A DNA stretch of 64,000 nucleotides, from the NCBI GenBank assembly GCA_030426765.1, contig JAUHXV010000004.1:36001-100000 (forward strand), read 5' to 3'. Under the pieces are notes generated by a model. It searched no databases. It was not told the DNA's origin and worked only from the letters and a program-made list of their open reading frames with translations. The stretch comes from Bacteroidia bacterium (GTDB lineage: Bacteria > Bacteroidota > Bacteroidia > Chitinophagales > Saprospiraceae). The position numbers and the translations under genes are program-made. Below, piece by piece: positions 1-64,000 of the stretch; position 1 is the stretch's first letter, and every line of letters starts with the position of its first letter.

Positions 1-1
1 T

Positions 2-3000
2 TGTGATCCCGCACCTGTTGTAGCAATAGTCAATGAAGTAACCATTCCAGGTGCATGCCCACAGGAGAGTGTATTACAACGGACATGGGCTGCGACTGAT
101 GATTGTGGAAACTCCAGTACATGTCTCCAGATCATCACCATACAGGATAATATAGCCCCGGTCATCACTTGCCCGGCGAATATCACCATCGAGTGTACAG
201 GAAGTACCGATCCTGCCAATACAGGATCTGCTTCAGCGATTGACAACTGTGATCCGGCTCCGGCCATTGGATTTTCAGATATTGTTGTGGGCGGTGGATG
301 TCCTCAGGAATCTACGATTTCCAGAACTTGGACAGCCACAGATGCTTGTGGAAATTCAAGCAGCTGTGTTCAGATCATTTCGATTCAGGATACAGAAGGG
401 CCTGTCATTACATGCCCCGCAAATATTACAGTTGAATGTACCGACAGTACCGATCCAGCGGATACCGGCTCTGCCACCGCTGTAGATTGTGATCCGAATC
501 CAACGATCACATTTACTGATAATGTAACGCCAGGGGCTTGTCCTCAGGAGAATTCAATAGAACGTACATGGACGGCCACAGATGCGTGTGGAAATTCCAG
601 TACATGCGTTCAGACGATAACGGTTGAAGATAGTGTCGCTCCGACGATTACCTGTCCTCCGGATGTAACAGCGGAGTGTAGCGGAGGTACTGATCCAGGT
701 GATACTGGCGTAGCTTCCGCAACAGATAATTGCGACTCCGCACCCGTGATTGGATTTACAGATGTAACGATTGATGGTGCATGTCCACAGGGAATCAATA
801 TCACCCGAACATGGATCGCCACGGATGCCTGTGGAAACACAAGCACTTGCGTCCAGATTATTTTGCTGGATGATATTGAAGGACCTTCAATCGTGTGTCC
901 AACAGACGTAACTATCGAATGTACGGATAGTACTGACCCGGCAAATACCGGTATTGCCACAGCCACGGATAACTGTGATGGTTCGCCACTGATCGACTTT
1001 AGTGATATTACGCTGGCGGGCAACTGTCCTCAGGAAAGCGCGATCAGCAGAACATGGGTGGCTACCGACGGATGTGGGAATAGCAGTACCTGTGTTCAGG
1101 TGATTACTATAGTCGACAGTACACCACCTGTGATTACGTGTCCGGCCAACCTCACGATTGGTTGTACCGATAGCACTGATCCGGCCGATACAGGAGAACC
1201 TACAGCTGTAGATAACTGTGACGGTGCTCCGGTCTTTTCTTATAGTGATGTAACCATTGGTGGCAATTGTCCACAGGATATGATCATCACAAGAACCTGG
1301 ACCGCTACTGATGCATGCGGAAACTCATCTACATGTGATCAGATTATATCTGTAGAAGATAATGAAGCACCTGTCATCACCTGCCCTGCGGCAGTAACGA
1401 TAGAATGTACAGAAAGCGCTGACCCTGCTGATACCGGTTTTGCGTCAGCAACAGATTGTGATCCGGATCCGGTCATCACCTTTAGTGATGTAACTGTAAG
1501 TGGAGCGTGTGCCCAGGAAAGAACCATTGAGAGAACCTGGACCGCTACAGATGCTTGTGGAAATGCAAGCACATGCCTCCAGACTATTTTTGTGGATGAC
1601 AGCAATGGCCCGACTGTGATGTGTCCTGCAGACGTTACCATCAATTGTCCTGACAGTACCGATCCGGCCAATACCGGAACTGCCTCTGCAACGGACAATT
1701 GCGATGGATCCCCATCAGTGGATTTTAGTGATGTGATTCTGCCTGGTGCCTGTACCGAGTCGTTTACGATTCAGCGTACCTGGACGGCAACGGATGCCTG
1801 TGGAAATACAGGAACGTGTATTCAAAATGTGTTTGTGCAGGATATCTCCGCACCCTCTATTACCTGTCCGGCTGGCATCACCGTTTCATGTACATCTGAA
1901 GTACCTGCGCCTGATCCGGCCAGTGTGATCACCAGTGATGATTGCGGTGGAGTAGTGACTGTGACGCACGAGGGAGATGTCATCTCTAATCAGACTTGTG
2001 CAGACAGATATACCCTGACCAGAACCTATCAGGCTACAGATGATTGTGGTAATACCACAACGTGTGAGCAGATTATCATCGTGGATGATCAGACGCCACC
2101 AACAGCCATCTGTCAGGATATTCTCATTGATTTTGAATCAGGTACAGAAATTACTATTACCCCTGAGCAGATAGATGGTGGAAGTTTTGACAACTGCGGT
2201 GGCGCATTGTCCTTCAGCTTGTCACAAACAACCTTTACCTGTGATGAATTTATTCAGACAGGCTCAGTACCGGTGACACTGACCGTGACCGATGAATGTG
2301 GAAATTCCTCCACTTGTGAAGCCCAGGTGATGGGTACCGGAGGACTGCTTGAAATAACGTGTCCTAATGATATCATCGTTTACCTTGGTGCCGGAGAGTG
2401 TACTGCTTTTGTGAGCTACACAGTGACAGCAGATGCCATTTGCGGAGGAACTCCCGTTCTGATGCAAACCGATACGACAGGATTGACTTCAGGCGATGCT
2501 TTCCCAATAGGAACAACTATTCAAACCTGGATTGCCACAAACAATTCAGATACGGCTGAGTGCTCTTTTAATATCATTGTCGTAGAGTACGACGGCCCGA
2601 TTCAACTTGCATGTAATGACACCATTAATGTAAGTGTGGATAATATGTGTGAAGCCCACATTTTTGCCGATATGATCCTCGAAGGTGATCTCTATGGTTG
2701 CTACGACGATTACATCATATCCATTGATAGTATCGGAACCGATACAGGGTGGATCGTATTCCCTGCATTTGATTTACTTGGCGGTTACTATCAGGTGACA
2801 ATTACCGATCCTGAAACCGGCAACTCATGCTGGGGCGTTGTACACCTTGAAGATAAAATACCACCACAGATCATCTGTGCATGTCCTGTAGGTGTAGACG
2901 GAGCAGATACCTGCCAGATTTCATGTCTGGAAGTTGACCTCCTGCTCGATGGAAATATTCCATTACATCTTTATCCGGAGATTATTGACAACTGTGGGTA

Positions 3001-6000
3001 TACTCTGGAAGTTACCAATATCGATGATAATGGAGAGATGTGCGGTGACGGCGTCGTCATCGTAAGCTGGTTGGTCACAGACAATGCAGGCTATACAGCT
3101 TCCTGTGATCAGATGTTTAATGTACTTCCGCTTTCACCGGATAGTCTGGTATATCCTCCAAACTATGTCGGTCCGTGCGGTAGTAGTAGTGATCCTGATG
3201 TCACTGGATGGCCTACCATCGGTGGATATGAAATCACAGATGAGCAAGGGACATGCAACCTCTTCCTGGGGTACTGGGATAAACCTCTTGATGATTGCGG
3301 CGGTGGAAGTAAGATCCTCCGTACCTGGACAATCCTTGACTGGTGTACTCAGGAGTTGGTTGAGGGTACGCAGGTCATTAAACTGAGTGATACCGAAGGA
3401 CCTGAATTAACTTGTCCTCCAGACCTGAGTGTTGGAACCGATTTCTGGTTCTGCCACGCGAGCGTAAGTGTGCCAAAACCTGAAGCAAATGATAATTGCA
3501 GTGATGTCGTCAGCTACAGTCTGGTGTCTTCAGCAGGTATTGTTGTGCAGTTTGGCAATAATTTCGTGATCAATGAAATGCCATTAGGAACACATATTGT
3601 CACCTGGACGGTAGATGATTATTGTGGAAATAGTTCTACTTGTTCATTTACGATTACAGTCGTGGACGATGTTGTACCGGTAGTCAATTGTGATCATCAT
3701 ACGATCGTCGGTCTGACGAATGACGGACCAAACGGTGTGACACTGGTTCCTGCCGAAGTATTTGACGATGGCAGCTATGACAATTGCGGACCGGTGACTT
3801 TCCGGGCCAGAAGAATGGATAGCTGTATTGACTTCGACTGGACGACAGAGGGAGCATGTATCGACGATATTCCGGGAGGCATTCCCCCGGTCAACAGTCG
3901 CGACAGAGGTACCGTGTTCCGTCCGTGTGTACCATTTGCCTGTTGTGATGTGCCAAGGGTAGGATCACGAGAGGACAAAACGGTTATGGTTGAGCTCGAA
4001 GTAACGGATGCTGCCGGTAATGTCAATTACTGTATGGTAGAAGTGGATGTGCAGGATAAGATTTCTCCATTAGTATACTGTCCACCTGATATTGAGGTGA
4101 GCTGCGAGTTCTGGTTCCCAATTGAAGAAGGTACGTTCCGTGATGCCCAGGGCAACTGGAATGGAAATCTCGATGAAGATCCGTTGAGTGATATTTTTGG
4201 AAATATGCATGACGACCTGCTGAATGGCGGAGATCAATCCGTGCGTCAGCCGATCATCATCTATGATCCGGGTAATCCGGAATACAGCCAGCCTCATCAG
4301 TGGGGTATTGATGGTTGGGCGTCTGATAACTGTTTCTCTGACCTGGAAGTGCGTGTTACATTCTACGATGTATGTGCAGGCGATAATCTGCCGAGCAATG
4401 CACCTCCCGGAGCGGTCAAACTGGTAGAGAGACGATTTACAGCAAGAGACAACCAGCAAGGATTCACACCGGGTGTGTGCGTTCAGCGAATCTGGGTGAT
4501 CGATTTCAATCCGTTTTATATCTCAGATCGAAACTGTAACAACTCAGATCCGAATGATGGTGTCATCTGGCCTTGTGATATTCTTATTGACAATTGTCCT
4601 GATGAGTTGGGTCTCACCGGAGAGCCGGTGATTATTTCAGATGCCTGCAATCTGATAGGGGTGACGTATGAGGATACTCGTTTTGAGTTTGCCGAAGGAG
4701 CCTGCTATAAGATTCTCAGAGACTGGAGAGTCATTGACTGGTGTCAGTACAACAGCTCCACAGGTCAGGGATTATGGTCGTATACACAGGTGATCAAAGT
4801 GCACGATGATGATGGACCGGAATTCTTAGCCTGTCCTCAGCAACCGGTAGTACTCTGTGTTGAAGATGATGGTATCCGATTGCCTGCTTCAAACCAGGTA
4901 TTCCTCGGAGAAAATGATCCGTTGTCCAGCAGCTGTAGTGTCCACGTGACCCTGACTCAGCCGATACGAGAATCTTGTGCCGGTGATGTATCCTACGATG
5001 TAAAACTGTATCCGTTTAACGGACCTGATTACATCCTGGTGAAGCCCACGACAGTCGTTTCCCTTGATGATAACCACGAGGCAAATCTGATTTTCAACAG
5101 CGAGGAGAGTCCAATTCAGGATATACGCAGAAATGGACTTCCATATAACAGCGTCTCCTGTGGTGATTATCACAGAATACTCTGGAGCGTAGAGGATGGT
5201 TGTGGCAACTGGTCACATTGTGAGTATCTCTTCCGTTTGGAAGATTGTAAGCAGCCAACTCCGGTTTGTATCCAGGGTCTGAGTACCGTGGTGATGCCTG
5301 TCGGATGCGAGGTCACGCTTTGGGCGAAAGACTTTAATGCTTCCAGTGTGGATGACTGTACACCATCTGAGGAACTATTGTACAGTTTCAGCGGAGATGT
5401 CTATGAACCAAGCCGAACCTTTAACTCAACCAATATTCCGGTATTCGGTGCTGAGATTTCTATCGATATCTATGTAGCCGATGGTGGAACGGATGACAAC
5501 TGTAATTCTGTCATCAGCTGGAATGAGCGAAACAAGGATTTCTGTACGACCACAATAGTCTTCACTGATAATAGTGGAAACTGTGATCACGAAGGCAGTG
5601 TGCTGTACGAAGGTGAAATCTTAACCTCTGATCAGCAGCCTGTGGAAGCAGTCAATGTTTCCCTGATAAACAACAACGAAGTGATATACGGTATGAGCAC
5701 CGCCGATAATGGCAAGTATATCCTTGTTGTGCCGGATGAGGACGGACAACGCTATGAGATCACCCCTAAACGGACCGATCAACCACGCAATGGAGTGAGT
5801 ACACTTGACCTGGTGCGCATTCAAAAGCACCTGCTGGGTAAGGAATTCTTTGATTCTCCGTATCAGTACATTGCTGCAGATGCGAATAACAATGAGCAGA
5901 TCAGTGCTATTGACCTGATCGAGATCAGAAAGCTGATCCTGGGTATCTACACGGAATTCCCTGAGAATGAAAGCTGGCGTTTTGTTGATGGCAACTTCCA

Positions 6001-6820
6001 GATTGCTGATCCACAGAGCCCATGGCCATTCGAAGAGGTCATTAATATTCAGTACGATGGAACACCTGTGACAGGACTTGATTTTGTTGCGGTTAAAATT
6101 GGTGACGTCAACAACTCAGTAGTAGCGAACGCGACACAGGTATTGCCGAAATCCGGAAGAAAAGTGATGGATATCGCGCTGCGATCACCAGAGGAGGTGA
6201 AAGCAGGAGATGTTGTCGATGTGACGCTGACCTTCCCGCAGAATGTGGCCGGATTCCAGTGGACACTCGAGACAGAAGGGCTTGCATATTCGTCTGTGAA
6301 CAGTGGAGACATTCGCATCAGCGATCAGCATACCGGCGTCCTGGACAATGGTGTGATCACGATGAGCTGGCATGCTGAAGATTTACATGCATCCATTAGC
6401 AGTAAGCCGATGGCTGTCACTATTCAGTTTGTGGCGACATCTAACGGAATCGTTGAAGATATGATTACACTGTCTGATAAGGTTGCCTATGCCGAGGCGT
6501 ATACCTTTAGCGATGAGATACTGGATCTTCGTCTGATTTCCGAGCGCACTTCTGAAGTGCAGTTTGCCTTGTTCCAGAACGAACCGAACCCATGGAGTGG
6601 ATCAACGACCATCAGTTTTGATCTGCCCGAGGCCGGAGAGGCCGTGCTTACCTTGTACGATATGACCGGAAAGACCATCAAGGTCATTGAAGGTGAATAT
6701 CCTGCAGGAAGACAGTCTGTCCAATTATTGCGAAAAGACCTGCCATCCACCGGTGTATTGTACTATCGACTGGATAGCGGACACTACAGTGCTACAAAGA
6801 AAATGATCCGATTGGATTGA
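2..6820 (+). CDS. Giant HYR-like repeat surface protein with T9SS sorting domain (5'-truncated)
   Basis: The reading frame is already open at base 2, so the gene begins before the window; 2272 residues are visible. Residues ~55-620 are seven 80-81-residue Cys-rich modules with a conserved order: TCP near the start, EC(T)..TDPA(N/D)TG, NCD, CPQ, then RTWTATDACGNSS.C. This is the pattern of HYR/Ig-like adhesive modules. Diverged modules of the same kind follow to ~1860. Residues ~1863-1926 resemble a carboxypeptidase-regulatory beta fold. Residues ~1928-1983 hold two dockerin-like calcium loops (VSTLDLVRIQKHLLG and ISAIDLIEIRKLILG). Residues ~2055-2180 look cohesin-like. The last ~85 residues (FQNEPNPWSGSTTISFDLP ... 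ATKKMIRLD) are a type A T9SS sorting domain. It is therefore probably exported by T9SS and anchored or released at the cell surface as an adhesin or structural protein. The function is inferred; the architecture is seen. Confidence 0.9.
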   Translation, partial: CDPAPVVAIVNEVTIPGACPQESVLQRTWAATDDCGNSSTCLQIITIQDNIAPVITCPANITIECTGSTDPANTGSASAIDNCDPAPAIGFSDIVVGGGCPQESTISRTWTATDACGNSSSCVQIISIQDTEGPVITCPANITVECTDSTDPADTGSATAVDCDPNPTITFTDNVTPGACPQENSIERTWTATDACGNSSTCVQTITVEDSVAPTITCPPDVTAECSGGTDPGDTGVASATDNCDSAPVIGFTDVTIDGACPQGINITRTWIATDACGNTSTCVQIILLDDIEGPSIVCPTDVTIECTDSTDPANTGIATATDNCDGSPLIDFSDITLAGNCPQESAISRTWVATDGCGNSSTCVQVITIVDSTPPVITCPANLTIGCTDSTDPADTGEPTAVDNCDGAPVFSYSDVTIGGNCPQDMIITRTWTATDACGNSSTCDQIISVEDNEAPVITCPAAVTIECTESADPADTGFASATDCDPDPVITFSDVTVSGACAQERTIERTWTATDACGNASTCLQTIFVDDSNGPTVMCPADVTINCPDSTDPANTGTASATDNCDGSPSVDFSDVILPGACTESFTIQRTWTATDACGNTGTCIQNVFVQDISAPSITCPAGITVSCTSEVPAPDPASVITSDDCGGVVTVTHEGDVISNQTCADRYTLTRTYQATDDCGNTTTCEQIIIVDDQTPPTAICQDILIDFESGTEITITPEQIDGGSFDNCGGALSFSLSQTTFTCDEFIQTGSVPVTLTVTDECGNSSTCEAQVMGTGGLLEITCPNDIIVYLGAGECTAFVSYTVTADAICGGTPVLMQTDTTGLTSGDAFPIGTTIQTWIATNNSDTAECSFNIIVVEYDGPIQLACNDTINVSVDNMCEAHIFADMILEGDLYGCYDDYIISIDSIGTDTGWIVFPAFDLLGGYYQVTITDPETGNSCWGVVHLEDKIPPQIICACPVGVDGADTCQISCLEVDLLLDGNIPLHLYPEIIDNCGYTLEVTNIDDNGEMCGDGVVIVSWLVTDNAGYTASCDQMFNVLPLSPDSLVYPPNYVGPCGSSSDPDVTGWPTIGGYEITDEQGTCNLFLGYWDKPLDDCGGGSKILRTWTILDWCTQELVEGTQVIKLSDTEGPELTCPPDLSVGTDFWFCHASVSVPKPEANDNCSDVVSYSLVSSAGIVVQFGNNFVINEMPLGTHIVTWTVDDYCGNSSTCSFTITVVDDVVPVVNCDHHTIVGLTNDGPNGVTLVPAEVFDDGSYDNCGPVTFRARRMDSCIDFDWTTEGACIDDIPGGIPPVNSRDRGTVFRPCVPFACCDVPRVGSREDKTVMVELEVTDAAGNVNYCMVEVDVQDKISPLVYCPPDIEVSCEFWFPIEEGTFRDAQGNWNGNLDEDPLSDIFGNMHDDLLNGGDQSVRQPIIIYDPGNPEYSQPHQWGIDGWASDNCFSDLEVRVTFYDVCAGDNLPSNAPPGAVKLVERRFTARDNQQGFTPGVCVQRIWVIDFNPFYISDRNCNNSDPNDGVIWPCDILIDNCPDELGLTGEPVIISDACNLIGVTYEDTRFEFAEGACYKILRDWRVIDWCQYNSSTGQGLWSYTQVIKVHDDDGPEFLACPQQPVVLCVEDDGIRLPASNQVFLGENDPLSSSCSVHVTLTQPIRESCAGDVSYDVKLYPFNGPDYILVKPTTVVSLDDNHEANLIFNSEESPIQDIRRNGLPYNSVSCGDYHRILWSVEDGCGNWSHCEYLFRLEDCKQPTPVCIQGLSTVVMPVGCEVTLWAKDFNASSVDDCTPSEELLYSFSGDVYEPSRTFNSTNIPVFGAEISIDIYVADGGTDDNCNSVISWNERNKDFCTTTIVFTDNSGNCDHEGSVLYEGEILTSDQQPVEAVNVSLINNNEVIYGMSTADNGKYILVVPDEDGQRYEITPKRTDQPRNGVSTLDLVRIQKHLLGKEFFDSPYQYIAADANNNEQISAIDLIEIRKLILGIYTEFPENESWRFVDGNFQIADPQSPWPFEEVINIQYDGTPVTGLDFVAVKIGDVNNSVVANATQVLPKSGRKVMDIALRSPEEVKAGDVVDVTLTFPQNVAGFQWTLETEGLAYSSVNSGDIRISDQHTGVLDNGVITMSWHAEDLHASISSKPMAVTIQFVATSNGIVEDMITLSDKVAYAEAYTFSDEILDLRLISERTSEVQFALFQNEPNPWSGSTTISFDLPEAGEAVLTLYDMTGKTIKVIEGEYPAGRQSVQLLRKDLPSTGVLYYRLDSGHYSATKKMIRLD
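164..1858 (+). repeat. Seven in-frame 240-243 bp tandem repeats
   Basis: Units begin at 164, 407, 647, 890, 1133, 1376 and 1619, marked by the codons for (I/M)(T/V)CP. Each encodes one HYR-like module. Two units (from 407 and from 1619) are 240 bp and the others 243 bp. The DNA is diverged, with synonymous changes throughout, so the array is old rather than a fresh duplication. Confidence 0.9.
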
Positions 6821-6845
6821 TAAGAGTTGGTAAAACTTGATGAAG

Positions 6846-6884
6846 AAAGGAGCTCCGGGTCAAATCGGGGCTCCTTTTATTTTT
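6846..6884 (+). terminator. Intrinsic terminator of the giant repeat gene
   Basis: AAAGGAGC..CCG pairs with CGG.GCTCCTTT across a short loop, followed by TTTTATTTTT. It begins 26 bp after the stop codon at 6820. Confidence 0.8.
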
Positions 6885-6956
6885 GGTGCAGTGCCGGGTT
6901 GAATAAGGGCCGTATTAATTTTTGTGTCGACACCACGTTGAAAGCGATAATAAAGT

Positions 6957-6964
6957 TAAATTTG
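6957..6964 (+). promoter_or_regulatory. Bacteroidota -7 element TAAATTTG
   Basis: This is an exact TANNTTTG match, with a TTG 16 bp upstream at 6938-6940. It ends only 7 nt before the ATG at 6972, so the transcript would have almost no leader. Confidence 0.5.
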
Positions 6965-6971
6965 TACTAAT

Positions 6972-8039
6972 ATGTATGATATTATTTTAGCCTTTATTAC
7001 CGCCTTATTGCTGGTGTACCTGGCCATCCCCAGTATCATTAATATTGCCCGTGTCAAACATTTATACGATGAGCCGGACGATCGCAAATCGCATGATGAG
7101 GCGGTTCCGACCCTGGGGGGTGTGGCTATTTTCGCAGGGGTTATTTTCAGTATCATTCTCTGGACACCTTTTGATGTGTTTGGCGATCTCCAGTATATAC
7201 TATGTGCGTTTATCATCATCTTCCTGATCGGTGCGAAAGATGATATTCTGCCTATGTCTCCGGTACGAAAAATGATGGGGCAGATTTTTGCGTGCTTCAT
7301 TCTGGTGTTTAAAGCTCAGGTGGTCCTTACGAGTATGTACGGCATCTTTGGTATTTATGAAATCCCCGAGCTGCCATCCATTTTGCTTTCGATGTTTACC
7401 ATCCTGGTGATCATCAATGCGTTTAATCTACTCGATGGAATTAACGGGCTGACAGGAAGTATTGCGACACTGATCTCGATCACCCTGGGCACCTGGTTTT
7501 TCCTGGTAGATCGTACAGACCTCGCGATCATTGCTTTCTCACTCGCAGGGGCCACGATTGCATTTCTTCGATACAATATCACACCGGCCAGAATTTTTAT
7601 GGGCGATACAGGTTCCATGCTCATCGGTCTGGTGTCCGCTATTCTCGTAATTGAGTTCATCGAAATTCATGCAGAAATTCCTGACTCTCCTTATGCGTTT
7701 ACCGCAGTACCGGCAGTTGCCATCGGTATTTTGATCCTGCCTTTGTTTGATACACTGCGCGTCTTTCTGGTGCGGATCCTTCGTGGAAAATCACCTATGA
7801 GTGCGGATCGTAGTCACATCCATCACTTACTGCTCGATGCGGGTCTGTCTCATATGCAGGCTACCTCCGTGTTGCTGATCGTTAATCTGGCCTTTATCTT
7901 TTTTGTCGTTTTCTTTCAGGACATGGGCAATCTCAATCTGCTCATTATCATTCTGGTGATCGCCACCTTGCTCACAGCTATTCCATATCTGATGGCGAAA
8001 GGAAAAAAGCCGCCTACGCTTGGGATGAGCGAGGAATGA
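6972..8039 (+). CDS. WecA/MraY-family undecaprenyl-phosphate sugar-1-phosphate transferase
   Basis: This 355-residue polytopic membrane protein of the glycosyltransferase 4 family transfers a HexNAc-1-phosphate from a UDP-sugar to undecaprenyl phosphate, starting O-antigen, capsule or teichoic-type polymer assembly at the inner face of the cytoplasmic membrane. Family motifs are visible: DDRKSH and TLGG near residues 35-50, GAKDD (Mg-binding Asp pair) near 90, NAFNLLDGINGL near 155, FMGDTGS near 215, and the nucleotide-binding ADRSHIHH near 280. The HIHH motif and the length favour WecA/WbcO-type enzymes over MraY. It stands alone between a terminator and a repeat-filled gap, so the polymer it serves cannot be told from context. 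Confidence 0.9.
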   Translation: MYDIILAFITALLLVYLAIPSIINIARVKHLYDEPDDRKSHDEAVPTLGGVAIFAGVIFSIILWTPFDVFGDLQYILCAFIIIFLIGAKDDILPMSPVRKMMGQIFACFILVFKAQVVLTSMYGIFGIYEIPELPSILLSMFTILVIINAFNLLDGINGLTGSIATLISITLGTWFFLVDRTDLAIIAFSLAGATIAFLRYNITPARIFMGDTGSMLIGLVSAILVIEFIEIHAEIPDSPYAFTAVPAVAIGILILPLFDTLRVFLVRILRGKSPMSADRSHIHHLLLDAGLSHMQATSVLLIVNLAFIFFVVFFQDMGNLNLLIIILVIATLLTAIPYLMAKGKKPPTLGMSEE

Positions 8040-8077
8040 TTATCTGGACAGATTGACTTGTTGTCTGTGAATGGTAG

Positions 8078-8288
8078 CCTTTCAATGCTTTGAAAGGGAA
8101 TTTAGAGAGATCAAAATGCCTTGGCCGCGCTTCAGCGCATGGCCATCTTTCAGGCGAAACAAAACGGAAAAAAATTGCCCCGTGCTTTAGGGAAAATGAA
8201 ATAAAGGAAATTCCTGTCCGCGCTTTAGTGCCGGACAATCTTATGTGATCCTTCTTTTTAAAAAATTGCCCCGTGCTTTAGCTCGGGG
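8078..8288. repeat. Cluster of REP-like palindromes in the 8040-8530 gap
   Basis: Four hairpin-forming elements lie in series. CCTTTCAA-tgct-TTGAAAGG is at 8078-8097 (near-identical copy at 23679-23698). TGGCC..GCGC-ttca-GCGC..GGCCA lies near 8123-8146. TGTCCG-N11-CGGACA lies near 8215-8237. The window-wide element CCCCGTGCTTTAGCTCGGGG is at 8269-8288, with a half copy near 8176. Most share a GCTTTAGC-like core. No transposase gene is nearby. Confidence 0.75.
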
Positions 8289-8356
8289 TTGGTAAGCTCA
8301 TACAATTAGACTCAAATAGAATCAAGGAATAATCCCGGATATGTCAGGAGTGAGTT

Positions 8357-8530
8357 ATGAGAGGTGAGGTTGAAAGTCCTATGCCCTCCGCCCTACGCTC
8401 TCAGCCTCATGCCCGTTTAGGCAGAAGAGAGAAAAAGGCAGAAATGAGAAAGAGGAGAATTAATCGCAATCACTCAATCACCTCATCACCTCATCACTCC
8501 ATCACCAAATCAGCTCTCCGCCCCATGCAT
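8357..8530. repeat. Low-complexity word island
   Basis: This is a chain of short imperfect words: a CCCTCCGCCC/TACGCTCTC type, a GGCAGAAGAGAGAAAAAGG purine type, and a repeated ATCACCTC/ATCACTCC type. It runs up to the stop codon of the desaturase gene at 8531. The same words recur in other gaps (24.0, 28.4-28.7, 30.4-30.6, 33.2-33.9, 44.0, 46.2 and 47.2 kb). No coding potential is apparent. Confidence 0.6.
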
Positions 8531-9277
8531 TTAAAACGCTTTCTCAGCAGTCGCTTTTCGCAGGGTAATCACATTGGTCCATTCGAGGACTTTGATCACA
8601 GGATAGATGGGATCGAATTCAAAAAACTTAACGGCAAAATTAGCGCGACCGCCATACTTGTGATGATTGTTGTGCAAGCCTTCACCAAGCATCAGGAGAT
8701 CCACCGGGAAAAGATTGCGCGAAGTGTCTTTTAATTTGAAATTGATATACCCGAGCGTGTGTGCAAACCAATTGATGATCACACCGTGGAAAGGTCCCAT
8801 GATGGCGTGGATGATAATCAGCGGATATAACCACCAGGGTGCACCAAGGGCAAAGTAGATAGCGATATAAATAGCGACCCAGGTGAGGCGCACATATCCA
8901 TTACACGCAAATCGATCAAAGGCGGGCCAGTCTGGAATTTCCTTGGTAAACATTGGATCTATGTCCACTTTCCGCTCATAAATATTCATGTAGTTGATAC
9001 GCGTCCGCCACATCATCGCAAAGAGATTAGCATCATACTTTGGTGAATGCGGATCGAGCTCTGTATCCGCATACGCGTGATGCATGCGGTGCATGATCCC
9101 ATATGCCCTTGGGCTGAGGTATGACGAACCCTGAAAAATAAATGAGAGTATATAAAATACCTTTTCCGTCGCCTTGTTCATCGTAAACATGCGATGAGCA
9201 GCATACCGGTGGTTGAAAAAGGATTGTGTAAACAAAGACAGGTACCAATGTGCCACTAAAACCGCTAATACCCACAT
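8531..9277 (-). CDS. Membrane fatty-acid (acyl-CoA type) desaturase
   Basis: This 248-residue di-iron membrane desaturase introduces a double bond into acyl chains. The three histidine boxes are present: HRYAAH near residues 23-28, HRMHH near 63-67, and HNNHH near 205. Four hydrophobic stretches flank them, as in the stearoyl-CoA/acyl-lipid desaturase family. The frame can be read from a TTG at 9316, but that TTG is the end of a perfect TATCTTTG promoter element, so the ATG at 9277 is chosen. The gene is divergent from the OsmC gene, sharing a ~100-bp promoter region. The electron donor is not encoded nearby. Confidence 0.9.
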   Translation of the reverse strand: MWVLAVLVAHWYLSLFTQSFFNHRYAAHRMFTMNKATEKVFYILSFIFQGSSYLSPRAYGIMHRMHHAYADTELDPHSPKYDANLFAMMWRTRINYMNIYERKVDIDPMFTKEIPDWPAFDRFACNGYVRLTWVAIYIAIYFALGAPWWLYPLIIIHAIMGPFHGVIINWFAHTLGYINFKLKDTSRNLFPVDLLMLGEGLHNNHHKYGGRANFAVKFFEFDPIYPVIKVLEWTNVITLRKATAEKAF

Positions 9278-9313
9278 AATCAAACGTTTCGTTATAAAAA
9301 CTGGTAATTCCCG

Positions 9314-9321
9314 CAAAGATA
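9314..9321 (-). promoter_or_regulatory. -7 element TATCTTTG for the desaturase gene
   Basis: This exact TANNTTTG match on the minus strand lies 36 nt upstream of the ATG at 9277. Its position excludes the longer TTG-initiated reading. No convincing -33 TTTG was found at 19-21 bp. Confidence 0.5.
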
Positions 9322-9375
9322 TTTTAATCTGATCGATTTCGTTGTATTAACTATGCAAATAAAAGCCGTTCGAGC

Positions 9376-9798
9376 ATGAAAACATACCTCAGCAGCACCT
9401 CTCAGCCAGCCAGATTTGCCATTTCCAATGAAAAAGGACACACCGTTATGGTGGAAGCAAAACGCGAACACGGAGGCAGTGAATCAGCTCCTTCGCCTAC
9501 TGAATTGCTCATGATGAGCCAGGCCGGCTGTACGGCTATTGATGTCACCACGCTCTTAAAGAAAATGCGACAACCCATCGAAAAGATAGAGATCGAGTCC
9601 TCTGCAAGCCGAACACCGGGACAAATTCCTGATGTGCTGGATACACTGCACCTGCACTTCAGGATGTATGGAGATATCGATCCGGCGAAAGCAGAGAAAG
9701 CGATTCGGATGTCCATACATCAATATTGTCCCATCTCAAAGATGATTGACCAGGTAACGAACATTACCTTTAGTGTAGACATTCTGTTTGAGTCATGA
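9376..9798 (+). CDS. OsmC/Ohr-family protein
   Basis: This 140-residue cytosolic OsmC-like protein belongs to a family of thiol-dependent peroxidases that reduce organic hydroperoxides. Two conserved cysteines are in the expected places: one in QAGCTAIDVTTLLKKM (~residue 52) and one in HQYCPISKMID (~residue 116). The length is normal for the small YhfA-like OsmC branch. The ATG at 9376 is the first in frame. It is divergent from the desaturase, a plausible pairing of lipid unsaturation with peroxide defence, though that link is only inferred. Confidence 0.88.
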   Translation: MKTYLSSTSQPARFAISNEKGHTVMVEAKREHGGSESAPSPTELLMMSQAGCTAIDVTTLLKKMRQPIEKIEIESSASRTPGQIPDVLDTLHLHFRMYGDIDPAKAEKAIRMSIHQYCPISKMIDQVTNITFSVDILFES

Positions 9799-9883
9799 GC
9801 GGTTTCGTCTGGTGATTTTTTCTTCAACATAAACCCCGGGAATGCGTTAAGTTGTAACAGTTCCCTTACTTTGTTGCCGCGAT

Positions 9884-10513
9884 ATGATTAAGACTACCAG
9901 TGTATCCTTTGCCTACCCCGGGGAATCACCGATTCACTTTCCCGACATTCTGTGTGAAAAGAATGAGCATGCGCTGATTCTGGGCCCTTCCGGCACCGGA
10001 AAAACCACCCTGTTGCATCTGTTAGGCGGATTATTGCACCCAACTGCCGGGGAAGTCCTTATCAATCAAACGGCCATGCATGAGTTGCGCGGACATAAGC
10101 TGGACACCTTCAGAGGCAAAACGATTGGAATTATTTTTCAAAAACCCCATTTCATCAGGTCCTTGACCGCTTTAGATAACCTCCTGCTGACCCAAACGCT
10201 ATCCGGTCGTCAACACGACAAATCCTATGCTTTGTCCCTCATGGATCGACTCGGTATCGCAGGTAGATCGGATAAGCTGACGCATACCATGAGTATTGGC
10301 GAACAACAACGTCTCGCTATTGCTCGCGCTATTATCAACAAGCCGGCGCTTATTCTGGCGGATGAACCTTCTTCTGCGTTGGATGATCAGAACTGTACCT
10401 CCATGATCACACTGTTGCAACAAGTAGCCACTGAAGAAGGCGCCAACCTCATTGTCGTTACCCATGACAGCAGAATCAAAAACATGATTGAAAATAAAGT
10501 TTACCTGACATGA
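9884..10513 (+). CDS. LolD-type ABC transporter ATPase
   Basis: This 209-residue ABC ATPase has Walker A GPSGTGKT at residues 34-41, a Q-loop in IIFQKPHF near 84, a signature SIGEQQR near 138 (a variant of LSGGQ), Walker B ALILADEP near 155, and the H-loop in VVTHDS near 198. Its length and the MacB/LolD-like spacing, with the FtsX-type permease starting 34 bp downstream, show it energises a mechanotransmission-type ABC complex rather than a canonical importer. A near-consensus TTACTTTG lies just upstream of the ATG. Confidence 0.9.
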   Translation: MIKTTSVSFAYPGESPIHFPDILCEKNEHALILGPSGTGKTTLLHLLGGLLHPTAGEVLINQTAMHELRGHKLDTFRGKTIGIIFQKPHFIRSLTALDNLLLTQTLSGRQHDKSYALSLMDRLGIAGRSDKLTHTMSIGEQQRLAIARAIINKPALILADEPSSALDDQNCTSMITLLQQVATEEGANLIVVTHDSRIKNMIENKVYLT

Positions 10514-10547
10514 TCAGGTCGTTGTATAAATCCGAACTCAGGTATAT

Positions 10548-11894
10548 ATGAACATCTTTACACTTAGCTGGAAAAATATTGTTGCCAAGCCGCTCAATAG
10601 CGCGATGAGTGTTTTGTTGTTTGCGCTGAGTGTCGGACTCATCACCTTTCTCACACTGCTGAATCATCAGTTGAAAAAAGGCCTTGACAATAATCTCGCC
10701 GGGATAGATCTGGTGCTTGGCGCCAAAGGAAGCCCTTTGCAACTGATCCTGAACAGTATGTATCATATTGATGCACCTACCGGAAATATTTCCCTGCAGG
10801 AAGCAAGCCCTTTTCTTAACCCTAAGCATCCTTTGATTTCTCATGCCGTGCCTTTGTCTCTTGGGGATAGCTATGGTGCGTTTCGGATTGTAGGAGCACC
10901 ACAAAGTATCCTCTCTCTGTATGGCGCTACTCAGGTAGAAGGTGCGATGTATCGGGAGGATTTCGAGACGGTCGTGGGTGCTGCAGTGGCTAAGCGACTT
11001 CATTTGCATATCGGAGATTCGTTTTTTTCCACACATGGTTTGGAAGATGATCCGGATCTCGCACATGATCATGGAGCGCCCTTTCAGATCACAGGTATTC
11101 TAAGCCCTACAGGGACAGTGCTGGATCAGTTGATCCTGTGTACGCCTCAAACTGTGTGGAAGGTGCATGAACATGAAGAAACAGATGCAGATCACGAAGG
11201 CGATCACGAAGGTCACGACCATGAAGGTCACGACCACAGTGATCATGCACATGTACATACGAAGTTGCCCGTGACGGACATAGATTCGTCGGAGGTGCAG
11301 TTGCTTTCTGCTGCTATCATGGACTCGCTCAGAAGCCAACCGGAAAAAGAGATCACCAGCGTGTTGATGAAGTTCAGAAATCGCACCAATTTTCAAGCGC
11401 TTAATCTGCTGCGCAACATCAATATGAATACAGGTTTGATGGCAGCTTCTCCCGCGCTGGAAATCAACCGGCTCTATGCGATGATGGGTAGTGGTACAGA
11501 TGCACTTCGGTACGTGGCAATTTTGATAGCTATTGTGGCGGCCATCAGCATTTTTATATCGCTTTACACGTCATTAAAAGAGAGGAAATATGAGATGGCG
11601 CTTATGCGGGTGAGCGGTGCAGGCCCAGGTGTATTGTTTCGCATGATCCTGGGAGAGGGGATGTGGATCACGCTGATAGGCCTGGCATTGGGCATCTTAG
11701 CCGGGCATGTGGGTATGCATTTAGCGGGATCAATTCTGGAGCGGGGATACAAGTATCAGTTTACTGGTATTCTATGGGTAGATGCAGAATGGTTGATTGT
11801 AATTGGAAGCCTGATAGTAGGCTTTTTAGCTGCCCTTATCCCTGCGTTTCAAGGCGCAAAAGTCGATTTACACAAGACACTGGCGGAAGGGTAA
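10548..11894 (+). CDS. FtsX/MacB-type ABC permease with His/Asp-rich loop
   Basis: This 448-residue permease has an N-terminal membrane segment (~residues 15-38), a large extracytoplasmic MacB-like core domain, and three C-terminal membrane segments (~320-345, 370-395, 410-440) of the FtsX fold. It is co-transcribed with the ATPase 34 bp upstream. The periplasmic domain contains a loop at ~residues 204-238 extremely rich in His, Asp and Glu (repeats of DHEGHDHEG, then HDHSDHAHVH), a likely divalent-metal-binding tract. Similar LolD/FtsX pairs are tied to zinc handling in some bacteria, so a metal-linked role is possible but unproven. Lipoprotein or peptide extrusion is the alternative. Confidence 0.85.
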   Translation: MNIFTLSWKNIVAKPLNSAMSVLLFALSVGLITFLTLLNHQLKKGLDNNLAGIDLVLGAKGSPLQLILNSMYHIDAPTGNISLQEASPFLNPKHPLISHAVPLSLGDSYGAFRIVGAPQSILSLYGATQVEGAMYREDFETVVGAAVAKRLHLHIGDSFFSTHGLEDDPDLAHDHGAPFQITGILSPTGTVLDQLILCTPQTVWKVHEHEETDADHEGDHEGHDHEGHDHSDHAHVHTKLPVTDIDSSEVQLLSAAIMDSLRSQPEKEITSVLMKFRNRTNFQALNLLRNINMNTGLMAASPALEINRLYAMMGSGTDALRYVAILIAIVAAISIFISLYTSLKERKYEMALMRVSGAGPGVLFRMILGEGMWITLIGLALGILAGHVGMHLAGSILERGYKYQFTGILWVDAEWLIVIGSLIVGFLAALIPAFQGAKVDLHKTLAEG

Positions 11895-12038
11895 GACTTG
11901 TATTTTCGTAAAAAGCGAATGCTTTGATTGTTGTTTGTCAGCAGAGTGACAGTTTTTAACTGCAGTGAAGAGGTTTTATTTGAGTACATTTAGCGTATTG
12001 CCCTTTCTTCTACTTGTACCATTAAATTTCCTGACGAC

Positions 12039-13040
12039 ATGAAGCGCAAAGATTTTTTACGAGGATTTAGCTGGCTTGGATTAGGGGCACTGGCTCCGAT
12101 AAAGACTTCGGCAACTGCTGCCGCAAAATTTCCTGCAGGACCTGTTCCTCCGAACTGCACCCTGATTCCGACAGAAACCGCCGGACCTTTTCCTTTGGAT
12201 CTGACAGAAAACCAGACATTCTTTCGACAGGATGTGACGGAGGGAAGAGAGGGCGTTTTGCTTCATCAGAAAATGAGAATTATTGGTGCTGAGAATTGTC
12301 TTCCCATGCCTAATGTGCGCGTGAATATCTGGCATTGCGACAAAGACGGATTGTACTCGGGATATGGCTCGGAAACCGGTCAGACGTATATGCGTGGCTA
12401 TCAAATTACAGATGCGAATGGCGAAGTTGAGTTTACCACTATTCTTCCGGGCTGGTACAATGGGCGCATTTGTCACATTCATTTTCAGGCATACGTCAGT
12501 AGTGTATATGCTGCTATTTCACAGTTGACATATCCGATAGCGGAAAAGAATGCGATATACGAAGCCAACGCAGACATCTATACAAAAGGCCTTGATCCAC
12601 TTGGATTCAACAACGACGGAGTGTTTGCTGACGGATATGCGTATCAGTTGGCCACCTTAACACCAAATGATGACACAGGTGGGTATGATTCTTTTCTCGA
12701 AGTGACCATCGAAGGCTCAGGACTGACCAGTCTGGCGAAAGCAGAACCAGAGACCGGCGGTGTATTTACGCTCAGCCAGAATCAACCCAATCCATACCAG
12801 GGGCAGACAAGAATACCTTTTGTGTTGAATTATCCTGCGGATGCCTTTATCGAGATCTGGAGTCTCTCCGGACAAAAGGTGGCCGAGATAAAACGACCCG
12901 GTCTGACAGCAGGCGAACATGTAGTTGATTTTGATGCCCTTCGGTCAGGACTTCCTGCCGAAACATATGTATATCAGTTGCGTGTCGAATACAACGGCGC
13001 GATATATCGGCAGGCTAAAGTGATGACAGCCATTCAATAG
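12039..13040 (+). CDS. Exported intradiol ring-cleavage dioxygenase-like protein with T9SS domain
   Basis: This 333-residue protein has a Tat-like leader (MKRKDFLRGFSWLGLGALAP). Residues ~40-230 match intradiol dioxygenases, which open catechol-type rings using Fe(III). The likely iron ligands are present: Tyr106 in DKDGLYSGY, and Tyr140, His146 and His148 in PGWYNGRICHIHF. The family motif TETAGPFP is at ~45-52. Residues ~250-333 (FTLSQNQPNPYQGQTRIPF ... YRQAKVM) are a T9SS sorting domain, so the enzyme should end up outside the outer membrane. A dipeptidase gene follows after 4 bp, suggesting co-transcription. The substrate is unknown; related extracellular members are mostly uncharacterised. 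Confidence 0.85.
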   Translation: MKRKDFLRGFSWLGLGALAPIKTSATAAAKFPAGPVPPNCTLIPTETAGPFPLDLTENQTFFRQDVTEGREGVLLHQKMRIIGAENCLPMPNVRVNIWHCDKDGLYSGYGSETGQTYMRGYQITDANGEVEFTTILPGWYNGRICHIHFQAYVSSVYAAISQLTYPIAEKNAIYEANADIYTKGLDPLGFNNDGVFADGYAYQLATLTPNDDTGGYDSFLEVTIEGSGLTSLAKAEPETGGVFTLSQNQPNPYQGQTRIPFVLNYPADAFIEIWSLSGQKVAEIKRPGLTAGEHVVDFDALRSGLPAETYVYQLRVEYNGAIYRQAKVMTAIQ

Positions 13041-13044
13041 TCGG

Positions 13045-13752
13045 ATGAGGGAAAGAAGATCGATTTTCATTTTTATTAGTTTGGCTTACATCTCAGGTTT
13101 CTGGCTCTTGAGTTGTGGATCATCTGGTCAAAAAGGTGATGACTATCCTGCGGATCATACCGATCAGGAAATCACAGAGGATACGGAGCCTTTGGTGCCT
13201 GATTATGATACAACCAACTGGACGGAAATTGTAGCAGGCGATGGATATACCCTGGATATTAAATATGCCACTACAGATAATTTTGTAGATGAGGTCATCT
13301 ATCCCTGTGGCCGCATGTTTCTTCGCCCTGATGTTGCAGTTGCTTTGCAAAAAGTAAAAATGGAGTTTGAGAAGCACGGCTACGGTTTGATTCTGTTTGA
13401 TGGGTATCGACCTCGGCCTGCTCAGCAGAAACTTTGGGATAAAGTGCCCAATCCAAGCTATGTGGCGCCTCCTTCCGAGGGATCTATGCACAACCGTGGG
13501 GTAGCGATAGATTTATCGCTGACAGATACATCAGGTCAGGAGATCAATATGGGGACGCCCTACGATTTTTTCGGACCTGAAGCACATCATGACTTCCTCG
13601 ATCATCCTGAGGAGGTGATCACCAGGCGACAGCTCTTAAAATCGGTGATGGAATCGCATAGGTTTCAGCCTATTCGCACCGAATGGTGGCATTATTCCTA
13701 TATCGTATCATCGTATCCCCTCGATGACTGGCAGTGGCCTTGTTTGGATTAG
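13045..13752 (+). CDS. D-Ala-D-Ala dipeptidase-like M15 lipoprotein
   Basis: This 235-residue protein has a lipoprotein signal (LLSC, Cys24), predicting a periplasmic or outer-membrane-anchored enzyme. The M15D (VanX/DdpX) zinc site is intact: SMHNRGVAIDL supplies His149 and Asp156, and EWWHY supplies catalytic Glu213 and His216. An upstream Arg in FDGYRPRPAQQKLW fits the substrate-binding Arg. The family hydrolyses D-alanyl-D-alanine; without vanH/A genes nearby, peptidoglycan turnover or nutrition is more likely than vancomycin resistance. It starts 4 bp after the dioxygenase-like gene. Confidence 0.88.
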   Translation: MRERRSIFIFISLAYISGFWLLSCGSSGQKGDDYPADHTDQEITEDTEPLVPDYDTTNWTEIVAGDGYTLDIKYATTDNFVDEVIYPCGRMFLRPDVAVALQKVKMEFEKHGYGLILFDGYRPRPAQQKLWDKVPNPSYVAPPSEGSMHNRGVAIDLSLTDTSGQEINMGTPYDFFGPEAHHDFLDHPEEVITRRQLLKSVMESHRFQPIRTEWWHYSYIVSSYPLDDWQWPCLD

Positions 13753-13778
13753 GTTCTCGCTGACTAACATATTTACCC

Positions 13779-13786
13779 TATTTTTG
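13779..13786 (+). promoter_or_regulatory. -7 element TATTTTTG for the MoxR gene
   Basis: This exact TANNTTTG match lies 26 bp after the dipeptidase stop and 48 nt before the ATG at 13835. It supports the shorter MoxR start over one that would overlap the dipeptidase gene. Confidence 0.45.
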
Positions 13787-13834
13787 GCGTTCTTATTTAC
13801 TTCAGGCAAAAAAGCAACTGAAATATTCACATAC

Positions 13835-14803
13835 ATGAGTGCAGAACATACATCAGACGTCCAGGCCATTGATACGTTAGCATCGAAGTACCAGCTTTTG
13901 CGAAAAGAGATCGCCAAAGTGATCGTGGGGCAGGATGACGTTGTCAAAGCCGTATTGATCTCATTGTTTTCCAACGGCCACAGCTTGTTGGTGGGTGTGC
14001 CCGGACTTGCGAAAACACTGCTCGTCAGTACCATATCGGAAGTGCTGGATCTCGATTTTAAGCGAATTCAATTTACACCGGACTTGATGCCTTCCGATAT
14101 AACCGGAACAGAAATCCTTGATGAAGACCGTCATTTTAAATTTAACCGGGGGCCGATTTTTGCCAATATCATCCTGGCAGATGAAATCAACAGAACACCG
14201 CCGAAAACACAGGCTGCGCTACTGGAGGCGATGCAGGAACGCTCTGTGACCGTCAGCGGGGACAGGCACCAGCTGCCCAAACCCTTTTTTGTGCTGGCGA
14301 CGCAAAACCCGATCGAGCAGGAAGGAACCTATCCACTTCCGGAAGCCCAGCTCGACAGGTTTATGTTCAATATTCCGCTCGACTATCCATCTTACGAAGA
14401 AGAAATCCAGGTTGTTAAAACCACGACCACGAATATAGATGCAAACCTTACTCACATCCTATCTGCGGCAGAAATTTTGTCTTTTCAACAATTGATCCGT
14501 AAGATACCGGTTGCCGATAACGTACTCGAATATGCGGTTTCCTTAGTCGCTAAAACACGTCCGGGAACGGCAAAAGCAACTGATGCGGTCAACCAATATA
14601 TTTCCTGGGGAGCCGGACCACGTGCCTCTCAATATCTTGTGTTGGGTGCGAAATGCCACGCAGCTATCGAAGGGAAATATTCCCCTGATATCGCGGATGT
14701 GAAAGCTGTGGCCAACTATGTATTGCGACATAGAATCGTACGCAACTATAAGGCAGAAGCAGAAGGCATGACTGAGGAAAAAGTGATCGAAGGGTTGTTG
14801 TAA
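13835..14803 (+). CDS. MoxR-family AAA+ ATPase
   Basis: This 322-residue AAA+ protein has Walker A GVPGLAKT at ~54-61, Walker B ILADEINRTPPKTQAALLEA near 110-128, sensor 1 ATQNPIEQEGTYPLPEAQLDRF near 155-175, and a C-terminal lid with GAGPRASQYLVLGAKCHA. MoxR proteins are chaperone-like ATPases that activate partner proteins, usually with DUF58 and VWA (BatA/B) genes downstream. None of those follow here, so the partner is unclear. The frame could open at 13724, but that would overlap the previous gene by 29 bp and include its promoter, so the ATG at 13835 is preferred. Confidence 0.9.
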   Translation: MSAEHTSDVQAIDTLASKYQLLRKEIAKVIVGQDDVVKAVLISLFSNGHSLLVGVPGLAKTLLVSTISEVLDLDFKRIQFTPDLMPSDITGTEILDEDRHFKFNRGPIFANIILADEINRTPPKTQAALLEAMQERSVTVSGDRHQLPKPFFVLATQNPIEQEGTYPLPEAQLDRFMFNIPLDYPSYEEEIQVVKTTTTNIDANLTHILSAAEILSFQQLIRKIPVADNVLEYAVSLVAKTRPGTAKATDAVNQYISWGAGPRASQYLVLGAKCHAAIEGKYSPDIADVKAVANYVLRHRIVRNYKAEAEGMTEEKVIEGLL

Positions 14804-14906
14804 CCCGCGCTCATCACCATTTCTGCGCACTTGTTGCTTGTTTATTTGTCCGCATGATCACAACTGATCATGGATTTTTAGCGATATTTACATCAAATAA
14901 AAAACC

Positions 14907-15443
14907 ATGATAAAGTTGTTAAAGAAAATAGGATTATGGGCTGGTATCTTTCTGCTCGCCCTGATCCTGATATCCTTCCTCCTTCCTTCAGAAGTCCATG
15001 TCAAGCGTAGTGTGGAGATTAAATCCTCGATGGAACATGTGTTTGATCAGGTGATCGATCTGCGCAACTGGGAAAAATGGGATCCGTGGAAACGTATGGA
15101 CCCCACGATGGTCATCACTTTTAGCAATCCACCGCTGGGGGAGGGTTCGTTTTATAAATGGGAATCGGAGAACAAACGACTAGGAAGCGGAACCCTGACC
15201 CTGAAGCGCGTGGTCCAGTTTGAAGAAATCGAGACAGCCATTGACTTTGACGGTCGGGGTACGGGAAGCACCCTATTTCAGTTTTCGCACAAAGGAGACA
15301 TGGTCGTTGTGGACTGGAGCATGGACATCGATGTGGGGATGATGCCCTGGAATAAATACAAAGGGCTGATGATCAAAAGCGAGCTCAAAAAGCAGTTTGA
15401 CAAGGGCTTGCACGGGTTAAAGTTTTATGCGGAAAAGAACTGA
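14907..15443 (+). CDS. SRPBCC (START-like) family membrane-anchored protein
   Basis: This 178-residue protein has one N-terminal membrane segment (~residues 9-27), then an SRPBCC/polyketide-cyclase-like ligand-binding domain. Typical features are VKRSVEIKSSMEHVFDQVIDLRNWEKWDPW near the start of the domain and a C-terminal helix (LKKQFDKGLHGLKFYAE). Such domains bind hydrophobic ligands; no enzyme function is assigned. It stands alone between MoxR and a DUF1761 gene. Confidence 0.75.
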   Translation: MIKLLKKIGLWAGIFLLALILISFLLPSEVHVKRSVEIKSSMEHVFDQVIDLRNWEKWDPWKRMDPTMVITFSNPPLGEGSFYKWESENKRLGSGTLTLKRVVQFEEIETAIDFDGRGTGSTLFQFSHKGDMVVVDWSMDIDVGMMPWNKYKGLMIKSELKKQFDKGLHGLKFYAEKN

Positions 15444-15481
15444 TTTCCAATTGTAATTCATTAAATTGCGATATGTAACCA

Positions 15482-15512
15482 TCAGGGAATTAGGTGCTCA
15501 CCTGTTTCCTGA
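15482..15512 (+). other. Intergenic hairpin downstream of SRPBCC gene
   Basis: TCAGGGAA pairs with TTTCCTGA, with an inner GGTG-ct-CACC stem. There is no T-run, so it is not a clear intrinsic terminator. It could stabilise the upstream mRNA or form a leader structure for the gene at 15555. Confidence 0.4.
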
Positions 15513-15554
15513 CGGGAAGAAATCTTTTCGTTCACTACTTTAAAACCAACTGTT

Positions 15555-16004
15555 ATGCCTCCTATTAACTGGCTCTCCATCGTTATTGCCATGCTTATTC
15601 CGATGCTGCTGGGATTTGTGTACTATCACAAAGCCCTATTTGGAAATGCATGGATGAAATCTCTGGGACTTACGGAAGAGGATATTCAAAAAGGAAACAT
15701 GGGAATGATTTTCGGTGTATCTCTTGTCTGTTCTTTCCTCATTGCGTTCTTTATTGTTGGCAATGTCAACGGAGCTGGCCAGGAGGGAGCCAACGGTGAG
15801 TTTGATACTTTTAAGCACGGTGTATTTCATGGTGTGATCATTGGAATATTCCTGATTACCCCTGTGTTTATCACCAATGGTCTGTTTGAAAGAAAGAACT
15901 GGACGAATATGCTGATCAATGCCGGATACTGGATCATCTGTATGGCATTGATGGGGGGAGTCCTGGATGCGATGAATCATTGGCCCAACGACCTCGCACA
16001 CTAA
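15555..16004 (+). CDS. DUF1761-like four-helix membrane protein
   Basis: This 149-residue protein has four hydrophobic segments at ~residues 6-24, 53-72, 90-110 and 122-140. The N-terminal INWLSIVIAMLIPMLLGFVYY and the later KNWTNMLINAGYWIICMALMGGVLDA resemble DUF1761 proteins, which have no known function. It converges with trhO. Confidence 0.7.
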   Translation: MPPINWLSIVIAMLIPMLLGFVYYHKALFGNAWMKSLGLTEEDIQKGNMGMIFGVSLVCSFLIAFFIVGNVNGAGQEGANGEFDTFKHGVFHGVIIGIFLITPVFITNGLFERKNWTNMLINAGYWIICMALMGGVLDAMNHWPNDLAH

Positions 16005-16103
16005 GCAGTCGAAACAGGCTTTTACTTTTTTAGCTGAACCAGGTGTTCAACCATCATTCAAGGATGGGTTGCTGAAGTTTCTGTATTTGAACAGGAACAC
16101 GGA

Positions 16104-17141
16104 TTACGCATGTTTTTGACGAAGCATTCCGGGCTTACTCTTGGACGAGTGGGTGCCATTAAACACACGTGATTTGCGTTGAATTTTTCTTTCCTCTTCA
16201 GGCAGAGCGATAAATGACTGGCATTCTGCTGAGCAACAGTTATCGTAATCTTCGGCGCATTTTGGACATTGTATAAACAGAAGGTGGCAGGCATCATTGG
16301 CACAATTGACGTGCTCATCTGAAGGCTCACCGCATTGATGGCAGGTAGCAATCACTTCTTCGGATATGCGTTCGCCTAATCGCTCATCGAAAACAAAGTT
16401 TTTTCCGATAAACTTATTGGGAATCCCAAGCTTTTCAGCCTGTCGGGCATATTCGATGATACCGCCGTCGAGTTGATAAACATGTTTGTACCCTTTGTAC
16501 TTCATAAATGCGGAGGCTTTTTCACATCGGATGCCTCCGGTGCAGTACATGACGATGTGTTTGTCTTTGTTTTCGCCCAACATATCAGCGACCATCGGCA
16601 GGCCATCGCGGAAGGTTTCCATCGGAGGTAAGATGGCATTTTGAAAATGGCCCACCTCACTTTCGTAGTGGTTTCGCATATCCACTACGATGGTATCCGG
16701 GTCATCCGTTAGCGTGTTAAAAGCTTCCGCGGAAAGGTGTGTGCCACGATCGGTGACATCAAACGCATCATCGCTGAGACCGTCCGCGACGATTTTCTCC
16801 CGCACTTTGACGTTCAGCATGAAGAAGGATTTGCCATCATCTTCTACCGCAATATTAAGCCGGATGCCATTTAAAAACGGATAAGTATCCAGGTATTCTC
16901 TCAGGGCTTCCAATTTGGCTGCAGGGACGGACAGCTGGGCGTTGACACCTTCGCGGGCCACATAGATTCGGCCTAATACACCGAGTTGGTCCAGGTCCTG
17001 GTAAAACTGATCTCTGAAGGCCTGTGGATCCTGAATTTTAGAATAGGCGTAAAACGAGAGAGTGGTGCGTTCGACATGATCCTCCCGGAGCTTGGAGCGC
17101 AACTCATCGTGGTTGATTTTGTTGTGTAACTGCTGTCCCAT
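16104..17141 (-). CDS. trhO: tRNA uridine(34) hydroxylase TrhO (YceA-type rhodanese)
   Basis: This 345-residue protein uses oxygen to hydroxylate U34 of several tRNAs on the way to 5-(carboxy)methoxyuridine. An N-terminal acylphosphatase-like domain (~20-120) is followed by a rhodanese domain (~130-240) with active-site loop CTGGIRC preceded by VMY. A Cys-rich tail (CHQCGEPSDEHVNCANDAC ... CPKCAEDYDNCC) probably binds zinc, as is usual in this branch. A TATCTTTG element lies 20 nt upstream of the ATG. Confidence 0.9.
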   Translation of the reverse strand: MGQQLHNKINHDELRSKLREDHVERTTLSFYAYSKIQDPQAFRDQFYQDLDQLGVLGRIYVAREGVNAQLSVPAAKLEALREYLDTYPFLNGIRLNIAVEDDGKSFFMLNVKVREKIVADGLSDDAFDVTDRGTHLSAEAFNTLTDDPDTIVVDMRNHYESEVGHFQNAILPPMETFRDGLPMVADMLGENKDKHIVMYCTGGIRCEKASAFMKYKGYKHVYQLDGGIIEYARQAEKLGIPNKFIGKNFVFDERLGERISEEVIATCHQCGEPSDEHVNCANDACHLLFIQCPKCAEDYDNCCSAECQSFIALPEEERKIQRKSRVFNGTHSSKSKPGMLRQKHA

Positions 17142-17161
17142 GGTGATTCTATGCTCAGGTG

Positions 17162-17169
17162 CAAAGATA
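17162..17169 (-). promoter_or_regulatory. -7 element TATCTTTG for trhO
   Basis: This exact TANNTTTG match on the minus strand has 20 nt between its last base and the trhO ATG. No clear -33 TTTG was found. Confidence 0.45.
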
Positions 17170-17333
17170 ACCTATCCTGCTGTCCGAACCATGGGAAAGG
17201 GTATAACAGATCGTTAAGGGGTTTTCAGGAATATTGCAATGAAAAACTGTAAAAACTATGTTATTAAAAGATTAAATATAAGTCATTACTATATGTGTAT
17301 GTCAGGCTATTGTAAAACGTTAATTCTGCAGTA

Positions 17334-17377
17334 TGAAAGCAGGGGCAAATTAAACCTGCTTTCAGGCATTAAATGCC
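17334..17377. other. Two adjacent perfect hairpins in the 17142-17544 gap
   Basis: TGAAAGCAGG (17334-17343) and CCTGCTTTCA (17355-17364) form a perfect 10-bp stem with an 11-nt loop. It is directly followed by GGCAT-taa-ATGCC (17365-17377). Both lie between two divergent genes and upstream of the promoter at 17450, so they terminate neither gene. They could be a protein-binding site or part of a small RNA. The rest of the gap is AT-rich with no ORF seen. Confidence 0.5.
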
Positions 17378-17449
17378 AATAAATTCATCAGAAATGGAAA
17401 AAAAACGCCCTTAATATATGGGACATAGTAAGATTTACTGTCATTCGTG

Positions 17450-17457
17450 TAAATTTG
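17450..17457 (+). promoter_or_regulatory. -7 element TAAATTTG for the H1-like/DksA gene
   Basis: This exact TANNTTTG match lies 87 nt upstream of the ATG at 17545. The gene also has one of the few clear Shine-Dalgarno sequences here (AGGAGAGG at 17535-17542), consistent with strong expression. Confidence 0.5.
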
Positions 17458-17544
17458 CGGCGTTTTTAGGCGTTCGACCCCGCAGTATATCGTCGGGATC
17501 ACAGCACCAGGCGTCACTTTTATTCATTTAAATCAGGAGAGGTT

Positions 17545-19002
17545 ATGGCCACTCGAAAAGCAAAGAAGGCAGTTAAAACTGCTACCGGAAAAAAATCTGC
17601 TAAACCTGCCGCCAGGAAGGCTGTAAAAAAGGCAGCTGCGCCAAAGAAAAAGTCGGCCGCTAAAAAGGCAGCCCCGAAGAAAAAGGTAGCGGCTAAGAAG
17701 GCTGCACCAAAGAAGAAAGTAGCGGCTAAAAAAGCCGCCCCAAAGAAAAAAGTAGCCGCGAAGAAGACAACTGGTAAAAAGGCAGCCGCGCCAAAGAAAA
17801 AAGCCGCTGTAAAAAAGGTGTCTGCGAGAAAAGCTGCTCCGAAGAAGAAAGTAACCGCTAAGAAAGCAGCGCCAAAGAAAAAAGTAACCGCTAAGAAAGC
17901 CGCACCAAAGAAAAAAGTGAGTGCTAAAAAAGCTGCACCAAAGAAAAAGGTAGCTGCCAAAAAAGTAGTACGCAAGAAAGCGGCCCCTAAAAAAGCAGCT
18001 GTAAGAAAAACTACTGCTAAGAAGGCCGCTCCTAAAAAAGCTGCTAAGAAGGCTGCGCCAAAAAAGAAGGTCACCGCTAAAAAAGCCGCCCCAAAGAAAA
18101 AGGTGGCTGCAAAGAAAGTAGTTCGCAAAAAGGCAACACCGAAAAAAGCCGTTGTTAAGAAGACGACTGCCCGGAAAGCCGCTCCGAAAAAAGCCGTTAA
18201 AAAGGCTGCACCTAAAAAGAAGGTCACCGCTAAAAAAGCTGCCCCGAAGAAAAAAGTGGCCGCTAAGAAAGTAGCTCCAAAAAAAGCTACAGTAAAAAAA
18301 GCAACGCCAAAGAAATCTGCTGTGAAAAAAGCAGCGCCAAAGAAAAAAGCGGCTGCCCCAAAAGCAGCTCCTAAAAAGAAAGTGGCGGTGAAAAAGACCA
18401 CAGTGAAGAAAACCACCGTTAAAAAGACTGCCCCTAAAAAATCAGGAAAGACTGCTGCCAAAGAAGTTGTGAAAAAGGAGAAAGTGATCACCAAACCTTC
18501 TGAACTGAGTGTAGCAAAACGCAAACAAATTGAAAAGAAACTGGGGCAACCACTTGTTGCACCTGTAGCCAGGAAAAAAGATAAGATGTCAATGAAAAAA
18601 GAAACCGGACCAGTCGGGGCGAAGATGCCACAGAGCCCGCCTCAGAAGTCCAGATACAGCGATGCCGAGTTAGCTGAATTCGATAAACTGATCGATGAGA
18701 AACTCATCATTGCGAGAGAACAACTCCAGTTCTATCTGAAGCAACTGGAGGATATGGCCGAGAATCCGGACAACAAAATCAAAAGTCTGGATGATGGAAT
18801 GAGTAGTCTTGAAAGCGAGCGCATCAGTTCGATGGCCGCTCGTCAGCAAAAGTTGCTGCAGCATTTGGAAAATGCCAAAATCAGGATTAAAAACAAAGTG
18901 TACGGCATTTGCCGGGAGACCGGGAGATTGATTTCGAAAGAGCGTCTTCGCGCGGTGCCGCATGCCACGCTGTCCATTGAGGCCAAGCAAGCTCAGAATT
19001 AA
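17545..19002 (+). CDS. Histone-H1-like Lys/Ala/Pro-rich protein fused to a DksA/TraR-like domain
   Basis: This 485-residue protein has two very different halves. Residues 1-~310 are almost only Lys, Ala, Pro, Val and Thr in repeats of AAPKKKV(A/T)AKKA, the composition of eukaryotic H1 tails and bacterial H1-like DNA-compacting proteins. Residues ~370-485 are a Bacteroidota DksA/TraR-type domain: the coiled-coil segment SDAELAEFDKLIDEKLIIAREQLQFYLKQLEDM and the C-terminal YGICRETGRLISKERLRAVPHATLSIEAK. Only one Cys remains of the four zinc ligands of classical DksA. Ordinary relatives lack the long basic tail. It is followed by lspA, a common neighbour of this dksA-like gene. Likely role: nucleoid binding tied to RNA polymerase or chromatin-like regulation (inferred). 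Confidence 0.85.
   Translation: MATRKAKKAVKTATGKKSAKPAARKAVKKAAAPKKKSAAKKAAPKKKVAAKKAAPKKKVAAKKAAPKKKVAAKKTTGKKAAAPKKKAAVKKVSARKAAPKKKVTAKKAAPKKKVTAKKAAPKKKVSAKKAAPKKKVAAKKVVRKKAAPKKAAVRKTTAKKAAPKKAAKKAAPKKKVTAKKAAPKKKVAAKKVVRKKATPKKAVVKKTTARKAAPKKAVKKAAPKKKVTAKKAAPKKKVAAKKVAPKKATVKKATPKKSAVKKAAPKKKAAAPKAAPKKKVAVKKTTVKKTTVKKTAPKKSGKTAAKEVVKKEKVITKPSELSVAKRKQIEKKLGQPLVAPVARKKDKMSMKKETGPVGAKMPQSPPQKSRYSDAELAEFDKLIDEKLIIAREQLQFYLKQLEDMAENPDNKIKSLDDGMSSLESERISSMAARQQKLLQHLENAKIRIKNKVYGICRETGRLISKERLRAVPHATLSIEAKQAQN
17590..18450 (+). repeat. Degenerate in-frame repeats encoding AAPKKKVAAKKA
   Basis: About 25 imperfect units of roughly 30-36 bp encode the basic tail. Larger duplications are visible: the block around 17940-18060 (AKKVVRKKAAPKKA) is repeated around 18105-18220. 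The strong lysine bias (AAA/AAG) creates a long spurious antisense frame. Confidence 0.75.
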
Positions 19003-19022
19003 TTTACCCAATTGTCAACCCA

Positions 19023-19060
19023 TTCTCAGGTGCAGATGGTACTACCCATGTGCCTGAGAA
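19023..19060 (+). other. Hairpin between the DksA-like gene and lspA
   Basis: TTCTCAGG (19023) pairs with CCTGAGAA (ending 19060), with a further GCA..ATGG/CCCATGTG inner stem. There is no T-run, so it may limit rather than stop read-through into lspA. Confidence 0.45.
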
Positions 19061-19093
19061 CGTTTAGGGTGGGTACACTAACAACCTACGTTT

Positions 19094-19804
19094 ATGTCTA
19101 ATCGTACAAGTACGGTTCTAATCGTCGTATTCCTGGTGCTCTTGTTTGATCAGGTGCTGAAAATATGGGTGAAAACACATATGGAATACGGGGAGGAATT
19201 TGGCATACTGGGATTGAGTTGGGCGCGTATTCATTTTGTGGAGAACAAGGGCATGGCCTTTGGCCTGTCGCTTGGGGGAGATTGGGGTAAACTAGGCCTG
19301 AGTATTTTTCGACTGATCGCCGTAGGGTTTTTAATTTACATTATCCGTTCGCTGATTCAAAGCAAGGAAACACTTGGCGTGATTTTCTCGTTTTCACTTA
19401 TCCTCGCGGGCGCCCTCGGCAATATTCTCGACAGTGCTTTTTACGGGCTTATTTTTTCTGAGACACCATATCACGGAGGATTGGCCAGCATGTTTCCGGA
19501 AGGTGGAGGCTATGCCTCTTTTCTGCACGGGAAAGTGGTGGATATGCTTTATTTTCCATTGATTGATTCCCATTTTCCGGATTGGTTTCCTATTTGGGGA
19601 GGACAGCGGTTCCAGTTTTTCCGGCCGGTGTTTAATATTTCCGATGCAGCGATTTCTTCAGGTGTGATCAGCCTGGTTTTGTTCCATCACAGGATCTTTA
19701 AATCCGGAAAAGAAGAAGAGCAAAAGAAAGAGTCTGTAGGTGTGGCGACGGATTCGACGGCGGAGGGCCAATCAGGAGAGACCGCAGAGGATGCCGAATC
19801 ATAA
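19094..19804 (+). CDS. lspA: Lipoprotein signal peptidase (signal peptidase II)
   Basis: This 236-residue inner-membrane aspartyl protease removes the signal peptide from prolipoproteins after lipidation of the +1 Cys. Four membrane segments are visible. The catalytic Asp pair is in GALGNILDS (~residue 116) and FNISDAAIS (~residue 185), and the family motif VENKGMAFGL is at ~50-59. It is longer than E. coli LspA: an insertion near residues 120-165 and a charged C-terminal tail (EEEQKKESVG ... AEDAES) are usual in Bacteroidota. It serves the many lipoproteins in this window. Confidence 0.93.
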   Translation: MSNRTSTVLIVVFLVLLFDQVLKIWVKTHMEYGEEFGILGLSWARIHFVENKGMAFGLSLGGDWGKLGLSIFRLIAVGFLIYIIRSLIQSKETLGVIFSFSLILAGALGNILDSAFYGLIFSETPYHGGLASMFPEGGGYASFLHGKVVDMLYFPLIDSHFPDWFPIWGGQRFQFFRPVFNISDAAISSGVISLVLFHHRIFKSGKEEEQKKESVGVATDSTAEGQSGETAEDAES

Positions 19805-19991
19805 TCCGGTATAGGGCTTAGCAAGCCGCAACCCACTTTGGATTGAGTTAAGAAATCGAGTTATGCCTTATGGTGTGATCTGAGTGCGTATGGGAAAACG
19901 GGACGCAAGGGTAAGTCCTTGGGAGAATGGGGAAGAAATGTTTTGGGATGGGACTACTTTTGTACAGGTTTTACCAATAGTATTCTTTGAT

Positions 19992-20297
19992 TTAGTGGGC
20001 TAAAAATCGATTGATGGCTTTTACAGCATTGCTTACGCGTTGGTAATCAATGGCATAATGCATGTACTTCCCGTCTTTATCGGCAATCAGCACTCCGGCA
20101 TTCTTCAGGATACGAAGGTGCTGGGAAGCAATCGATTGTTCAATCTTGAGGGTGTTGTAAATCTGATTGACCTGTATGTTTTTGTTTTGATCCAAAAACT
20201 CCAGGATCTTCAGTCGGAGAGGATGCGCCAGCGCGCGCATGAGCTCAGTGGATACCGTGAGCTTCTCCTGCTGAAAGGTGACCTTGGTCCTTTTCAT
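19992..20297 (-). CDS. ArsR-type winged-helix regulator (copy 1)
   Basis: This 101-residue protein has the ArsR/SmtB-like winged helix: LMRALAHPLRLKILEFLDQ, a recognition helix in KIEQSIASQHLRILKNAGVL, and a wing in IADKDGKYMHYAID. It has no cysteines or His clusters of the known metal-sensing sites, so it is probably not a metal sensor. A paralogue lies 219 bp upstream on the same strand, sharing EQS(I/V)ASQHL.ILR/K.AGV. The target genes are unknown. Confidence 0.85.
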   Translation of the reverse strand: MKRTKVTFQQEKLTVSTELMRALAHPLRLKILEFLDQNKNIQVNQIYNTLKIEQSIASQHLRILKNAGVLIADKDGKYMHYAIDYQRVSNAVKAINRFLAH

Positions 20298-20329
20298 ACA
20301 TTTCCTTATTTTGAGTTAAACCTTAGCAA

Positions 20330-20361
20330 CAAATTTGCAATTAAGATTTGACTCCTGCAAA
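20330..20361 (-). promoter_or_regulatory. Promoter TTTG-N20-CAAATTTG for ArsR copy 1
   Basis: The minus-strand TTTG (20358-20361) and CAAATTTG (20330-20337) are 20 bp apart, the spacing of Bacteroidota -33/-7 promoters, with one mismatch to TANNTTTG. CAAATTTG is also a palindrome. Confidence 0.55.
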
Positions 20362-20516
20362 TGATATTACAAAAAAAATTCATCTGTAATACCATGGCAA
20401 TCACCCGATAGCACCTAAATCGTTGATTGTTAACGAAATGTAAAAAAAGTAGGGGGAAAAATAATTTTTAATCTTCACAGTATCAGTCTCTTAAATGGAC
20501 TACCTAAAGCAAAGAT

Positions 20517-20855
20517 TTAGCCGGCCAACTCCTCTACAAGCTTAGAGATCTGGTTGAGCCTTTCTTTGTCCAGTGAGTAGTAGATAAACTTACCTTGTCT
20601 TTCGGTAAGCACGACACCTGCACGGCGTAGAATTGCCAGATGCTGAGAGGCAACCGACTGTTCCAGGCGGAGTTTAATGTAAATGTCAGTTACAGTCATC
20701 GTAGCATGCTCTTCGAGCAAATCAATCACACGTTGTCTCAGTTTGTGATTGACAGCGCGGAGTACTAACACAGCTTTACGGAGATCAGCGTAATTGAGTT
20801 CAATTTCGCTGGATCCCTTTCTCAAACTTACAATTTCAGTCTTCTTTTTCATCAT
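20517..20855 (-). CDS. ArsR-type winged-helix regulator (copy 2)
   Basis: This 112-residue winged-helix protein is paralogous to the one at 19992: LRAVNHKLRQRVIDLLEEH, recognition helix RLEQSVASQHLAILRRAGVV, and wing LTERQGKFIYYSLD. It too has no metal-binding Cys. It has a ~20-residue N-terminal extension rich in Lys, Ser and Glu. Two ATGs are adjacent (20855 and 20852); either could be used. Confidence 0.85.
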   Translation of the reverse strand: MMKKKTEIVSLRKGSSEIELNYADLRKAVLVLRAVNHKLRQRVIDLLEEHATMTVTDIYIKLRLEQSVASQHLAILRRAGVVLTERQGKFIYYSLDKERLNQISKLVEELAG

Positions 20856-21023
20856 GAGCGAGATTATATCGGATTCATGTATGAAATATCATAAACCGTA
20901 CCATATTGATTTTAACAATAATTAAGTCAAAGATTATCAATGACTTATGTTTTGCATTAGATTTATATACAACAGCCGATACATATTTAATCCACCTAAA
21001 CCCGGTGGATTTTCCCTGTTTGC

Positions 21024-21728
21024 TCAGAGATTGGCCGTTTTTTTCGATTTCGTGATGTTTGGGGGTTTGAGATAGAAAGGAACATAATGTAGCGCATCCT
21101 CATAATGGCCCTTTTTAAATTCGGCCACCGCCAGCCTTTGCAGATGGCGCGCACTACACTGGATTGTATCATCAATCAGCAGACCCTTTCTGCCGCCTGA
21201 TGGATCAGGAGTCATTCCCCTGATTTTTAATGCGCCATCACCGCAACAGATGATTTTTCCGTCCTGGGGAAGAGTTTCCCTAAAAAAGGACTCTTCCAGG
21301 ATCACCGATGAATCGGGCCAGACGGCTTCCAGATCGCGATTATAGAGTGCTGCATATACTTCATCCCGACGGGCATCAATCATCGGCAGGAGGTAATCGG
21401 CATCCGGGTGCATCTGAAGGGCGGCATCGGCCAGCGCTTTCAGGGTAGAAATAGCGATGAGGGGTTTTCCTAGCGCATAGGCCATGGCTTTTGCGGTGGC
21501 ACCTCCCACTCTCAGACCGGTATATGAGCCTGGTCCTGAGCTCACAGCGATAGCCGATAATTCTCCGGGCATAATGCCGGCCTTTTGTAACATAGTCTCA
21601 ATCAGGGGCGCCAGCATAGCGGCATGCTGCATGCCTTCACTCGTCTCCACGAGATCAACAAGTGTGGCATCCCGGCTTAAGGCTACCGAACACACACGGG
21701 TGGCTGTCTCAATGTGAAGTATATACAT
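21024..21728 (-). CDS. tsaB: tRNA threonylcarbamoyladenosine biosynthesis protein TsaB
   Basis: This 234-residue ASKHA-fold protein is the non-catalytic partner that binds TsaD in making t6A37 of ANN-decoding tRNAs. The N-terminal ILHIETATRVCSVAL and the motif AVSSGPGSYTGLRVG (~residues 62-76) are diagnostic, followed by AKAMAYALGKPLIAISTL. The length is normal. It stands alone on the minus strand. Confidence 0.93.
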   Translation of the reverse strand: MYILHIETATRVCSVALSRDATLVDLVETSEGMQHAAMLAPLIETMLQKAGIMPGELSAIAVSSGPGSYTGLRVGGATAKAMAYALGKPLIAISTLKALADAALQMHPDADYLLPMIDARRDEVYAALYNRDLEAVWPDSSVILEESFFRETLPQDGKIICCGDGALKIRGMTPDPSGGRKGLLIDDTIQCSARHLQRLAVAEFKKGHYEDALHYVPFYLKPPNITKSKKTANL

Positions 21729-21870
21729 ATTACTATAAGCTACAATTTGTAACTACTCGTATCATAACGGATAAAAGAGGGAAATGGTTTACTCCTGAAG
21801 CCAGCACAGATACTGAAACAAGGGCACTTGCACCCTGATCCATTCATTCAGCTACCCCGGACGAAGTCTA

Positions 21871-23511
21871 TTAATTGACTTTCAAAATTGACTGGTACTC
21901 TTTTTCGTTGTTCAGCAGGTTGATGGCCACCGCTAGTTCCGGATCATTTTTCAGCTGATATTTTACCAGTCCCGTTTCAAAATAATAGCGGCTGAGTATT
22001 TCTTTCTCGATTTCGAGGATAATTTCCTTTTGATGGGTGTTGATCTGAGAGGCTTTCTCCTTTTCCACAATCGATTTAAGTTGGTCCACCTGCCGGGTGA
22101 CTTCGTCAGAATACGATTCTTTGCCAGCCACTTCTTTCAATTGTATGATCACCTCATCGGTTTCGGTTTCAAATTCGAAATGGCTGTCTTTCAGGTATTT
22201 TTCAAATGCCGCGAAGTCCTGAAAACGATATTCTTCCAAAGGAGCGATACTGTCTTTCCCGATGCAGAATTCTGTCACGAAATTGAAAATCGCGTTTTGC
22301 TTACTCAGTTTTTTGACGATCAGAGGATTATCTTCCTTGTCCAGTGGGATATCCGGTTTTACACCTCCTCCATCCAGTACAGTTCGGCCGGCACGCGTCT
22401 GGAATCTGGCGCGCTGATCATCCGGGATATGGACGCGCTCTCCATTCTTATACTCTACCGACTGAATGCAACGGCCACTGGGGATATAGTACTTAGAGGT
22501 GGTGAGTTTGACCTTGGCGTTATACCCGATATCAAACGTATTCTGCACCAGCCCTTTGCCGTAGGACAATTGGCCGATGACTACACCCCGATCCAGATCC
22601 TGCATCACACCGGACACAATCTCAGAGGCGGAGGCGGATTTTTCATCGATGAGAACCACCAGCTTTATGTGCTGATCCACAGGTTCGTTTCTTGTTTTAT
22701 AGGACTTGTCCGCTTCGACAACCTTACTTCGCGTGGTCACCACGGTTTCTTCCGCAGGAATAAAGACATTGCACACATTGATTGCTTCTCGCAATAGTCC
22801 ACCTCCATTTCCCCTTAGATCGAGGATAACCCCCTTCAGATCAGAGGACTCCGTTTTTAAATCTCTCAGTGCATTGGCCACATTTCTGCCCGCATCACGG
22901 GTGAAAGTGGTCAGGGAAATATACCCAACGCCTTTTTCAAGCATACCGGAATACGGCACATTCTTGCCATCCATACCTCCGCGGATGATGGTCATATTCA
23001 TGATCTCATCCTGACCGGGGCGCTGAATATCCAGATTCATCTCGCTTCCCGGAATACCACTGATGATATCCATGACGTCTTCCGGCGAACGCTCATCTGT
23101 TGACTCTCCATTGACTTTTTTGATACGGTCGCCGACTCGCATACCGGATTCAAAGGCTGGTGAATCTTCAATGATTTTAGTGATCACAAGGTCATCGCCT
23201 ATTTTTTTGATTTTCAGACCTGAAGACGCTTCTCCTTCCTCATTTTTAAACCGCCAGCTCTCGATCTGGGATTCCGAAAAATAGTTGGTAAACGGATCCA
23301 GGGTCGCCAACATGGCATCAATACCGACTTTCATAATCTGGTTGGGATCCACCTCATCCACATAGTTGGAGTTGACCTCCTTATAGAGATTGCTGAAGAT
23401 TTCGAGGTTTTTGACAATATCAAAATAGCGTCCTTTTTGCAGGGTAGTGGCTGCTAACCCAAATACGAGAGCCGCGACCACTATACCGCCAAACAACAAA
23501 TTCCTTTTCAT
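21871..23511 (-). CDS. C-terminal processing peptidase (CtpA/Prc, S41) with PDZ domain
   Basis: This 546-residue serine protease has an N-terminal membrane anchor/signal (~5-22), placing it in the periplasm. A PDZ domain spans ~95-180 (SGLKIKKIGDDLVITKIIEDSPAF, GMRVGDRIKKVNG). The S41 domain spans ~190-385, with VILDLRGNGGG, the catalytic Ser within DEKSASASEI (~292-296), and Lys319 in SYGKGLVQ. A ~160-residue helical C-terminal region follows. The family trims or degrades envelope proteins from their C-termini. Confidence 0.92.
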   Translation of the reverse strand: MKRNLLFGGIVVAALVFGLAATTLQKGRYFDIVKNLEIFSNLYKEVNSNYVDEVDPNQIMKVGIDAMLATLDPFTNYFSESQIESWRFKNEEGEASSGLKIKKIGDDLVITKIIEDSPAFESGMRVGDRIKKVNGESTDERSPEDVMDIISGIPGSEMNLDIQRPGQDEIMNMTIIRGGMDGKNVPYSGMLEKGVGYISLTTFTRDAGRNVANALRDLKTESSDLKGVILDLRGNGGGLLREAINVCNVFIPAEETVVTTRSKVVEADKSYKTRNEPVDQHIKLVVLIDEKSASASEIVSGVMQDLDRGVVIGQLSYGKGLVQNTFDIGYNAKVKLTTSKYYIPSGRCIQSVEYKNGERVHIPDDQRARFQTRAGRTVLDGGGVKPDIPLDKEDNPLIVKKLSKQNAIFNFVTEFCIGKDSIAPLEEYRFQDFAAFEKYLKDSHFEFETETDEVIIQLKEVAGKESYSDEVTRQVDQLKSIVEKEKASQINTHQKEIILEIEKEILSRYYFETGLVKYQLKNDPELAVAINLLNNEKEYQSILKVN

Positions 23512-23678
23512 AACAACGATTATACCTGTAAATGTACGGGGATATGTAAGAATATATAACGTCTTTCGGGCCGGGGAAAGTCTTTGAGAGGTTATTTGGT
23601 GTTGGTCTCCTCCGCTGAAGCTTCGGCGATTAAAAGGTGGTCAGTGCCACGAGGGAATATAGATTCCATGAATGGTAG

Positions 23679-23698
23679 CCTTTCAATGCGTTGAAAGG
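23679..23698. repeat. Palindrome CCTTTCAATGCGTTGAAAGG
   Basis: Together with flanking TGAATGGTAG it repeats the element at 8078-8097, differing at one loop base. It starts the repeat-filled gap 23512-24276. Confidence 0.75.
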
Positions 23699-23738
23699 GA
23701 TTAGGTGAGCTGGAGAAATCGAACTCAAGGAAAAGATG

Positions 23739-23995
23739 CCCCGTGCTTTAGCTCGGGGCTAAAACCATCCAGCGCAAAGGAGAGCGGCAAAATCCTACCC
23801 CGTGCTTTAGCTCGGGGCTTGTGCAAGAAAGCGAAATCAAACTCAAGGAGTAGATACCCCGTGCTTTAGCTCGGGGCAAAAACCATCCAGCGCAAAAGAG
23901 AGCGGCAAAATCCTACCCCGTGCTTTAGCTCGGGGCAAAAAACAATCCAACGCAAACGAGAGCGGCAAAATCTTGACCCGTGCTTTAGCTCGGGG
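23739..23995. repeat. Five-unit REP array, period about 59 bp
   Basis: CCCCGTGCTTTAGCTCGGGG occurs at 23739, 23798, 23857 and 23916, with a variant at 23976. The interunit DNA is of two alternating types: one containing CCATCCAGCGCAAA..GAGAGCGGCAAAATC, the other containing CTTGTGCAAG.AAGCGAAATC. It resembles a BIME-like arrangement of REP palindromes. The rest of the gap to 24200 is low-complexity word sequence (GCTCTCCGCC, repeated GTCTCAGGTCT). Confidence 0.85.
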
Positions 23996-24202
23996 CTTGT
24001 GCAAGCAAGTGGAAGCATGCTCCCCCTTCGCCCTCCGCTCTATGCCCCATCCGATGAAGTGAAGGATGAAAATTGAAAAATAAATATATCTCTGCTCTCC
24101 GCCTTAAGCGCCATGCCTAATAGTCTCATGTCTCAGGTCTTGTGTCTCAGGTCTAACAGAACCCGTCTAAATTTCAAAATCATTGACACAAAAGTCCCCT
24201 AT

Positions 24203-24254
24203 ATTCATAGCCTGTTGTGAATCCAAGGTGATTCATAGCTTGTAGTGAATCCAA
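24203..24254 (+). repeat. Two 24-bp direct repeats just upstream of the rhomboid gene
   Basis: ATTCATAGCCTGTTGTGAAT(CCAA) at 24203-24226 recurs at 24231-24254 with two mismatches. The second ends 22 bp before the ATG, a position suited to an operator, though it may also be a simple duplication. Confidence 0.6.
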
Positions 24255-24276
24255 CGATTAATTGAAAAAAAAAACT

Positions 24277-24828
24277 ATGAAGCTTAAATTCAATTCTCCG
24301 GTGATACTCACTTTCTCCCTGATCTGCGTCGCGGTGTTTTTTCTCGACAAGATCATGGTGGGAACGCTCATGCCTTATTTTGCATTGGGCCACGTGAGTA
24401 TGTCTAATCCAATATCGCTGATGACGCTTTTTACCCATGTTTTGGGGCACGGGAGTATTGAGCATTTACTGGGCAATCTCACCTTTATCCTTTTGATCGG
24501 ACCAATAGTGGAAGAAAAATATGGCGATCGGCGCACCTTAGTCATGATTATCCTGACAGCGCTCATCACCGGGATATTGAACTTGATATTTTTTCACACC
24601 GGCCTTATGGGTGCAAGTGGTGTTGTGTTTATGCTAATCCTGCTGGTGAGTTTTACGAATACGAAAAGCGGAGAGATCCCGGTGACCTTTATTCTGGTGG
24701 CCTTGCTTTTTATCGGCAAAGAAGTGATTCAAAGCCTGAATACAGATCAGATTTCGCAGTTTGCACACATCATCGGCGGAGTTTGCGGCAGTATCTTCGG
24801 CTTTATCAATCGCCCAGGAAGAAGCTGA
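24277..24828 (+). CDS. Rhomboid-family intramembrane serine protease
   Basis: This 183-residue six-helix membrane protein cleaves transmembrane segments. The catalytic dyad is visible: Ser114 in MGASGVVF and His164 in FAHIIGGVCG. The oxyanion-side motif is H63..N67 in EHLLGN, after a loop HVLGHGS. A TTG at 24262 would add KKKT, but the ATG at 24277 is the better start. It lies downstream of the REP-filled gap and two short direct repeats. The substrate is unknown. Confidence 0.88.
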   Translation: MKLKFNSPVILTFSLICVAVFFLDKIMVGTLMPYFALGHVSMSNPISLMTLFTHVLGHGSIEHLLGNLTFILLIGPIVEEKYGDRRTLVMIILTALITGILNLIFFHTGLMGASGVVFMLILLVSFTNTKSGEIPVTFILVALLFIGKEVIQSLNTDQISQFAHIIGGVCGSIFGFINRPGRS

Positions 24829-25024
24829 TTTTTGATCGTTTCGCTAAAAATGAGAGTGAAAAATCCTGTTTTTGCCTTAAGCCCGGGGCTGAACGAGACA
24901 TTTTGTCGACCACAAAGCAAATATTGTAGAGAACTTGCGGCTATTCAAACCACCTCACGGCGTTCACTTTGTATTTTGTGCTCACTTTGCATAAAACCAT
25001 TTTTTTCACTTCCTTAACTGACGT

Positions 25025-27175
25025 ATGAAAACATTTCTTTTTCTTGCGCTGCCGGCAATCGTCGTATTGTATGGTTGTGCATCCGATAACACGAATTCTC
25101 AAAAATTGACATATCCCGAAACGGAAAAGACTGATCATGTAGACACCTACCACGGAGTAGATGTCCCCGATCCTTACCGATGGCTTGAAGATGATACTTC
25201 CGCAGCGACTACAGCCTGGGTGACCGCACAAAACGAAGTCACATTCGGTTTTCTCGATCAGATTGAATGGCGATCCAAACTCAAATCTCGCATTGAATCA
25301 CTGGTAGATTACGAACGGATTTCTGCACCTTACAAACGCGGTGATTTTGAATACTATTACCGAAATTCCGGTCTTCAAAATCACAGTGTACTATTTAGAA
25401 AGCCGGTCGACAATAAAGACGCGGAACCAGAAGTATACCTGGATCCAAATACATTTTCTGAAGATGGTACGACCGGATTATCCGGGGTTTCGTTTACTGA
25501 AGATGGAACACTCTCCGCACACCTCGTAACCGAAGGCGGATCTGACTGGAGAAAAGTAATCGTCATGAACGCCCTCACCAAAGAAGTCATCGAAGACACC
25601 CTGATCAATGTCAAATTCAGCGGTACGTCCTGGTATAAAAATGAAGGGTTTTACTACAGCAGCTATGACAATCCGAAAGATGGAAGTCAGTTAAGCGGAA
25701 AGACCCAACATCACAAACTCTATTATCACAAACTGGGCACACCACAATCCGATGATGTATTAGTGTTTGGAGGAGAAAAACAACCCAATCGTTATATCGG
25801 CGGATATGTCACCGAAGACAATAACTACCTCATCATTTCGTCGGCAGAAAATACAAGCGGAAATCAGTTGTACGTCAAATCCCTGAACGCCCCGGATAGT
25901 CCGTTGATTCAAATCGATGATGACTATTTTTCAGAAATTAACTATGTCGATCACGAGGGAACGCGCTTTTTATTTTCCACCAATATCGATGCACCGAATT
26001 ATCGCGTGTTTGCCGTAGATATATCCAATCCGGATAAGACGAACTGGAAAGATGTAATTCCTGAAACGAAAAACGTTCTGATAGCCGGTTCAGGAGGAGG
26101 TTATTTGTTTGCAAAATATCTGATCGATGCCAAAACCGCTGTCAAGCAATACGACCTGAATGGAAAGCTGGTGCGCGACATCGAGCTGCCGGGTATCGGT
26201 ACAGCATCGGGCTTTGGTGCTAAGAAAAATGAGAAGGATTTTTACTATTCTTTCACGTCATTTACAGATCCATCGTCCATCTATCACTACGACATGGAGA
26301 CTGGTGTTTCGACGCTTTACCTGCAGCCGAAAGTTGATTTTACACCTGAGGACTATGAGACCAAACAGATCTTTTATACCAGTAAGGACGGTACCAAAGT
26401 GCCGATGTTTATCGTGTACAAAAAAGGTATCGAGCTCGACGGCACCAACCCGACGATGCTGTATGCTTACGGTGGATTTAATGTTAGCCTGACGCCCAAT
26501 TTCAGTTCCATGCGAGTGGCCTGGCTGGAGCAAGGAGGCATCTGGGCGCAACCTAATCTGCGCGGCGGAGGTGAATATGGGGAAGAGTGGCATGAAGCCG
26601 GCACCAAAATGAAAAAGCAGAATGTCTTTGATGACTTCATCGCCGCTGCCGAATACCTCATTAAAGAGAAGTATACTTCCTCTGATCGTCTGGCCATTTT
26701 TGGTGGGTCAAATGGAGGATTGCTCGTTGGCGCTACCATGACGCAACGGCCGGATCTGATGAAAGTGGCGATTCCGGCGGTCGGTGTAATGGACATGCTG
26801 CGGTACCACACATTTACGGCAGGAGCAGGATGGTCAGCAGACTATGGTACAGCCGAGGATTCCAAAGAGATGTTTGAATATCTCAGAACGTACAGCCCTG
26901 TCCATGCATTGAAACCAGGGACATCTTATCCTGCCACACTGGTCACAACTGCTGATCATGATGACCGGGTGGTACCGGCGCATTCGTTTAAGTTTGCCGC
27001 TACCCTCCAGGCGTCTCAGGCCGGCGATGCGCCTGTGCTGATCCGGATTCAGACCAAAGCGGGTCATGGATCGGTATCTACAACACAACAAATTGAATTA
27101 CAAACAGATATGTTTGCCTTTGCCTGGGAAAATATGGGGTTTGAACCTGATTTTTCTGAGGTGGTGAAAGATTAA
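25025..27175 (+). CDS. Prolyl oligopeptidase (S9A) lipoprotein
   Basis: This 716-residue serine peptidase cuts short peptides after proline. A lipoprotein signal (VLYGC, Cys18) predicts export. A beta-propeller (~70-430) precedes the alpha/beta-hydrolase domain (~450-710). The catalytic triad is Ser in FGGSNGGLLVGA (~561), Asp in ADHDDRVVPAHS (~644) and His in KAGHGS (~680). The N-terminal motif YHGVDVPDPYRWLED is typical of S9A. A strong terminator follows directly. Confidence 0.94.
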   Translation: MKTFLFLALPAIVVLYGCASDNTNSQKLTYPETEKTDHVDTYHGVDVPDPYRWLEDDTSAATTAWVTAQNEVTFGFLDQIEWRSKLKSRIESLVDYERISAPYKRGDFEYYYRNSGLQNHSVLFRKPVDNKDAEPEVYLDPNTFSEDGTTGLSGVSFTEDGTLSAHLVTEGGSDWRKVIVMNALTKEVIEDTLINVKFSGTSWYKNEGFYYSSYDNPKDGSQLSGKTQHHKLYYHKLGTPQSDDVLVFGGEKQPNRYIGGYVTEDNNYLIISSAENTSGNQLYVKSLNAPDSPLIQIDDDYFSEINYVDHEGTRFLFSTNIDAPNYRVFAVDISNPDKTNWKDVIPETKNVLIAGSGGGYLFAKYLIDAKTAVKQYDLNGKLVRDIELPGIGTASGFGAKKNEKDFYYSFTSFTDPSSIYHYDMETGVSTLYLQPKVDFTPEDYETKQIFYTSKDGTKVPMFIVYKKGIELDGTNPTMLYAYGGFNVSLTPNFSSMRVAWLEQGGIWAQPNLRGGGEYGEEWHEAGTKMKKQNVFDDFIAAAEYLIKEKYTSSDRLAIFGGSNGGLLVGATMTQRPDLMKVAIPAVGVMDMLRYHTFTAGAGWSADYGTAEDSKEMFEYLRTYSPVHALKPGTSYPATLVTTADHDDRVVPAHSFKFAATLQASQAGDAPVLIRIQTKAGHGSVSTTQQIELQTDMFAFAWENMGFEPDFSEVVKD

Positions 27176-27181
27176 AATGTG

Positions 27182-27210
27182 GGCCCGGATTTTCCGGGCC
27201 TTCGTTTTTT
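27182..27210 (+). terminator. Intrinsic terminator of the prolyl oligopeptidase gene
   Basis: GGCCCGG-atttt-CCGGGCC is a perfect 7-bp GC stem followed by TTCGTTTTTT, 7 bp after the stop. Confidence 0.9.
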
Positions 27211-27280
27211 ATAACCTGTCCGGAGGATTATATAAATATTGAATAATGGCTATCTTAGCCCCAATAATTTAAAATCTGAG

Positions 27281-27400
27281 ATGGAAACTCCCAACTATAG
27301 TCGAAAAGGAAGCTGCTTCCTTCAATTTGTTCTCTTTTTCGTCCTTTTCATCGTAATGTTGATTTGGATCTATTACAAGAACTTCGCACTCACCTTCTAA
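27281..27400 (+). CDS. Possible 39-residue single-pass membrane protein
   Basis: ATG at 27281 to TAA at 27400 encodes METPNYSRKG followed by a strongly hydrophobic segment (CFLQFVLFFVLFIVMLIWIYY, broken here only for length) and a short KNFALTF tail. It follows the S9 terminator and meets the PfkB gene tail-to-tail 18 bp later, so it would need its own promoter (a weak TATCTTAG lies at ~27251). The composition suggests a real membrane microprotein, but no family is recognised. Confidence 0.45.
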   Translation: METPNYSRKGSCFLQFVLFFVLFIVMLIWIYYKNFALTF

Positions 27401-27418
27401 TTAGAAGTATTCCCCTTA

Positions 27419-28342
27419 TTACAGAATAGGCGATTGAAAGTTTACCAGGTGGGTAAACTTATCTAACCTGTTTTGGACCTGTACATTCGTCAGGCCTCGC
27501 AGGCCTTCGGTCCCAAATTTCTCGACGCAGAAAGAAGCCATAGCGGATCCGCAAACGATCCCTTGTTTCAATACTTCAAATGAGATATGATCGCGGCTGG
27601 CAATAAATCCCATCAGACCGCCGGCAAATGTATCCCCGGCTCCGGTAGGATCCTGCACTTCAGTCAGGGGTAAGGCAGGAGCAAAAAACACCTGATTTTC
27701 CCCAAACAACAATGCGCCGTGTTCTCCTTTTTTGATCACCAGGTATTTAGGCCCCATCGCGGTGATGACTTCGCTGGCCGTGACCAGCGAGTATTCACCT
27801 GATAGTTGTCGAGCTTCCTCATCATTGATTATGAGCAGGTCGATATGCTTTAATACATCCTTTAGGTCATCCATAGCGCTGTCCATCCAGAAATTCATCG
27901 TATCCAGGGCAATCACCTTTGGGCGTGTTTTCATTTGTGTGATCACACTCTTCTGAATGGCCGGTGTCAGGTTGCCCAGCATCACATATTCACTATTGCT
28001 TTCAGAAGGGCTGAGTACCGGATTAAAGTCTGCGAGGACATTCAATTCGGTGATAAGTGTGTCTCTGGCATTCAGGTTGTGATGATATTTTCCGGCCCAG
28101 AAAAATGATTTTCCGCCTTCGACCACCTTGATACCGGATACATCAGCACCTCTGCCTTTAAGGGCCTCCAGTTCGCTCTTCGGAAAATCCTCACCGACAA
28201 TCGAGACGATGCTGATCTGGTTGACAAAGTAGGATGCCGCCCATGCGATGTAGGTGCCGGCGCCACCAACGATGCGCTCAGCTCGGCCAAAAGGGGTTTC
28301 AATATCATCAAAGGCTACGGAGCCAACGACCAGTAAACTCAT
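27419..28342 (-). CDS. PfkB-family sugar/nucleoside kinase
   Basis: This 307-residue ribokinase-fold protein phosphorylates a hydroxymethyl or ribosyl substrate with ATP. The N-terminal substrate region has VGGAGTYIAWAAS. The C-terminal DPTGAGDTFAGGLMG (near residue 230) carries the catalytic Asp and anion hole. It is short and monolid-like, in the adenosine/ribokinase range; the substrate cannot be fixed. The frame extends to 28405, but that N-terminus would run through a promoter element and repeat DNA, so the ATG at 28342 is used. Confidence 0.88.
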   Translation of the reverse strand: MSLLVVGSVAFDDIETPFGRAERIVGGAGTYIAWAASYFVNQISIVSIVGEDFPKSELEALKGRGADVSGIKVVEGGKSFFWAGKYHHNLNARDTLITELNVLADFNPVLSPSESNSEYVMLGNLTPAIQKSVITQMKTRPKVIALDTMNFWMDSAMDDLKDVLKHIDLLIINDEEARQLSGEYSLVTASEVITAMGPKYLVIKKGEHGALLFGENQVFFAPALPLTEVQDPTGAGDTFAGGLMGFIASRDHISFEVLKQGIVCGSAMASFCVEKFGTEGLRGLTNVQVQNRLDKFTHLVNFQSPIL

Positions 28343-28364
28343 TTCAGTTTTTTTTGTGAAGGGG

Positions 28365-28372
28365 CAAAGGTA
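28365..28372 (-). promoter_or_regulatory. -7 element TACCTTTG for the PfkB kinase gene
   Basis: This exact TANNTTTG match lies 22 nt upstream of the chosen ATG. It argues against the longer N-terminus. Confidence 0.45.
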
Positions 28373-28392
28373 AACAATTAGCGAAGTGAATG

Positions 28393-28705
28393 AGGCATGG
28401 AGCATGGAGCATGGAGCGAGGGGTGTTGAGTCCCTACGCTTTGCTCACGACTCGTTCCCGAAACCTCGGGATTACTCCTCACTCCACCTAAATGGTAAGA
28501 TCTATAAAAGGCTTGTGTTCACGCAAAGCCGCCAGGGCTTAAAGAAAAGGACGGAAAAAGGAATTCAAACATTTTCACTCCTCACTTTTAATTTCTGCAT
28601 GCCCCATTCCATAGATTGCAGATTGAAAAATGAAAGTGGAAAAGTTTTTTAATTCGCCCCATGCCCCATGCCCTATGCCCCATGCCCCATGCCCCATGCT
28701 CCATG
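28393..28705. repeat. Low-complexity islands in the 28343-28707 gap
   Basis: GCATGGA is repeated three times near 28394-28416. CATGCCC-type heptamers (CCCATGCC with variants) are repeated about eight times at 28656-28705, ending at the stop codon of the glycosyltransferase gene. The two arrays are complementary words (GCATGGAGC versus GCTCCATGC), so the gap could fold back on itself. No ORF is credible between them. Confidence 0.65.
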
Positions 28706-28707
28706 CT

Positions 28708-29841
28708 TTACGCTCTCCGCTCCCAGTCTCCCTTTTTCCCTGAAGCCATCGCCAATGAAAGTCTGATGACGTACCAGAAATAGAGCATCTGAAGTGTGAC
28801 GAACAGCCTGACCAATTCTGCGCGCTTGAAAAAGGACGCAGCATTGTTCAGGACAAAATAATCTGCCAGCCATTTTCCGATGAGCAGGATAAGGAAGGGT
28901 TGCCATGGGGTGAGTGAAAAAATGGAAGTGATAAGCAAAAGGAAAAGAAGCATGTGGTAGAGGCCAACAAAACTCCAGATATTGCTGATAGTAGGTTTTT
29001 TCAGACCTTTGTTTTTTCCAGCCCAGCGCATTCGCTGCGAGAGGAGATCCTGCCAGTTTTTTTTGCCTGTTGTATAAACTGAAGCTTGTATCGATTTGAT
29101 AAAGGAAATGCTGCCGGGAAAAGAGGATCGCATTTTTTCTATCAGAAACATATCGTCGCCGGAAGCAAAATGGAAATTACCATCGTACCCATTCACTTTT
29201 TTGAAGGCTTCTTTTGTAAAAATCATATTCGCACCACTGGCGATATCGTGCCATCCGGAGTGAATCCCCGCCCCTGCAATCAGCGTGAATGTCAGTTGCT
29301 CAGCTTCCTGCATTTTTTCCAACAATGAATCTGTATGTGTGAGCAGCACAGGCCCTGCCTGAAATACACTGTTTGTGTCCCGAAATGCTTGTAAAGTGGT
29401 CGTGAGCCATTTTTCTCCCGGAATGCAATCCGCATCGGTTACGATGATGGTATCATATTGAGCCAGATCTACTCCCAGGGTAATACCTGACTTTTTATAG
29501 GCCGGAGCATGGATATATTGCGGATGATCCTGAAGGCGCACATAGCGGACCTTTTTATGGGTAATCTCATTGATGATTTGGGGCATTTCATCTGTTGAGT
29601 GATCGTCGATGATGATCACTTCACCAAACATTCCATCTGTTAACTGACTAAGGATGGCTCTGATGCAAGCTTGGATTTTGGCAGATTCATTTCTGGCGAC
29701 GATGATAATGGAAACACCTTGCGAATCTGTAAAATTGTCTTTCGATTTGAATGGAGGTATTCTGATCCACTGGTACAGGTAGAAACCCTGCAGACAGGCA
29801 TAGCCTATGGCAAAGATCCAGGCAAGCCATTGCACCAGCAT
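28708..29841 (-). CDS. Membrane glycosyltransferase family 2
   Basis: This 377-residue processive-type glycosyltransferase has one N-terminal membrane segment (~3-22) and a GT-A domain with VSIIIVARNESAKIQACIRA, VIIIDDHSTD and the metal-binding DADCIPG (~130). The acceptor/processivity motif QRMRWAGK is at ~270, and three C-terminal membrane segments follow. It resembles cellulose-synthase-like or hyaluronan-type enzymes of Bacteroidota, acting at the cytoplasmic membrane on an envelope polysaccharide. It starts 22 bp after the 150-residue membrane protein gene, suggesting an operon. Confidence 0.88.
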   Translation of the reverse strand: MLVQWLAWIFAIGYACLQGFYLYQWIRIPPFKSKDNFTDSQGVSIIIVARNESAKIQACIRAILSQLTDGMFGEVIIIDDHSTDEMPQIINEITHKKVRYVRLQDHPQYIHAPAYKKSGITLGVDLAQYDTIIVTDADCIPGEKWLTTTLQAFRDTNSVFQAGPVLLTHTDSLLEKMQEAEQLTFTLIAGAGIHSGWHDIASGANMIFTKEAFKKVNGYDGNFHFASGDDMFLIEKMRSSFPGSISFIKSIQASVYTTGKKNWQDLLSQRMRWAGKNKGLKKPTISNIWSFVGLYHMLLFLLLITSIFSLTPWQPFLILLIGKWLADYFVLNNAASFFKRAELVRLFVTLQMLYFWYVIRLSLAMASGKKGDWERRA

Positions 29842-29863
29842 CAGCAGGAAAAGTTAGAATTCA

Positions 29864-30316
29864 TTAAAAGAGATCTTCGTATTCGTCCCCATCCTGCGAA
29901 CGGATCGGTTTTTCAAGAATTGGGAGATCAAGTTCGGTTTCTTTCCGTATCACCTCTTCATATTCGACAAACTCACCTTCGCGCCGCGCCTGGTACTCAT
30001 CGGACAACTTCTTCACCTTTCGGTCGAGAATGGCTTTTCCAAATAAAAATCCACTCAGAATAGGAAATCCAATAACGCTCAGAATAATCCCCAGAACTCC
30101 GCCCAATGGATTCCGCTTAAGGAGCGCCCACATGTATTTGATGAATCCAAGAACAGTTTTGTAATTGATTAACAACGCACCGATAATCAGCACAGGGGCT
30201 ACCCAGGACAATACTGTGAAGATGCCTTTTGCCAGAAAAAACATCGCCACAAAAATCAACACCATAAAGGCGAAACCGACGATGCCATTAAATCTGATAT
30301 TAAATCCCTGACTCAT
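29864..30316 (-). CDS. Conserved-looking membrane protein of unknown function
   Basis: This 150-residue protein has three hydrophobic segments (~12-30, 33-50 and 70-95), followed by a charged cytoplasmic-looking tail (KVKKLSDEYQARREGEF ... SQDGDEYEDLF). No family was recognised with certainty. It is the first gene of a probable pair with the glycosyltransferase (22 bp apart), so a helper role in the same envelope pathway is possible. A TAACTTTA near-match to the -7 element lies just upstream. Confidence 0.7.
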   Translation of the reverse strand: MSQGFNIRFNGIVGFAFMVLIFVAMFFLAKGIFTVLSWVAPVLIIGALLINYKTVLGFIKYMWALLKRNPLGGVLGIILSVIGFPILSGFLFGKAILDRKVKKLSDEYQARREGEFVEYEEVIRKETELDLPILEKPIRSQDGDEYEDLF

Positions 30317-30405
30317 GTTGTTGTAAAGTTATTTGACTCATCTAATATAACTCCTTTGATCGGGAAAAAGTTGATGCTTTTCGACGAAGAGGGCTCCCGA
30401 TTCAT

Positions 30406-30618
30406 CGGGAGGCATGAGGGCAGAAAGGCAGAAAAGGCGGAAAAGAGAAAGAGGTTTAATAATTAAAATTGCCCCGTGCTTTAGCTCGGGGATAATGAGT
30501 TCGCAGATGTAGCCAATCACCCCATGCTTTTTAATCGCCGTAGCTTTAGCGAAGGAGATTCATGCCCCATGCTTTTTAATCGCCGTAGCTTTAGCGAAGG
30601 AGATCCAAGCTCTCCGCC
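30406..30618. repeat. Mixed repeats in the 30317-30618 gap
   Basis: In order: a purine word array (GGCAGAAAAGG type, ~30416-30452); the palindrome CCCCGTGCTTTAGCTCGGGG at 30472-30491; and a 40-bp direct repeat at 30520-30559 and 30565-30604. Each copy of the 40-bp repeat contains CCGTAGCTTTAGCGAAGG, which shares the GCTTTAGC core. A CTCTCCGCCCTACG word then overlaps the stop codon of the ABC gene at 30619. Confidence 0.75.
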
Positions 30619-32403
30619 CTACGCCTCCTCCCCGGCGATCACCTGAAACTGCATGTCATGCAGACGCTTGTATTTGCCGTTTTCGATTTTGAGCAAGTCG
30701 TCATGTGCGCCGGACTCGACGACGCGTCCTTTTTCGAGGACGATAATACGGTCGGCATGGCGGATCGTCGTAAGTCGGTGGGCGATGATAATGGAAGTGC
30801 GTTTCTCGATCAACTTTTCGATCGCATACTGGATGATGCTTTCTGTTTCTGTATCGATCGACGAGGTGGCTTCATCCAGGATGAGAATCTCCGGATCGTA
30901 AACCAACGCGCGGACAAAGGAAATCAATTGGCGTTGCCCCATCGACAGATTTCCTCCGCGTTCGGCGATAATGTAATCATACCCTCCAGGCAGGGCTTCG
31001 ATAAACGGATGGGCACCGATAATCTTTGACGCTTCCAGAATTTTTTCGCGGGAGATGGTGTCATTGTGCAGGGAGATGTTTTCCCAGACTGTGCCGGAGA
31101 ATAGAAACACATCCTGCAGTACGATCGCAATTTTCTGGCGTAGATCATCGATCTGATAATCGCGAATCTCTTTTCCATCAATCAGAATACTCCCGCGCTG
31201 AATATCATAAAACCGATTGAGGAGATTAATGATAGTAGATTTTCCGGAGCCTGTACTTCCGACGATGGCAAGCGTTTCTCCGGCAGGAATATTGAGCGAG
31301 ATATCTTTCAGTACATCGTTGACGCCATCATAGGCAAATGAAACTTTGTCAAACTCAACGACACCACGAAACGGTGCTTCTGACACAACTGCATCCGGTG
31401 ACTCATACATCGTCTGATCGCTGTCCAGAATTTTAAAAATCCGGTCACCGGCAACCATCGCCATCTGCAGTGTATTGAATTTGTCGGCAAGGAACCGCAT
31501 CGGGCGGAACAACATATTGACGTAAACAGGGAATGCAATTAACGCACCCATCGTCACCGCTCCGGTCAGCACATGTTGCGCGCCCCACCAGACCATCAGC
31601 CCCAACGCAATGGCAGCAATAATCTCCACCACCGGGAAAAAGACGGCGTAATACAGAATCGCATTGAGATTGGCCTGGGTATACTCTCTGTTGATCACTT
31701 TAAATTTTTCGCGTTCCTGATCTTCCGCATTGAAGATCTGAACAACCGACATCCCTGTGATTCGTTCCTGAAGGAATGCATTGAGCCTCGATATCTGCGT
31801 ACGTACTTTTTGATACGATACTTTTACTTTCTGTTTAAAAATCCAGGTGGCCACCATGATCAGCGGTATAGTCAGCAGACATATCAATGTAAGCAGTGGA
31901 CTCGTATAAAACATTACAGCGATCACAACAACGATGCTCAAAAGATCTGCAGCAATCGTTATGACCCCTTCAGAGAAAACGGTTTTGATCGTTTCGATAT
32001 CGTTGATATTCCGTGTGGTGAGATTACCGATCGGTGTTTTGTCGAAATACGAAATACGAAGGCTGGTGATTTTATTGAAAACGGTGACCCGCAGATCTTT
32101 GATTACGGAATGGCCCAGCAGGTTCGTCATGAAGATGAAAGTATACTGAAGGACTCCGGACAACAGCAATATGCCGGCAAACAGGAGGCACATTTTTACC
32201 AGACCGTCAGGATTTGGAACGATGATGTATTCATCCACAATGACATTGATCAGGTAGGGTTGTAGCGTGGCCAGGGGAGCCAGTACGATCGCCAGCAGGA
32301 TACTGAGAGAGAGCAGGGTTCGGTACGGCAGGGCTAGTTTAAACAGCCGGACGAGCAAAGGCCAGTCGAGGGATTGTTTTTCTTCGGGCGTTTCCTGACT
32401 CAA
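30619..32403 (-). CDS. ABC exporter (fused membrane and ATPase domains, MsbA-like)
   Basis: This 594-residue half-transporter has a six-helix membrane domain (~25-320) and an ATPase domain (~345-585): Walker A GSTGSGKST near 375, signature LSMGQRQL near 490, Walker B ILILDEATSSID near 510, and the H-loop in IIAHRLTT near 545. It would act as a homo- or heterodimer exporting lipids, drugs or peptides. The only in-frame start before the membrane domain is the TTG at 32403. That TTG sits in a promoter-like TCACTTTG, so the true start may be a few codons later. Confidence 0.92.
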   Translation of the reverse strand: MSQETPEEKQSLDWPLLVRLFKLALPYRTLLSLSILLAIVLAPLATLQPYLINVIVDEYIIVPNPDGLVKMCLLFAGILLLSGVLQYTFIFMTNLLGHSVIKDLRVTVFNKITSLRISYFDKTPIGNLTTRNINDIETIKTVFSEGVITIAADLLSIVVVIAVMFYTSPLLTLICLLTIPLIMVATWIFKQKVKVSYQKVRTQISRLNAFLQERITGMSVVQIFNAEDQEREKFKVINREYTQANLNAILYYAVFFPVVEIIAAIALGLMVWWGAQHVLTGAVTMGALIAFPVYVNMLFRPMRFLADKFNTLQMAMVAGDRIFKILDSDQTMYESPDAVVSEAPFRGVVEFDKVSFAYDGVNDVLKDISLNIPAGETLAIVGSTGSGKSTIINLLNRFYDIQRGSILIDGKEIRDYQIDDLRQKIAIVLQDVFLFSGTVWENISLHNDTISREKILEASKIIGAHPFIEALPGGYDYIIAERGGNLSMGQRQLISFVRALVYDPEILILDEATSSIDTETESIIQYAIEKLIEKRTSIIIAHRLTTIRHADRIIVLEKGRVVESGAHDDLLKIENGKYKRLHDMQFQVIAGEEA

Positions 32404-32468
32404 AGTGATGTGTATCGTTTAAAAGCTAGACACTCTAAATACAAAAATGTGGGTAATTGTTGTCCGAA

Positions 32469-33173
32469 TCACATTTTTCCTTCGTCTGCAAAGCTAAAAT
32501 AAGTCCCTTCACCGATGATAATGTGATCAAGGATTTTAATATCGATAAAATTTCCGGCCGCAATGATCTTTTCCGTCAGACGGATATCTTCCATAGACGG
32601 AGAGGGTGTGCCCGAAGGATGGTTGTGCGAAAGGATGAGTGCGGAGGCTTTCCTTTCCAGGGCCTTTTGAAAAATAATTTTCGGGTCGACCACCATGGCT
32701 GACATGCCCCCGACATGAATTTCTTCGAGCGCGATCACCTTTGACCGCCTGTCCAGCAAGATGATCCAGAAGGCTTCCTGTGTCAGATCCCGCATCCTGG
32801 GATGCAACAGATCATACGCATCGACACTGGAGCCTATCTGACTCTTTTTCATCGCACTTTCTGTCATCCGTCGACGCCCCAACTCCATCGCGGCAGTGAT
32901 CGTCACTGCTTTGGCTTCTCCGATCCCTTTGATCTGCATCAGTTCGTGCACGGAAAGTTTCGACACAGCGGCAAGACTGTTATTGTGTTTAGACAACAAT
33001 TCTTTCGCCACATCAAGCGCTGATTTATTTCGCGTGCCGGAACGCATGAGGATGGCGATGAGTTCGGCTTCGGAGAGGGAGCGGGCACCATGCCCCATCA
33101 GCTTTTCCCTGGGTCTGTCTGCCAGCATCCAGGAGTTTATGGGGCTGTATTCGTATGCGTAATCTTTGGACAT
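32469..33173 (-). CDS. radC: RadC-family JAB1/MPN-domain protein
   Basis: This 234-residue protein has an N-terminal helix-hairpin-helix (LMQIKGIGEAKAVTITAAMELGRR) followed by a JAMM-like metal site: SHNHPSGTPSPSMED near residues 181-195, with an upstream Glu. Despite the historical name, a role in repair is doubtful; the fold suggests a metal-dependent peptidase or DNA-linked function. ATG start, with a low-complexity array directly upstream. Confidence 0.92.
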   Translation of the reverse strand: MSKDYAYEYSPINSWMLADRPREKLMGHGARSLSEAELIAILMRSGTRNKSALDVAKELLSKHNNSLAAVSKLSVHELMQIKGIGEAKAVTITAAMELGRRRMTESAMKKSQIGSSVDAYDLLHPRMRDLTQEAFWIILLDRRSKVIALEEIHVGGMSAMVVDPKIIFQKALERKASALILSHNHPSGTPSPSMEDIRLTEKIIAAGNFIDIKILDHIIIGEGTYFSFADEGKM

Positions 33174-33182
33174 GGGCTGATG

Positions 33183-33860
33183 GAGGGGCGGAAGGGTGGA
33201 AGGGCAGAAAGGCGGAAGGCCGAAAATTGGAGCGCAGCGGGAGGGAGAAGAGTTTCTCGTTTATTCTTTTCTTGTCTTTCCTTTTCGAGTAGATATGAAA
33301 TTTGCAATCATTCGATTTAGCCTTTTTGCGAAATCAATCAGTTCTTGCCCTTTTTCCTGATTAATGTACTTCTGCTTTATGGCAATATATAGTTGGGTAC
33401 GTAGTTCTCCCCCAGAACCTTTTGCTATAAACAAATGTCTGATAAAAGCTTTGTTTGTATGAAGCTCAAATCCTTCTGCTATGTTCGATGGGATGGATAT
33501 GGAAGAACGTTGCATTTGGTCTCGCAAACCATAATCTTTGCAATTTTTCATTAGGCTGTAGATTTCATCACATAAAATCAAGCCTTCTTGCCAAATCCGT
33601 AAATCTTCAAAAGAATGGTAGTCAGTTTTCATACTTTAAAGTGTCCTGAAACACAATAATGTGACCATTTCTTCTAGATTATTATTTAGAAGAATCAAAA
33701 ATACCTTCCGCCCTTCCGCCCTTCTGCCTTTCCGCCCTTCCGCCTTTTTCTCTTTTCTGCCCCTAAAGAGCGAATGGCCTGATCTCTCCTATACTACCAG
33801 GAGTTTAGGGTAAACGCATTGCTACGCCTTTCCGCCTTTCCACCCTTCTGCCCTTCCGCC
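33183..33860. repeat. Inverted low-complexity arrays flanking the four-helix-bundle gene
   Basis: The left array (33183-33223) reads GGCGGAAGGGTGGAAGGG-type words. The right array (33703-33763) reads CCTTCCGCCCTTCTGCC-type words, the reverse complement. A second right-hand copy lies at 33823-33860. The gene at 33261-33632 sits between them. The pairing is imperfect but extends over about 35 bp. Confidence 0.65.
33261..33632 (-). CDS. Four-helix-bundle protein (S23/IVS-like)
   Basis: This 123-residue all-helical protein belongs to the family first seen in 23S rRNA intervening sequences (DUF/S23). Diagnostic segments are FEDLRIWQEGLILCDEIY, LRDQMQRSSISIPSNIAEGF and FIAKGSGGELRTQLYIA. Related proteins include Avd of diversity-generating retroelements, but no reverse transcriptase or rRNA is present here. 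It is bounded by inverted low-complexity arrays, suggesting a mobile or recently acquired cassette. The function is unknown. Confidence 0.9.
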   Translation of the reverse strand: MKTDYHSFEDLRIWQEGLILCDEIYSLMKNCKDYGLRDQMQRSSISIPSNIAEGFELHTNKAFIRHLFIAKGSGGELRTQLYIAIKQKYINQEKGQELIDFAKRLNRMIANFISTRKGKTRKE

Positions 33861-33877
33861 AAAGGAAAATGATCTTC

Positions 33878-35041
33878 CTAGACTCCGGAAAGCGCTTCCT
33901 CCATATCTGCAATCAAATCCTCTATGGATTCAATCCCGACAGAAAGCCTGATCAGCGAGTCGGTCAATCCCGACTGCAGTCTTTGTTCGCGGGGGATGGC
34001 GGCGTGGGTCATAGAGGCGGGGTGTCCGATCAGAGATTCCACACCACCGAGAGACTCGGCAAGGGAAAAGAGTTTTGTTCCACTGAGGACTTTATTAGCA
34101 GATGCTATGCTGTCATCTTTGAGATCAAAAGAGATCATGCCCCCATAATTTTTCATCTGTGAGGTGGCCAGTGTATGTTGCGGATGGGTTTTTAAGCCCG
34201 GGTACATCACCTTACCGACTTTCGGATGTTTTGATAAGTAATCAGCGAGTTGCATCGCGTTTTCGCATGAGCGATCCATACGGATGTGCAGGGTTTTGAT
34301 ACCGCGTAGTACGAGGAAACAATCCTGCGGGCCGGGAACGCCTCCGCTGGCATTCTGGATGAATTTTAATTTTTCTGCGATCGCATCATCGCTGGTGACG
34401 ATTCCGCCCATGACGACATCGCTGTGCCCGGCGATATATTTCGTGATCGAGTGGTGAACGAGTGTTGCACCGAGTGACAATGGGTTTTGCAAGTAGGGGG
34501 AAGCAAATGTGTTGTCTACGCAAACGGGGATATTGTATTCGCGTGCGATGTCGCAGACGGCTTTGATATCGGTGATTTGCAGCGTGGGATTCGTAGGTGT
34601 TTCCAGCCAGATAAGTTTCGTTTCCGGGCGGATGGATTTTTTGACGAGTTCCAGGTCTGTCATATCGATATAGCGGCTTTTGATGCCGAGGGGTTCGTAG
34701 ACTTTGACGAGGAGGCGATAAGAACCACCGTAGAGGTCGTGGCCGCACAGAAATTCATCGCCGGCTTTAAACATTTTAATCACCGCGTCCATGGCCGCCA
34801 GGCCACTAGCAAAGCATACACCATATTTACCTCCTTCGAGGGCGGCGAGGCTTTCCTGCAATGCATCGCGAGTGGGATTTTGCGTTCTGGCGTATTCGTA
34901 TCCTTTATGTTCGCCCGGAGAAGCCTGCACATAGGTTGAAGTCTGAAAAATCGGTGTCATGATCGCACCGGTCGTTGGATCAGGTGTTACACCTGCGTGA
35001 ACAGCTTTTGTTCCGAAGCCTTGTTTGTCGTTTGCACTCAT
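33878..35041 (-). CDS. PLP-dependent transsulfuration enzyme (cystathionine gamma-synthase/lyase-like)
   Basis: This 387-residue Cys/Met metabolism PLP enzyme makes or cleaves cystathionine or related thioethers. Family signatures include GTKAVHAG, TSTYVQ, YEYARTQNPTRDALQ, ETPTNPTLQITDI, and the PLP-lysine in SITKYIAGHSDVVMGG (~residue 202). SLGGVESLIGHPASMTH is present near the C-terminus. MetB, MetC and CGL are not separable by eye. The frame extends upstream to 35152, but that part is translated REP sequence, so the ATG at 35041, 20 nt after a TAACTTTG element, is used. Symbol left blank for that reason. Confidence 0.9.
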   Translation of the reverse strand: MSANDKQGFGTKAVHAGVTPDPTTGAIMTPIFQTSTYVQASPGEHKGYEYARTQNPTRDALQESLAALEGGKYGVCFASGLAAMDAVIKMFKAGDEFLCGHDLYGGSYRLLVKVYEPLGIKSRYIDMTDLELVKKSIRPETKLIWLETPTNPTLQITDIKAVCDIAREYNIPVCVDNTFASPYLQNPLSLGATLVHHSITKYIAGHSDVVMGGIVTSDDAIAEKLKFIQNASGGVPGPQDCFLVLRGIKTLHIRMDRSCENAMQLADYLSKHPKVGKVMYPGLKTHPQHTLATSQMKNYGGMISFDLKDDSIASANKVLSGTKLFSLAESLGGVESLIGHPASMTHAAIPREQRLQSGLTDSLIRLSVGIESIEDLIADMEEALSGV

Positions 35042-35061
35042 TGTATTGTCAATTAGGTCGG

Positions 35062-35069
35062 CAAAGTTA
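35062..35069 (-). promoter_or_regulatory. -7 element TAACTTTG for the transsulfuration gene
   Basis: This exact TANNTTTG match on the minus strand lies 20 nt upstream of the ATG at 35041. Confidence 0.5.
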
Positions 35070-35123
35070 ATCATTGAGGGGGAAACGTTCCGCTGGGGAG
35101 GGAGGAGATGAAGTGATTTGCTT

Positions 35124-35212
35124 GCTTCGTGCTTTAGCTCGGAGCGATCCACTAATAAATGAATTTAATTGCTGAAACATCAAAAAAGATTGCCCCGTGC
35201 TTTAGCTCGGGG
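35124..35212. repeat. Two REP-like palindromes
   Basis: A variant GCTTCGTGCTTTAGCTCGGA(GC) is at 35124-35145. The changed stem bases still largely pair (one G-T). A perfect CCCCGTGCTTTAGCTCGGGG is at 35193-35212, followed by ATTATGTAAGC as at 45890. The remaining gap to 35330 shows nothing else. Confidence 0.75.
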
Positions 35213-35330
35213 ATTATGTAAGCTAGTAAAATCATATGCAAACAAATATTTACCTCTGAAACAAATGAAGAGTGAAAAATGAAAATGCTTTTGTTCCTAC
35301 AACCCTTCCTGGTTAAATTTCCCTAAACAC

Positions 35331-35364
35331 AAAAAAAGGCGAACCCACTTTTGGATTCGCCTTT
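35331..35364 (-). terminator. Terminator of the papain-like gene
   Basis: AAAGGCGAA (35335-35343) pairs with TTCGCCTTT (35356-35364). On the minus strand it is followed by a T-run. It lies 20 bp after the stop of the gene ending at 35385. Confidence 0.85.
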
Positions 35365-35384
35365 GAATTGAAATAATGAGCATT

Positions 35385-36992
35385 TTATTTCTTTCTGAAT
35401 TTTGACAGGCTTTCCTTGAGAGAGCCATCTTTTTTGCGCTGGATCAGCATCTGCTGGATTTCGTCTTTTGTATACGCATTGCGCAGGTCTTTGTTTTTCT
35501 CCGCGGGGGACATATGTGCCTGTGTCATGCCGGAAGGTTTTGTGCTCACCACTCTCACCTCAGCCTCGTCACCGGTAAACTGCGGAATACCATTTTGGAA
35601 ATAGATCGGATATCCATATGGATCAGTGATGTAGTAGTAGTTGTTGTTCTTGTCTTTGTCGCCAAGTACATCAAAGACATCCGCGATCATCACCAGGTAA
35701 TAGTAGCCGGTAATATTCGGTACTTCATAGGCCCAGTCAAAATTGTCTTGTGATCCAGTAACTGCAAGTGAGATGCTCGATCCACCCGGCACGTCTACGT
35801 GATTCCACCAGTTGCCACTCAGGCCGGGACCACTTTGCAATTCTGCATTCTGTCCGGGGCTGCCATAGTCATTGGAATAGTAGTCATAGAGCAGGAAGCC
35901 ATAGTCATTGGCATCAAAGGCATTGTAAAACACATAGCCAATAGCCCAGTCAGAAGAGGCACGTGCAGCTTCCGTACCGATGTTGTAAACGTTGTAACTC
36001 AGTGATCGTTCGCGGGGTGAGACACCGATCTGGCTGTCCCACAGTCCCCATGGTATCAGGTCCACGTTTCCAGAGGATGTAGGATCCGTTGGATCGTTCG
36101 GGTCGATATCGCCTTTTTTGTTAGTCGCAACATAAGCTACATTCGCAAAGTCAGGAGAAACAAAGAAGTTATAATCGATCCAGATAAAGCCCTGGTCACC
36201 CCAGAATGGACTCCATGAATTGACTACCCTGAAAGCGCCATTTGGCCCTTTATTGTCGTCATATCCGACAATGGTCATCGCATGTCCGGCGTGCTGTCCG
36301 ACGCGGTCAAAAGAAGTGTGTCCGTTCAATACCTGATCGGAATCCCAGGTCATAAAGTTGTCACCGAGACGTGCACCAAAACCAACCGGACGGTCATTGG
36401 CGATTTGTTCTTTGATGGCATTGATACTCAGATCAACAGAACGGTAGTTTTCGATTTTAAAATTCCCGGCTTCGCTGGTCCAGGAACTCTGTGTGCCTTG
36501 TGAACAGTCCTGAATATCGGTATATGGTGCTGTATTCATTTTAGCAACCCCTCTGTTTTGCATCACATCGAGAGCAGAGTATAGGTAGGTACCGCCGCAA
36601 TCGGGGCCGCGTTCGTTGGAAGGAATGGAGAGAAACAGGTCTTTCGGACTGAATTGGTTGCTTGCCTGACTGAGTTGGGAACTGGTCAGGTTGAGGTCCT
36701 GTGCTTCAATCATGGTTTTCAGATTGTAGCCGAGTGCCCAGGCTACGCAGGTGCCGTATTGACCCTGGTCGCCGACCGGAGGGAGATACTGAGTGATATC
36801 ATGTTTGGCAGGAACTGATCCTGTACCAAAATAGATGCCGGTTGGAATATTGTCATTGGTTTCATTGTCAAATGCACCCAGGCCGTATTCCAGGTCTGTT
36901 GGCTGGTCCGGCGTCACCGGATCATCCTTGTCGCAGGAGGACAAAAGTGCCAGAAGCAGAAAGGCAAGGAGGAGTGTTGCGTTCGTTTTCAT
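35385..36992 (-). CDS. Papain-like (C1) cysteine protease lipoprotein
   Basis: This 535-residue protein has a lipoprotein signal (LLSSC, Cys20) followed by an acidic linker. The C1 peptidase domain spans ~60-295: catalytic Cys82 in GQYGTCVAWA, His237 in GHAMTIVGYDD, Asn258 in VVNSWSPFWGDQGF, and the oxyanion Gln in GDQGQ. Residues ~310-480 form a beta-rich, Tyr/Asn/Gly-rich region possibly used in binding, and the end is highly charged. It is preceded by the shared 27-bp element at 37034-37060 and has its own terminator, so it is a single-gene unit in the sigma/CHAT locus. The substrate is unknown. Confidence 0.9.
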   Translation of the reverse strand: MKTNATLLLAFLLLALLSSCDKDDPVTPDQPTDLEYGLGAFDNETNDNIPTGIYFGTGSVPAKHDITQYLPPVGDQGQYGTCVAWALGYNLKTMIEAQDLNLTSSQLSQASNQFSPKDLFLSIPSNERGPDCGGTYLYSALDVMQNRGVAKMNTAPYTDIQDCSQGTQSSWTSEAGNFKIENYRSVDLSINAIKEQIANDRPVGFGARLGDNFMTWDSDQVLNGHTSFDRVGQHAGHAMTIVGYDDNKGPNGAFRVVNSWSPFWGDQGFIWIDYNFFVSPDFANVAYVATNKKGDIDPNDPTDPTSSGNVDLIPWGLWDSQIGVSPRERSLSYNVYNIGTEAARASSDWAIGYVFYNAFDANDYGFLLYDYYSNDYGSPGQNAELQSGPGLSGNWWNHVDVPGGSSISLAVTGSQDNFDWAYEVPNITGYYYLVMIADVFDVLGDKDKNNNYYYITDPYGYPIYFQNGIPQFTGDEAEVRVVSTKPSGMTQAHMSPAEKNKDLRNAYTKDEIQQMLIQRKKDGSLKESLSKFRKK

Positions 36993-37033
36993 AATTGGTT
37001 TGTATTGGTTTTAAAATTGGATTACGTTCATTT

Positions 37034-37060
37034 ATCGCAGCAGGAGGCAAAAGGTCATCA
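37034..37060 (-). promoter_or_regulatory. Shared 27-bp element, copy B
   Basis: TGATGACCTTTTG-N8-TGCGAT on the minus strand, 41 nt upstream of the ATG at 36992. It is identical in layout to copies at 37985-38011 and 43918-43944. The two-block form with fixed spacing resembles an ECF-type -35/-10 promoter. Confidence 0.75.
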
Positions 37061-37065
37061 TCGGA

Positions 37066-37097
37066 CAAAAAAAATGTCCGAAATACTTTTCGGACAT
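37066..37097 (-). terminator. Terminator of the pentapeptide-like lipoprotein gene
   Basis: ATGTCCGAAA-tact-TTTCGGACAT is a perfect 10-bp stem (37074-37097) followed on the minus strand by eight T. It separates this gene from the next promoter (37034-37060). Confidence 0.92.
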
Positions 37098-37124
37098 CAC
37101 TTGATTTGGGGTTCCTGCCGGTAT

Positions 37125-37967
37125 TTACAGGGTCTCTGTGAGGATAAAACTCCCCTCCAGATTGGGCGTTATTTTGTTGTCAGTACTGCTTATATGTCGT
37201 TTTCCCATAAAAAATGACCCGGAGAAGTCCACCAGTTCGAATCCCGTGAGACTGCGAACGAAGCACCGGCTGTAGAATCTGCTATTCCCCCCCAGGACTT
37301 TCTTGCCCCCTTTGGCATAGTCCATCATAAAGTCTTCGTGAAAGTGCGCATTGGAGAGATCTGCTGATCCCTGAAGCTCAAGATTGCTCAACTGGGTTTT
37401 TCCCTGCACTGAGATGCCCTGAAGCAGGAGGTGGTTGCCGATATTGTTGCCAAACAGGGACAGGTCTTCATGAAATTTGCTGTATTGGAGCAACAGGTCC
37501 TGGCCGAAAGCACATTCATCAATACGACACATCAGGAAAAAAGAGTTGCGTTGGAGGTCAAGGGATTTCGCAAATGTAGTTTTGCCTGCCTGGAAAATAG
37601 CATGGAAGATGGCATCATTGATCAAGACCTCTTCTTCAAAATGACAATTTTCAAAAATGACGGCTTTGGTAAAATGCAACTTTCTGTTTTCCTGCCGGGC
37701 CCAGCTTATTTTTCCGTCAAACCGGCAGTTGGTAAAGCGGAGTTCACTTTCCACATATACAGACATATTACCTGCATCCTCAAAAAGTTGATTGAAGTCC
37801 AGATCCATGTGGAAGGTTTCCCCGTCTGCTGTATAGTTTTGCCCGCTCTTGATTGCCGAAAGCAGCGCTTCTTCCGGGGAAGTGGGGTTTTTAATCACTG
37901 CGCTGCAGGCGATGATCACGATCGTCAGGACGGCACACAATGAGAGCAGGACATGCCTTGTTTTCAT
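37125..37967 (-). CDS. Lipoprotein with pentapeptide-like repeats
   Basis: This 280-residue protein has a lipoprotein signal (IIACS) and then, from ~70 to ~265, repeats with a hydrophobic residue or Phe every five positions (LRFTNCRFDGKISW, VIFENCHFEEEVLI, ADLSNAHFHEDFM, FELVDFSGSFFMG). This is the pattern of a right-handed quadrilateral beta-helix. The exact A(D/N)LXX consensus is loose. No catalytic motif is seen; a structural or binding role is likely. The ATG at 37967 is chosen over one 24 nt upstream because it gives a normal signal peptide. It has a shared 27-bp element 17 nt upstream and a strong terminator. Confidence 0.75.
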   Translation of the reverse strand: MKTRHVLLSLCAVLTIVIIACSAVIKNPTSPEEALLSAIKSGQNYTADGETFHMDLDFNQLFEDAGNMSVYVESELRFTNCRFDGKISWARQENRKLHFTKAVIFENCHFEEEVLINDAIFHAIFQAGKTTFAKSLDLQRNSFFLMCRIDECAFGQDLLLQYSKFHEDLSLFGNNIGNHLLLQGISVQGKTQLSNLELQGSADLSNAHFHEDFMMDYAKGGKKVLGGNSRFYSRCFVRSLTGFELVDFSGSFFMGKRHISSTDNKITPNLEGSFILTETL

Positions 37968-37984
37968 AGCGATTTTTCTCTTTA

Positions 37985-38011
37985 ATCGCAATGAAGGTCA
38001 AAAGGTCATCA
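37985..38011 (-). promoter_or_regulatory. Shared 27-bp element, copy A
   Basis: TGATGACCTTTTG-N8-TGCGAT on the minus strand, 17 nt upstream of the ATG at 37967 and 27 bp after the stop of the CHAT gene. Same layout as copies at 37034 and 43918. Confidence 0.75.
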
Positions 38012-38038
38012 GGTAGGATGGAATTTTTTTTGTAAAAA

Positions 38039-41000
38039 TTAGGTTCTTCCTTTTTTTCTTAGGACCTGCCAGGTCATAGCGGCCAGAAACAATATACCCA
38101 GACCCATCAGGATAAGGGCAATGGGTGTCTTTTTCTTAAAGCGTACGTCCCCATCATTGCCCATCAGGACCATGCCGGACCAGAAGTATGGATGCTGATA
38201 CGTCTCGTCAGCAGTAGAAAGGAATGTTAGCTTGGCATTGCGGAGGGCTTCACTCTTCGTTTGCCCGGCAGCGAGATTCTCAAAAAATAAATCAGTGATT
38301 CGGGTATTGGTTTTTTCATCCACCTTCCAAAGCGACATGATCGTGCTGGGACAGCCTGCGAAATTCAAACTATAGGCCAGCGAGATCATGCCTTCTCCGT
38401 CCTGAAGCTGGCCGATACCACTTTCACAGGCATTTAAGACAGCCAGATCTGCATTGAGCGAGAGGCCGTACATCTCATACGCATGCAGGTAGCCATCTTC
38501 GTTTTGTTCGCCGATTTCTTTGGCCAGCACCAGCCGGGAGCGCAGAGGATCTTTAGGATTGGTGATGGCATGTGTGCCGAAGTACAGGACATTTCCTTTG
38601 TGGAGATTGGATTTGATGTTGGATTCGGTGGCGGCCATTCCGGTAAAGGCATTGTTGCGATAGGCCCTCTTGAGTTTGTTCGCCAGCTTAACAGACCAGG
38701 GTTGCCTGACCGTATGGAGAAAATCATCGTCTACAAACTCCAGGGAATCCAAAGCGGTTTTGTACCTGTTTTTAATATCGTCTTCAAACCCGGGAGCAAT
38801 GGCAATCGCCAGTCCGGTTTTGCTATTTTTTTCTTTTTCCCTGGCCATCAGCAGGACCCGAACAGAGAGACCATAACTGATATTATATTGGTGAATGAGA
38901 TAATCTTTTGGCTTTCCTGTGGGTGAAAGCGTCTCAAAATTCAGGTAAAACAAAGAACCATTGGGAATGATTGTGATGCGGTCACCATTAAGTCCTTTGT
39001 GCAGGGGATGCCATAGAAAATAATAAAGTGCAGAAGTAGTTTGGTTTGTTTTGCGAATGTCTTGTTCGCTGATCGCTTGTCGCCACTTCATAACACTGGA
39101 ATCAATCAGTGCTTTATTGCCCAGATAAAAAAGATCAGTGATATCCTGGTTAATGAGAATGGCATAGTAGGCGGTATCATCGCGCATATACTCGATGATA
39201 TTTTCATCTTTAGCGAGTCCGGTTTTTACGTTCTCCAGAGGCACTGCACCTGAGATAAACTTAGTGTGGTAGTACTCAGCATTCGTGGTTTTAATTTTTT
39301 CTGTATGCTGGTACAGGGCTTCCTTGGCTTCGAAGAGTGCTTTTTTAATTGGAATGGAGTCCGGGTATTCAAGATATTGCTGATTGAGGGACGTGATCTC
39401 TTCTTGCAAACGGCGTTCTTCAGCGATCAAACTATCCGGTACTCCGGTAAAATGTTCAATCCGATTGTCCAGCATATCCGTCAATAGTGCAGCTCGTCCG
39501 TTTTCAGAAAAGGAATATGCCGATTCGAGGAACTGTGGATCACGTGTCTCTGAATAAAGCTGGTAGTAGTGGCCGATTTGATCGTTGTATATCCTGACAC
39601 TATTGCGCATCAGTGCACTCTTGGTATAGGGATCGTTAAACTGCCTTCTGAACTTGTTGGTGTGCTCCAGATATATGGAAGCATATCGCTTATACGCTTC
39701 GAGTGTACGCGTATCGCCAGTGCGTTGATATTTGTCAAACAGATATCCGGCATAGCTGCCGATGATCCAGAAAGCATTGGCAGAGTATTCAAATTCGTCA
39801 TCTTTTTGAATGATGGCGAGTGACCTTGTAAACAATTGCTCGGCGCTGTTGTAATCATTCAAATAAACATCAATGAGGGCTTCCAGTGCGAGGTTTTGTG
39901 CGTAGTCGCTGTTGGTGCTGGCCCCAATTCGTTCATATACTTTGCAGGATTCTTTAATAAAAGATTTTGCTTTTTTATAATTGGAAGTCATGTAATGAAT
40001 ATTCGCCAGTGAGAAGTAGTGTATCCCAAGCGAGTAGTCATCTTCGGCCAGCGTCTTCAGCAGGATATCACTTGCCTTTTGAATATAGACCAGTGCTGAA
40101 TCGGGTTGATCTGCATTTAAATAGGCAGTGGCCATATTTTCATTGAGCAATCCTTCCTCTATGCTTTCCGGTCCGAAATTGGCAATCAGTATCTTCCTGG
40201 ACTTTTCGTTAAAATAGATGTTTTGATCGTAATCACCTGATTGCTGCAAGGCTATGCCGAGAACCTGATAGGGCCAGATGAGCCTAGCGTGCAGTGGATG
40301 GAGAATTCTTTCCCGTATCTCAATGCACGCCTCCATGTAGTCTTTGGCGCGCCCATAGTCTCCGAGATAATAATGGTTAACGCCCAGCGAATAGTAGTTG
40401 GACGCTATGCCATCCTCATGTTTAAGTGCACGGTTTATTTTTAAGGCTTGTTCGTTGTATTTGATAGCTTGCGGATAATTCTGCAGGTCACTTTCCAAAG
40501 CTGCCAGATTGCCGAGTGTGTAGGATAGGTCACTGGAGACGGGGCCCAATTTTGATTCAGCAATGTTTTTTGCTTTCAGATAGAGTTGCCTTGCTTTGTC
40601 AAAATGATTAGCGCGGTAATAACAAACTGCAATACTGTTCAGGATAGTACCGAAACGAACTTCTGTCGTGTCAGATTCATTCAGAAAAAGATCATATGCC
40701 AATTGAGCATACTGGAGGCTGGAATCGTACATGGACATGCGTTCATACGTCAATGCCGTATACAGGAGAGCATCCGCCTTGAGAAGTTTGGCGTCTTCCA
40801 GCAAGTCGGTTTTAGCGATGGTTTGCTTGTGGAGTGCAAGTGCTTCAGGGAATCTGGAAGCCTTTTTGAAGTATTCGGCCTTCATGGTTTCATACTTACC
40901 GATGGCTTTGCTATACGGCAGTCCGGCGATGCGTTGATCCCCCAGAGCGATTAAAGAGTCGGCTTTTAAAAAATCGTTGTTAAAAATGCAGATTTTAATT

Positions 41001-41230
41001 TTCCCCGCAAGCCCTTGAAGTTGGTTATCAATATTTTTATCCTGGTAAACCAGATTATAGTAGTACTCTGAAGAATCGAGCTGATCATGGTTGTAGTAGT
41101 AACCTGCTTTTGCAATGAGACTGTCAACTGACACCTGTGCAGTTGCTTTCTGAGGAAGCACAACACACATGGCAATGACGCATGCAAGGAGTCGGTGTAG
41201 TTGGAGGTTTTTCAAGAGCAATGAATTCAA
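38039..41230 (-). CDS. Exported TPR-CHAT (caspase-like) protein with C-terminal membrane anchor
   Basis: This 1063-residue protein has an N-terminal signal peptide (LLACVIAMCVVLPQKATAQ), about ten TPR-like helix pairs (~45-560), a linker (~560-740), and a CHAT caspase-fold domain (~760-1025). The catalytic His is in YFGTHAIT (~886) and the Cys in LNACESGIGQ (~935). MSLWKVDEKTNTRI and HPYFWSGMVLMG are also typical of CHAT. A membrane segment (IALILMGLGILFLAAMTW) then ends the protein. Topology suggests a periplasmic protease anchored in the inner membrane. It starts from a TTG (41230 or 41221), 18 bp after the membrane TPR gene; no ATG gives a proper signal peptide. Third gene of the sigma operon. 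Confidence 0.9.
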   Translation of the reverse strand: MNSLLLKNLQLHRLLACVIAMCVVLPQKATAQVSVDSLIAKAGYYYNHDQLDSSEYYYNLVYQDKNIDNQLQGLAGKIKICIFNNDFLKADSLIALGDQRIAGLPYSKAIGKYETMKAEYFKKASRFPEALALHKQTIAKTDLLEDAKLLKADALLYTALTYERMSMYDSSLQYAQLAYDLFLNESDTTEVRFGTILNSIAVCYYRANHFDKARQLYLKAKNIAESKLGPVSSDLSYTLGNLAALESDLQNYPQAIKYNEQALKINRALKHEDGIASNYYSLGVNHYYLGDYGRAKDYMEACIEIRERILHPLHARLIWPYQVLGIALQQSGDYDQNIYFNEKSRKILIANFGPESIEEGLLNENMATAYLNADQPDSALVYIQKASDILLKTLAEDDYSLGIHYFSLANIHYMTSNYKKAKSFIKESCKVYERIGASTNSDYAQNLALEALIDVYLNDYNSAEQLFTRSLAIIQKDDEFEYSANAFWIIGSYAGYLFDKYQRTGDTRTLEAYKRYASIYLEHTNKFRRQFNDPYTKSALMRNSVRIYNDQIGHYYQLYSETRDPQFLESAYSFSENGRAALLTDMLDNRIEHFTGVPDSLIAEERRLQEEITSLNQQYLEYPDSIPIKKALFEAKEALYQHTEKIKTTNAEYYHTKFISGAVPLENVKTGLAKDENIIEYMRDDTAYYAILINQDITDLFYLGNKALIDSSVMKWRQAISEQDIRKTNQTTSALYYFLWHPLHKGLNGDRITIIPNGSLFYLNFETLSPTGKPKDYLIHQYNISYGLSVRVLLMAREKEKNSKTGLAIAIAPGFEDDIKNRYKTALDSLEFVDDDFLHTVRQPWSVKLANKLKRAYRNNAFTGMAATESNIKSNLHKGNVLYFGTHAITNPKDPLRSRLVLAKEIGEQNEDGYLHAYEMYGLSLNADLAVLNACESGIGQLQDGEGMISLAYSLNFAGCPSTIMSLWKVDEKTNTRITDLFFENLAAGQTKSEALRNAKLTFLSTADETYQHPYFWSGMVLMGNDGDVRFKKKTPIALILMGLGILFLAAMTWQVLRKKGRT

Positions 41231-41248
41231 ATCTTCACGTATGGAAGG

Positions 41249-42013
41249 TTATTCCCGATTTAGTTTACCCAGCAATTCTTTCGCCTTGCCGTGGAACGAA
41301 TGATCAGTCTGGTTCACAATGGAGTTTAAATGACTTTTAGCGCCGGGTACATCGTCAGATTTTAAAGCGCACATGACTAAGAGCCATTCTGCTTTCTCTG
41401 TAAACTTCGATGATGGGGTATCTAATACGTTCTGTAGTTGGCGTTGTGCCGACTCCGGTTGATCTTCATAGAGCAGACTAGCCCCCAGATAAAAAGAAAT
41501 CGTATCGGTGTCCGCACCTTCTGCTTGCATAGCGGACAGTTTTTCTATGGATACCTTATAGTTTTCTTCTCCGAAATAGGAAAGTGCATCGTAGAGTGCG
41601 TAGTTGTCGGATTGACTCATCACTACGGGTAGTCCCGGATCCACATATTCGTAGGCAGCAAATTGATTGTCGTAGTTATTTTCTCCAAAAAAGACCAGGT
41701 AGCCGGCCAGAACGATCAGTGCGCTTGCTGCAATACCGATGATCCATTTTGGAGGTTTCATGGAGATGACACGACCAGTTTGTTTCGCGGTGCTAACCTC
41801 ATCAGCACGAGACATGATCTGTTGGATTTGATCGCGCACACCTTGGGCTTCAACGGCGATGCCTGCACGTCTGACCCACGCTATCTTTTCTTCAAGGTCT
41901 TCCAGATTGTGCGTCTGAGCATACGCTGACAATTCATCGAAGGTGATCTCACCCTGTATGTACTCGTCTATTTTTTGTATGTCTTCAACGTTCATCGTCC
42001 GTTCGGTTTTCAT
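41249..42013 (-). CDS. Single-pass membrane protein with periplasmic TPR-like domain; candidate anti-sigma factor
   Basis: This 254-residue protein has a cytoplasmic N-terminal part (~1-88; helical, with IDEYIQGEITFDELSAYA), one membrane segment (~90-109, WIIGIAASALIVLAGYLVFF), and a periplasmic TPR-like region (~140-250). Its start overlaps the end of the sigma factor gene by 29 bp, the usual arrangement for a cognate anti-sigma. The N-terminal part does not show a clear ZAS/RskA motif, so the anti-sigma role is inferred from topology and context only. The TPR part could meet the TPR region of the CHAT protein. Confidence 0.75.
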   Translation of the reverse strand: MKTERTMNVEDIQKIDEYIQGEITFDELSAYAQTHNLEDLEEKIAWVRRAGIAVEAQGVRDQIQQIMSRADEVSTAKQTGRVISMKPPKWIIGIAASALIVLAGYLVFFGENNYDNQFAAYEYVDPGLPVVMSQSDNYALYDALSYFGEENYKVSIEKLSAMQAEGADTDTISFYLGASLLYEDQPESAQRQLQNVLDTPSSKFTEKAEWLLVMCALKSDDVPGAKSHLNSIVNQTDHSFHGKAKELLGKLNRE

Positions 42014-42536
42014 AGTATGATCGCAAACTTTGCATGCACCGGTATTTGTTGTTTTTAGCTGTTTTTTCGGTGATGTTCATGCTCAGGGCGATATCTTTTA
42101 ATGATGACTTTTCGTAATAAAACTGTTTCAGTAATTGTTGACATGCTTCATTGAGCTTCAACAGTTGTTTCTCTAATGTGCGGATCAAGGTGTATTGTTC
42201 TTCCTGGTCATCCACATCCATCAGGTCGCTGTGTTCGTCTTTGATTTCAATGGTCATTCCGGGCTTAACTTTTCTCAGCCGGCTGATCCAAATGTTTCTG
42301 CAAAGGGAGTAGAGGTATGTGGATAGTCTCGTGTTTTCTTTTAGCTCGAATTTCCCCTGGGTAATATTGGTCCACATGGCAACCAGGCCTTCCTGAAATA
42401 TATCCATGGCATCATCTTCGCTTCCACTGTTCTTTTGTACCATGGAGAGGATCATGCGCCTGTATTCATTGTACAAATAGGTAAAGGCTGCATTGTCTTT
42501 CCGGAGGATTCCTGCGTATATTTCCTGGTCAGTCAA
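41985..42536 (-). CDS. ECF-like RNA polymerase sigma-70 factor
   Basis: This 183-residue protein has sigma region 2 (~15-85: AFTYLYNEYRRMILSMVQ, DAMDIFQEGLVAMW, TRLSTYLYSLCRNIWISRLRK) and region 4 (~125-175: LNEACQQLLKQFYYEKSSLKDIALSMNITEKTAKNNKYRCMQSLRSYY), without regions 1 and 3, as in ECF factors. The start appears to be the TTG at 42536; the first ATG would delete part of region 2. It overlaps the next gene by 29 bp. No copy of the shared 27-bp element lies upstream, so the operon itself is not obviously autoregulated by it. Confidence 0.9.
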   Translation of the reverse strand: MTDQEIYAGILRKDNAAFTYLYNEYRRMILSMVQKNSGSEDDAMDIFQEGLVAMWTNITQGKFELKENTRLSTYLYSLCRNIWISRLRKVKPGMTIEIKDEHSDLMDVDDQEEQYTLIRTLEKQLLKLNEACQQLLKQFYYEKSSLKDIALSMNITEKTAKNNKYRCMQSLRSYYENRTDDER

Positions 42537-42646
42537 GGTTTGTATATAAGATTCAGATTTGAAAAGAAATCTGTCTAATATAGAAATTATGAAATGAAGT
42601 GACTGGTTTTTTTCCTGCTTTCAGGAAGGTGGTTTACGCTTTGTCA

Positions 42647-42681
42647 AATAAAATTTTGCCCTGTGTATCTGCAGGGCAAAA
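42647..42681 (-). terminator. Terminator of the 389-residue secreted protein gene
   Basis: TTTTGCCCTG (42654-42663) pairs with CAGGGCAAAA (42672-42681), with a T-rich stretch following on the minus strand. It isolates this gene from the sigma operon downstream. Confidence 0.88.
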
Positions 42682-42698
42682 CTTTTAATGGGGTGTTT

Positions 42699-43868
42699 TT
42701 AGTTGCCTCTTCGTTTGACTTCAGTCCAGGTCCCGTTCAGATTGATATCCTGAGCTGGTTGATAAAACTGATCATTTGTTCCGAAGTACTCACCTTGTCC
42801 GTTCATAAAGTAGCGATCGTATCCGGATTCCACTTTATAGCTTTGGTCGGAAGCCGGATCGTACACATTTTCCCATTCGTGGATTCCGTTGACCGTCATG
42901 TCCTGCATTCTGTCTGAGGAGGCATTGGCATTTCTCCAGGTATCCATACTCATATCGCTGATCTCATTGTTGGTTCTCCAGGTTTGCATACTGGCATCGA
43001 GGGCGGCATTACTGGAGGCGGTAAAGCTTCGTTGCTGTGCATCGAATGCCGCCTGGTTGTTACGCATGCGGGTGTTGTGAGAAGCCCAGCTTTGTTGTTC
43101 TTTCATAGCTTCATTTCGGTTGTATTCGGCGATTTGTTGGGGGTTGCTTTGAGCATTAGCGATCCCATAGATATACGCATCCCTGGATGCTTTGTATGCT
43201 GAGGGCTGGCAGTGTAATGTATGGGTGAGGTATCCCCAGTTACCGCCGTACCCGTAGCTGAAAGCCATTTGTCTTACGATTAGAAAGCTTGGATTGCCAT
43301 TTGCATCTACGATATCCACGCCAAGGGCATCGAAAGATTTTTGCATGTTCTGAGAGCCGTACAGTTGGTTGGAGTAATTCGCGTCATACTGCATGATACC
43401 CGGAATAGGAAATGTGTTGGTGATCTTTCCTCCTTCGTTCTGAATGGATTGAGCCAATTCGTAACGCAGGATCTGCTGCGCAGACATTGGTTGTCTTTGG
43501 GAACTATCATACATACGCATTGGGGTTTCTCTGGCGATCAATCCACCTGGTCCTTTGATGGCTCCGTTGGAAATTTCCCAGTTGGCCGGCAGAGGCATAT
43601 AGCCCAAGACTTTGCCGGTTTGCGGGCTCACGATTTTTTTCATTTCGATGGGCTCGTTTCCTTCGGTGGGTCTGCTGGTTTTTACTGTTTTCATGGGTTG
43701 TTGGTTTACCTGAGTGGCTGTGTACTCAGCGGGTGAATTTGTATAGTCCTGAGGATTCTGTTCTTCCCAGGCTTCTGCCATGTACACATCGTTTTTGGGT
43801 TGTGCGAGAAGTAGTATGCCGATCAGTGCGGCCATGGCTGTCAGGATGATTTTAGCATTCGGTTTCAT
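42699..43868 (-). CDS. Secreted Asn/Gln/Met-rich protein of unknown function
   Basis: This 389-residue protein has an N-terminal signal/anchor (ILTAMAALIGILLLAQ). I do not recognise a family. Residues ~85-230 look globular (QTGKVLGYMPLPANWEISNG, FSYGYGGNWGYLTHTLHC). Residues ~235-330 are helical, rich in Asn, Gln, Ala, Met and Ser, with repeats of (S/N)A..D(A/S)..(Q/D)TWR(T/N)(N/A)N. The last ~60 residues (WENVYDPASDQSYKVESGYDRYFMNGQGEYFG) resemble a domain often ending secreted lysozyme-like or hypothetical proteins. It carries the shared 27-bp element 49 nt upstream and its own terminator, placing it in the same putative regulon as the papain-like and pentapeptide-like lipoproteins. Confidence 0.75.
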   Translation of the reverse strand: MKPNAKIILTAMAALIGILLLAQPKNDVYMAEAWEEQNPQDYTNSPAEYTATQVNQQPMKTVKTSRPTEGNEPIEMKKIVSPQTGKVLGYMPLPANWEISNGAIKGPGGLIARETPMRMYDSSQRQPMSAQQILRYELAQSIQNEGGKITNTFPIPGIMQYDANYSNQLYGSQNMQKSFDALGVDIVDANGNPSFLIVRQMAFSYGYGGNWGYLTHTLHCQPSAYKASRDAYIYGIANAQSNPQQIAEYNRNEAMKEQQSWASHNTRMRNNQAAFDAQQRSFTASSNAALDASMQTWRTNNEISDMSMDTWRNANASSDRMQDMTVNGIHEWENVYDPASDQSYKVESGYDRYFMNGQGEYFGTNDQFYQPAQDINLNGTWTEVKRRGN

Positions 43869-43917
43869 TTTTTGAAGTTTAGATGGTTAGCTGTTGAATT
43901 CTGTTGTTTGCCCATAT

Positions 43918-43944
43918 ATCGCAGCGGGCAACACAAGGTCATCA
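43918..43944 (-). promoter_or_regulatory. Shared 27-bp element, copy C
   Basis: TGATGACCTTGTG-N8-TGCGAT on the minus strand, 49 nt upstream of the ATG at 43868. It differs from copies A and B by one base in the first block; spacing is the same. Confidence 0.75.
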
Positions 43945-44009
43945 GAGGAAGGGAAGATTTTTATAAAAAGAGTTATAAAGTCCTGGAAATATGGGAGATA
44001 TGGGCGTTT

Positions 44010-44115
44010 CGCGATGGCAGAAGGGCAGAAAAGAGGAAGAGGCAGAAGAGAGAAAGAGGTCCCGATCCCGCTGTACAGCGGGACGGGAGGCAGAAAAGCA
44101 CATGGTGTGTCAGGA
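44010..44115. repeat. Purine-rich word array in the 43869-44385 gap
   Basis: GGCAGAAGGGCAGAAAAGAG-type words occur at ~44018-44062, a short CCCG..CGGG hairpin (GATCCCGCTGTACAGCGGGA) lies near 44070-44089, then a second purine stretch. From 44150 to 44385 the DNA is AT-rich and shows neither ORF nor a clear TANNTTTG element. Confidence 0.55.
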
Positions 44116-44385
44116 GGAAAATGGGAAAAAAATGTGATGTATAGATTCTGAAGTGTCTTCGCCCTAAAACTGCAGGTATTCCTCTAAATATTACACCTTA
44201 TATTATACCCAATGTATCAGGTATTGATTCAGCTTGGTGCCTCAGATGCATAAGCGTAGTATTTTTTGTTTCTTTATCTCGGGTCAATAGGAAGCCTTTT
44301 TAGGGGCTGCTTAAGTCAGGATATTACAATATCCATATAAGCGCGATCACCATTTTTTCCAAAATGATACCAAAGACAAAAGCTG

Positions 44386-45816
44386 ATGTTTGAATTTCGC
44401 CTCAAGCCTACCGTGATCACTTTTGTGGTAGGGATCATACTGTGGTTTCTGCCGATCCCGGAAGGATTGGAACCGAATGCATGGCATTTGTTTGCAATCT
44501 TTTTTGCTACTATCACCGGGATCATTCTCAAGGCCGGGTCCATGGGGAGTATGGCAGTGTTAGGGATGACCTTTTGTGCCTTTACACAAGTGTTGGCACC
44601 AGGAGATCCTGCACAATCAGTGACCAATGCTCTAAGTGGTTTTGGCAATTCTACCATCTGGTTGATTGGATTGGCTTTTTTTATTGCCCGGGGCATTATC
44701 AAAACCGGTTTGGGTACCAGACTGGCGTACTACTTTATTCGTCTGACCGGAAAAAGTTCGCTGGGTCTTGCCTATGGATTGAACACAGCTGACTTACTCC
44801 TTTCGCCGGCTATACCAAGTAATACGGCTCGTTCCGGCGCTGTTATTTACCCTATCATGAAGTCGATCGCGATGGATATGGGTTCGGACCCTGAAAAGGT
44901 TGAGACACATCGCAGGATAGGATCATTTCTGACGCTGAGCAGCTACAATGCCAATATGATCACATCCGTGATGTTTTTGACGGCCACAGCCAGCAATCCT
45001 ATGGCTCAGAAGTTTGCTGCCGATATGGGTATTTCGATTTCATGGACCAGCTGGGCTATGGCGGCGGTAGTACCGGGCTTACTTTGTTTTCTTTTATTGC
45101 CTGTGGTGCTGTACAAATTGTATCCACCGGAGATTAAAGCTACCACAGAGGCTCCGGCTGTTGCCCTGCAGAAACTTAAGTCGATGGGGGCCATATCGAT
45201 CAACGAGTGGATGATGATTGCCACGTTTTTCATTTTACTGGGCTTGTGGATATTTGGCAATGTATTGGCGATCGATGCCACTACAGCCGCGTTTATGGGG
45301 CTTTGTATTTTATTGCTCTCCGGAGTGCTGACCTGGGAGGATATCAAGTCCGACAAGAATGCATGGGACACTATCGTGTGGTTTTCCGCGCTGGTTATGA
45401 TGGGTTCCTACCTCAACGCTCTGGGTTTTGTAGGATGGTTTGGTGATTTAATGGCAGCGCAGTTTTCTCAGATGCGATGGCAAATGGCTTTTCCGCTGAT
45501 CATTCTGGTGTACGCATATTGTCATTATATGTTTGCCTCTGGTACTGCACAAGCGGCAGCAATGTATCCCGTATTTCTGGCTGTTGGCCTCAGTGTTGGT
45601 GTGCCCGGTGAAATGTTGGCCATTTTTCTTGGGGCCTGTTCTACCTTGATGGGTTGTCTGACACACTATGGACATGGACCAGCACCCATCTTCTACGGAA
45701 GTAAATATGTGGAGATCAAAGATTGGTGGAAACAAGGCTTTTTCATCAGCGTCCTTTTTCTTTTGGTTTGGTTTGTTGCCGGCGGCGCCTGGTGGAAGCT
45801 GATTGGACTTTGGTAA
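44386..45816 (+). CDS. DASS-family sodium-coupled dicarboxylate/anion transporter
   Basis: This 476-residue inner-membrane protein with 11-12 hydrophobic segments belongs to the divalent anion:Na+ symporter family (SLC13/CitT/YflS-like), importing or exchanging C4-dicarboxylates, citrate, 2-oxoglutarate or sulfate. Family features are the two hairpin signatures: SPAIPSNTARSGAVIYPIMKSIA near residues 143-165, and the later ASGTAQAAAMYPVFLAVG. It stands alone on the plus strand between two repeat-rich gaps. The substrate cannot be told from sequence. Confidence 0.9.
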   Translation: MFEFRLKPTVITFVVGIILWFLPIPEGLEPNAWHLFAIFFATITGIILKAGSMGSMAVLGMTFCAFTQVLAPGDPAQSVTNALSGFGNSTIWLIGLAFFIARGIIKTGLGTRLAYYFIRLTGKSSLGLAYGLNTADLLLSPAIPSNTARSGAVIYPIMKSIAMDMGSDPEKVETHRRIGSFLTLSSYNANMITSVMFLTATASNPMAQKFAADMGISISWTSWAMAAVVPGLLCFLLLPVVLYKLYPPEIKATTEAPAVALQKLKSMGAISINEWMMIATFFILLGLWIFGNVLAIDATTAAFMGLCILLLSGVLTWEDIKSDKNAWDTIVWFSALVMMGSYLNALGFVGWFGDLMAAQFSQMRWQMAFPLIILVYAYCHYMFASGTAQAAAMYPVFLAVGLSVGVPGEMLAIFLGACSTLMGCLTHYGHGPAPIFYGSKYVEIKDWWKQGFFISVLFLLVWFVAGGAWWKLIGLW

Positions 45817-45869
45817 GCAGCGATCTGTTTTTTTTGGCATTGGCGATTAGAGGGTTATGTGACTTTGGG

Positions 45870-46256
<387 letters not shown>

Positions 46257-46262
<6 letters not shown>

Positions 46263-47216
46263 CTTCCTTTTCAAAACTTCCTGCACCGCAGAAACAATAT
46301 CCTCAGGCCCTAGACCATATTTGATAAGCAGTTCATCCGGCTTGCCGCTTTCGCCGAAACTGTCATTCACGGCCACGTATTCCTGAGGCGTTGGGTTTTT
46401 GCGTGCGAGGAGCTGCGCGATGCTGTCGCCGAGTCCGCCATGACGTTGATGTTCCTCCGCAGAGACGAGACATTTTGTTTTGGACACAGAGTCAAGGATG
46501 ATCTCTTCGTCAAGCGGTTTGATCGTGTGGATATTAATGAGTTCGGCGGAGATGCCTTGCTCTTTTAGCTTTTCAACGGCCTGCATGGCGTAAGCTACCA
46601 AATGACCGGTGGCTACGATCGTAACATCTGTCCCTTCCTGCATCATGATGCCTTTACCGATGACGAAGGGTTGATTGTCCGGCATGAAGATCGGCCAACC
46701 CGGGCGACCAAAACGAAGATAGACTGGTCCATGATGCTCTGCAATCGCAATTGTCGCTGCTTTCGTTTGATTATAATCACAAGGATTAATCACCGTCATA
46801 CCCGGAAGCATTTTCATCAGCCCGATGTCTTCCAGGATCTGGTGAGTGGCACCATCCTCTCCTAGAGTCAAACCAGCATGCGAAGCACAGATTTTTACAT
46901 TCTTATGTGAGTAAGCAATCGATTGACGAATCTGATCGTAAACGCGACCGGTAGAGAAATTAGCAAAGGTTCCGGTATACGGAATTTTCCCCACGGTCGC
47001 CAAACCTGCTGCGAGTCCCATCATATTGGCTTCAGCAATACCCACCTGAAAAAAGCGATCCGGATATGCATCCTGAAACGCATTCATCTTCAATGATCCG
47101 GTCAGATCCGCGCAGAGGCCAACAATACTAGCATTGTGCTGTCCTGCCTCAAGTAGTCCGGCACCAAAACCATCCCGTGTTGCTTTTTTACCTGTGATTT
47201 GAAAGTCTGTGAGCAT
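46257..47216 (-). CDS. Transketolase C-terminal subunit (pyrimidine-binding and C domains)
   Basis: This 319-residue protein corresponds to the second half of transketolase. It has a Pyr domain with the TPP-activating Glu region (AEANMMGLAAGLATVGKIPYTGTFANF) and HAGLTLGEDGATHQILEDIGLMK, then the C-terminal domain (DVTIVATGHLVAYAMQAVEKL). With the N-terminal subunit at 47325 it forms the two-gene transketolase of the pentose phosphate pathway, or a DXS/transketolase-like relative. Translation could be extended to 47315, but that part encodes repeat words, so the ATG at 47216 is used. Confidence 0.9.
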
Positions 47217-47218
47217 TT

Positions 47219-47325
47219 TTATTGAGTGATTGGGTGATGTAGTGATGTAGTGATTGGGTGATGGAATGATTATTTGGAGATGATCGATATGAGGGCTCCA
47301 TGCTCCACGCTCCATGCCCCATGCT
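47219..47325. repeat. Low-complexity array between the two transketolase genes
   Basis: TGATGTAGTGAT/TGGGTGATG words (47226-47272) are followed by CATGCTCCACGCTCCATGCC words (47298-47326), reaching the stop of the upstream subunit gene. It lies inside a two-gene transcription unit. Confidence 0.65.
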
Positions 47326-48167
47326 TAATAATCGCCAAGCGTTTCTTCGAGCTGCCCGAGGGCATCTGCGAGTTGTTCGTCATTGGGAGCGATGCCGTGC
47401 CACTTGTGGCTGCCCATCATAAAGTCGACGCCATAGCCCATTTCTGTTTTCATGAGGATGACGACAGGCTGTCCTTTTCCGCTAAAGCCTTTGGCCTGGC
47501 TGAGTGTTTCGAGTACGTCTTCGATTTTGTTGCCATCCATTTGGAGGACAATCCAACCGAAGGATTTCCATTTTGCTTCGAGATCGCCCAACGCCATCAC
47601 ATCTTTGGTAGCACCATCGATTTGCTGGCCGTTCCAGTCTACCGTGACGATGAGGTTGTCAACCTTGTTGTGTGCAGCAAACATCATAGCTTCCCAGATC
47701 TGTCCTTCCTGGAGTTCGCCATCGCCGGTCAGCGCAAAGACCAGGTGGGGATCATTGTTGAGTTTCTTGGCAAGGGCGGCGCCTATGGCTACTGATAGTC
47801 CCTGTCCAAGGGAACCCGAAGCGACGCGCACACCGGGTAATCCTTCATGGGTCGTCGGATGTCCCTGAAGTCTCGAATTCAGTTTTCTGAACGTAGCGAG
47901 TTCGGCCACCGGAAAATATCCACTACGCGCGAGTACGCTGTACCAAACCGGTGAGATGTGTCCGTTGGAAAGGAAAAACATATCCTCACCGCGGCCATCC
48001 ATCTGGAAGGGCTTTTGGTGATTCATGATGTCAAAGTAAAGCGCGGTGAAAAAATCAGTGCAGCCTAATGATCCGCCCGGGTGACCACTTTGACACTGGT
48101 GCACCATACGGACGATATCCCGCCTTACCTGGCTGGCGATTTTTTTGAGTTCCTGCGTATCCGGCAT
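47325..48167 (-). CDS. Transketolase N-terminal (TPP-binding) subunit
   Basis: This 280-residue protein corresponds to the TPP pyrophosphate-binding half of transketolase: SGHPGGSLGCTDFFTALYF, HISPVWYSVLA, SGSLGQGLSVAIGAALAKK, the TPP motif GDGELQEGQIWEAMMFAAHN ending in a DWN, and the C-terminal GSHKWHG. Catalytic His residues of transketolases are in place (GHP, HISP, KWHG). It precedes the C-terminal subunit by 108 bp of repeat DNA, and HU lies upstream behind a terminator. Confidence 0.92.
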   Translation of the reverse strand: MPDTQELKKIASQVRRDIVRMVHQCQSGHPGGSLGCTDFFTALYFDIMNHQKPFQMDGRGEDMFFLSNGHISPVWYSVLARSGYFPVAELATFRKLNSRLQGHPTTHEGLPGVRVASGSLGQGLSVAIGAALAKKLNNDPHLVFALTGDGELQEGQIWEAMMFAAHNKVDNLIVTVDWNGQQIDGATKDVMALGDLEAKWKSFGWIVLQMDGNKIEDVLETLSQAKGFSGKGQPVVILMKTEMGYGVDFMMGSHKWHGIAPNDEQLADALGQLEETLGDY

Positions 48168-48194
48168 GAATGAGAGGTTGGCTAGTCGTTCAAT

Positions 48195-48228
48195 AAAAGA
48201 AAAAGGCAGCCTGGAACCAGAGTGCCTT
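48195..48228 (-). terminator. Terminator downstream of HU
   Basis: AAGGCA..CTGG-aa-CCAG..TGCCTT is a two-part stem (48203-48228), followed on the minus strand by TTTTTCTTTTATT. It lies between HU and the transketolase gene. Confidence 0.85.
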
Positions 48229-48282
48229 CTTCAGGTTTTGATTCAGCTTAGGCTAAATCAAACATCAAACTTTTAAAACAGA

Positions 48283-48555
48283 TTACTTAACGGCGTCAAC
48301 CAGTTTAGTACCTGCTTTGAATTTTGGTGTCTTCTTTGCTTTAATCTTGATGGTTTCACCGGTAGCAGGGTTGCGTCCCATACGGGCAGCACGCTTTGTT
48401 ACAGAGAATGTCCCAAAACCAGGAAGGGTAACTTTATCCCCTTTCTTAAGCGTCTTGGCAACAGCATCAAGAGTAGCATCAAGAGCTCTACCAGCATCTG
48501 CTTTAGAAAGATCAGCTTTCTTAGCAATTGCTTCAATTAAATCGCCTTTGTTCAT
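48283..48555 (-). CDS. HU-family nucleoid DNA-binding protein
   Basis: This 90-residue HU/IHF protein has the N-terminal helices [32 protein letters not shown] and the diagnostic [21 protein letters not shown] leading into the DNA-bending arm. It is the normal length for HU and binds and bends DNA without strict sequence specificity. It has its own promoter and terminator. It coexists with the H1-like protein at 17545, giving at least two nucleoid-type proteins here. Confidence 0.95.
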
Positions 48556-48595
48556 TTTCAGCTTATTAATGTTAAATAAAATATGAATTCGGGGG

Positions 48596-48626
48596 TAAAT
48601 GTATGTCGCGGATATATTAAAAACAA
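48596..48626 (-). promoter_or_regulatory. Promoter TTG-N20-TACATTTA for HU
   Basis: Minus strand: TTG at 48624-48626 and TACATTTA at 48596-48603, 20 bp apart, with one mismatch to TANNTTTG at the last base. The ATG is 40 nt downstream. Confidence 0.5.
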
Positions 48627-48699
48627 GTTTTATACATTAAAAAACTCCTGAAATGCCCTGTTTTATTGACTTTTAGTGATTTTGATACCCTAAAACACC

Positions 48700-48707
48700 T
48701 ATTTTTG
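48700..48707 (+). promoter_or_regulatory. -7 element TATTTTTG directly before the small lipoprotein gene
   Basis: This exact TANNTTTG match has only 4 nt between it and the ATG at 48712. If used, transcription would begin at or next to the start codon. Confidence 0.5.
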
Positions 48708-48711
48708 GCCG

Positions 48712-48936
48712 ATGAAGTACTTTCTGGGTCTCTTTTTAATCGCCTTTTTTACCCTCACTACCCCTGCCTGCAGCCGTAAATCCGGCTGCCCGGCCGACTC
48801 GGCACAGACCAAAACTGACAAGCACGGACAGTATAAACCCACCAAAGCCACCTCCGGGCTGCTTCCTAAAAAGAAGAACTATAAAAAGAAAAAAGGCCCC
48901 TACATCAAGAAGAGTAAAATCAAGCACAAAAACTAA
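48712..48936 (+). CDS. Small Lys-rich lipoprotein
   Basis: This 74-residue protein has a lipoprotein signal (LTTPACS, Cys20) followed by a short mature part of extreme basicity (KKKNYKKKKGPYIKKSKIKHKN). No family is recognised. It probably binds anionic surface polymers or is a structural envelope peptide. A good -7 element lies just upstream. Its stop overlaps by 4 bp the end of the convergent permease gene. Confidence 0.7.
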   Translation: MKYFLGLFLIAFFTLTTPACSRKSGCPADSAQTKTDKHGQYKPTKATSGLLPKKKNYKKKKGPYIKKSKIKHKN

Positions 48937-50153
48937 CGCTGGATTTCCACATCCGTTTTCATTTGAATTTTCTGCCACACATTACCTATCGTATAGAGCG
49001 AAAGGAGTGTAAAGAAAATAGCCGCCCCGGGAAAAACCACCAACCACCAGGCATCGAAGTTGTTGCGCGACTGCGCCAGTAGTCGTCCCCAGTTAATTTC
49101 TTCCGTCGGCAATCCAATGCCTAAAAATGAAAGGGATGACTCCGTCAATATAGCTGACGATACACCAAAAATAAATGCGATCATCACCGGACGAAAAGCA
49201 AACGGGATGATGTGCTTTTGTAAAATTTGTTTCGACGGAATCGTCGCAATCTGTGCTGCTTTAACATAGTTGGTCTCTGTCATTTTAAAAACCTCTGCAC
49301 GCATATATCTTGCCATGCCGGGCCAGCGCAATAAGGCGATGGTAAACATCACGACGACCCACCCTTTGACCGGTATGATCGCGACCAGAATCAGAATGAG
49401 AAAGATGCCGGGAAATCCATCAATGATACTGATGATCCCCATGACGATCTGATCGAGAGGTACTGCAAACCTTTTTCTGCCGTCAGACCCTTTCCTCCAT
49501 AAAAAATACCAGAAGCTAAATAAGGTTGCCATCGTCAGCACCATTTTTACCAAAAGGGATAAGGGAGTAAACCAGATCAGAAAAACAAAGACCGCGGCCA
49601 ACATTCCCTGTACAAGCTGACTGAATGAAATACGCCAATTTGTATCGCCCCAGAAAGCAGCAGCAGATCCCAGGGGAATGCCTATAAGAAGTGCCAGCAG
49701 CATCGACCCAAATCCGATCAGGAGGCTCACCCTGCACCCGCGAATCATTCCTGCCAACACATCGCGTCCCAGCACATCAGTGCCCAGCCAGTGCCTAAAA
49801 CGCACTTCGCCCTGAGCGTAACTCAAGGGTTGCTGATAGGATTTGGCCTGCGGATCAATTGAAAAATGACTATACGGAATTGGCGCGCGCCACACAGATT
49901 CAAAAGATGTTTGCCGCCAGGTAACAGGGGAATGATTGGGATGCGCTTTTGATAATCCGGACTCAGACACCTGACTAAAAAGAGGATAGTATCGCTTGCC
50001 ATCCAGCTTGCAGAAATAGGGTTTTTCATTGGCAACCATCGGGCCAAATAGGGCGAAAAAGGCAATCAGGAAAAGAAAGATCCATGCGATGCGCGCCGAA
50101 ACGGAAGAAGACCATCCGGGCAGTGCAATCCATGTATGGCGAATGCGACTCAT
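48933..50153 (-). CDS. OppC/DppC-type ABC permease
   Basis: This 406-residue membrane subunit of a peptide/nickel-type ABC importer has an N-terminal segment (~20-40), then an enlarged periplasmic stretch of ~85 residues, then RHWLGTDVLGRDVLAGMIRG and five membrane segments. The ATPase-docking EAA loop reads RAEVFKMTETNYVKAAQIATIPSKQILQKHIIP (shown with breaks in the gene). Its ATG overlaps the stop of the OppB gene (ATGA), indicating translational coupling and fixing the start at 50153. No OppD/F ATPase gene is in the window. Confidence 0.9.
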   Translation of the reverse strand: MSRIRHTWIALPGWSSSVSARIAWIFLFLIAFFALFGPMVANEKPYFCKLDGKRYYPLFSQVSESGLSKAHPNHSPVTWRQTSFESVWRAPIPYSHFSIDPQAKSYQQPLSYAQGEVRFRHWLGTDVLGRDVLAGMIRGCRVSLLIGFGSMLLALLIGIPLGSAAAFWGDTNWRISFSQLVQGMLAAVFVFLIWFTPLSLLVKMVLTMATLFSFWYFLWRKGSDGRKRFAVPLDQIVMGIISIIDGFPGIFLILILVAIIPVKGWVVVMFTIALLRWPGMARYMRAEVFKMTETNYVKAAQIATIPSKQILQKHIIPFAFRPVMIAFIFGVSSAILTESSLSFLGIGLPTEEINWGRLLAQSRNNFDAWWLVVFPGAAIFFTLLSLYTIGNVWQKIQMKTDVEIQR

Positions 50154-51571
50154 GACCCAAGTGTTTTTACGCGTGGATCGGCCCACTTATATACCACATC
50201 TGTGATGATATAGGACAACACCGTGATCGTGGCCACCATCATCAGTATAGGAAACACTACCGGCCAGTCGCGAGCCATCAGGCTGCTGAACAACAGACGG
50301 CCCATGCCGGGAATACTAAAGATCACTTCGACGATCAGCGATCCCGAAAGGAGCGCAGGAAGTGATCCACCGATCAGTGTAATCATCGGGAACAATGCAT
50401 TTTTCACAACATGCTTTCGTAAAATCGTTTTTTCGGAAATACCCTGACTTCGCAGCGAAAACACATACGGTTGAATCCATTGGTGCTGGACAGATTGTTT
50501 CATCTGGCGGGAAACATACGCAAGCGCTCCTAACGCCAGACAGAGCACCGGCAGCGTGAGGTGTGTAAACAATATACCCCACCGTTGAAAAATATTAGTT
50601 GCATCGCGATAAGCACCAAGCCCTCCTGAAGGAAAAACTGAAAGCCATTCGCCCGAAGAGAGAAAGTAGATCATCAGGGTGGCCAACCAAAAGGAGGGTA
50701 ATGCAAACAGGGCAAACAGAATAATATTAATGAGCTTTTCCAGTTTGCGGCCATCATTGGTGCCGGCCCAAACGCCAATGCTCATGCCTAAGACGATCGC
50801 GAGGATAAAAGCCCATCCGTTAAGCATCAAAGTCCACTTGAGGGCTTCCCATATTTTTTTCAAGGCGTCACGTCCATCGATCAGAGAGGTGAGCGGTTGA
50901 ACAGAAACCAGGCCGGTGATCCACTGATGATATTGGTTGTCCGTCCCATACCAGGAAAACGCGGGTAGCCATTCTCTGACAGATAAATGTTTGTTCGGAC
51001 TCATCAGGGCATCCAGATCCGAGCGGCAGGTTGTCAACAATCCTTCCCATTGTGCGGAGAGCATTGAATCTGCAGCGACATCATTTTTCAATCTGAGGTA
51101 AGCGTGTTGCAGTTCAAACAGATTCGGCTGTTGAAGCATTTCGCTAAAACCTTCACACATCAGATTTGAATGGTTTGAAGATTCACTATCCGGACACGTG
51201 CGTGCAAGACCATTTCGTAAATCACGATATAGATGCAACGCGGCGTCTTTCTGTTTGCTTCGTCGAATCCAATTCTTCAGGGATTGTCTGTCGCTTTCAG
51301 GAACGATATGAAAAAGTGAGTCCGGAAAGTATCCCGGTCTGACAGAAAAATAAAACAGGGGTTTGTCAAGTCCTCTTTTTGCTGCAACTGCAGCATATGC
51401 TTTTCGTTGAGCAAGTGGATTGGAGGCGGAAGAATACCGCGGATCATCAATGCTGAGGTAATCTAAGATCTCATCGCCCGGTACGAGCTTGCTCAGTCCA
51501 AATCCCAACAAAGAGATGATTCCTAAAAGCAGGAAGGCCTGAACAAAACGCCTGAGCAGAGATCGAAACAT
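50150..51571 (-). CDS. OppB/DppB-type ABC permease with large periplasmic insertion
   Basis: This 473-residue permease is about 150 residues longer than usual OppB. After membrane segment 1 (~8-28) and the family motif VPGD, an insertion at ~75-215, Cys- and Ser-containing, separates GLDKPLFYF from QYHQWITGLVS. The remainder has five membrane segments and the EAA loop (GISEKTILRKHVVKNALFPMITLIG, then VEVIFSIPGMGRLL). It begins 9 bp after the binding-protein gene and overlaps the next permease by 4 bp. Confidence 0.9.
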   Translation of the reverse strand: MFRSLLRRFVQAFLLLGIISLLGFGLSKLVPGDEILDYLSIDDPRYSSASNPLAQRKAYAAVAAKRGLDKPLFYFSVRPGYFPDSLFHIVPESDRQSLKNWIRRSKQKDAALHLYRDLRNGLARTCPDSESSNHSNLMCEGFSEMLQQPNLFELQHAYLRLKNDVAADSMLSAQWEGLLTTCRSDLDALMSPNKHLSVREWLPAFSWYGTDNQYHQWITGLVSVQPLTSLIDGRDALKKIWEALKWTLMLNGWAFILAIVLGMSIGVWAGTNDGRKLEKLINIILFALFALPSFWLATLMIYFLSSGEWLSVFPSGGLGAYRDATNIFQRWGILFTHLTLPVLCLALGALAYVSRQMKQSVQHQWIQPYVFSLRSQGISEKTILRKHVVKNALFPMITLIGGSLPALLSGSLIVEVIFSIPGMGRLLFSSLMARDWPVVFPILMMVATITVLSYIITDVVYKWADPRVKTLGS

Positions 51572-51580
51572 GAATGGACA

Positions 51581-53335
51581 TTATAGTTCAGCAGGCCTGA
51601 TCATGTTTTCAAAATAACCCGGTCGACGTGTTGAGGGAGGAAACTGAATTCGTTTTGATGACACAATTCGCTCCAGCGGTGTGTATAAAAAGATACCTGC
51701 CTGCTCATCATAAATAATCTGCTGAAATTCTTTAAGCGCGGCTTCCTGCTCAGCAGGGTCATCAGCACGTCGCAGTTCCTCCATGGCATCGTCCAGTGCT
51801 TCTGATCGAAAGCCACTCCGGTTTCCACCACCCTGACGATCATTGTCTGAATGCCAGATCGTATATGGATCATCCATGTGTGGGAAAGCGCGAACGCGAA
51901 GCGGCAGCAAATCAAAATTGCGCTGGCGTACATCCTGTTGGATCTGGCTCGGATCCACTACGACCAATTCGATATCAAAACCTGCCTCTTTCGCATTTTC
52001 TTTCACGATGGTTGCCGTGGCCATGCCTTCTTCTTTGTTGGTGATCTTGATTCCGAGATGCAGTTCTTTAAGTTTTCCATCGATGATTTTATCGGGTATC
52101 CCGTTGCCATTCGTATCATTCCAACCGGCCTCCTCTAATAAGGCAAGCGATTTTTTAATGTCCCGCGTAATGGGTTGCAAGTCTTTGTGGTAATAGTGTT
52201 TATCCGGATGTATCGGACTTGTCGCGCGAGCTGCAAGACCTTCCATCACATTATTGAGAATAGCATCATAGTCGATGGCATGGGCCAGTGCTTTTCTTAC
52301 ACGCACATCGGCCAGGATTGGATTGCGGTGATTAATTTCGATGTAATTGATTTGCATCAAAGCAGGCGTATCAAAATTGAGTTTTTCTGCCCACTCGGGA
52401 TTGTTGCGCATCCGGTTAAATGAAGAGGGTGTGATTCCCGCCATGAGATCGATTTCTCCTGTCTTAATAGCTGCTTCTGATGCGGCTTCGTCAAGGATAA
52501 TGCGGTAGGTAATAGATGAAGGATACGCCTGAAGTAACGAAGGCGGATCTTTCATTTGATCACCCCACCAGGTGGACTTCCGTTTGAGGCGGATGTATTC
52601 ACCTGTTACCCATTCGTCAAGCTCATAGGCACCGGAACCGGATACGTTGTCTCTGAAAAATTCAGGGGACTCATACAAGGTGGCAAATCGTTTCAACAGA
52701 CTGTCCTGTTCGACCGTCCAGACAATGTCAGGATTGCGAAGATCTTCTAACGTGAATGACGACATCAAACCTTCGGGATCATACACATTTTCGGGGTACA
52801 GGTTCCAGTTGATGACGGCTTCTACATCCAGGCTATAAGCGCTGTCGAGATAGACAGAAACGTTTTGCGGATTATTTGGATCCACCACGATTTCATCAAT
52901 GAAGTTCATAAAGTTTTTCCAGGCTGCTGAATTCACATACGGATTGTATACGGACTTAAACGTAAACAGGTAGTCATTGCCGGTTACAGGGCTTCCATCC
53001 GCCCATTTCGCTTCAGGTCGAAATTTGAAATTGAAAACCTTACCACCGGCATGCTTGCCTTCTGTGATATTTTCTCCCGTTGGAATGGATGAGATCAAAA
53101 TGGGAGAAAGCTCCATTGTGATTGGATCGTATTCTGCAATCGGTAATAGAATCAGGCTTTCGATTTGCGTCGCGTAGATGCTCTTTGAAAAAATCGGATG
53201 AAGACTTTCAGGTTCGTTAGGCAATCTAATCGTGACGCTGTGAGAAGCAGTTTCAGCCTCGTTCGAACAGGAAAATATACCTGTCAGCGCTATGAGGCAA
53301 ATAGCAAATAAAAGGGTGTGTAGCTTTTTTAACAT
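51581..53335 (-). CDS. Family 5 extracellular solute-binding lipoprotein (OppA/DppA-like)
   Basis: This 584-residue protein has a lipoprotein signal (LTGIFSCS, Cys23). The SBP_bac_5 fold is marked by LRLPNEPESLHPIF-like start residues, WADGSPVTGNDYLFTF, the central DVRVRKALAHAIDYDAI, and LLEEAGWNDTNGNGIPDK. It binds oligopeptides or similar ligands for the two permeases that follow within 9 bp. The first gene of the three-gene operon, it has a TATCTTTG element just upstream. Confidence 0.92.
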   Translation of the reverse strand: MLKKLHTLLFAICLIALTGIFSCSNEAETASHSVTIRLPNEPESLHPIFSKSIYATQIESLILLPIAEYDPITMELSPILISSIPTGENITEGKHAGGKVFNFKFRPEAKWADGSPVTGNDYLFTFKSVYNPYVNSAAWKNFMNFIDEIVVDPNNPQNVSVYLDSAYSLDVEAVINWNLYPENVYDPEGLMSSFTLEDLRNPDIVWTVEQDSLLKRFATLYESPEFFRDNVSGSGAYELDEWVTGEYIRLKRKSTWWGDQMKDPPSLLQAYPSSITYRIILDEAASEAAIKTGEIDLMAGITPSSFNRMRNNPEWAEKLNFDTPALMQINYIEINHRNPILADVRVRKALAHAIDYDAILNNVMEGLAARATSPIHPDKHYYHKDLQPITRDIKKSLALLEEAGWNDTNGNGIPDKIIDGKLKELHLGIKITNKEEGMATATIVKENAKEAGFDIELVVVDPSQIQQDVRQRNFDLLPLRVRAFPHMDDPYTIWHSDNDRQGGGNRSGFRSEALDDAMEELRRADDPAEQEAALKEFQQIIYDEQAGIFLYTPLERIVSSKRIQFPPSTRRPGYFENMIRPAEL

Positions 53336-53339
53336 ATAT

Positions 53340-53347
53340 CAAAGATA
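53340..53347 (-). promoter_or_regulatory. -7 element TATCTTTG for the binding-protein operon
   Basis: This exact TANNTTTG match on the minus strand has 4 nt between it and the ATG at 53335, suggesting a leaderless message. Confidence 0.5.
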
Positions 53348-53394
53348 ACCATGCATTCAGTTTTTCAGAATACTAAACTTTTTCTCGTGGCAGA

Positions 53395-53426
53395 TTGACA
53401 CTTTGTCCCTCTCGGAGATAACCTTG
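53395..53426 (+). promoter_or_regulatory. Promoter TTG-N21-TAACCTTG for the epimerase gene
   Basis: TTG at 53395-53397 and TAACCTTG at 53419-53426 are 21 bp apart, with one mismatch to TANNTTTG. The element covers a possible GTG start at 53426 and supports the ATG at 53453. Confidence 0.5.
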
Positions 53427-53452
53427 TGCACCAAAACCTGTTGCTATACCAT

Positions 53453-54361
53453 ATGGAAAAGCGAATGTTAATCGCTGGAGGCAGTGGACTGATCGGAAAG
53501 GCTATAGCGGATCTGGCAAAACAAGACAGATGGGAGGTGAGCATTCTCAGTCGGTCATCGGGCAAAGGACATATAGTTTGGGATCCGGCAAAGCAATCTA
53601 TCCGGCCAGTGGAGAATGCTTCGTTTGATGCAGTCATCAATCTGGCGGGTGCTTCTTTGGCCGCTGGGAGGTGGACGGAGAAAAGAAAAAAACTAATTCA
53701 GGAAAGTCGACTGGATAGTTGCGCCACCCTGGAGAAATACCTTTCCTCCGGTGCGATCCAAACAAAGGTGTATATCGGGGCTTCAGCGATAGGTATCTAT
53801 GGCTCACATAACGATCAAACAGTCAATGAAGACACACCGATCCGGGAAGAGGATGAGTTTCTGAATCAAACCTGCCGCCTATGGGAAAATGGCCACCGAA
53901 GCATAGAAGCCCTGGGCATTCGGACGGTGATATTTCGCATTGGACTTGTCATGAGTCGTAACGGAGGTGCCCTCAAAGAAATATTGCAGACGGCTCCTTT
54001 TGGGTTGCTAAGTTATTTTGGAAACGGACATCAACGGTGGTCCTGGATTCATATAGCGGATATGGCGCGGTCCGTTATGCATGCTATATCCTGCGAGGAC
54101 ATGCACGGTGTTGTTTTAGCTACTGCACCTAATCCCGTGTCTAACAAAGCACTTACGATGGCGCTCAACAACACATATGCAATTCCCCGACTCGTGCTGC
54201 CGGTTCCGCGATTTGTACTATCCATTATGCTGGGAGAAATGCATACATCCTTATTTCAGGACTGCGCGGGCCGTCCTGAACGATTGTTGCAGACGAATTT
54301 TGAGTTCCGCTATGCAAACATAGACGATGCCATGAAGGCTTTGATGAAAGTGGAAGAATAA
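53453..54361 (+). CDS. TIGR01777-type NAD-dependent epimerase/dehydratase (YfcH/SDR39U1-like)
   Basis: This 302-residue extended SDR protein has a Rossmann motif at the start (MLIAGGSGLIGKAIADLA), then FDAVINLAGASLAAGRWTEKRKKLI, the active-site region VYIGASAIGIYGSH, and RIGLVMSRNGGALKEI. A C-terminal DUF1731-like part contains LPVPRFVLSIMLGEM. The cellular function of this family is unsettled. The ATG at 53453 is chosen; a second at 53465 is also possible. The upstream GTG lies inside the promoter. Confidence 0.88.
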   Translation: MEKRMLIAGGSGLIGKAIADLAKQDRWEVSILSRSSGKGHIVWDPAKQSIRPVENASFDAVINLAGASLAAGRWTEKRKKLIQESRLDSCATLEKYLSSGAIQTKVYIGASAIGIYGSHNDQTVNEDTPIREEDEFLNQTCRLWENGHRSIEALGIRTVIFRIGLVMSRNGGALKEILQTAPFGLLSYFGNGHQRWSWIHIADMARSVMHAISCEDMHGVVLATAPNPVSNKALTMALNNTYAIPRLVLPVPRFVLSIMLGEMHTSLFQDCAGRPERLLQTNFEFRYANIDDAMKALMKVEE

Positions 54362-54377
54362 AAGAGAAGCGTATCGA

Positions 54378-54806
54378 TCAGGGTTCAAAAATTTCGATCT
54401 CTTTATTCTTCTTGACAAAGCGGGTGAACTTGCCTTTAAACCGCGTGGCTTTTACGATGTGATTATCGATCCAGTGGTAGTTGCCTCCTCTTGGTTTTCC
54501 TACCAGGAGGCCGTGGTATTTAAATCCGTTTTTATCGAGCCATTCTGCAGTGATAGTGAAATGCTCCTGTGTACGGGATGTAAAAAAGGTAATGATATGA
54601 CCTTCGTCGTACCAGTTGTTGATGACCTCAAGGGCATCGGGATACACTTTGGCGGTGACCATCCTTTCCGGTTCTTCATTAGGAATATCATCACAGATGG
54701 TACCATCGATGTCAATAAGGTAGTTTTTAATCTCTTTAGGCAACTGGGGGCTCAAAGCCTTTCCTTCACCGTCAAAGAGCGGATTTAGTGTTCCATTTTT
54801 CTTCAT
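54378..54806 (-). CDS. HAD-like phosphatase domain protein
   Basis: This 142-residue small HAD protein has motif I YLIDIDGTICDD (~residues 30-40; nucleophile Asp and acid/base Asp), motif II FFTSRTQEH (~75), and a Lys-containing region VGKPRGGNYHWIDNH near 105 for motifs III/IV. It lacks a large cap and is often annotated loosely as linked to sugar phosphate metabolism in Bacteroidota; the substrate is unknown. It converges with the epimerase gene 16 bp away. Confidence 0.8.
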   Translation of the reverse strand: MKKNGTLNPLFDGEGKALSPQLPKEIKNYLIDIDGTICDDIPNEEPERMVTAKVYPDALEVINNWYDEGHIITFFTSRTQEHFTITAEWLDKNGFKYHGLLVGKPRGGNYHWIDNHIVKATRFKGKFTRFVKKNKEIEIFEP

Positions 54807-54918
54807 GACTCCATAGTATAAAGCAAACAGTGCGCCAAAAATTGTTGTTTTTCGGGGTCTTCAGGCCTGAAAAAACAGCAAAGGGCTTTAAAATTAGGGG
54901 TTTTAGGCATGCCATGCA

Positions 54919-55785
54919 CTAAAAGTCGATGTAATTGGCGGGATCTACAGGTTTCCCGGAGAGCCATAGCTCGAAGTGGAGATGAGGCCCTGAAGTCATT
55001 TTTCCGGTATTTCCGATGATGGCTATGGCCTCGCCTGCACGGACAAAAGCGCCGCTTCGTTTGAGCAGCGATGCATTGTGTTTGTAGAAGGAAACCATGT
55101 CGTTACTGTGCTGAATACCAATGGTATAGCCCGTTTCCAAGGTCCAGTCAGCCGTGATCACATGGCCGTCCCAGATGGCCTTGACCGGTGTATCGTGTGG
55201 TGCCAGGACATCGACCCCATAATGGCCTGACTCGGCATCAAAACGGCTGCTGACGACCCCTGAAATGGGGGGCATGAGATACCGGAAATCGGCTTGTTTG
55301 AGCAAAGTCGAAGCGGATGGCGAACTCACCGCGATCGCAGGAGGAGATTTTCTTGGTTCACTTACTCTGGATTCTTCCACTACCTGTTCCGTAGGGCTTT
55401 TTCGAGGTCGATCTGTGGATTCGGTTTGCGCTATGCTGGGTATATCAATGCTGTCCGGAAGACTTGTCATCTGGTTAAAGTGCTGATAATAAAGCTTATA
55501 GCTCTGCATTTCCTGTTCGAGTGCCGTCATTTTTTTACTTAACTTTATATAATCCGGATGTTGCGCCGGTTCGGCATAACCCGGTACGAGGCGCTTGAGT
55601 GGGGTAAAAAAGATGACGACAACCATTAGGCCCATCACGACGATGACAATGGATGAAAGGAGGATGTAGATATTGAGCAGCGTGAGCTTGTAAGAAGCTA
55701 CCTCTTCAAGGGTTTCATCCTTGCGGAGAACCAGCCTGTATATTGTGTGCCAGTTGCGTTTGCGGGTTTTGACCTGCTCAATCAT
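54919..55785 (-). CDS. M23 (LytM-type) peptidase, membrane-anchored
   Basis: This 288-residue protein has one membrane segment (~35-60), a coiled-coil-like stretch (YIKLSKKMTALEQEMQSYK), a Ser/Pro-rich linker, and a C-terminal M23 domain (~175-285). The zinc site is visible: HYGVDVLAP and HLHFELW, with an intervening SFYKHNAS that supplies the other catalytic His. It acts in the periplasm, cutting peptidoglycan cross-links or activating amidases. It is divergent from porW, sharing a ~90-bp promoter region. Confidence 0.92.
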   Translation of the reverse strand: MIEQVKTRKRNWHTIYRLVLRKDETLEEVASYKLTLLNIYILLSSIVIVVMGLMVVVIFFTPLKRLVPGYAEPAQHPDYIKLSKKMTALEQEMQSYKLYYQHFNQMTSLPDSIDIPSIAQTESTDRPRKSPTEQVVEESRVSEPRKSPPAIAVSSPSASTLLKQADFRYLMPPISGVVSSRFDAESGHYGVDVLAPHDTPVKAIWDGHVITADWTLETGYTIGIQHSNDMVSFYKHNASLLKRSGAFVRAGEAIAIIGNTGKMTSGPHLHFELWLSGKPVDPANYIDF

Positions 55786-55815
55786 AACCTGAGGGTGGAT
55801 ACTGAATTTTTAAAA

Positions 55816-55823
55816 TAAATTTG
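55816..55823 (+). promoter_or_regulatory. -7 element TAAATTTG for porW
   Basis: This exact TANNTTTG match overlaps a TTG codon (55821) that opens the longest reading frame, showing that the real start is downstream. Confidence 0.55.
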
Positions 55824-55874
55824 CACCAGAATCAGTTAAATATACCTGAACGTGCAGGGAAATTCCATTTCGTA

Positions 55875-58838
55875 TTGAAATCAAACAACCTACTACATCC
55901 AAATAACGCGAAATACGCCTTTTTGATCATTTTAGCTCTGGGCTTCCTCAGTGGCTGTGTGACCAGCAAAAGCCGTACAGAGCAGTCAAAAATAGGGCAA
56001 TACTACCACAATCTCACCTCCCGATTCAATGGCTGGTTTAATGCCAACGAACTCGTGGAAGAGAGTATTGCTATTCTGGAGGAACAGTACCAGGACAATT
56101 ACAACGAAATCCTTCCGATCTATGAATACGCTGCGGTCGAAAATGCTGATGCCGTAAAAGCCGATCTCGACGAAGCCATCAAAAAAGTATCCGTCGTCGT
56201 CACCTTGCATGAATACAGCGACTGGGTAGACGATTGCTACCTGCTCATCGGGAAGTCTCTGTACCTCAAAAAGGATTATGAAGCTGCAGAGAATGCTTTT
56301 GAATTTTACATGGATGAATTCCTGCCCACCGGCAAACGAACATCCACCAAATATCAGCGCAAAAAGAAAAAATCCAAATCCGGCAAGACCTCTTCCGAGG
56401 TGAAGGAAGCCAACAAGCGTAAAAAGGAGCTTCAGAAAGTCAGAAAAAAAGCGGAGAAAGAGCGAAAGAAATATAATAAAGAACTCCGCAAGCGTCGTAA
56501 AAAAGGTTTGCCCACCGATGACCTGGTACGTCCGGGAACTGCAAAAGCGGCGGATGGAACCACGACTATCAAAACCAGTGATATTAAAAAATACGAAGCC
56601 ACGAAGAAGGAGCTTCGTGAAAAAGCCAAAGCGGAAGGAGAGCGTTCCAATTTTTTCCTTCGCGCATCGGCCTATGATGAGGCGATCCTGTGGCTGGCGA
56701 AAACATATATCGAGCGAGAAAACTGGACTTCAGCGGACTACCAGTTTCGCCGACTTGAAGGCGATGATATTTTGCCCCCGCGCGTGTACGAAGAACTCCC
56801 TGTTGCACGGGCGTACTATCACATGAGTCGTGGTAATTATCCACAGGTCATTCCATTTCTTGAGCAAGCTATTGAACGATCTTCCGATCGAGCCCTGAAA
56901 GCGAGATATAGTTATATCATCGCCCAGTTGTATTACCGGGAAAATAATTCTTCCGAAGCGAGAAAGTTTTACGAGCAAGCACTTGAATTCAGCAACAATT
57001 ACGAAATGGAGCTGAATACAGAACTGGCGATTATTCGCTCCTCCGTACTAAGTGGCAGTATGTCACAAGCAGTAGCGACTACGCAACTCGAGAAGTTGCT
57101 GAAAGATGATAAAAACCATGAGTACCTCGGTCGCATCTACTACCTCATGGCGGAGTTGCGACTGGAAACCGGTGATATGGATCTGGCCATTTCCCATTTG
57201 GAAAACAGTGTGGCGAATGTGGGTGATGATCAGTTTCAGGAAGTGGAGAGCCAGTATCTCCTTGCCAAGTTATATATGCAACAGCTGCAGTATGTGGAGG
57301 CTGAAAGCGCCTTTAAAGCATGTCAGGCCGTAATGAAGGATACGGATCCCCGATTCAGAGAGGTGAAAAAGCTGGCTGAAAACCTGATTGATATTGCTTC
57401 CAATCTGAACACCATTGCACTACAGGACAGTTTATTGAATCTATCCTATAAATCAGCGGATGAATTAAAAGTAGTAGCGGTCGCGATAAAACTTCAGCGG
57501 AAAAAAGAGGCGGAAGAGGCGGCTGCTAAGATGGCGGCGAAAGCGCCGAGTAATAAATTTTCACCCAGGGGAACGGCCGCTTCAGGGCCTGGCCAGATTC
57601 CTCCTTCTACGCGTGGCGCTAGTGGCGGTCAGCAGAAAATATTCTGGGCTTTTGATCAGAAGAATCTGAAGAAATCAAAAAGAGATTTTGACCGGGAATG
57701 GGGCGATATCCCGTTGACCGATTACTGGCGTGTAAGTTCGAAAGCCGCCCAATATGCTTCGACGGAAGAAGAAGTATTGTTTACCCCGGAAAATACTGTA
57801 GGGGTGTATGGCAGTGAGTTGGAAGATTTTTTCAAGGATGTCCCGAAAACAGATTCGGCGCGTACCATTGCACACGATAAAATCAGAAAGTCGATGCTGC
57901 TATTAGGACAGCTGTACCGCGATCGAATCGAGGATTACGAAAGTTCTATTGCCATTCTTGAGTCGCTTCTGCAGAAATATCCGAATGCGCCTGAAAAGCT
58001 TGAAGTTTACTACCAGTTATACCTGTCCGCGTTGTCTGCCGGGGATCATCAGCGCGCCGAAAAGTACAAGTCACTGATCATTTCCGATTATCCGAATTCC
58101 CGATTTGCCAAGGTGCTGTCCGATCCGAATTACGCCGCCACACAGCTTTCCGAATTGGAGAAACTTCACCAATACTATGATGAGACCTTTGCTAAGTTTC
58201 AAAGTGAAGACTATGAAGAGGTCCTGAACCGCATCCGCTTGCTCGATGACAAATTTGGCGCCAACAATGTGCTGATGGCTAAGTTTGACTTATTGAAAGC
58301 CATGTGTATGGGTGCGCAGGTGGGTAAAGAAGCTTATGTAGATGGTTTGAAGTATGTGATCTCCCGGTATCCAAACAGCGATGAAGAGCGGAAAGCAAAG
58401 GACATGTTGTTGTTGCTTGGAAATACCGGCACGGGCCGTGTGTTTGGGGAATCGGGATTGGAGTCTGCTACATTTGTAATGGAGGATAATGCGCTCCATT
58501 TCGCGCTTGTGTATGTGAGCAATCAAGATGAAATCACACTGGCAGAAACGAAAATTGCCTTGGCTGAGTTTCACAAGAAATATTTTCAGTTAGACAATCT
58601 GAAGATGGCCAGTCTGGTCTTTGACCCAAGCAAGAATCATTCACTTGTACTGGTCCGGTCATTTAATACGAAGGAAAAAGCGATGACGTATTATGAAACG
58701 GCTTTGCGCAACCCCAATGATTTCCTTCCGAAAAATGCGATTTACGAAGTGTATCCCATCACACAAAAAAATTACCGCGAGGTCATCAAGTCGCGTTCGC
58801 TGGGTAACTACAAAGAATTTTTTGAGGCAAACTATTGA
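55875..58838 (+). CDS. porW: T9SS lipoprotein PorW/SprE-like
   Basis: This ~987-residue protein has a lipoprotein signal (LGFLSGC, Cys28) followed by YYHNLTSRFNGWFNANELVEESI, the hallmark start of PorW/SprE, a T9SS/gliding lipoprotein that links the PorKLMN ring complex to the translocon. TPR-like helix pairs cover much of the rest. A highly basic tract (KYQRKKKKSKSGKTSS, KKAEKERKKYNKELRKRRKKG) interrupts them at ~175-235. Starts are few: the frame opens at a TTG at 55821 inside the promoter, so the TTG at 55875 is chosen. Together with PorP/SprF it shows an active T9SS in this genome. Confidence 0.88.
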   Translation: MKSNNLLHPNNAKYAFLIILALGFLSGCVTSKSRTEQSKIGQYYHNLTSRFNGWFNANELVEESIAILEEQYQDNYNEILPIYEYAAVENADAVKADLDEAIKKVSVVVTLHEYSDWVDDCYLLIGKSLYLKKDYEAAENAFEFYMDEFLPTGKRTSTKYQRKKKKSKSGKTSSEVKEANKRKKELQKVRKKAEKERKKYNKELRKRRKKGLPTDDLVRPGTAKAADGTTTIKTSDIKKYEATKKELREKAKAEGERSNFFLRASAYDEAILWLAKTYIERENWTSADYQFRRLEGDDILPPRVYEELPVARAYYHMSRGNYPQVIPFLEQAIERSSDRALKARYSYIIAQLYYRENNSSEARKFYEQALEFSNNYEMELNTELAIIRSSVLSGSMSQAVATTQLEKLLKDDKNHEYLGRIYYLMAELRLETGDMDLAISHLENSVANVGDDQFQEVESQYLLAKLYMQQLQYVEAESAFKACQAVMKDTDPRFREVKKLAENLIDIASNLNTIALQDSLLNLSYKSADELKVVAVAIKLQRKKEAEEAAAKMAAKAPSNKFSPRGTAASGPGQIPPSTRGASGGQQKIFWAFDQKNLKKSKRDFDREWGDIPLTDYWRVSSKAAQYASTEEEVLFTPENTVGVYGSELEDFFKDVPKTDSARTIAHDKIRKSMLLLGQLYRDRIEDYESSIAILESLLQKYPNAPEKLEVYYQLYLSALSAGDHQRAEKYKSLIISDYPNSRFAKVLSDPNYAATQLSELEKLHQYYDETFAKFQSEDYEEVLNRIRLLDDKFGANNVLMAKFDLLKAMCMGAQVGKEAYVDGLKYVISRYPNSDEERKAKDMLLLLGNTGTGRVFGESGLESATFVMEDNALHFALVYVSNQDEITLAETKIALAEFHKKYFQLDNLKMASLVFDPSKNHSLVLVRSFNTKEKAMTYYETALRNPNDFLPKNAIYEVYPITQKNYREVIKSRSLGNYKEFFEANY

Positions 58839-58854
58839 TCTGCCGATTGGCGGT

Positions 58855-58880
58855 ATGCGTTGAGCCTGCATTCAACGCAT
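58855..58880. terminator. Hairpin between convergent porW and BCCP genes
   Basis: ATGCGTTGA pairs with TCAACGCAT around an 8-nt loop. The right arm ends on the BCCP stop codon. T-runs are poor on both strands, so termination strength is doubtful. Confidence 0.5.
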
Positions 58881-59374
58881 TATTCCTCTGCAAACTCTAC
58901 AAGTGGTGCTCCCTTATCAATGGCCTGACCGGCACTGACTTTCACTTCTTTGATAGTGGCGTGATGTGGAGCCGAGATTACGTTTTCCATTTTCATCGCT
59001 TCGAGGATCAGGATCGGTGTGCCTTCTTCGACCTCCTGACCGGCTTCGGCTTTGATGCTGGTCACTAATCCCGGCATGGGAGCCAGTAGTATGCGTTGCT
59101 TTTTACTTCGGGTTGCATTTAGCCCCATGCGCTCAATCAGCAACTCAAGATCGTCGGCTAGGGTTACGGTTTTGTTTTCGCCATCTGTCCGTAGTGTGAG
59201 CTGCTTATAGTCATTGTCCGAGTGCACGACTGTGATGATATAGGTCTTCCCGTCTTCGATGATATGATAGGTGTGGTCATCGACCTGGATACAGTCCAGA
59301 CTTTCCCAGTCTTCGGCGGAAATATCAAATTGCTGTCCATCTATGCGAACGGAGAGGTGTGTGTTTTTATTCAT
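58880..59374 (-). CDS. Biotin carboxyl carrier (BCCP-like) subunit
   Basis: This 164-residue protein has a C-terminal biotinyl domain (~95-164) carrying the biotinylated Lys128 in LEAMKMENV, with flanking APMPGLVTSIKAEAGQEVEEG and AGQAIDKGAPLVEF. The N-terminal ~90 residues form a second small beta domain. This is the carrier of a biotin-dependent carboxylase (acetyl-/propionyl-CoA type or decarboxylase). Carboxylase partners are not adjacent. Its ATG overlaps the upstream gene by 4 bp, so it is last in the bactofilin-AtpZ-membrane protein operon. Confidence 0.92.
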   Translation of the reverse strand: MNKNTHLSVRIDGQQFDISAEDWESLDCIQVDDHTYHIIEDGKTYIITVVHSDNDYKQLTLRTDGENKTVTLADDLELLIERMGLNATRSKKQRILLAPMPGLVTSIKAEAGQEVEEGTPILILEAMKMENVISAPHHATIKEVKVSAGQAIDKGAPLVEFAEE

Positions 59375-59769
59375 GGAGCGGGTGTTTGTTTTTCTCGGCC
59401 GATTTTTTCGAGAAAGGTGACTTCAAAAACGGTCGTCGTGACATAGATCAGTAAAAAAGGCCAGATAAATGTATCATCGATCGGTTCGAATCCTTTTTTG
59501 TATCCCACAATCAGCGCGAGACAAACCAGCATTTTTAGAAAGACAGCAATCATAATGAGTTGGATGAACCGTCCTGATTGTTTGCTCCCCGCAGTGATTG
59601 TGGCACCAAGATACATCATGCCGCAGAAAACAGCCATGGCGGTCATGGTAACCAACAGAAACGGTAAATGCGTCTGTACGGAGTTTTGTATCAGGTATAT
59701 GATAAAGATGCCTGCAGCCTGAAGGAGCAGAGTGAGTGCCAGTCGCGTTAAAAACCGTTTAGGTGTCAT
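59371..59769 (-). CDS. Four-helix membrane protein of an ATP-synthase-linked cluster
   Basis: This 132-residue protein has four hydrophobic segments (~8-28, 36-58, 67-90, 102-120). The position after an AtpZ/AtpI-like gene suggests the small AtpI-like subunit often found before atpB in Bacteroidota, but the ATP synthase genes are not present here. It overlaps the AtpZ-like gene by 11 bp and BCCP by 4 bp, so translation is coupled. Confidence 0.7.
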   Translation of the reverse strand: MTPKRFLTRLALTLLLQAAGIFIIYLIQNSVQTHLPFLLVTMTAMAVFCGMMYLGATITAGSKQSGRFIQLIMIAVFLKMLVCLALIVGYKKGFEPIDDTFIWPFLLIYVTTTVFEVTFLEKIGREKQTPAP

Positions 59770-59974
59770 CTTTCTGACTCAGGTCTTTGACGAGTTTGTA
59801 AAAAAAGCCTGCGGTAAACAGGAGGATCAGCAAAATGGTGAAATACGGATCGGGTGTATTAAGTTTTTCGTCAATGTACTGCCCCAGCCAGGCTCCGATA
59901 GCCAGGAGAACAAATAGCTGGAGGACCATCCCGCTGTATTTCAGATACTGATTGGGTTGTGCTGGTTTGGTCAT
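59759..59974 (-). CDS. AtpZ/AtpI-like small membrane protein
   Basis: This 71-residue protein has two hydrophobic segments (YSGMVLQLFVLLAIGAWLGQYID and YFTILLILLFTAGFFYKLV) around a short charged loop, the usual AtpZ layout: a putative Mg2+/Ca2+ transporter or assembly helper of F-type ATP synthase. The start overlaps the bactofilin stop (TAATG). Confidence 0.8.
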   Translation of the reverse strand: MTKPAQPNQYLKYSGMVLQLFVLLAIGAWLGQYIDEKLNTPDPYFTILLILLFTAGFFYKLVKDLSQKDDT

Positions 59975-60435
59975 TAAGACATGGCCGCTTTGGATTTTCC
60001 GAGCGCACTCAGATCGATCGTATCATCCTGGTGTCCGGAGGGATTTTTTGAATTTCCGTGGGCGCCCATTTTGCATTTCACATTAAATATGGAGCCGGGC
60101 TGGACCACCAGTTTCATGGTAGAGACATCGCCTTCTATTTTGGCGGTTTCTTTGACGTGCAGTACGTCACTGACTACCAGAATACCTTCAAATTTCCCTT
60201 CGATGACCGCATTTTCGCAGGTGATTTCACCGCTGATCTGTCCGGTCGGGCCGATGATGACTTTGCCTTTACAATGCAGGCTGCCGGTCAGTGAGCCGTC
60301 AATCCGAATGTCTTTGTCGGCCTGAATAGAGCCTTCGATGGAGGTACCATGCACGAGGCTGTTGGTGGCGGTGGAAGCAGCACTTGTGATGCCGTTTGCT
60401 TTGTTCTTTTGATCGCTATTTGAATTGCCAAACAT
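59974..60435 (-). CDS. Bactofilin (polymer-forming cytoskeletal protein)
   Basis: This 153-residue protein has a central bactofilin right-handed beta-helix (~25-115): SLVHGTSIEGSIQADKDIRIDGSLTG, GKVIIGPTGQISGEITCENAVIEGKFEG, and so on, with short unstructured ends. Bactofilins polymerise without nucleotide at the membrane and position cell-wall or polar machinery. It is the first gene of a four-gene operon with the AtpZ-like, membrane and BCCP genes. Confidence 0.92.
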   Translation of the reverse strand: MFGNSNSDQKNKANGITSAASTATNSLVHGTSIEGSIQADKDIRIDGSLTGSLHCKGKVIIGPTGQISGEITCENAVIEGKFEGILVVSDVLHVKETAKIEGDVSTMKLVVQPGSIFNVKCKMGAHGNSKNPSGHQDDTIDLSALGKSKAAMS

Positions 60436-60601
60436 CCCTGTGTTAAATTAAAGTCGTTAAAAAAATAATGTCTGTCATGGAGACTATAACCTGACAAAGG
60501 GGGAGTGGAATAAAGTTAAGAAGAAAACCGAGAATAAGAAGTTAAAAATTAAAAGTGAAAAGGGAAAAATGAATAATGAGTCCGCTGTTCATCGAGACGC
60601 A

Positions 60602-60660
60602 GTGAATAGGCTTGCCCTATTCACGTGCCGTGTACTCCGACGTAGGGAGGTAGTACACGG
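60602..60660. other. Two consecutive 9-bp-stem hairpins in the bactofilin-PorP gap
   Basis: GTGAATAGG-N5-CCTATTCAC (60602-60624) and CCGTGTACT-N15-AGTACACGG (60628-60660) sit end to end. No T-run follows either. They look like repeat-type palindromes distinct from the GCTTTAGC family. Confidence 0.55.
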
Positions 60661-60662
60661 GA

Positions 60663-60709
60663 AAGAAAAAGTGCAGACAAAGAATCTATGCCTTTGTCTG
60701 CACTTTTAA
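60663..60709 (-). terminator. Terminator of the PorP/SprF gene
   Basis: GTGCAGACAAAG pairs with CTTTGTCTGCAC around a 9-nt loop (60671-60702), with A- and T-rich flanks on both sides, so it can act in both directions. It lies 27 bp after the stop at 60730. Confidence 0.92.
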
Positions 60710-60729
60710 AATTAATTAATCATGAAAAA

Positions 60730-61782
60730 TTAGAATTTCGGACAGTATACGCCACGTTGTTGCGGGCCGCATACGTTGTAGATCATTGAGAATTCGAATC
60801 CTCCGTTGCCTCGGCTGGCTGAATTCAGGCTGGATACGTTGATGTCGTAGCTGAAGCCGATTCCCCAGTTGGAGAAGTCAAACCGTGTAGACAGAATGAT
60901 TGCGTCCACCAGAAGTGGTTTTTCAAAGTGGCGGGCTAAGCGCATCCAGGCGCCTAACTGGAAGGATTGGCCATATCCGTCGAGGTTGAATCGGAAACTA
61001 TTACCGGCATTGATTTCGAGCGATGGTCCCTGGCTGAAAACAACAGCACCGGGTACAAGAGACATTTCTTTTCCGGTTTTAAACTCACCACCGGCATGGA
61101 AAACGGTTTTGGTATAATAGGACTCAACGGACTCCTTATTATCAATATCCTGATAAAACGAAAGATTCGCCTGATTCAGGTGATTGAGTGCACCACCAAT
61201 GTAGAAGTTTGAATTTCTGTCCAGCACTGAAAACCATAACAAACCAATCCCAACATCACCAAAGAGGAAGTTGGTAGGCAATTCTACTTCACCGGAATCA
61301 AATGAACCGTTGAATACGCCATTGTCGTTTTGGTTTGGCCATTGAGCGTTCAGATAATCTATGCTTCTTTGTGAGGCACCTGCTTCCACACCGAAGACGA
61401 TGTAATTGGATTTGCGTCTGTCACCGCCTACGCGTCTGGAATAGGATGCGGAGAGTTTAAGCGTGAGTGTCTGGAAATCCAGAGATCCGGCTACGTCACT
61501 CCAGAGATTTCCGCCAAAGCCGAAATAGTCGTAGCGACCTACAGGCATTTTCTGGTCGTAGGATACGCTATAGGTATTGTAAGCACTGGACCCAAGTACA
61601 GAGGCCCATTGATTTCTGTAGTTACCTACGATACGGGTATTACAATTCATGACACCTGTCAGCGCCGGATTGAGGGTCAGTGGTGACATGTAGAATTGAG
61701 AAAAGTGGATATCCTGTCCACGAACTGAACTCAGTGTTAAAATGAATAACAATGAGAGAAAAAAGGCCAGTCTTTTTGCCAT
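60730..61782 (-). CDS. PorP/SprF-family T9SS-associated outer-membrane protein
   Basis: This 350-residue protein has a signal peptide (LAFFLSLLFILTLSSVRGQ) and then DIHFSQFYMSPLTLNPALTG, the hallmark of the PorP/SprF family of outer-membrane barrels. The body has many alternating aromatic strands (FGFGGNLWSDVAGSLDFQTL, IGFSYDINVSSLN) and ends in NGGFEFSMIYNV. Members serve in attachment of PorE/SprB-like proteins to the T9SS and cell surface; genomes carry many copies, often next to giant repeat adhesins. None is adjacent here; the giant HYR protein at the window start is a possible client of the same system. Confidence 0.93.
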   Translation of the reverse strand: MAKRLAFFLSLLFILTLSSVRGQDIHFSQFYMSPLTLNPALTGVMNCNTRIVGNYRNQWASVLGSSAYNTYSVSYDQKMPVGRYDYFGFGGNLWSDVAGSLDFQTLTLKLSASYSRRVGGDRRKSNYIVFGVEAGASQRSIDYLNAQWPNQNDNGVFNGSFDSGEVELPTNFLFGDVGIGLLWFSVLDRNSNFYIGGALNHLNQANLSFYQDIDNKESVESYYTKTVFHAGGEFKTGKEMSLVPGAVVFSQGPSLEINAGNSFRFNLDGYGQSFQLGAWMRLARHFEKPLLVDAIILSTRFDFSNWGIGFSYDINVSSLNSASRGNGGFEFSMIYNVCGPQQRGVYCPKF

Positions 61783-62260
61783 AATAATTAGGTGGTAAAG
61801 ATTCCTGTATAGCAGAAATTTAGTTAAATAATTTTGCGAATGTATAACTTACTGAATTGCAGCGACAATGCCTCTAAAGGAAGGAATTGACCCATTTCAA
61901 GGGTGGAAATATACAAATTCGCTTTTAATTCACTTTTAAATAACGATAGAATCTATTGAATTCATAGAGACCATCAGCATATTATAAGGATAGATACAAA
62001 AACCGCAAAAAAGATGCCTGTCTGGCGACATTTAGGACGGATTTAATTGAATTCCAGAAAAATAAATTTTCGGGAAATTAGTGAGGTAGGCGTTAAGCGC
62101 TTAAATCGTGACAAATTGTGCCGGAAATCTACTATAAATGGATTGGTATGGTGAGATTTATTTTTGGTCTGCTCATCTGTTTGGAGTGTGTTTTAGTTCA
62201 GGTAATAAAAAAGCCATACATCATTTCCGGTGTATGGCTTCTTACTTACTTGTTTAAAGG
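61783..62260. other. AT-rich intergenic region upstream of PorP/SprF
   Basis: No credible ORF is present. On the minus strand TAAATTTC (one mismatch to TANNTTTG) lies ~36 nt before the PorP/SprF ATG. On the plus strand a TATTTTTG at 62159-62166 faces no gene before the terminator at 62211-62240, leaving room only for a short RNA. Confidence 0.4.
62205..62240 (-). terminator. Terminator of the outer-membrane barrel gene
   Basis: AAGCCATACA (62211-62220) pairs perfectly with TGTATGGCTT (62231-62240), followed by a T-run on the minus strand, 20 bp after the stop. Confidence 0.92.
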
Positions 62261-62791
62261 TTAGTTGCCCATACCATGATCGTGGTGTAAGAAAGCTTGT
62301 ATACCGATGCTCAGGCCAAACGACGTGTAGTCAAAATTGTCCCCCTCATTGTTGGCCGTGTTAAAAAATACAGCGGGCTCAATGGCAATAGAGTTGTTCA
62401 GGAACCAGGAGTACCCAACGGATATTCCGAACACACTCCCTCCGTCATCATCCAAACCAAAGCTGGCATCAGCCTGAATAAAAATAGGTTCTGTAACATA
62501 GTATCTCAGGCCTGGAGCCAGATTAAAGGAGGAAGTTGAACTCCCATCATAACTAATGTTAAAAAAACTTATTCCCAAAAGAAATGCAAAATCGTCGGCG
62601 AAGTAGTATCCTGCACTTGGGTTAATATTCAGAATTGAGGAAGACGCCTCATCGTTTTTGTATTTCTGACTTGAAAATCCTAAAGATCCGCCGATCATCC
62701 AGGATTCTTTGCCAACGGTTTGAGCAGAGGCAAGCTGGCCAAAAAACATCATGGCGACGAGTAGGAGTGTAACTTTTGTAAAATTTTTCAT
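62261..62791 (-). CDS. Outer-membrane beta-barrel protein (OmpA/OprF-N-like)
   Basis: This 176-residue protein has a signal peptide (VTLLLVAMMFFGQLASAQ) and eight or so short amphipathic strands with Gly/aromatic turns (WMIGGSLGFSSQKY, AGYYFADDFAFLLGISFFNI, APGLRYYVTEPIFIQADASFG, YTSFGLSIGIQAFL). It has no C-terminal peptidoglycan-binding domain. It may be a small porin or structural barrel and has its own terminator. Confidence 0.85.
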   Translation of the reverse strand: MKNFTKVTLLLVAMMFFGQLASAQTVGKESWMIGGSLGFSSQKYKNDEASSSILNINPSAGYYFADDFAFLLGISFFNISYDGSSTSSFNLAPGLRYYVTEPIFIQADASFGLDDDGGSVFGISVGYSWFLNNSIAIEPAVFFNTANNEGDNFDYTSFGLSIGIQAFLHHDHGMGN

Positions 62792-62933
62792 GGTAGTCCG
62801 TATTTATAGGTTTTTGAATAAGTAATATTAATCATTTATTAATACATATAGAGATTTTTTTACATAGAACTAAAAGTAGGTTTACATTTTCGAGGGAGAA
62901 TTCTGTAGCATTTGTCTGAGGATCCTGACGATC

Positions 62934-63126
62934 GGATTGATAGTATTGCTATCAATCCAATCGTAATATGGCAGCTCAAGTCCTGGTAAAGAAAAAGGTC
63001 ATCCGTGTGTACGAATGACCTTTGATTTTAACTCGCCGTTGCATAAAGCTATGGCGAGCGAATCTCGCCGTTGCATAAAGCTATGGCGAGCGAAGGTTTA
63101 GGATACCGGATTGGCTGCGCCGATCC
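62934..63126. repeat. Series of hairpins in the 62792-63362 gap
   Basis: GGATTGATAG-tattg-CTATCAATCC (62934-62958) is a perfect 10-bp stem. CTCGCC-N15-GGCGAG occurs twice, at 63032-63058 and 63064-63090, within a 32-bp direct repeat. GGATTGG-ctgcg-CCGATCC (one mismatch) is at 63108-63126. With the terminator-like hairpin at 62994-63023 this makes five stems in under 200 bp. No ORF is seen in the gap. Confidence 0.7.
62986..63023 (-). terminator. Terminator-like hairpin downstream of the Fic gene
   Basis: AAAGGTCAT (62994-63002) pairs with ATGACCTTT (63015-63023), followed on the minus strand by TTTTTC. It lies 340 bp beyond the Fic stop, so the Fic transcript or an unannotated RNA would end here. 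Confidence 0.7.
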
Positions 63127-63362
63127 TTTGATGGTGAAGACATAAAACCGTCACAAACAAAGGTGAATGGAGAGATTTTATCTTGTCTCCATAGAAATTA
63201 GGGATTTTGTTGAAAAGGAAATTAGCCGGATCGAATCCATGATTACTTGTGCACTGGAACCAATTGTAATCTTTCGATTCTGTTTATGGCCTGGAATTGT
63301 GTAAAGGCTGGAATTCTGATTTGGCACATGTGTAGGTGTTGTTTTTGCAATCATTTGCTAAC

Positions 63363-63998
63363 TCAACGAGGTGCTTTTAATAGATATGCGGTGCTTCTTC
63401 CGCCGGCTTCGCTTTTTTCAAGGATACCTTTTTTAATCAGATCATTGATGTCCCTGACTGCCGTATCGGAAGAGCATTTGGTGATTTTTGCCCATTTGGA
63501 GGAAGTCAGTTTTCCAATAAACCCATCGAGCAATTTTTGGATCATTACCCTTTGTCTTTCGTTCAGGGAAGCATCTTTGTGCGTATTCCAGAATCGGGCT
63601 TTTTGCATCACATTAGAAAGCGTTTGATCAGTGGCGGACAATGCCCGATCCAAACATCCAAGAAACCATTTAAGCCATGCGGTTATATCCAGCGTTCCTT
63701 TTTGTGTGGTCTCAAGGATATTGTAATAGGCATTTCTTTCGATTTTTATTTGTGCCGACATGCTATAAAAGCGGTTTCTGCTTTCATCGGACCTTGAAAG
63801 TTGCATATCGGTGAGGGCTCGCGCTATACGGCCATTGCCATCATCAAACGGATGGAGGGTGACAAACCATAAATGGGCAATTGCGGCTTTTATGACAGGA
63901 TCCAAGTTTAAATCTGCATTGAACCAATTTATGAAGTGAATCATTTCATCCTGTAAGACCTCCGCATCAGGTGCCTGAAAATGAACAGTCTCCCGACC
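63363..63998 (-). CDS. Fic-family protein with C-terminal winged helix (5'-truncated)
   Basis: The frame stays open to the window end (…GRETVHFQAPDAEVLQDEM… precedes the first internal ATG at 63944), so the N-terminus lies outside the window. The Fic motif is intact: HPFDDGNGRIARAL, with catalytic His and the GNGR anion-binding loop, so it should transfer AMP (or another nucleotide moiety) to hydroxyl side chains. The region before it (VIKAAIAHLWFVTL) is typical. Residues ~145-210 (visible numbering) form a winged helix (LTSSKWAKITKCSSDTAVRDINDLIKKGIL). The inhibitory alpha-helix motif (S/TxxxE(G/N)), if present, would be in the missing part. It has no adjacent antitoxin in view. Confidence 0.92.
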   Translation of the reverse strand, partial: GRETVHFQAPDAEVLQDEMIHFINWFNADLNLDPVIKAAIAHLWFVTLHPFDDGNGRIARALTDMQLSRSDESRNRFYSMSAQIKIERNAYYNILETTQKGTLDITAWLKWFLGCLDRALSATDQTLSNVMQKARFWNTHKDASLNERQRVMIQKLLDGFIGKLTSSKWAKITKCSSDTAVRDINDLIKKGILEKSEAGGRSTAYLLKAPR

Positions 63999-64000
63999 CA

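Follow-up and report, generated by a model that had tools for sequence, protein, structure and literature searches.

Promoters of the RpoE/RseA and SigW/RsiW type carry a GGAACTT-like -35 element, and to our knowledge few ECF promoters have been defined in Bacteroidota. The locus described here, found in a 64,000-nucleotide stretch of DNA (the window), shares with those systems an ECF sigma factor gene adjoining that of a predicted single-pass anti-sigma factor with a cytoplasmic N-terminal part, likely envelope targets, and proteolysis as the proposed switch. It differs from them in its putative -35 (TGATGAC) and -10 (CGATA) blocks, in its TPR sensor part, in the CHAT protease encoded in the operon, and in the number of promoters, about four of which were found in the genome.

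The type III-E Craspase comprises Cas7-11, Csx29 (a TPR-CHAT protein), Csx30 and CASP-sigma, and its locus is described as having three strong matches to the sigma motif in its own promoters (PMC10028731). As in that account, a TPR-CHAT protease, a putative ECF sigma inhibitor and an ECF sigma factor are encoded together here, and sites of the putative sigma motif again lie within the locus. Unlike Craspase, the CHAT protein and the inhibitor have a signal-peptide-like start or a membrane helix, giving a predicted envelope topology, and the putative inhibitor is a membrane TPR protein that can be likened to Csx30 by its proposed role only. PADLOC, run on six window proteins, returned no CRISPR model and one weak TPR match. 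CalpL/CalpT/CalpS is likewise described as a triad of protease, anti-sigma factor and ECF sigma factor, in which the protease is Lon-type and activated by cyclic tetra-adenylate (PMC11417357), whereas the protease of the present locus is a CHAT protein for which a signal peptide is predicted. The promoters reported for Flavobacterium psychrophilum SM6 are also a Bacteroidota ECF-type set that includes an anti-sigma/ECF pair; they differ in a CGT -10 box and in serving T9SS genes, no TGATGAC -35 was found in the promoter passages of that paper, and the word CHAT is absent from its main text (PMC9723704).

Results

The preliminary description of this DNA reported a 27-bp promoter-like element in three minus-strand copies, and no further full copy in the window. 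All three were recovered with 0 mismatches (Table 1), and the window held no other copy even with three mismatches allowed; at that tolerance 0.06 copies are expected in a shuffled window, and none of 100 shuffles reached three. A search of the whole 3.98-Mb assembly returned three exact matches, all of them the window copies and all inside 7 kb. Three other assembly sites match the full pattern at three mismatches (reversed control, 0). Rather than hundreds of copies regardless of gene starts, the genome has three exact copies, or four in all once a shorter spacer is allowed. The fourth, TGATGACCTTTTTGAATTGCTGCGATA (G000:C123:2323-2349), lies on a separate contig, 46 nt 5' of a gene for a 239-aa hexapeptide-repeat protein. 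Its spacer is one base shorter, so the spacing is not fixed as first described. The conserved blocks are better given as TGATGAC(C/A)TTTT and CGATA, with a spacing variable by one base. The flanks of the three window copies are 28-45% identical, so no recent duplication produced them.

Table 1 Features of the locus in the window. Distances are measured between the 3' end of CGAT and the ATG.
Feature	Position	Strand	Evidence and remarks
Promoter-like element, TGATGACCTTGTG-N8-TGCGAT	43918..43944	-	Exact match; 49 nt 5' of the gene for the 389-aa exported protein (SEC)
SEC, 389-aa exported protein	42699..43868	-	Mog1/PsbP/DcrB-like fold in the model of residues about 71-242, followed by long helices
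Likely terminator (hairpin, T-rich tail) in the SEC-SIG gap	42654..42681	-	Tail read by eye
SIG, ECF sigma factor (regions 2 and 4)	41985..42536	-	TTG start; PF04542, PF04545, TIGR02937
ANTI, predicted anti-sigma factor	41249..42013	-	Helical domain at the N-terminus, single membrane helix (about 91-109), TPR domain at the C-terminus
CHAT	38039..41230	-	TPR repeats and a caspase-like CHAT domain (His887/Cys935) behind a signal-peptide-like start; membrane helix at the C-terminus
Promoter-like element	37985..38011	-	Exact match; 17 nt 5' of PENT ATG
PENT, pentapeptide-repeat lipoprotein	37125..37967	-	ATG start; PF13576 2.3e-06; lipobox read from sequence
Intrinsic terminator 3' of PENT	37073..37098	-	Terminator scan; stem ends 12 bp before the PAP element
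Promoter-like element	37034..37060	-	Exact match; 41 nt 5' of PAP ATG
PAP, papain-family (C1) lipoprotein	35385..36992	-	PF00112 2.8e-17; lipobox read from sequence
Intrinsic terminator 3' of PAP	35335..35364	-	Terminator scan

The sigma operon lies within this block, as first proposed. SIG has 183 residues, matches PF04542, PF04545 and TIGR02937 (8.3e-24), and consists of regions 2 and 4 only; this architecture, at about 180 residues, is that of ECF (group IV) sigma factors. ANTI, which as called overlaps SIG by 29 nt, is the predicted anti-sigma factor cognate to SIG. NCBIfam has an anti-sigma model, NF052375, to which 29 of 49 ANTI homologues match; the four NCBIfam matches of the window protein include no anti-sigma model. 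Charge places the N-terminus inside and the C-terminus outside in 44 of the 49. The structure model of ANTI (pLDDT 88.3) gave a TPR fold by fold search and contains N-terminal helices at 9-19, 25-34 and 40-76. A class I anti-sigma domain has an N-terminal ASD fold; in the fold search the TPR part of ANTI filled the result lists.

CHAT has a PF12770 match of 4.9e-53 besides its TPR matches, and combines a CHAT peptidase domain (clan CD, caspase-like) with the His-Cys dyad. The dyad (H887, C935) is kept in all 55 complete CHAT rows, 50 of which are distinct, and a simple threshold places hydrophobic segments at the N-terminus in 53 of the 55 and at the C-terminus in 51. In 46 of 58 loci the gene comes immediately after SIG-ANTI in the same orientation; it lies on the opposite strand in L151, L153 and L155, and none was called beside SIG-ANTI in L109, L118 and L136, so CHAT cannot be required everywhere. 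CHAT had been listed as a member of the envelope response unit. In the window no element precedes its gene, which lies in the sigma operon, and the protein looks more like a component of the switch than one of its targets.

The same description gave each element-bearing gene its own terminator and a lipoprotein or secreted product. Terminators are clear after PAP and PENT; the one after SEC is likely. The scanner reported that hairpin on the plus strand only, and its T-rich minus-strand tail was recognised by eye. Read-through of the SEC-SIG hairpin would feed transcription of SIG. PAP and PENT have lipoboxes, and SEC has an export-like start whose N-terminus, as read by eye, lacks a lipobox cysteine.

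We collected 58 loci by homologues of ANTI, the neighbouring membrane TPR protein, and searched them with the relaxed pattern TGATGAC[ACT]-N14/15-C[G/T]AT[A/T]. It matched 101 times, at least once in 48 of the 58 loci and eight times inside called ORFs; the reversed pattern gave 0 matches and ten shuffles gave 0, 0, 0, 1, 1, 0, 1, 0, 0 and 1. Ten loci had no match; of these, L102 ends at a contig edge, and L116, L119 and L144 carry CGATG variants. The sole match in L117 falls inside SIG. The element is kept in Saprospiraceae, Flavobacteriaceae, Parapedobacter and further groups, where it stands beside sigma, predicted anti-sigma and CHAT genes. The locus is present in named strains, for instance Membranihabitans maritimus, Maribacter halichondriae and Flagellimonas.

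Across 20 genomes hand-picked from these loci, 39 of 52 matches lay in the 20-kb locus range around ANTI and 13 elsewhere (reversed control, 4). Of 398 genomes of the family, 24 encode a close ANTI (E of 1e-40 or better, a cut-off chosen after the list had been viewed); 15 of these carry the strict element and nine lack it, whereas it occurs in 2 of the remaining 374 (Fisher p 2.9e-19). Leaving out the 11 genomes that contributed rows to the ANTI profile, 7 of 13 close-ANTI genomes carry it, compared with the same 2 of 374 (p 2.5e-10).

In the ANTI loci and the window together there are 104 sites, at which TGATGAC and CGAT stand 15-16 nt apart. An ORF of 90 or more residues begins within 120 nt of 95 of them (median 30 nt, middle half 21-39 nt), and the stretch upstream is mildly A/T-richer. 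Two near-constantly spaced blocks shortly 5' of gene starts are as expected of an ECF promoter. By a crude rule, the gene that follows has a lipoprotein- or export-like start at 84 of the 104 sites, and lipoprotein-like products, called just as crudely, make up 63 of the 95 element-preceded ORFs against 117 of 584 background ORFs. Among the 27 SEC homologues of L065-L088, 18 have the element upstream, and it also precedes SEC homologues in Flavobacteriaceae. For PENT it was found in L136 and L151 and was not seen upstream in L083. The PAP homologue of L083 has a variant element 83 nt upstream, and those of L091, L136 and L151 have none directly upstream.

Autoregulation is common, not universal, among ECF sigma factors. 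The element lies at most 300 nt upstream of 6 of 55 SIG genes, and also in L191; the other 49, the window SIG included, have none within that distance, so the window SIG shows no sign of autoregulation through this element. A CTAT variant of the -10 block follows one SIG clade: mapped on the SIG tree it takes a single change, and 0 of 500 shuffles gave a number as low. The tyrosine of the CTAT sigma factors also occurs in the CGAT loci L114 and L146 and in L144, which has a CCGATG element; L133 has histidine there. Sigma clade is confounded with species history, so this association is no proof of contact.

Discussion

The recurrence of the element beside sigma, predicted anti-sigma and CHAT genes in many Bacteroidota points to a small envelope response, likely under SIG. 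Judged from the DNA and its relatives, the 27-bp element is very probably a promoter recognised by SIG (41985-42536), which would control a small set of genes for exported proteins as its private regulon. Strong enrichment beside these loci in several families, co-occurrence with the module, the copies upstream of SIG in some relatives and the -10 clade variant all favour this reading, which the preliminary description had put forward with the two blocks as -35 and -10.

It is unlikely that the element is instead an operator, bound by some other activator or repressor, and no sigma promoter. An operator would account for a palindrome seen by eye in some Flavobacteriaceae loci (L112, L115, L121, L122, L125, L130, L150 and also L124), where an inverted TGTCATCA, or a sequence one letter off, lies 7-12 nt 5' of the SEC element. 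Yet in L121, L122, L125 and L150 the inverted copy matches the whole pattern, with CGATA 14 nt after TGATGACN, and reads as a divergent promoter; L124 likewise has a full inverted match, before another lipoprotein gene, whereas none was found in L112, L115, L130 or at the SEC site of L124. The block spacing, the short distance to start codons and the A/T-richer upstream stretch also fit a promoter, and SIG-ANTI, to which the comparison was confined, is the one regulator seen common to the loci. It is more improbable still that a different ECF sigma factor reads the element and that the closeness of the sigma operon is a coincidence, or makes it a co-target. ECF promoters often cross-talk, and most genomes of the family encode several ANTI-like proteins; the clustering of sites around ANTI, the element before SIG itself in several relatives and the -10 variant that tracks the SIG clade argue against it.

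If SIG does read the element, it would recognise TGATGACCTTTT as -35 and CGATA as -10, and be kept inactive by the membrane TPR protein ANTI. On an envelope signal the TPR-CHAT protein, which prediction places on the periplasmic side, might cut the periplasmic TPR part of ANTI, and further proteolysis would then release SIG, whose regulon products would work in the envelope. We offer tentatively, by analogy, that an envelope-anchored TPR-CHAT protein cutting a membrane anti-sigma factor to fire a private lipoprotein regulon is a CRISPR-independent, periplasmic counterpart of Craspase/CASP-sigma, Bacteroidota-wide and perhaps the ancestral form. There is close to an even chance that SIG reads the element while CHAT is an effector or sensor acting elsewhere and ordinary site-1/site-2 proteases remove the anti-sigma factor. 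The loci with CHAT missing or on the opposite strand fit such a division, and RseA and RsiW are described as cleaved by other proteases (PMC10028731). Cleavage by CHAT is favoured instead by its usual place directly after SIG-ANTI, its invariant dyad, its predicted membrane and periplasmic topology, and the precedent of a TPR-CHAT protein cutting an ECF inhibitor in Craspase (PMC10028731).

The locus yields a sigma factor together with its putative promoter code and targets, all open to direct testing in Bacteroidota, and places a caspase-like protease in what is likely a sigma switch of the envelope, away from CRISPR. If this proposal is true, TPR-CHAT proteases would be tied to ordinary stress signalling, and the named carriers of the locus would allow their cellular role to be tested.

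Copies of the element in the window and its genome

We searched for the promoter-like element, a -35 block (TGATGAC...) followed by a -10 (CGATA, or the variant CTAT), as TGATGACCTTKTG-N8-TGCGAT. The three copies of the preliminary description were recovered with no mismatches, and its remark that no further full copy was noticed in the window stood when up to three mismatches were allowed (expected count from 100 shuffles, 0.06). The whole assembly (G000; 3,975,697 bases, 147 contigs, 95% complete) contains only these three exact matches and three additional places at three mismatches, while the reversed full pattern matched nowhere in it. The flanks of the window copies are 28–45% identical, arguing that they are not a fresh duplication. 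The spacing, previously described as fixed, proved variable, since one full site has a shorter spacer. A loose search of the assembly (TGATGA[C/T], 14–16 letters, C[G/T]ATA) matched 22 places, compared with 3 in the control. The 22 comprise two window copies, 19 places lacking the remainder of the -35 and one additional full site. When both spacers are permitted the pattern has four sites in this genome, so the regulon here would include four promoters or more, with three located inside 7 kb.

Coordinates of element copies and of individual features near elements (L-numbers are fetched loci of other genomes)
Feature	Location	Strand	Description
Element copy	window 37034-37060	-	exact match
Element copy	window 37985-38011	-	exact match
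Element copy	window 43918-43944	-	exact match
Fourth full site	G000:C123:2323-2349		spacer one base shorter; 46 nt before the gene of a 239-aa hexapeptide-repeat protein
Overlapping hairpins	window 37061-37098		terminator of PENT (pentapeptide-repeat lipoprotein) and a second hairpin, extending right up to the element of PAP (papain-family lipoprotein)
FHA-trypsin and PP2C-like phosphatase genes	L109:2998-7899		in a CTAT-type locus; also preceded by the element
Similar-looking gene	L118:15834		behind the element
Lipoprotein gene	L113:3967-5190		Flagellimonas oceanensis; serine beta-lactamase fold (PF00144), behind the element
GH10 protein gene	L094:2168-4336		genome G058; type IX secretion tail, element 55 nt before the start

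The element in other genomes

Homologues of SEC, the 389-aa exported protein, are present in 21 of 298 family genomes, G000 counted. We retrieved 33 regions, each surrounding one of these homologues or an earlier pattern match. Seven (L066-L070, L072, L080) share the order SEC, SIG (the ECF sigma factor gene), ANTI (the predicted membrane TPR anti-sigma factor) and CHAT (the TPR-CHAT caspase-like protease), with CHAT truncated by contig ends in L067 and L068. The element lies upstream of 18 of the 27 SEC homologues by hand count, L068 and L082 being cut by contig ends. Together, the window and fetched regions (587,478 bases) hold 29 matches, including three in the window; the reversed control has none.

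To avoid selection through the target gene, loci were also chosen by scanning named genomes with an ANTI alignment (A2). This yielded 58 loci, from records whose titles name Saprospiraceae, Flavobacteriaceae (Maribacter, Arenibacter, Flagellimonas and others), Parapedobacter, Terrimonas and others; ten are, judged from length and coordinates, contigs fetched before (L099, L100, L102, L103, L104, L106, L107, L136, L142, L152), and L131 and L148 overlap. The pattern TGATGAC[ACT]-N14/15-C[GT]AT[AT] has 101 matches in 48 of the 58 loci (1,022,436 bases), with none in the reversed control and at most one in each of ten shuffles. Eight matches fall inside called ORFs, including the sole match of L117, and among the ten loci without a match, L102 is cut by a contig end and L116, L119 and L144 carry near variants. 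In most Flavobacteriaceae matches the eighth -35 base is A instead of C.

Adding the window gives 104 sites. For 95 of them an ORF of 90 aa or more follows within 120 nt (median distance 30 nt, middle half 21–39). By a crude rule, 63 of the 95 encoded proteins resemble lipoproteins, compared to 117 of 584 background ORFs, and a further 21 have signal-peptide or membrane-like starts (211 of 584 in the background). In L136 and L151 the element precedes PENT and PAP follows immediately, so the two look like one operon there.

Several arrangements were seen at individual loci. Inverted -35 copies lie upstream of the element in the Flavobacteriaceae loci L121, L122, L124, L125 and L150, where an inverted copy is a full match with its own CGATA (divergent promoters), and in L112, L115 and L130, where it is not a full match. 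A CTAT-type element stands 76–86 nt before 236–243-aa exported proteins, resembling outer-membrane barrels by eye, in three genomes (L195, L205, L206). Similar 134–138-aa membrane proteins follow an element by 111–114 nt in L181 (G058) and L192 (G191), one CGAT and the other CTAT, and in neither genome does this site share a contig with the SIG locus.

Co-occurrence with ANTI

A stricter pattern, searched genome-wide in 20 genomes hand-picked from the 58 loci, gave 52 matches (control, 4), 39 within ANTI-locus range (up to 10 kb either side, contigs paired by coordinates) and 13 elsewhere; the genomes of L116, L119 and L142, whose elements are variants, gave none. Across 398 family genomes the strict element has 41 matches in 17 genomes (control, 4). 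It occurs in 15 of 24 genomes with a close ANTI (A2 profile match at E <= 1e-40, a cut-off fixed after the list was known) versus 2 of 374 others (Fisher p 2.9e-19). Eleven of the 24 had supplied rows to A2, and without them the comparison is 7 of 13 versus 2 of 374 (p 2.5e-10). Of the two genomes with the element and no close ANTI, G039 is 74% complete and G377 70%, and by eye SEC-like genes lie behind two elements of G377. Weaker ANTI-like proteins are found in 380 of the 398 genomes; thus the element goes with the close ANTI homologue and not with the broad family.

Relation of the element to the sigma factor

Six of 55 SIG genes (L109, L110, L118, L136, L142, L144) are preceded by the element at a distance of 300 nt or less, and so is SIG in L191. 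The window has no copy before SIG, and between SEC and SIG lies a hairpin that would have to be read through for these two genes to be coupled. CTAT is the majority -10 in six loci, and the SIG proteins of these six group together on one side of a tree branch, corresponding to a single change on the SIG tree (support 93; 0 of 500 shuffles as low; 48 labelled rows, L117 being labelled from its match inside SIG). A SIG region reads C[K/R][Y/F][K/R]W in five of the six, and L142 likewise has CKFKW. The Y/F position corresponds to residue 81 of the window's SIG. Most CGAT sigmas have asparagine there; the exceptions are Tyr in L114 and L146 and His in L133. Tyr is also present in L144, whose element is a CCGATG variant. 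This correspondence between -10 and SIG clade is an association, confounded with species history. Taken together, the sequence comparisons make it highly probable that the element is the promoter read by SIG.

A proposed protease switch

ANTI is predicted to start with a helical domain, followed by one membrane helix and, at the C-terminus, a TPR domain (TPR fold, model pLDDT 88.3). Flanking charges indicate an inside location of the N-terminus for 44 of 49 homologues. The NCBIfam anti-sigma model NF052375 matches 29 of the 49 (E <= 0.05, best 2.9e-08); the window ANTI has no match at this threshold. Among 55 complete CHAT rows (50 distinct), a simple hydrophobicity threshold finds an N-terminal segment in 53 and a C-terminal segment in 51, a weaker one being visible by eye in the other four. 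His887 and Cys935 are conserved in all 55.

CHAT directly follows SIG-ANTI in 46 of the 58 loci. In L109, L118 and L136, which all carry the CTAT element, no CHAT was called next to SIG-ANTI; FHA-trypsin and PP2C genes lie nearby in L109 and PENT-PAP in L136. Since the element in L109 precedes the former genes, the SIG-ANTI pair may have exchanged its partner system there.

ECF sigma factors, membrane anti-sigma factors and CHAT proteases are already-known kinds. The closest precedent for a CHAT/ANTI/SIG switch is type III-E CRISPR. There Csx29, a TPR-CHAT protease, is reported to cleave Csx30, which inhibits the ECF factor CASP-sigma, and promoters of the locus contain three strong motif matches (PMC10028731). 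A second triad of protease, anti-sigma and ECF factor is CalpL/CalpT/CalpS (PMC11417357). Our literature search, which covered paper listings and not the text of the main ECF classification paper, did not find the promoter sequence, the lipoprotein regulon or an envelope placement of a TPR-CHAT protease in such a locus. Cleavage of ANTI by CHAT is a tentative proposal, somewhat doubtful and much less firm than the promoter assignment. We propose that, upon a signal, CHAT would cleave the outer TPR part of ANTI, which would release SIG, and that free SIG would transcribe the exported-protein genes.
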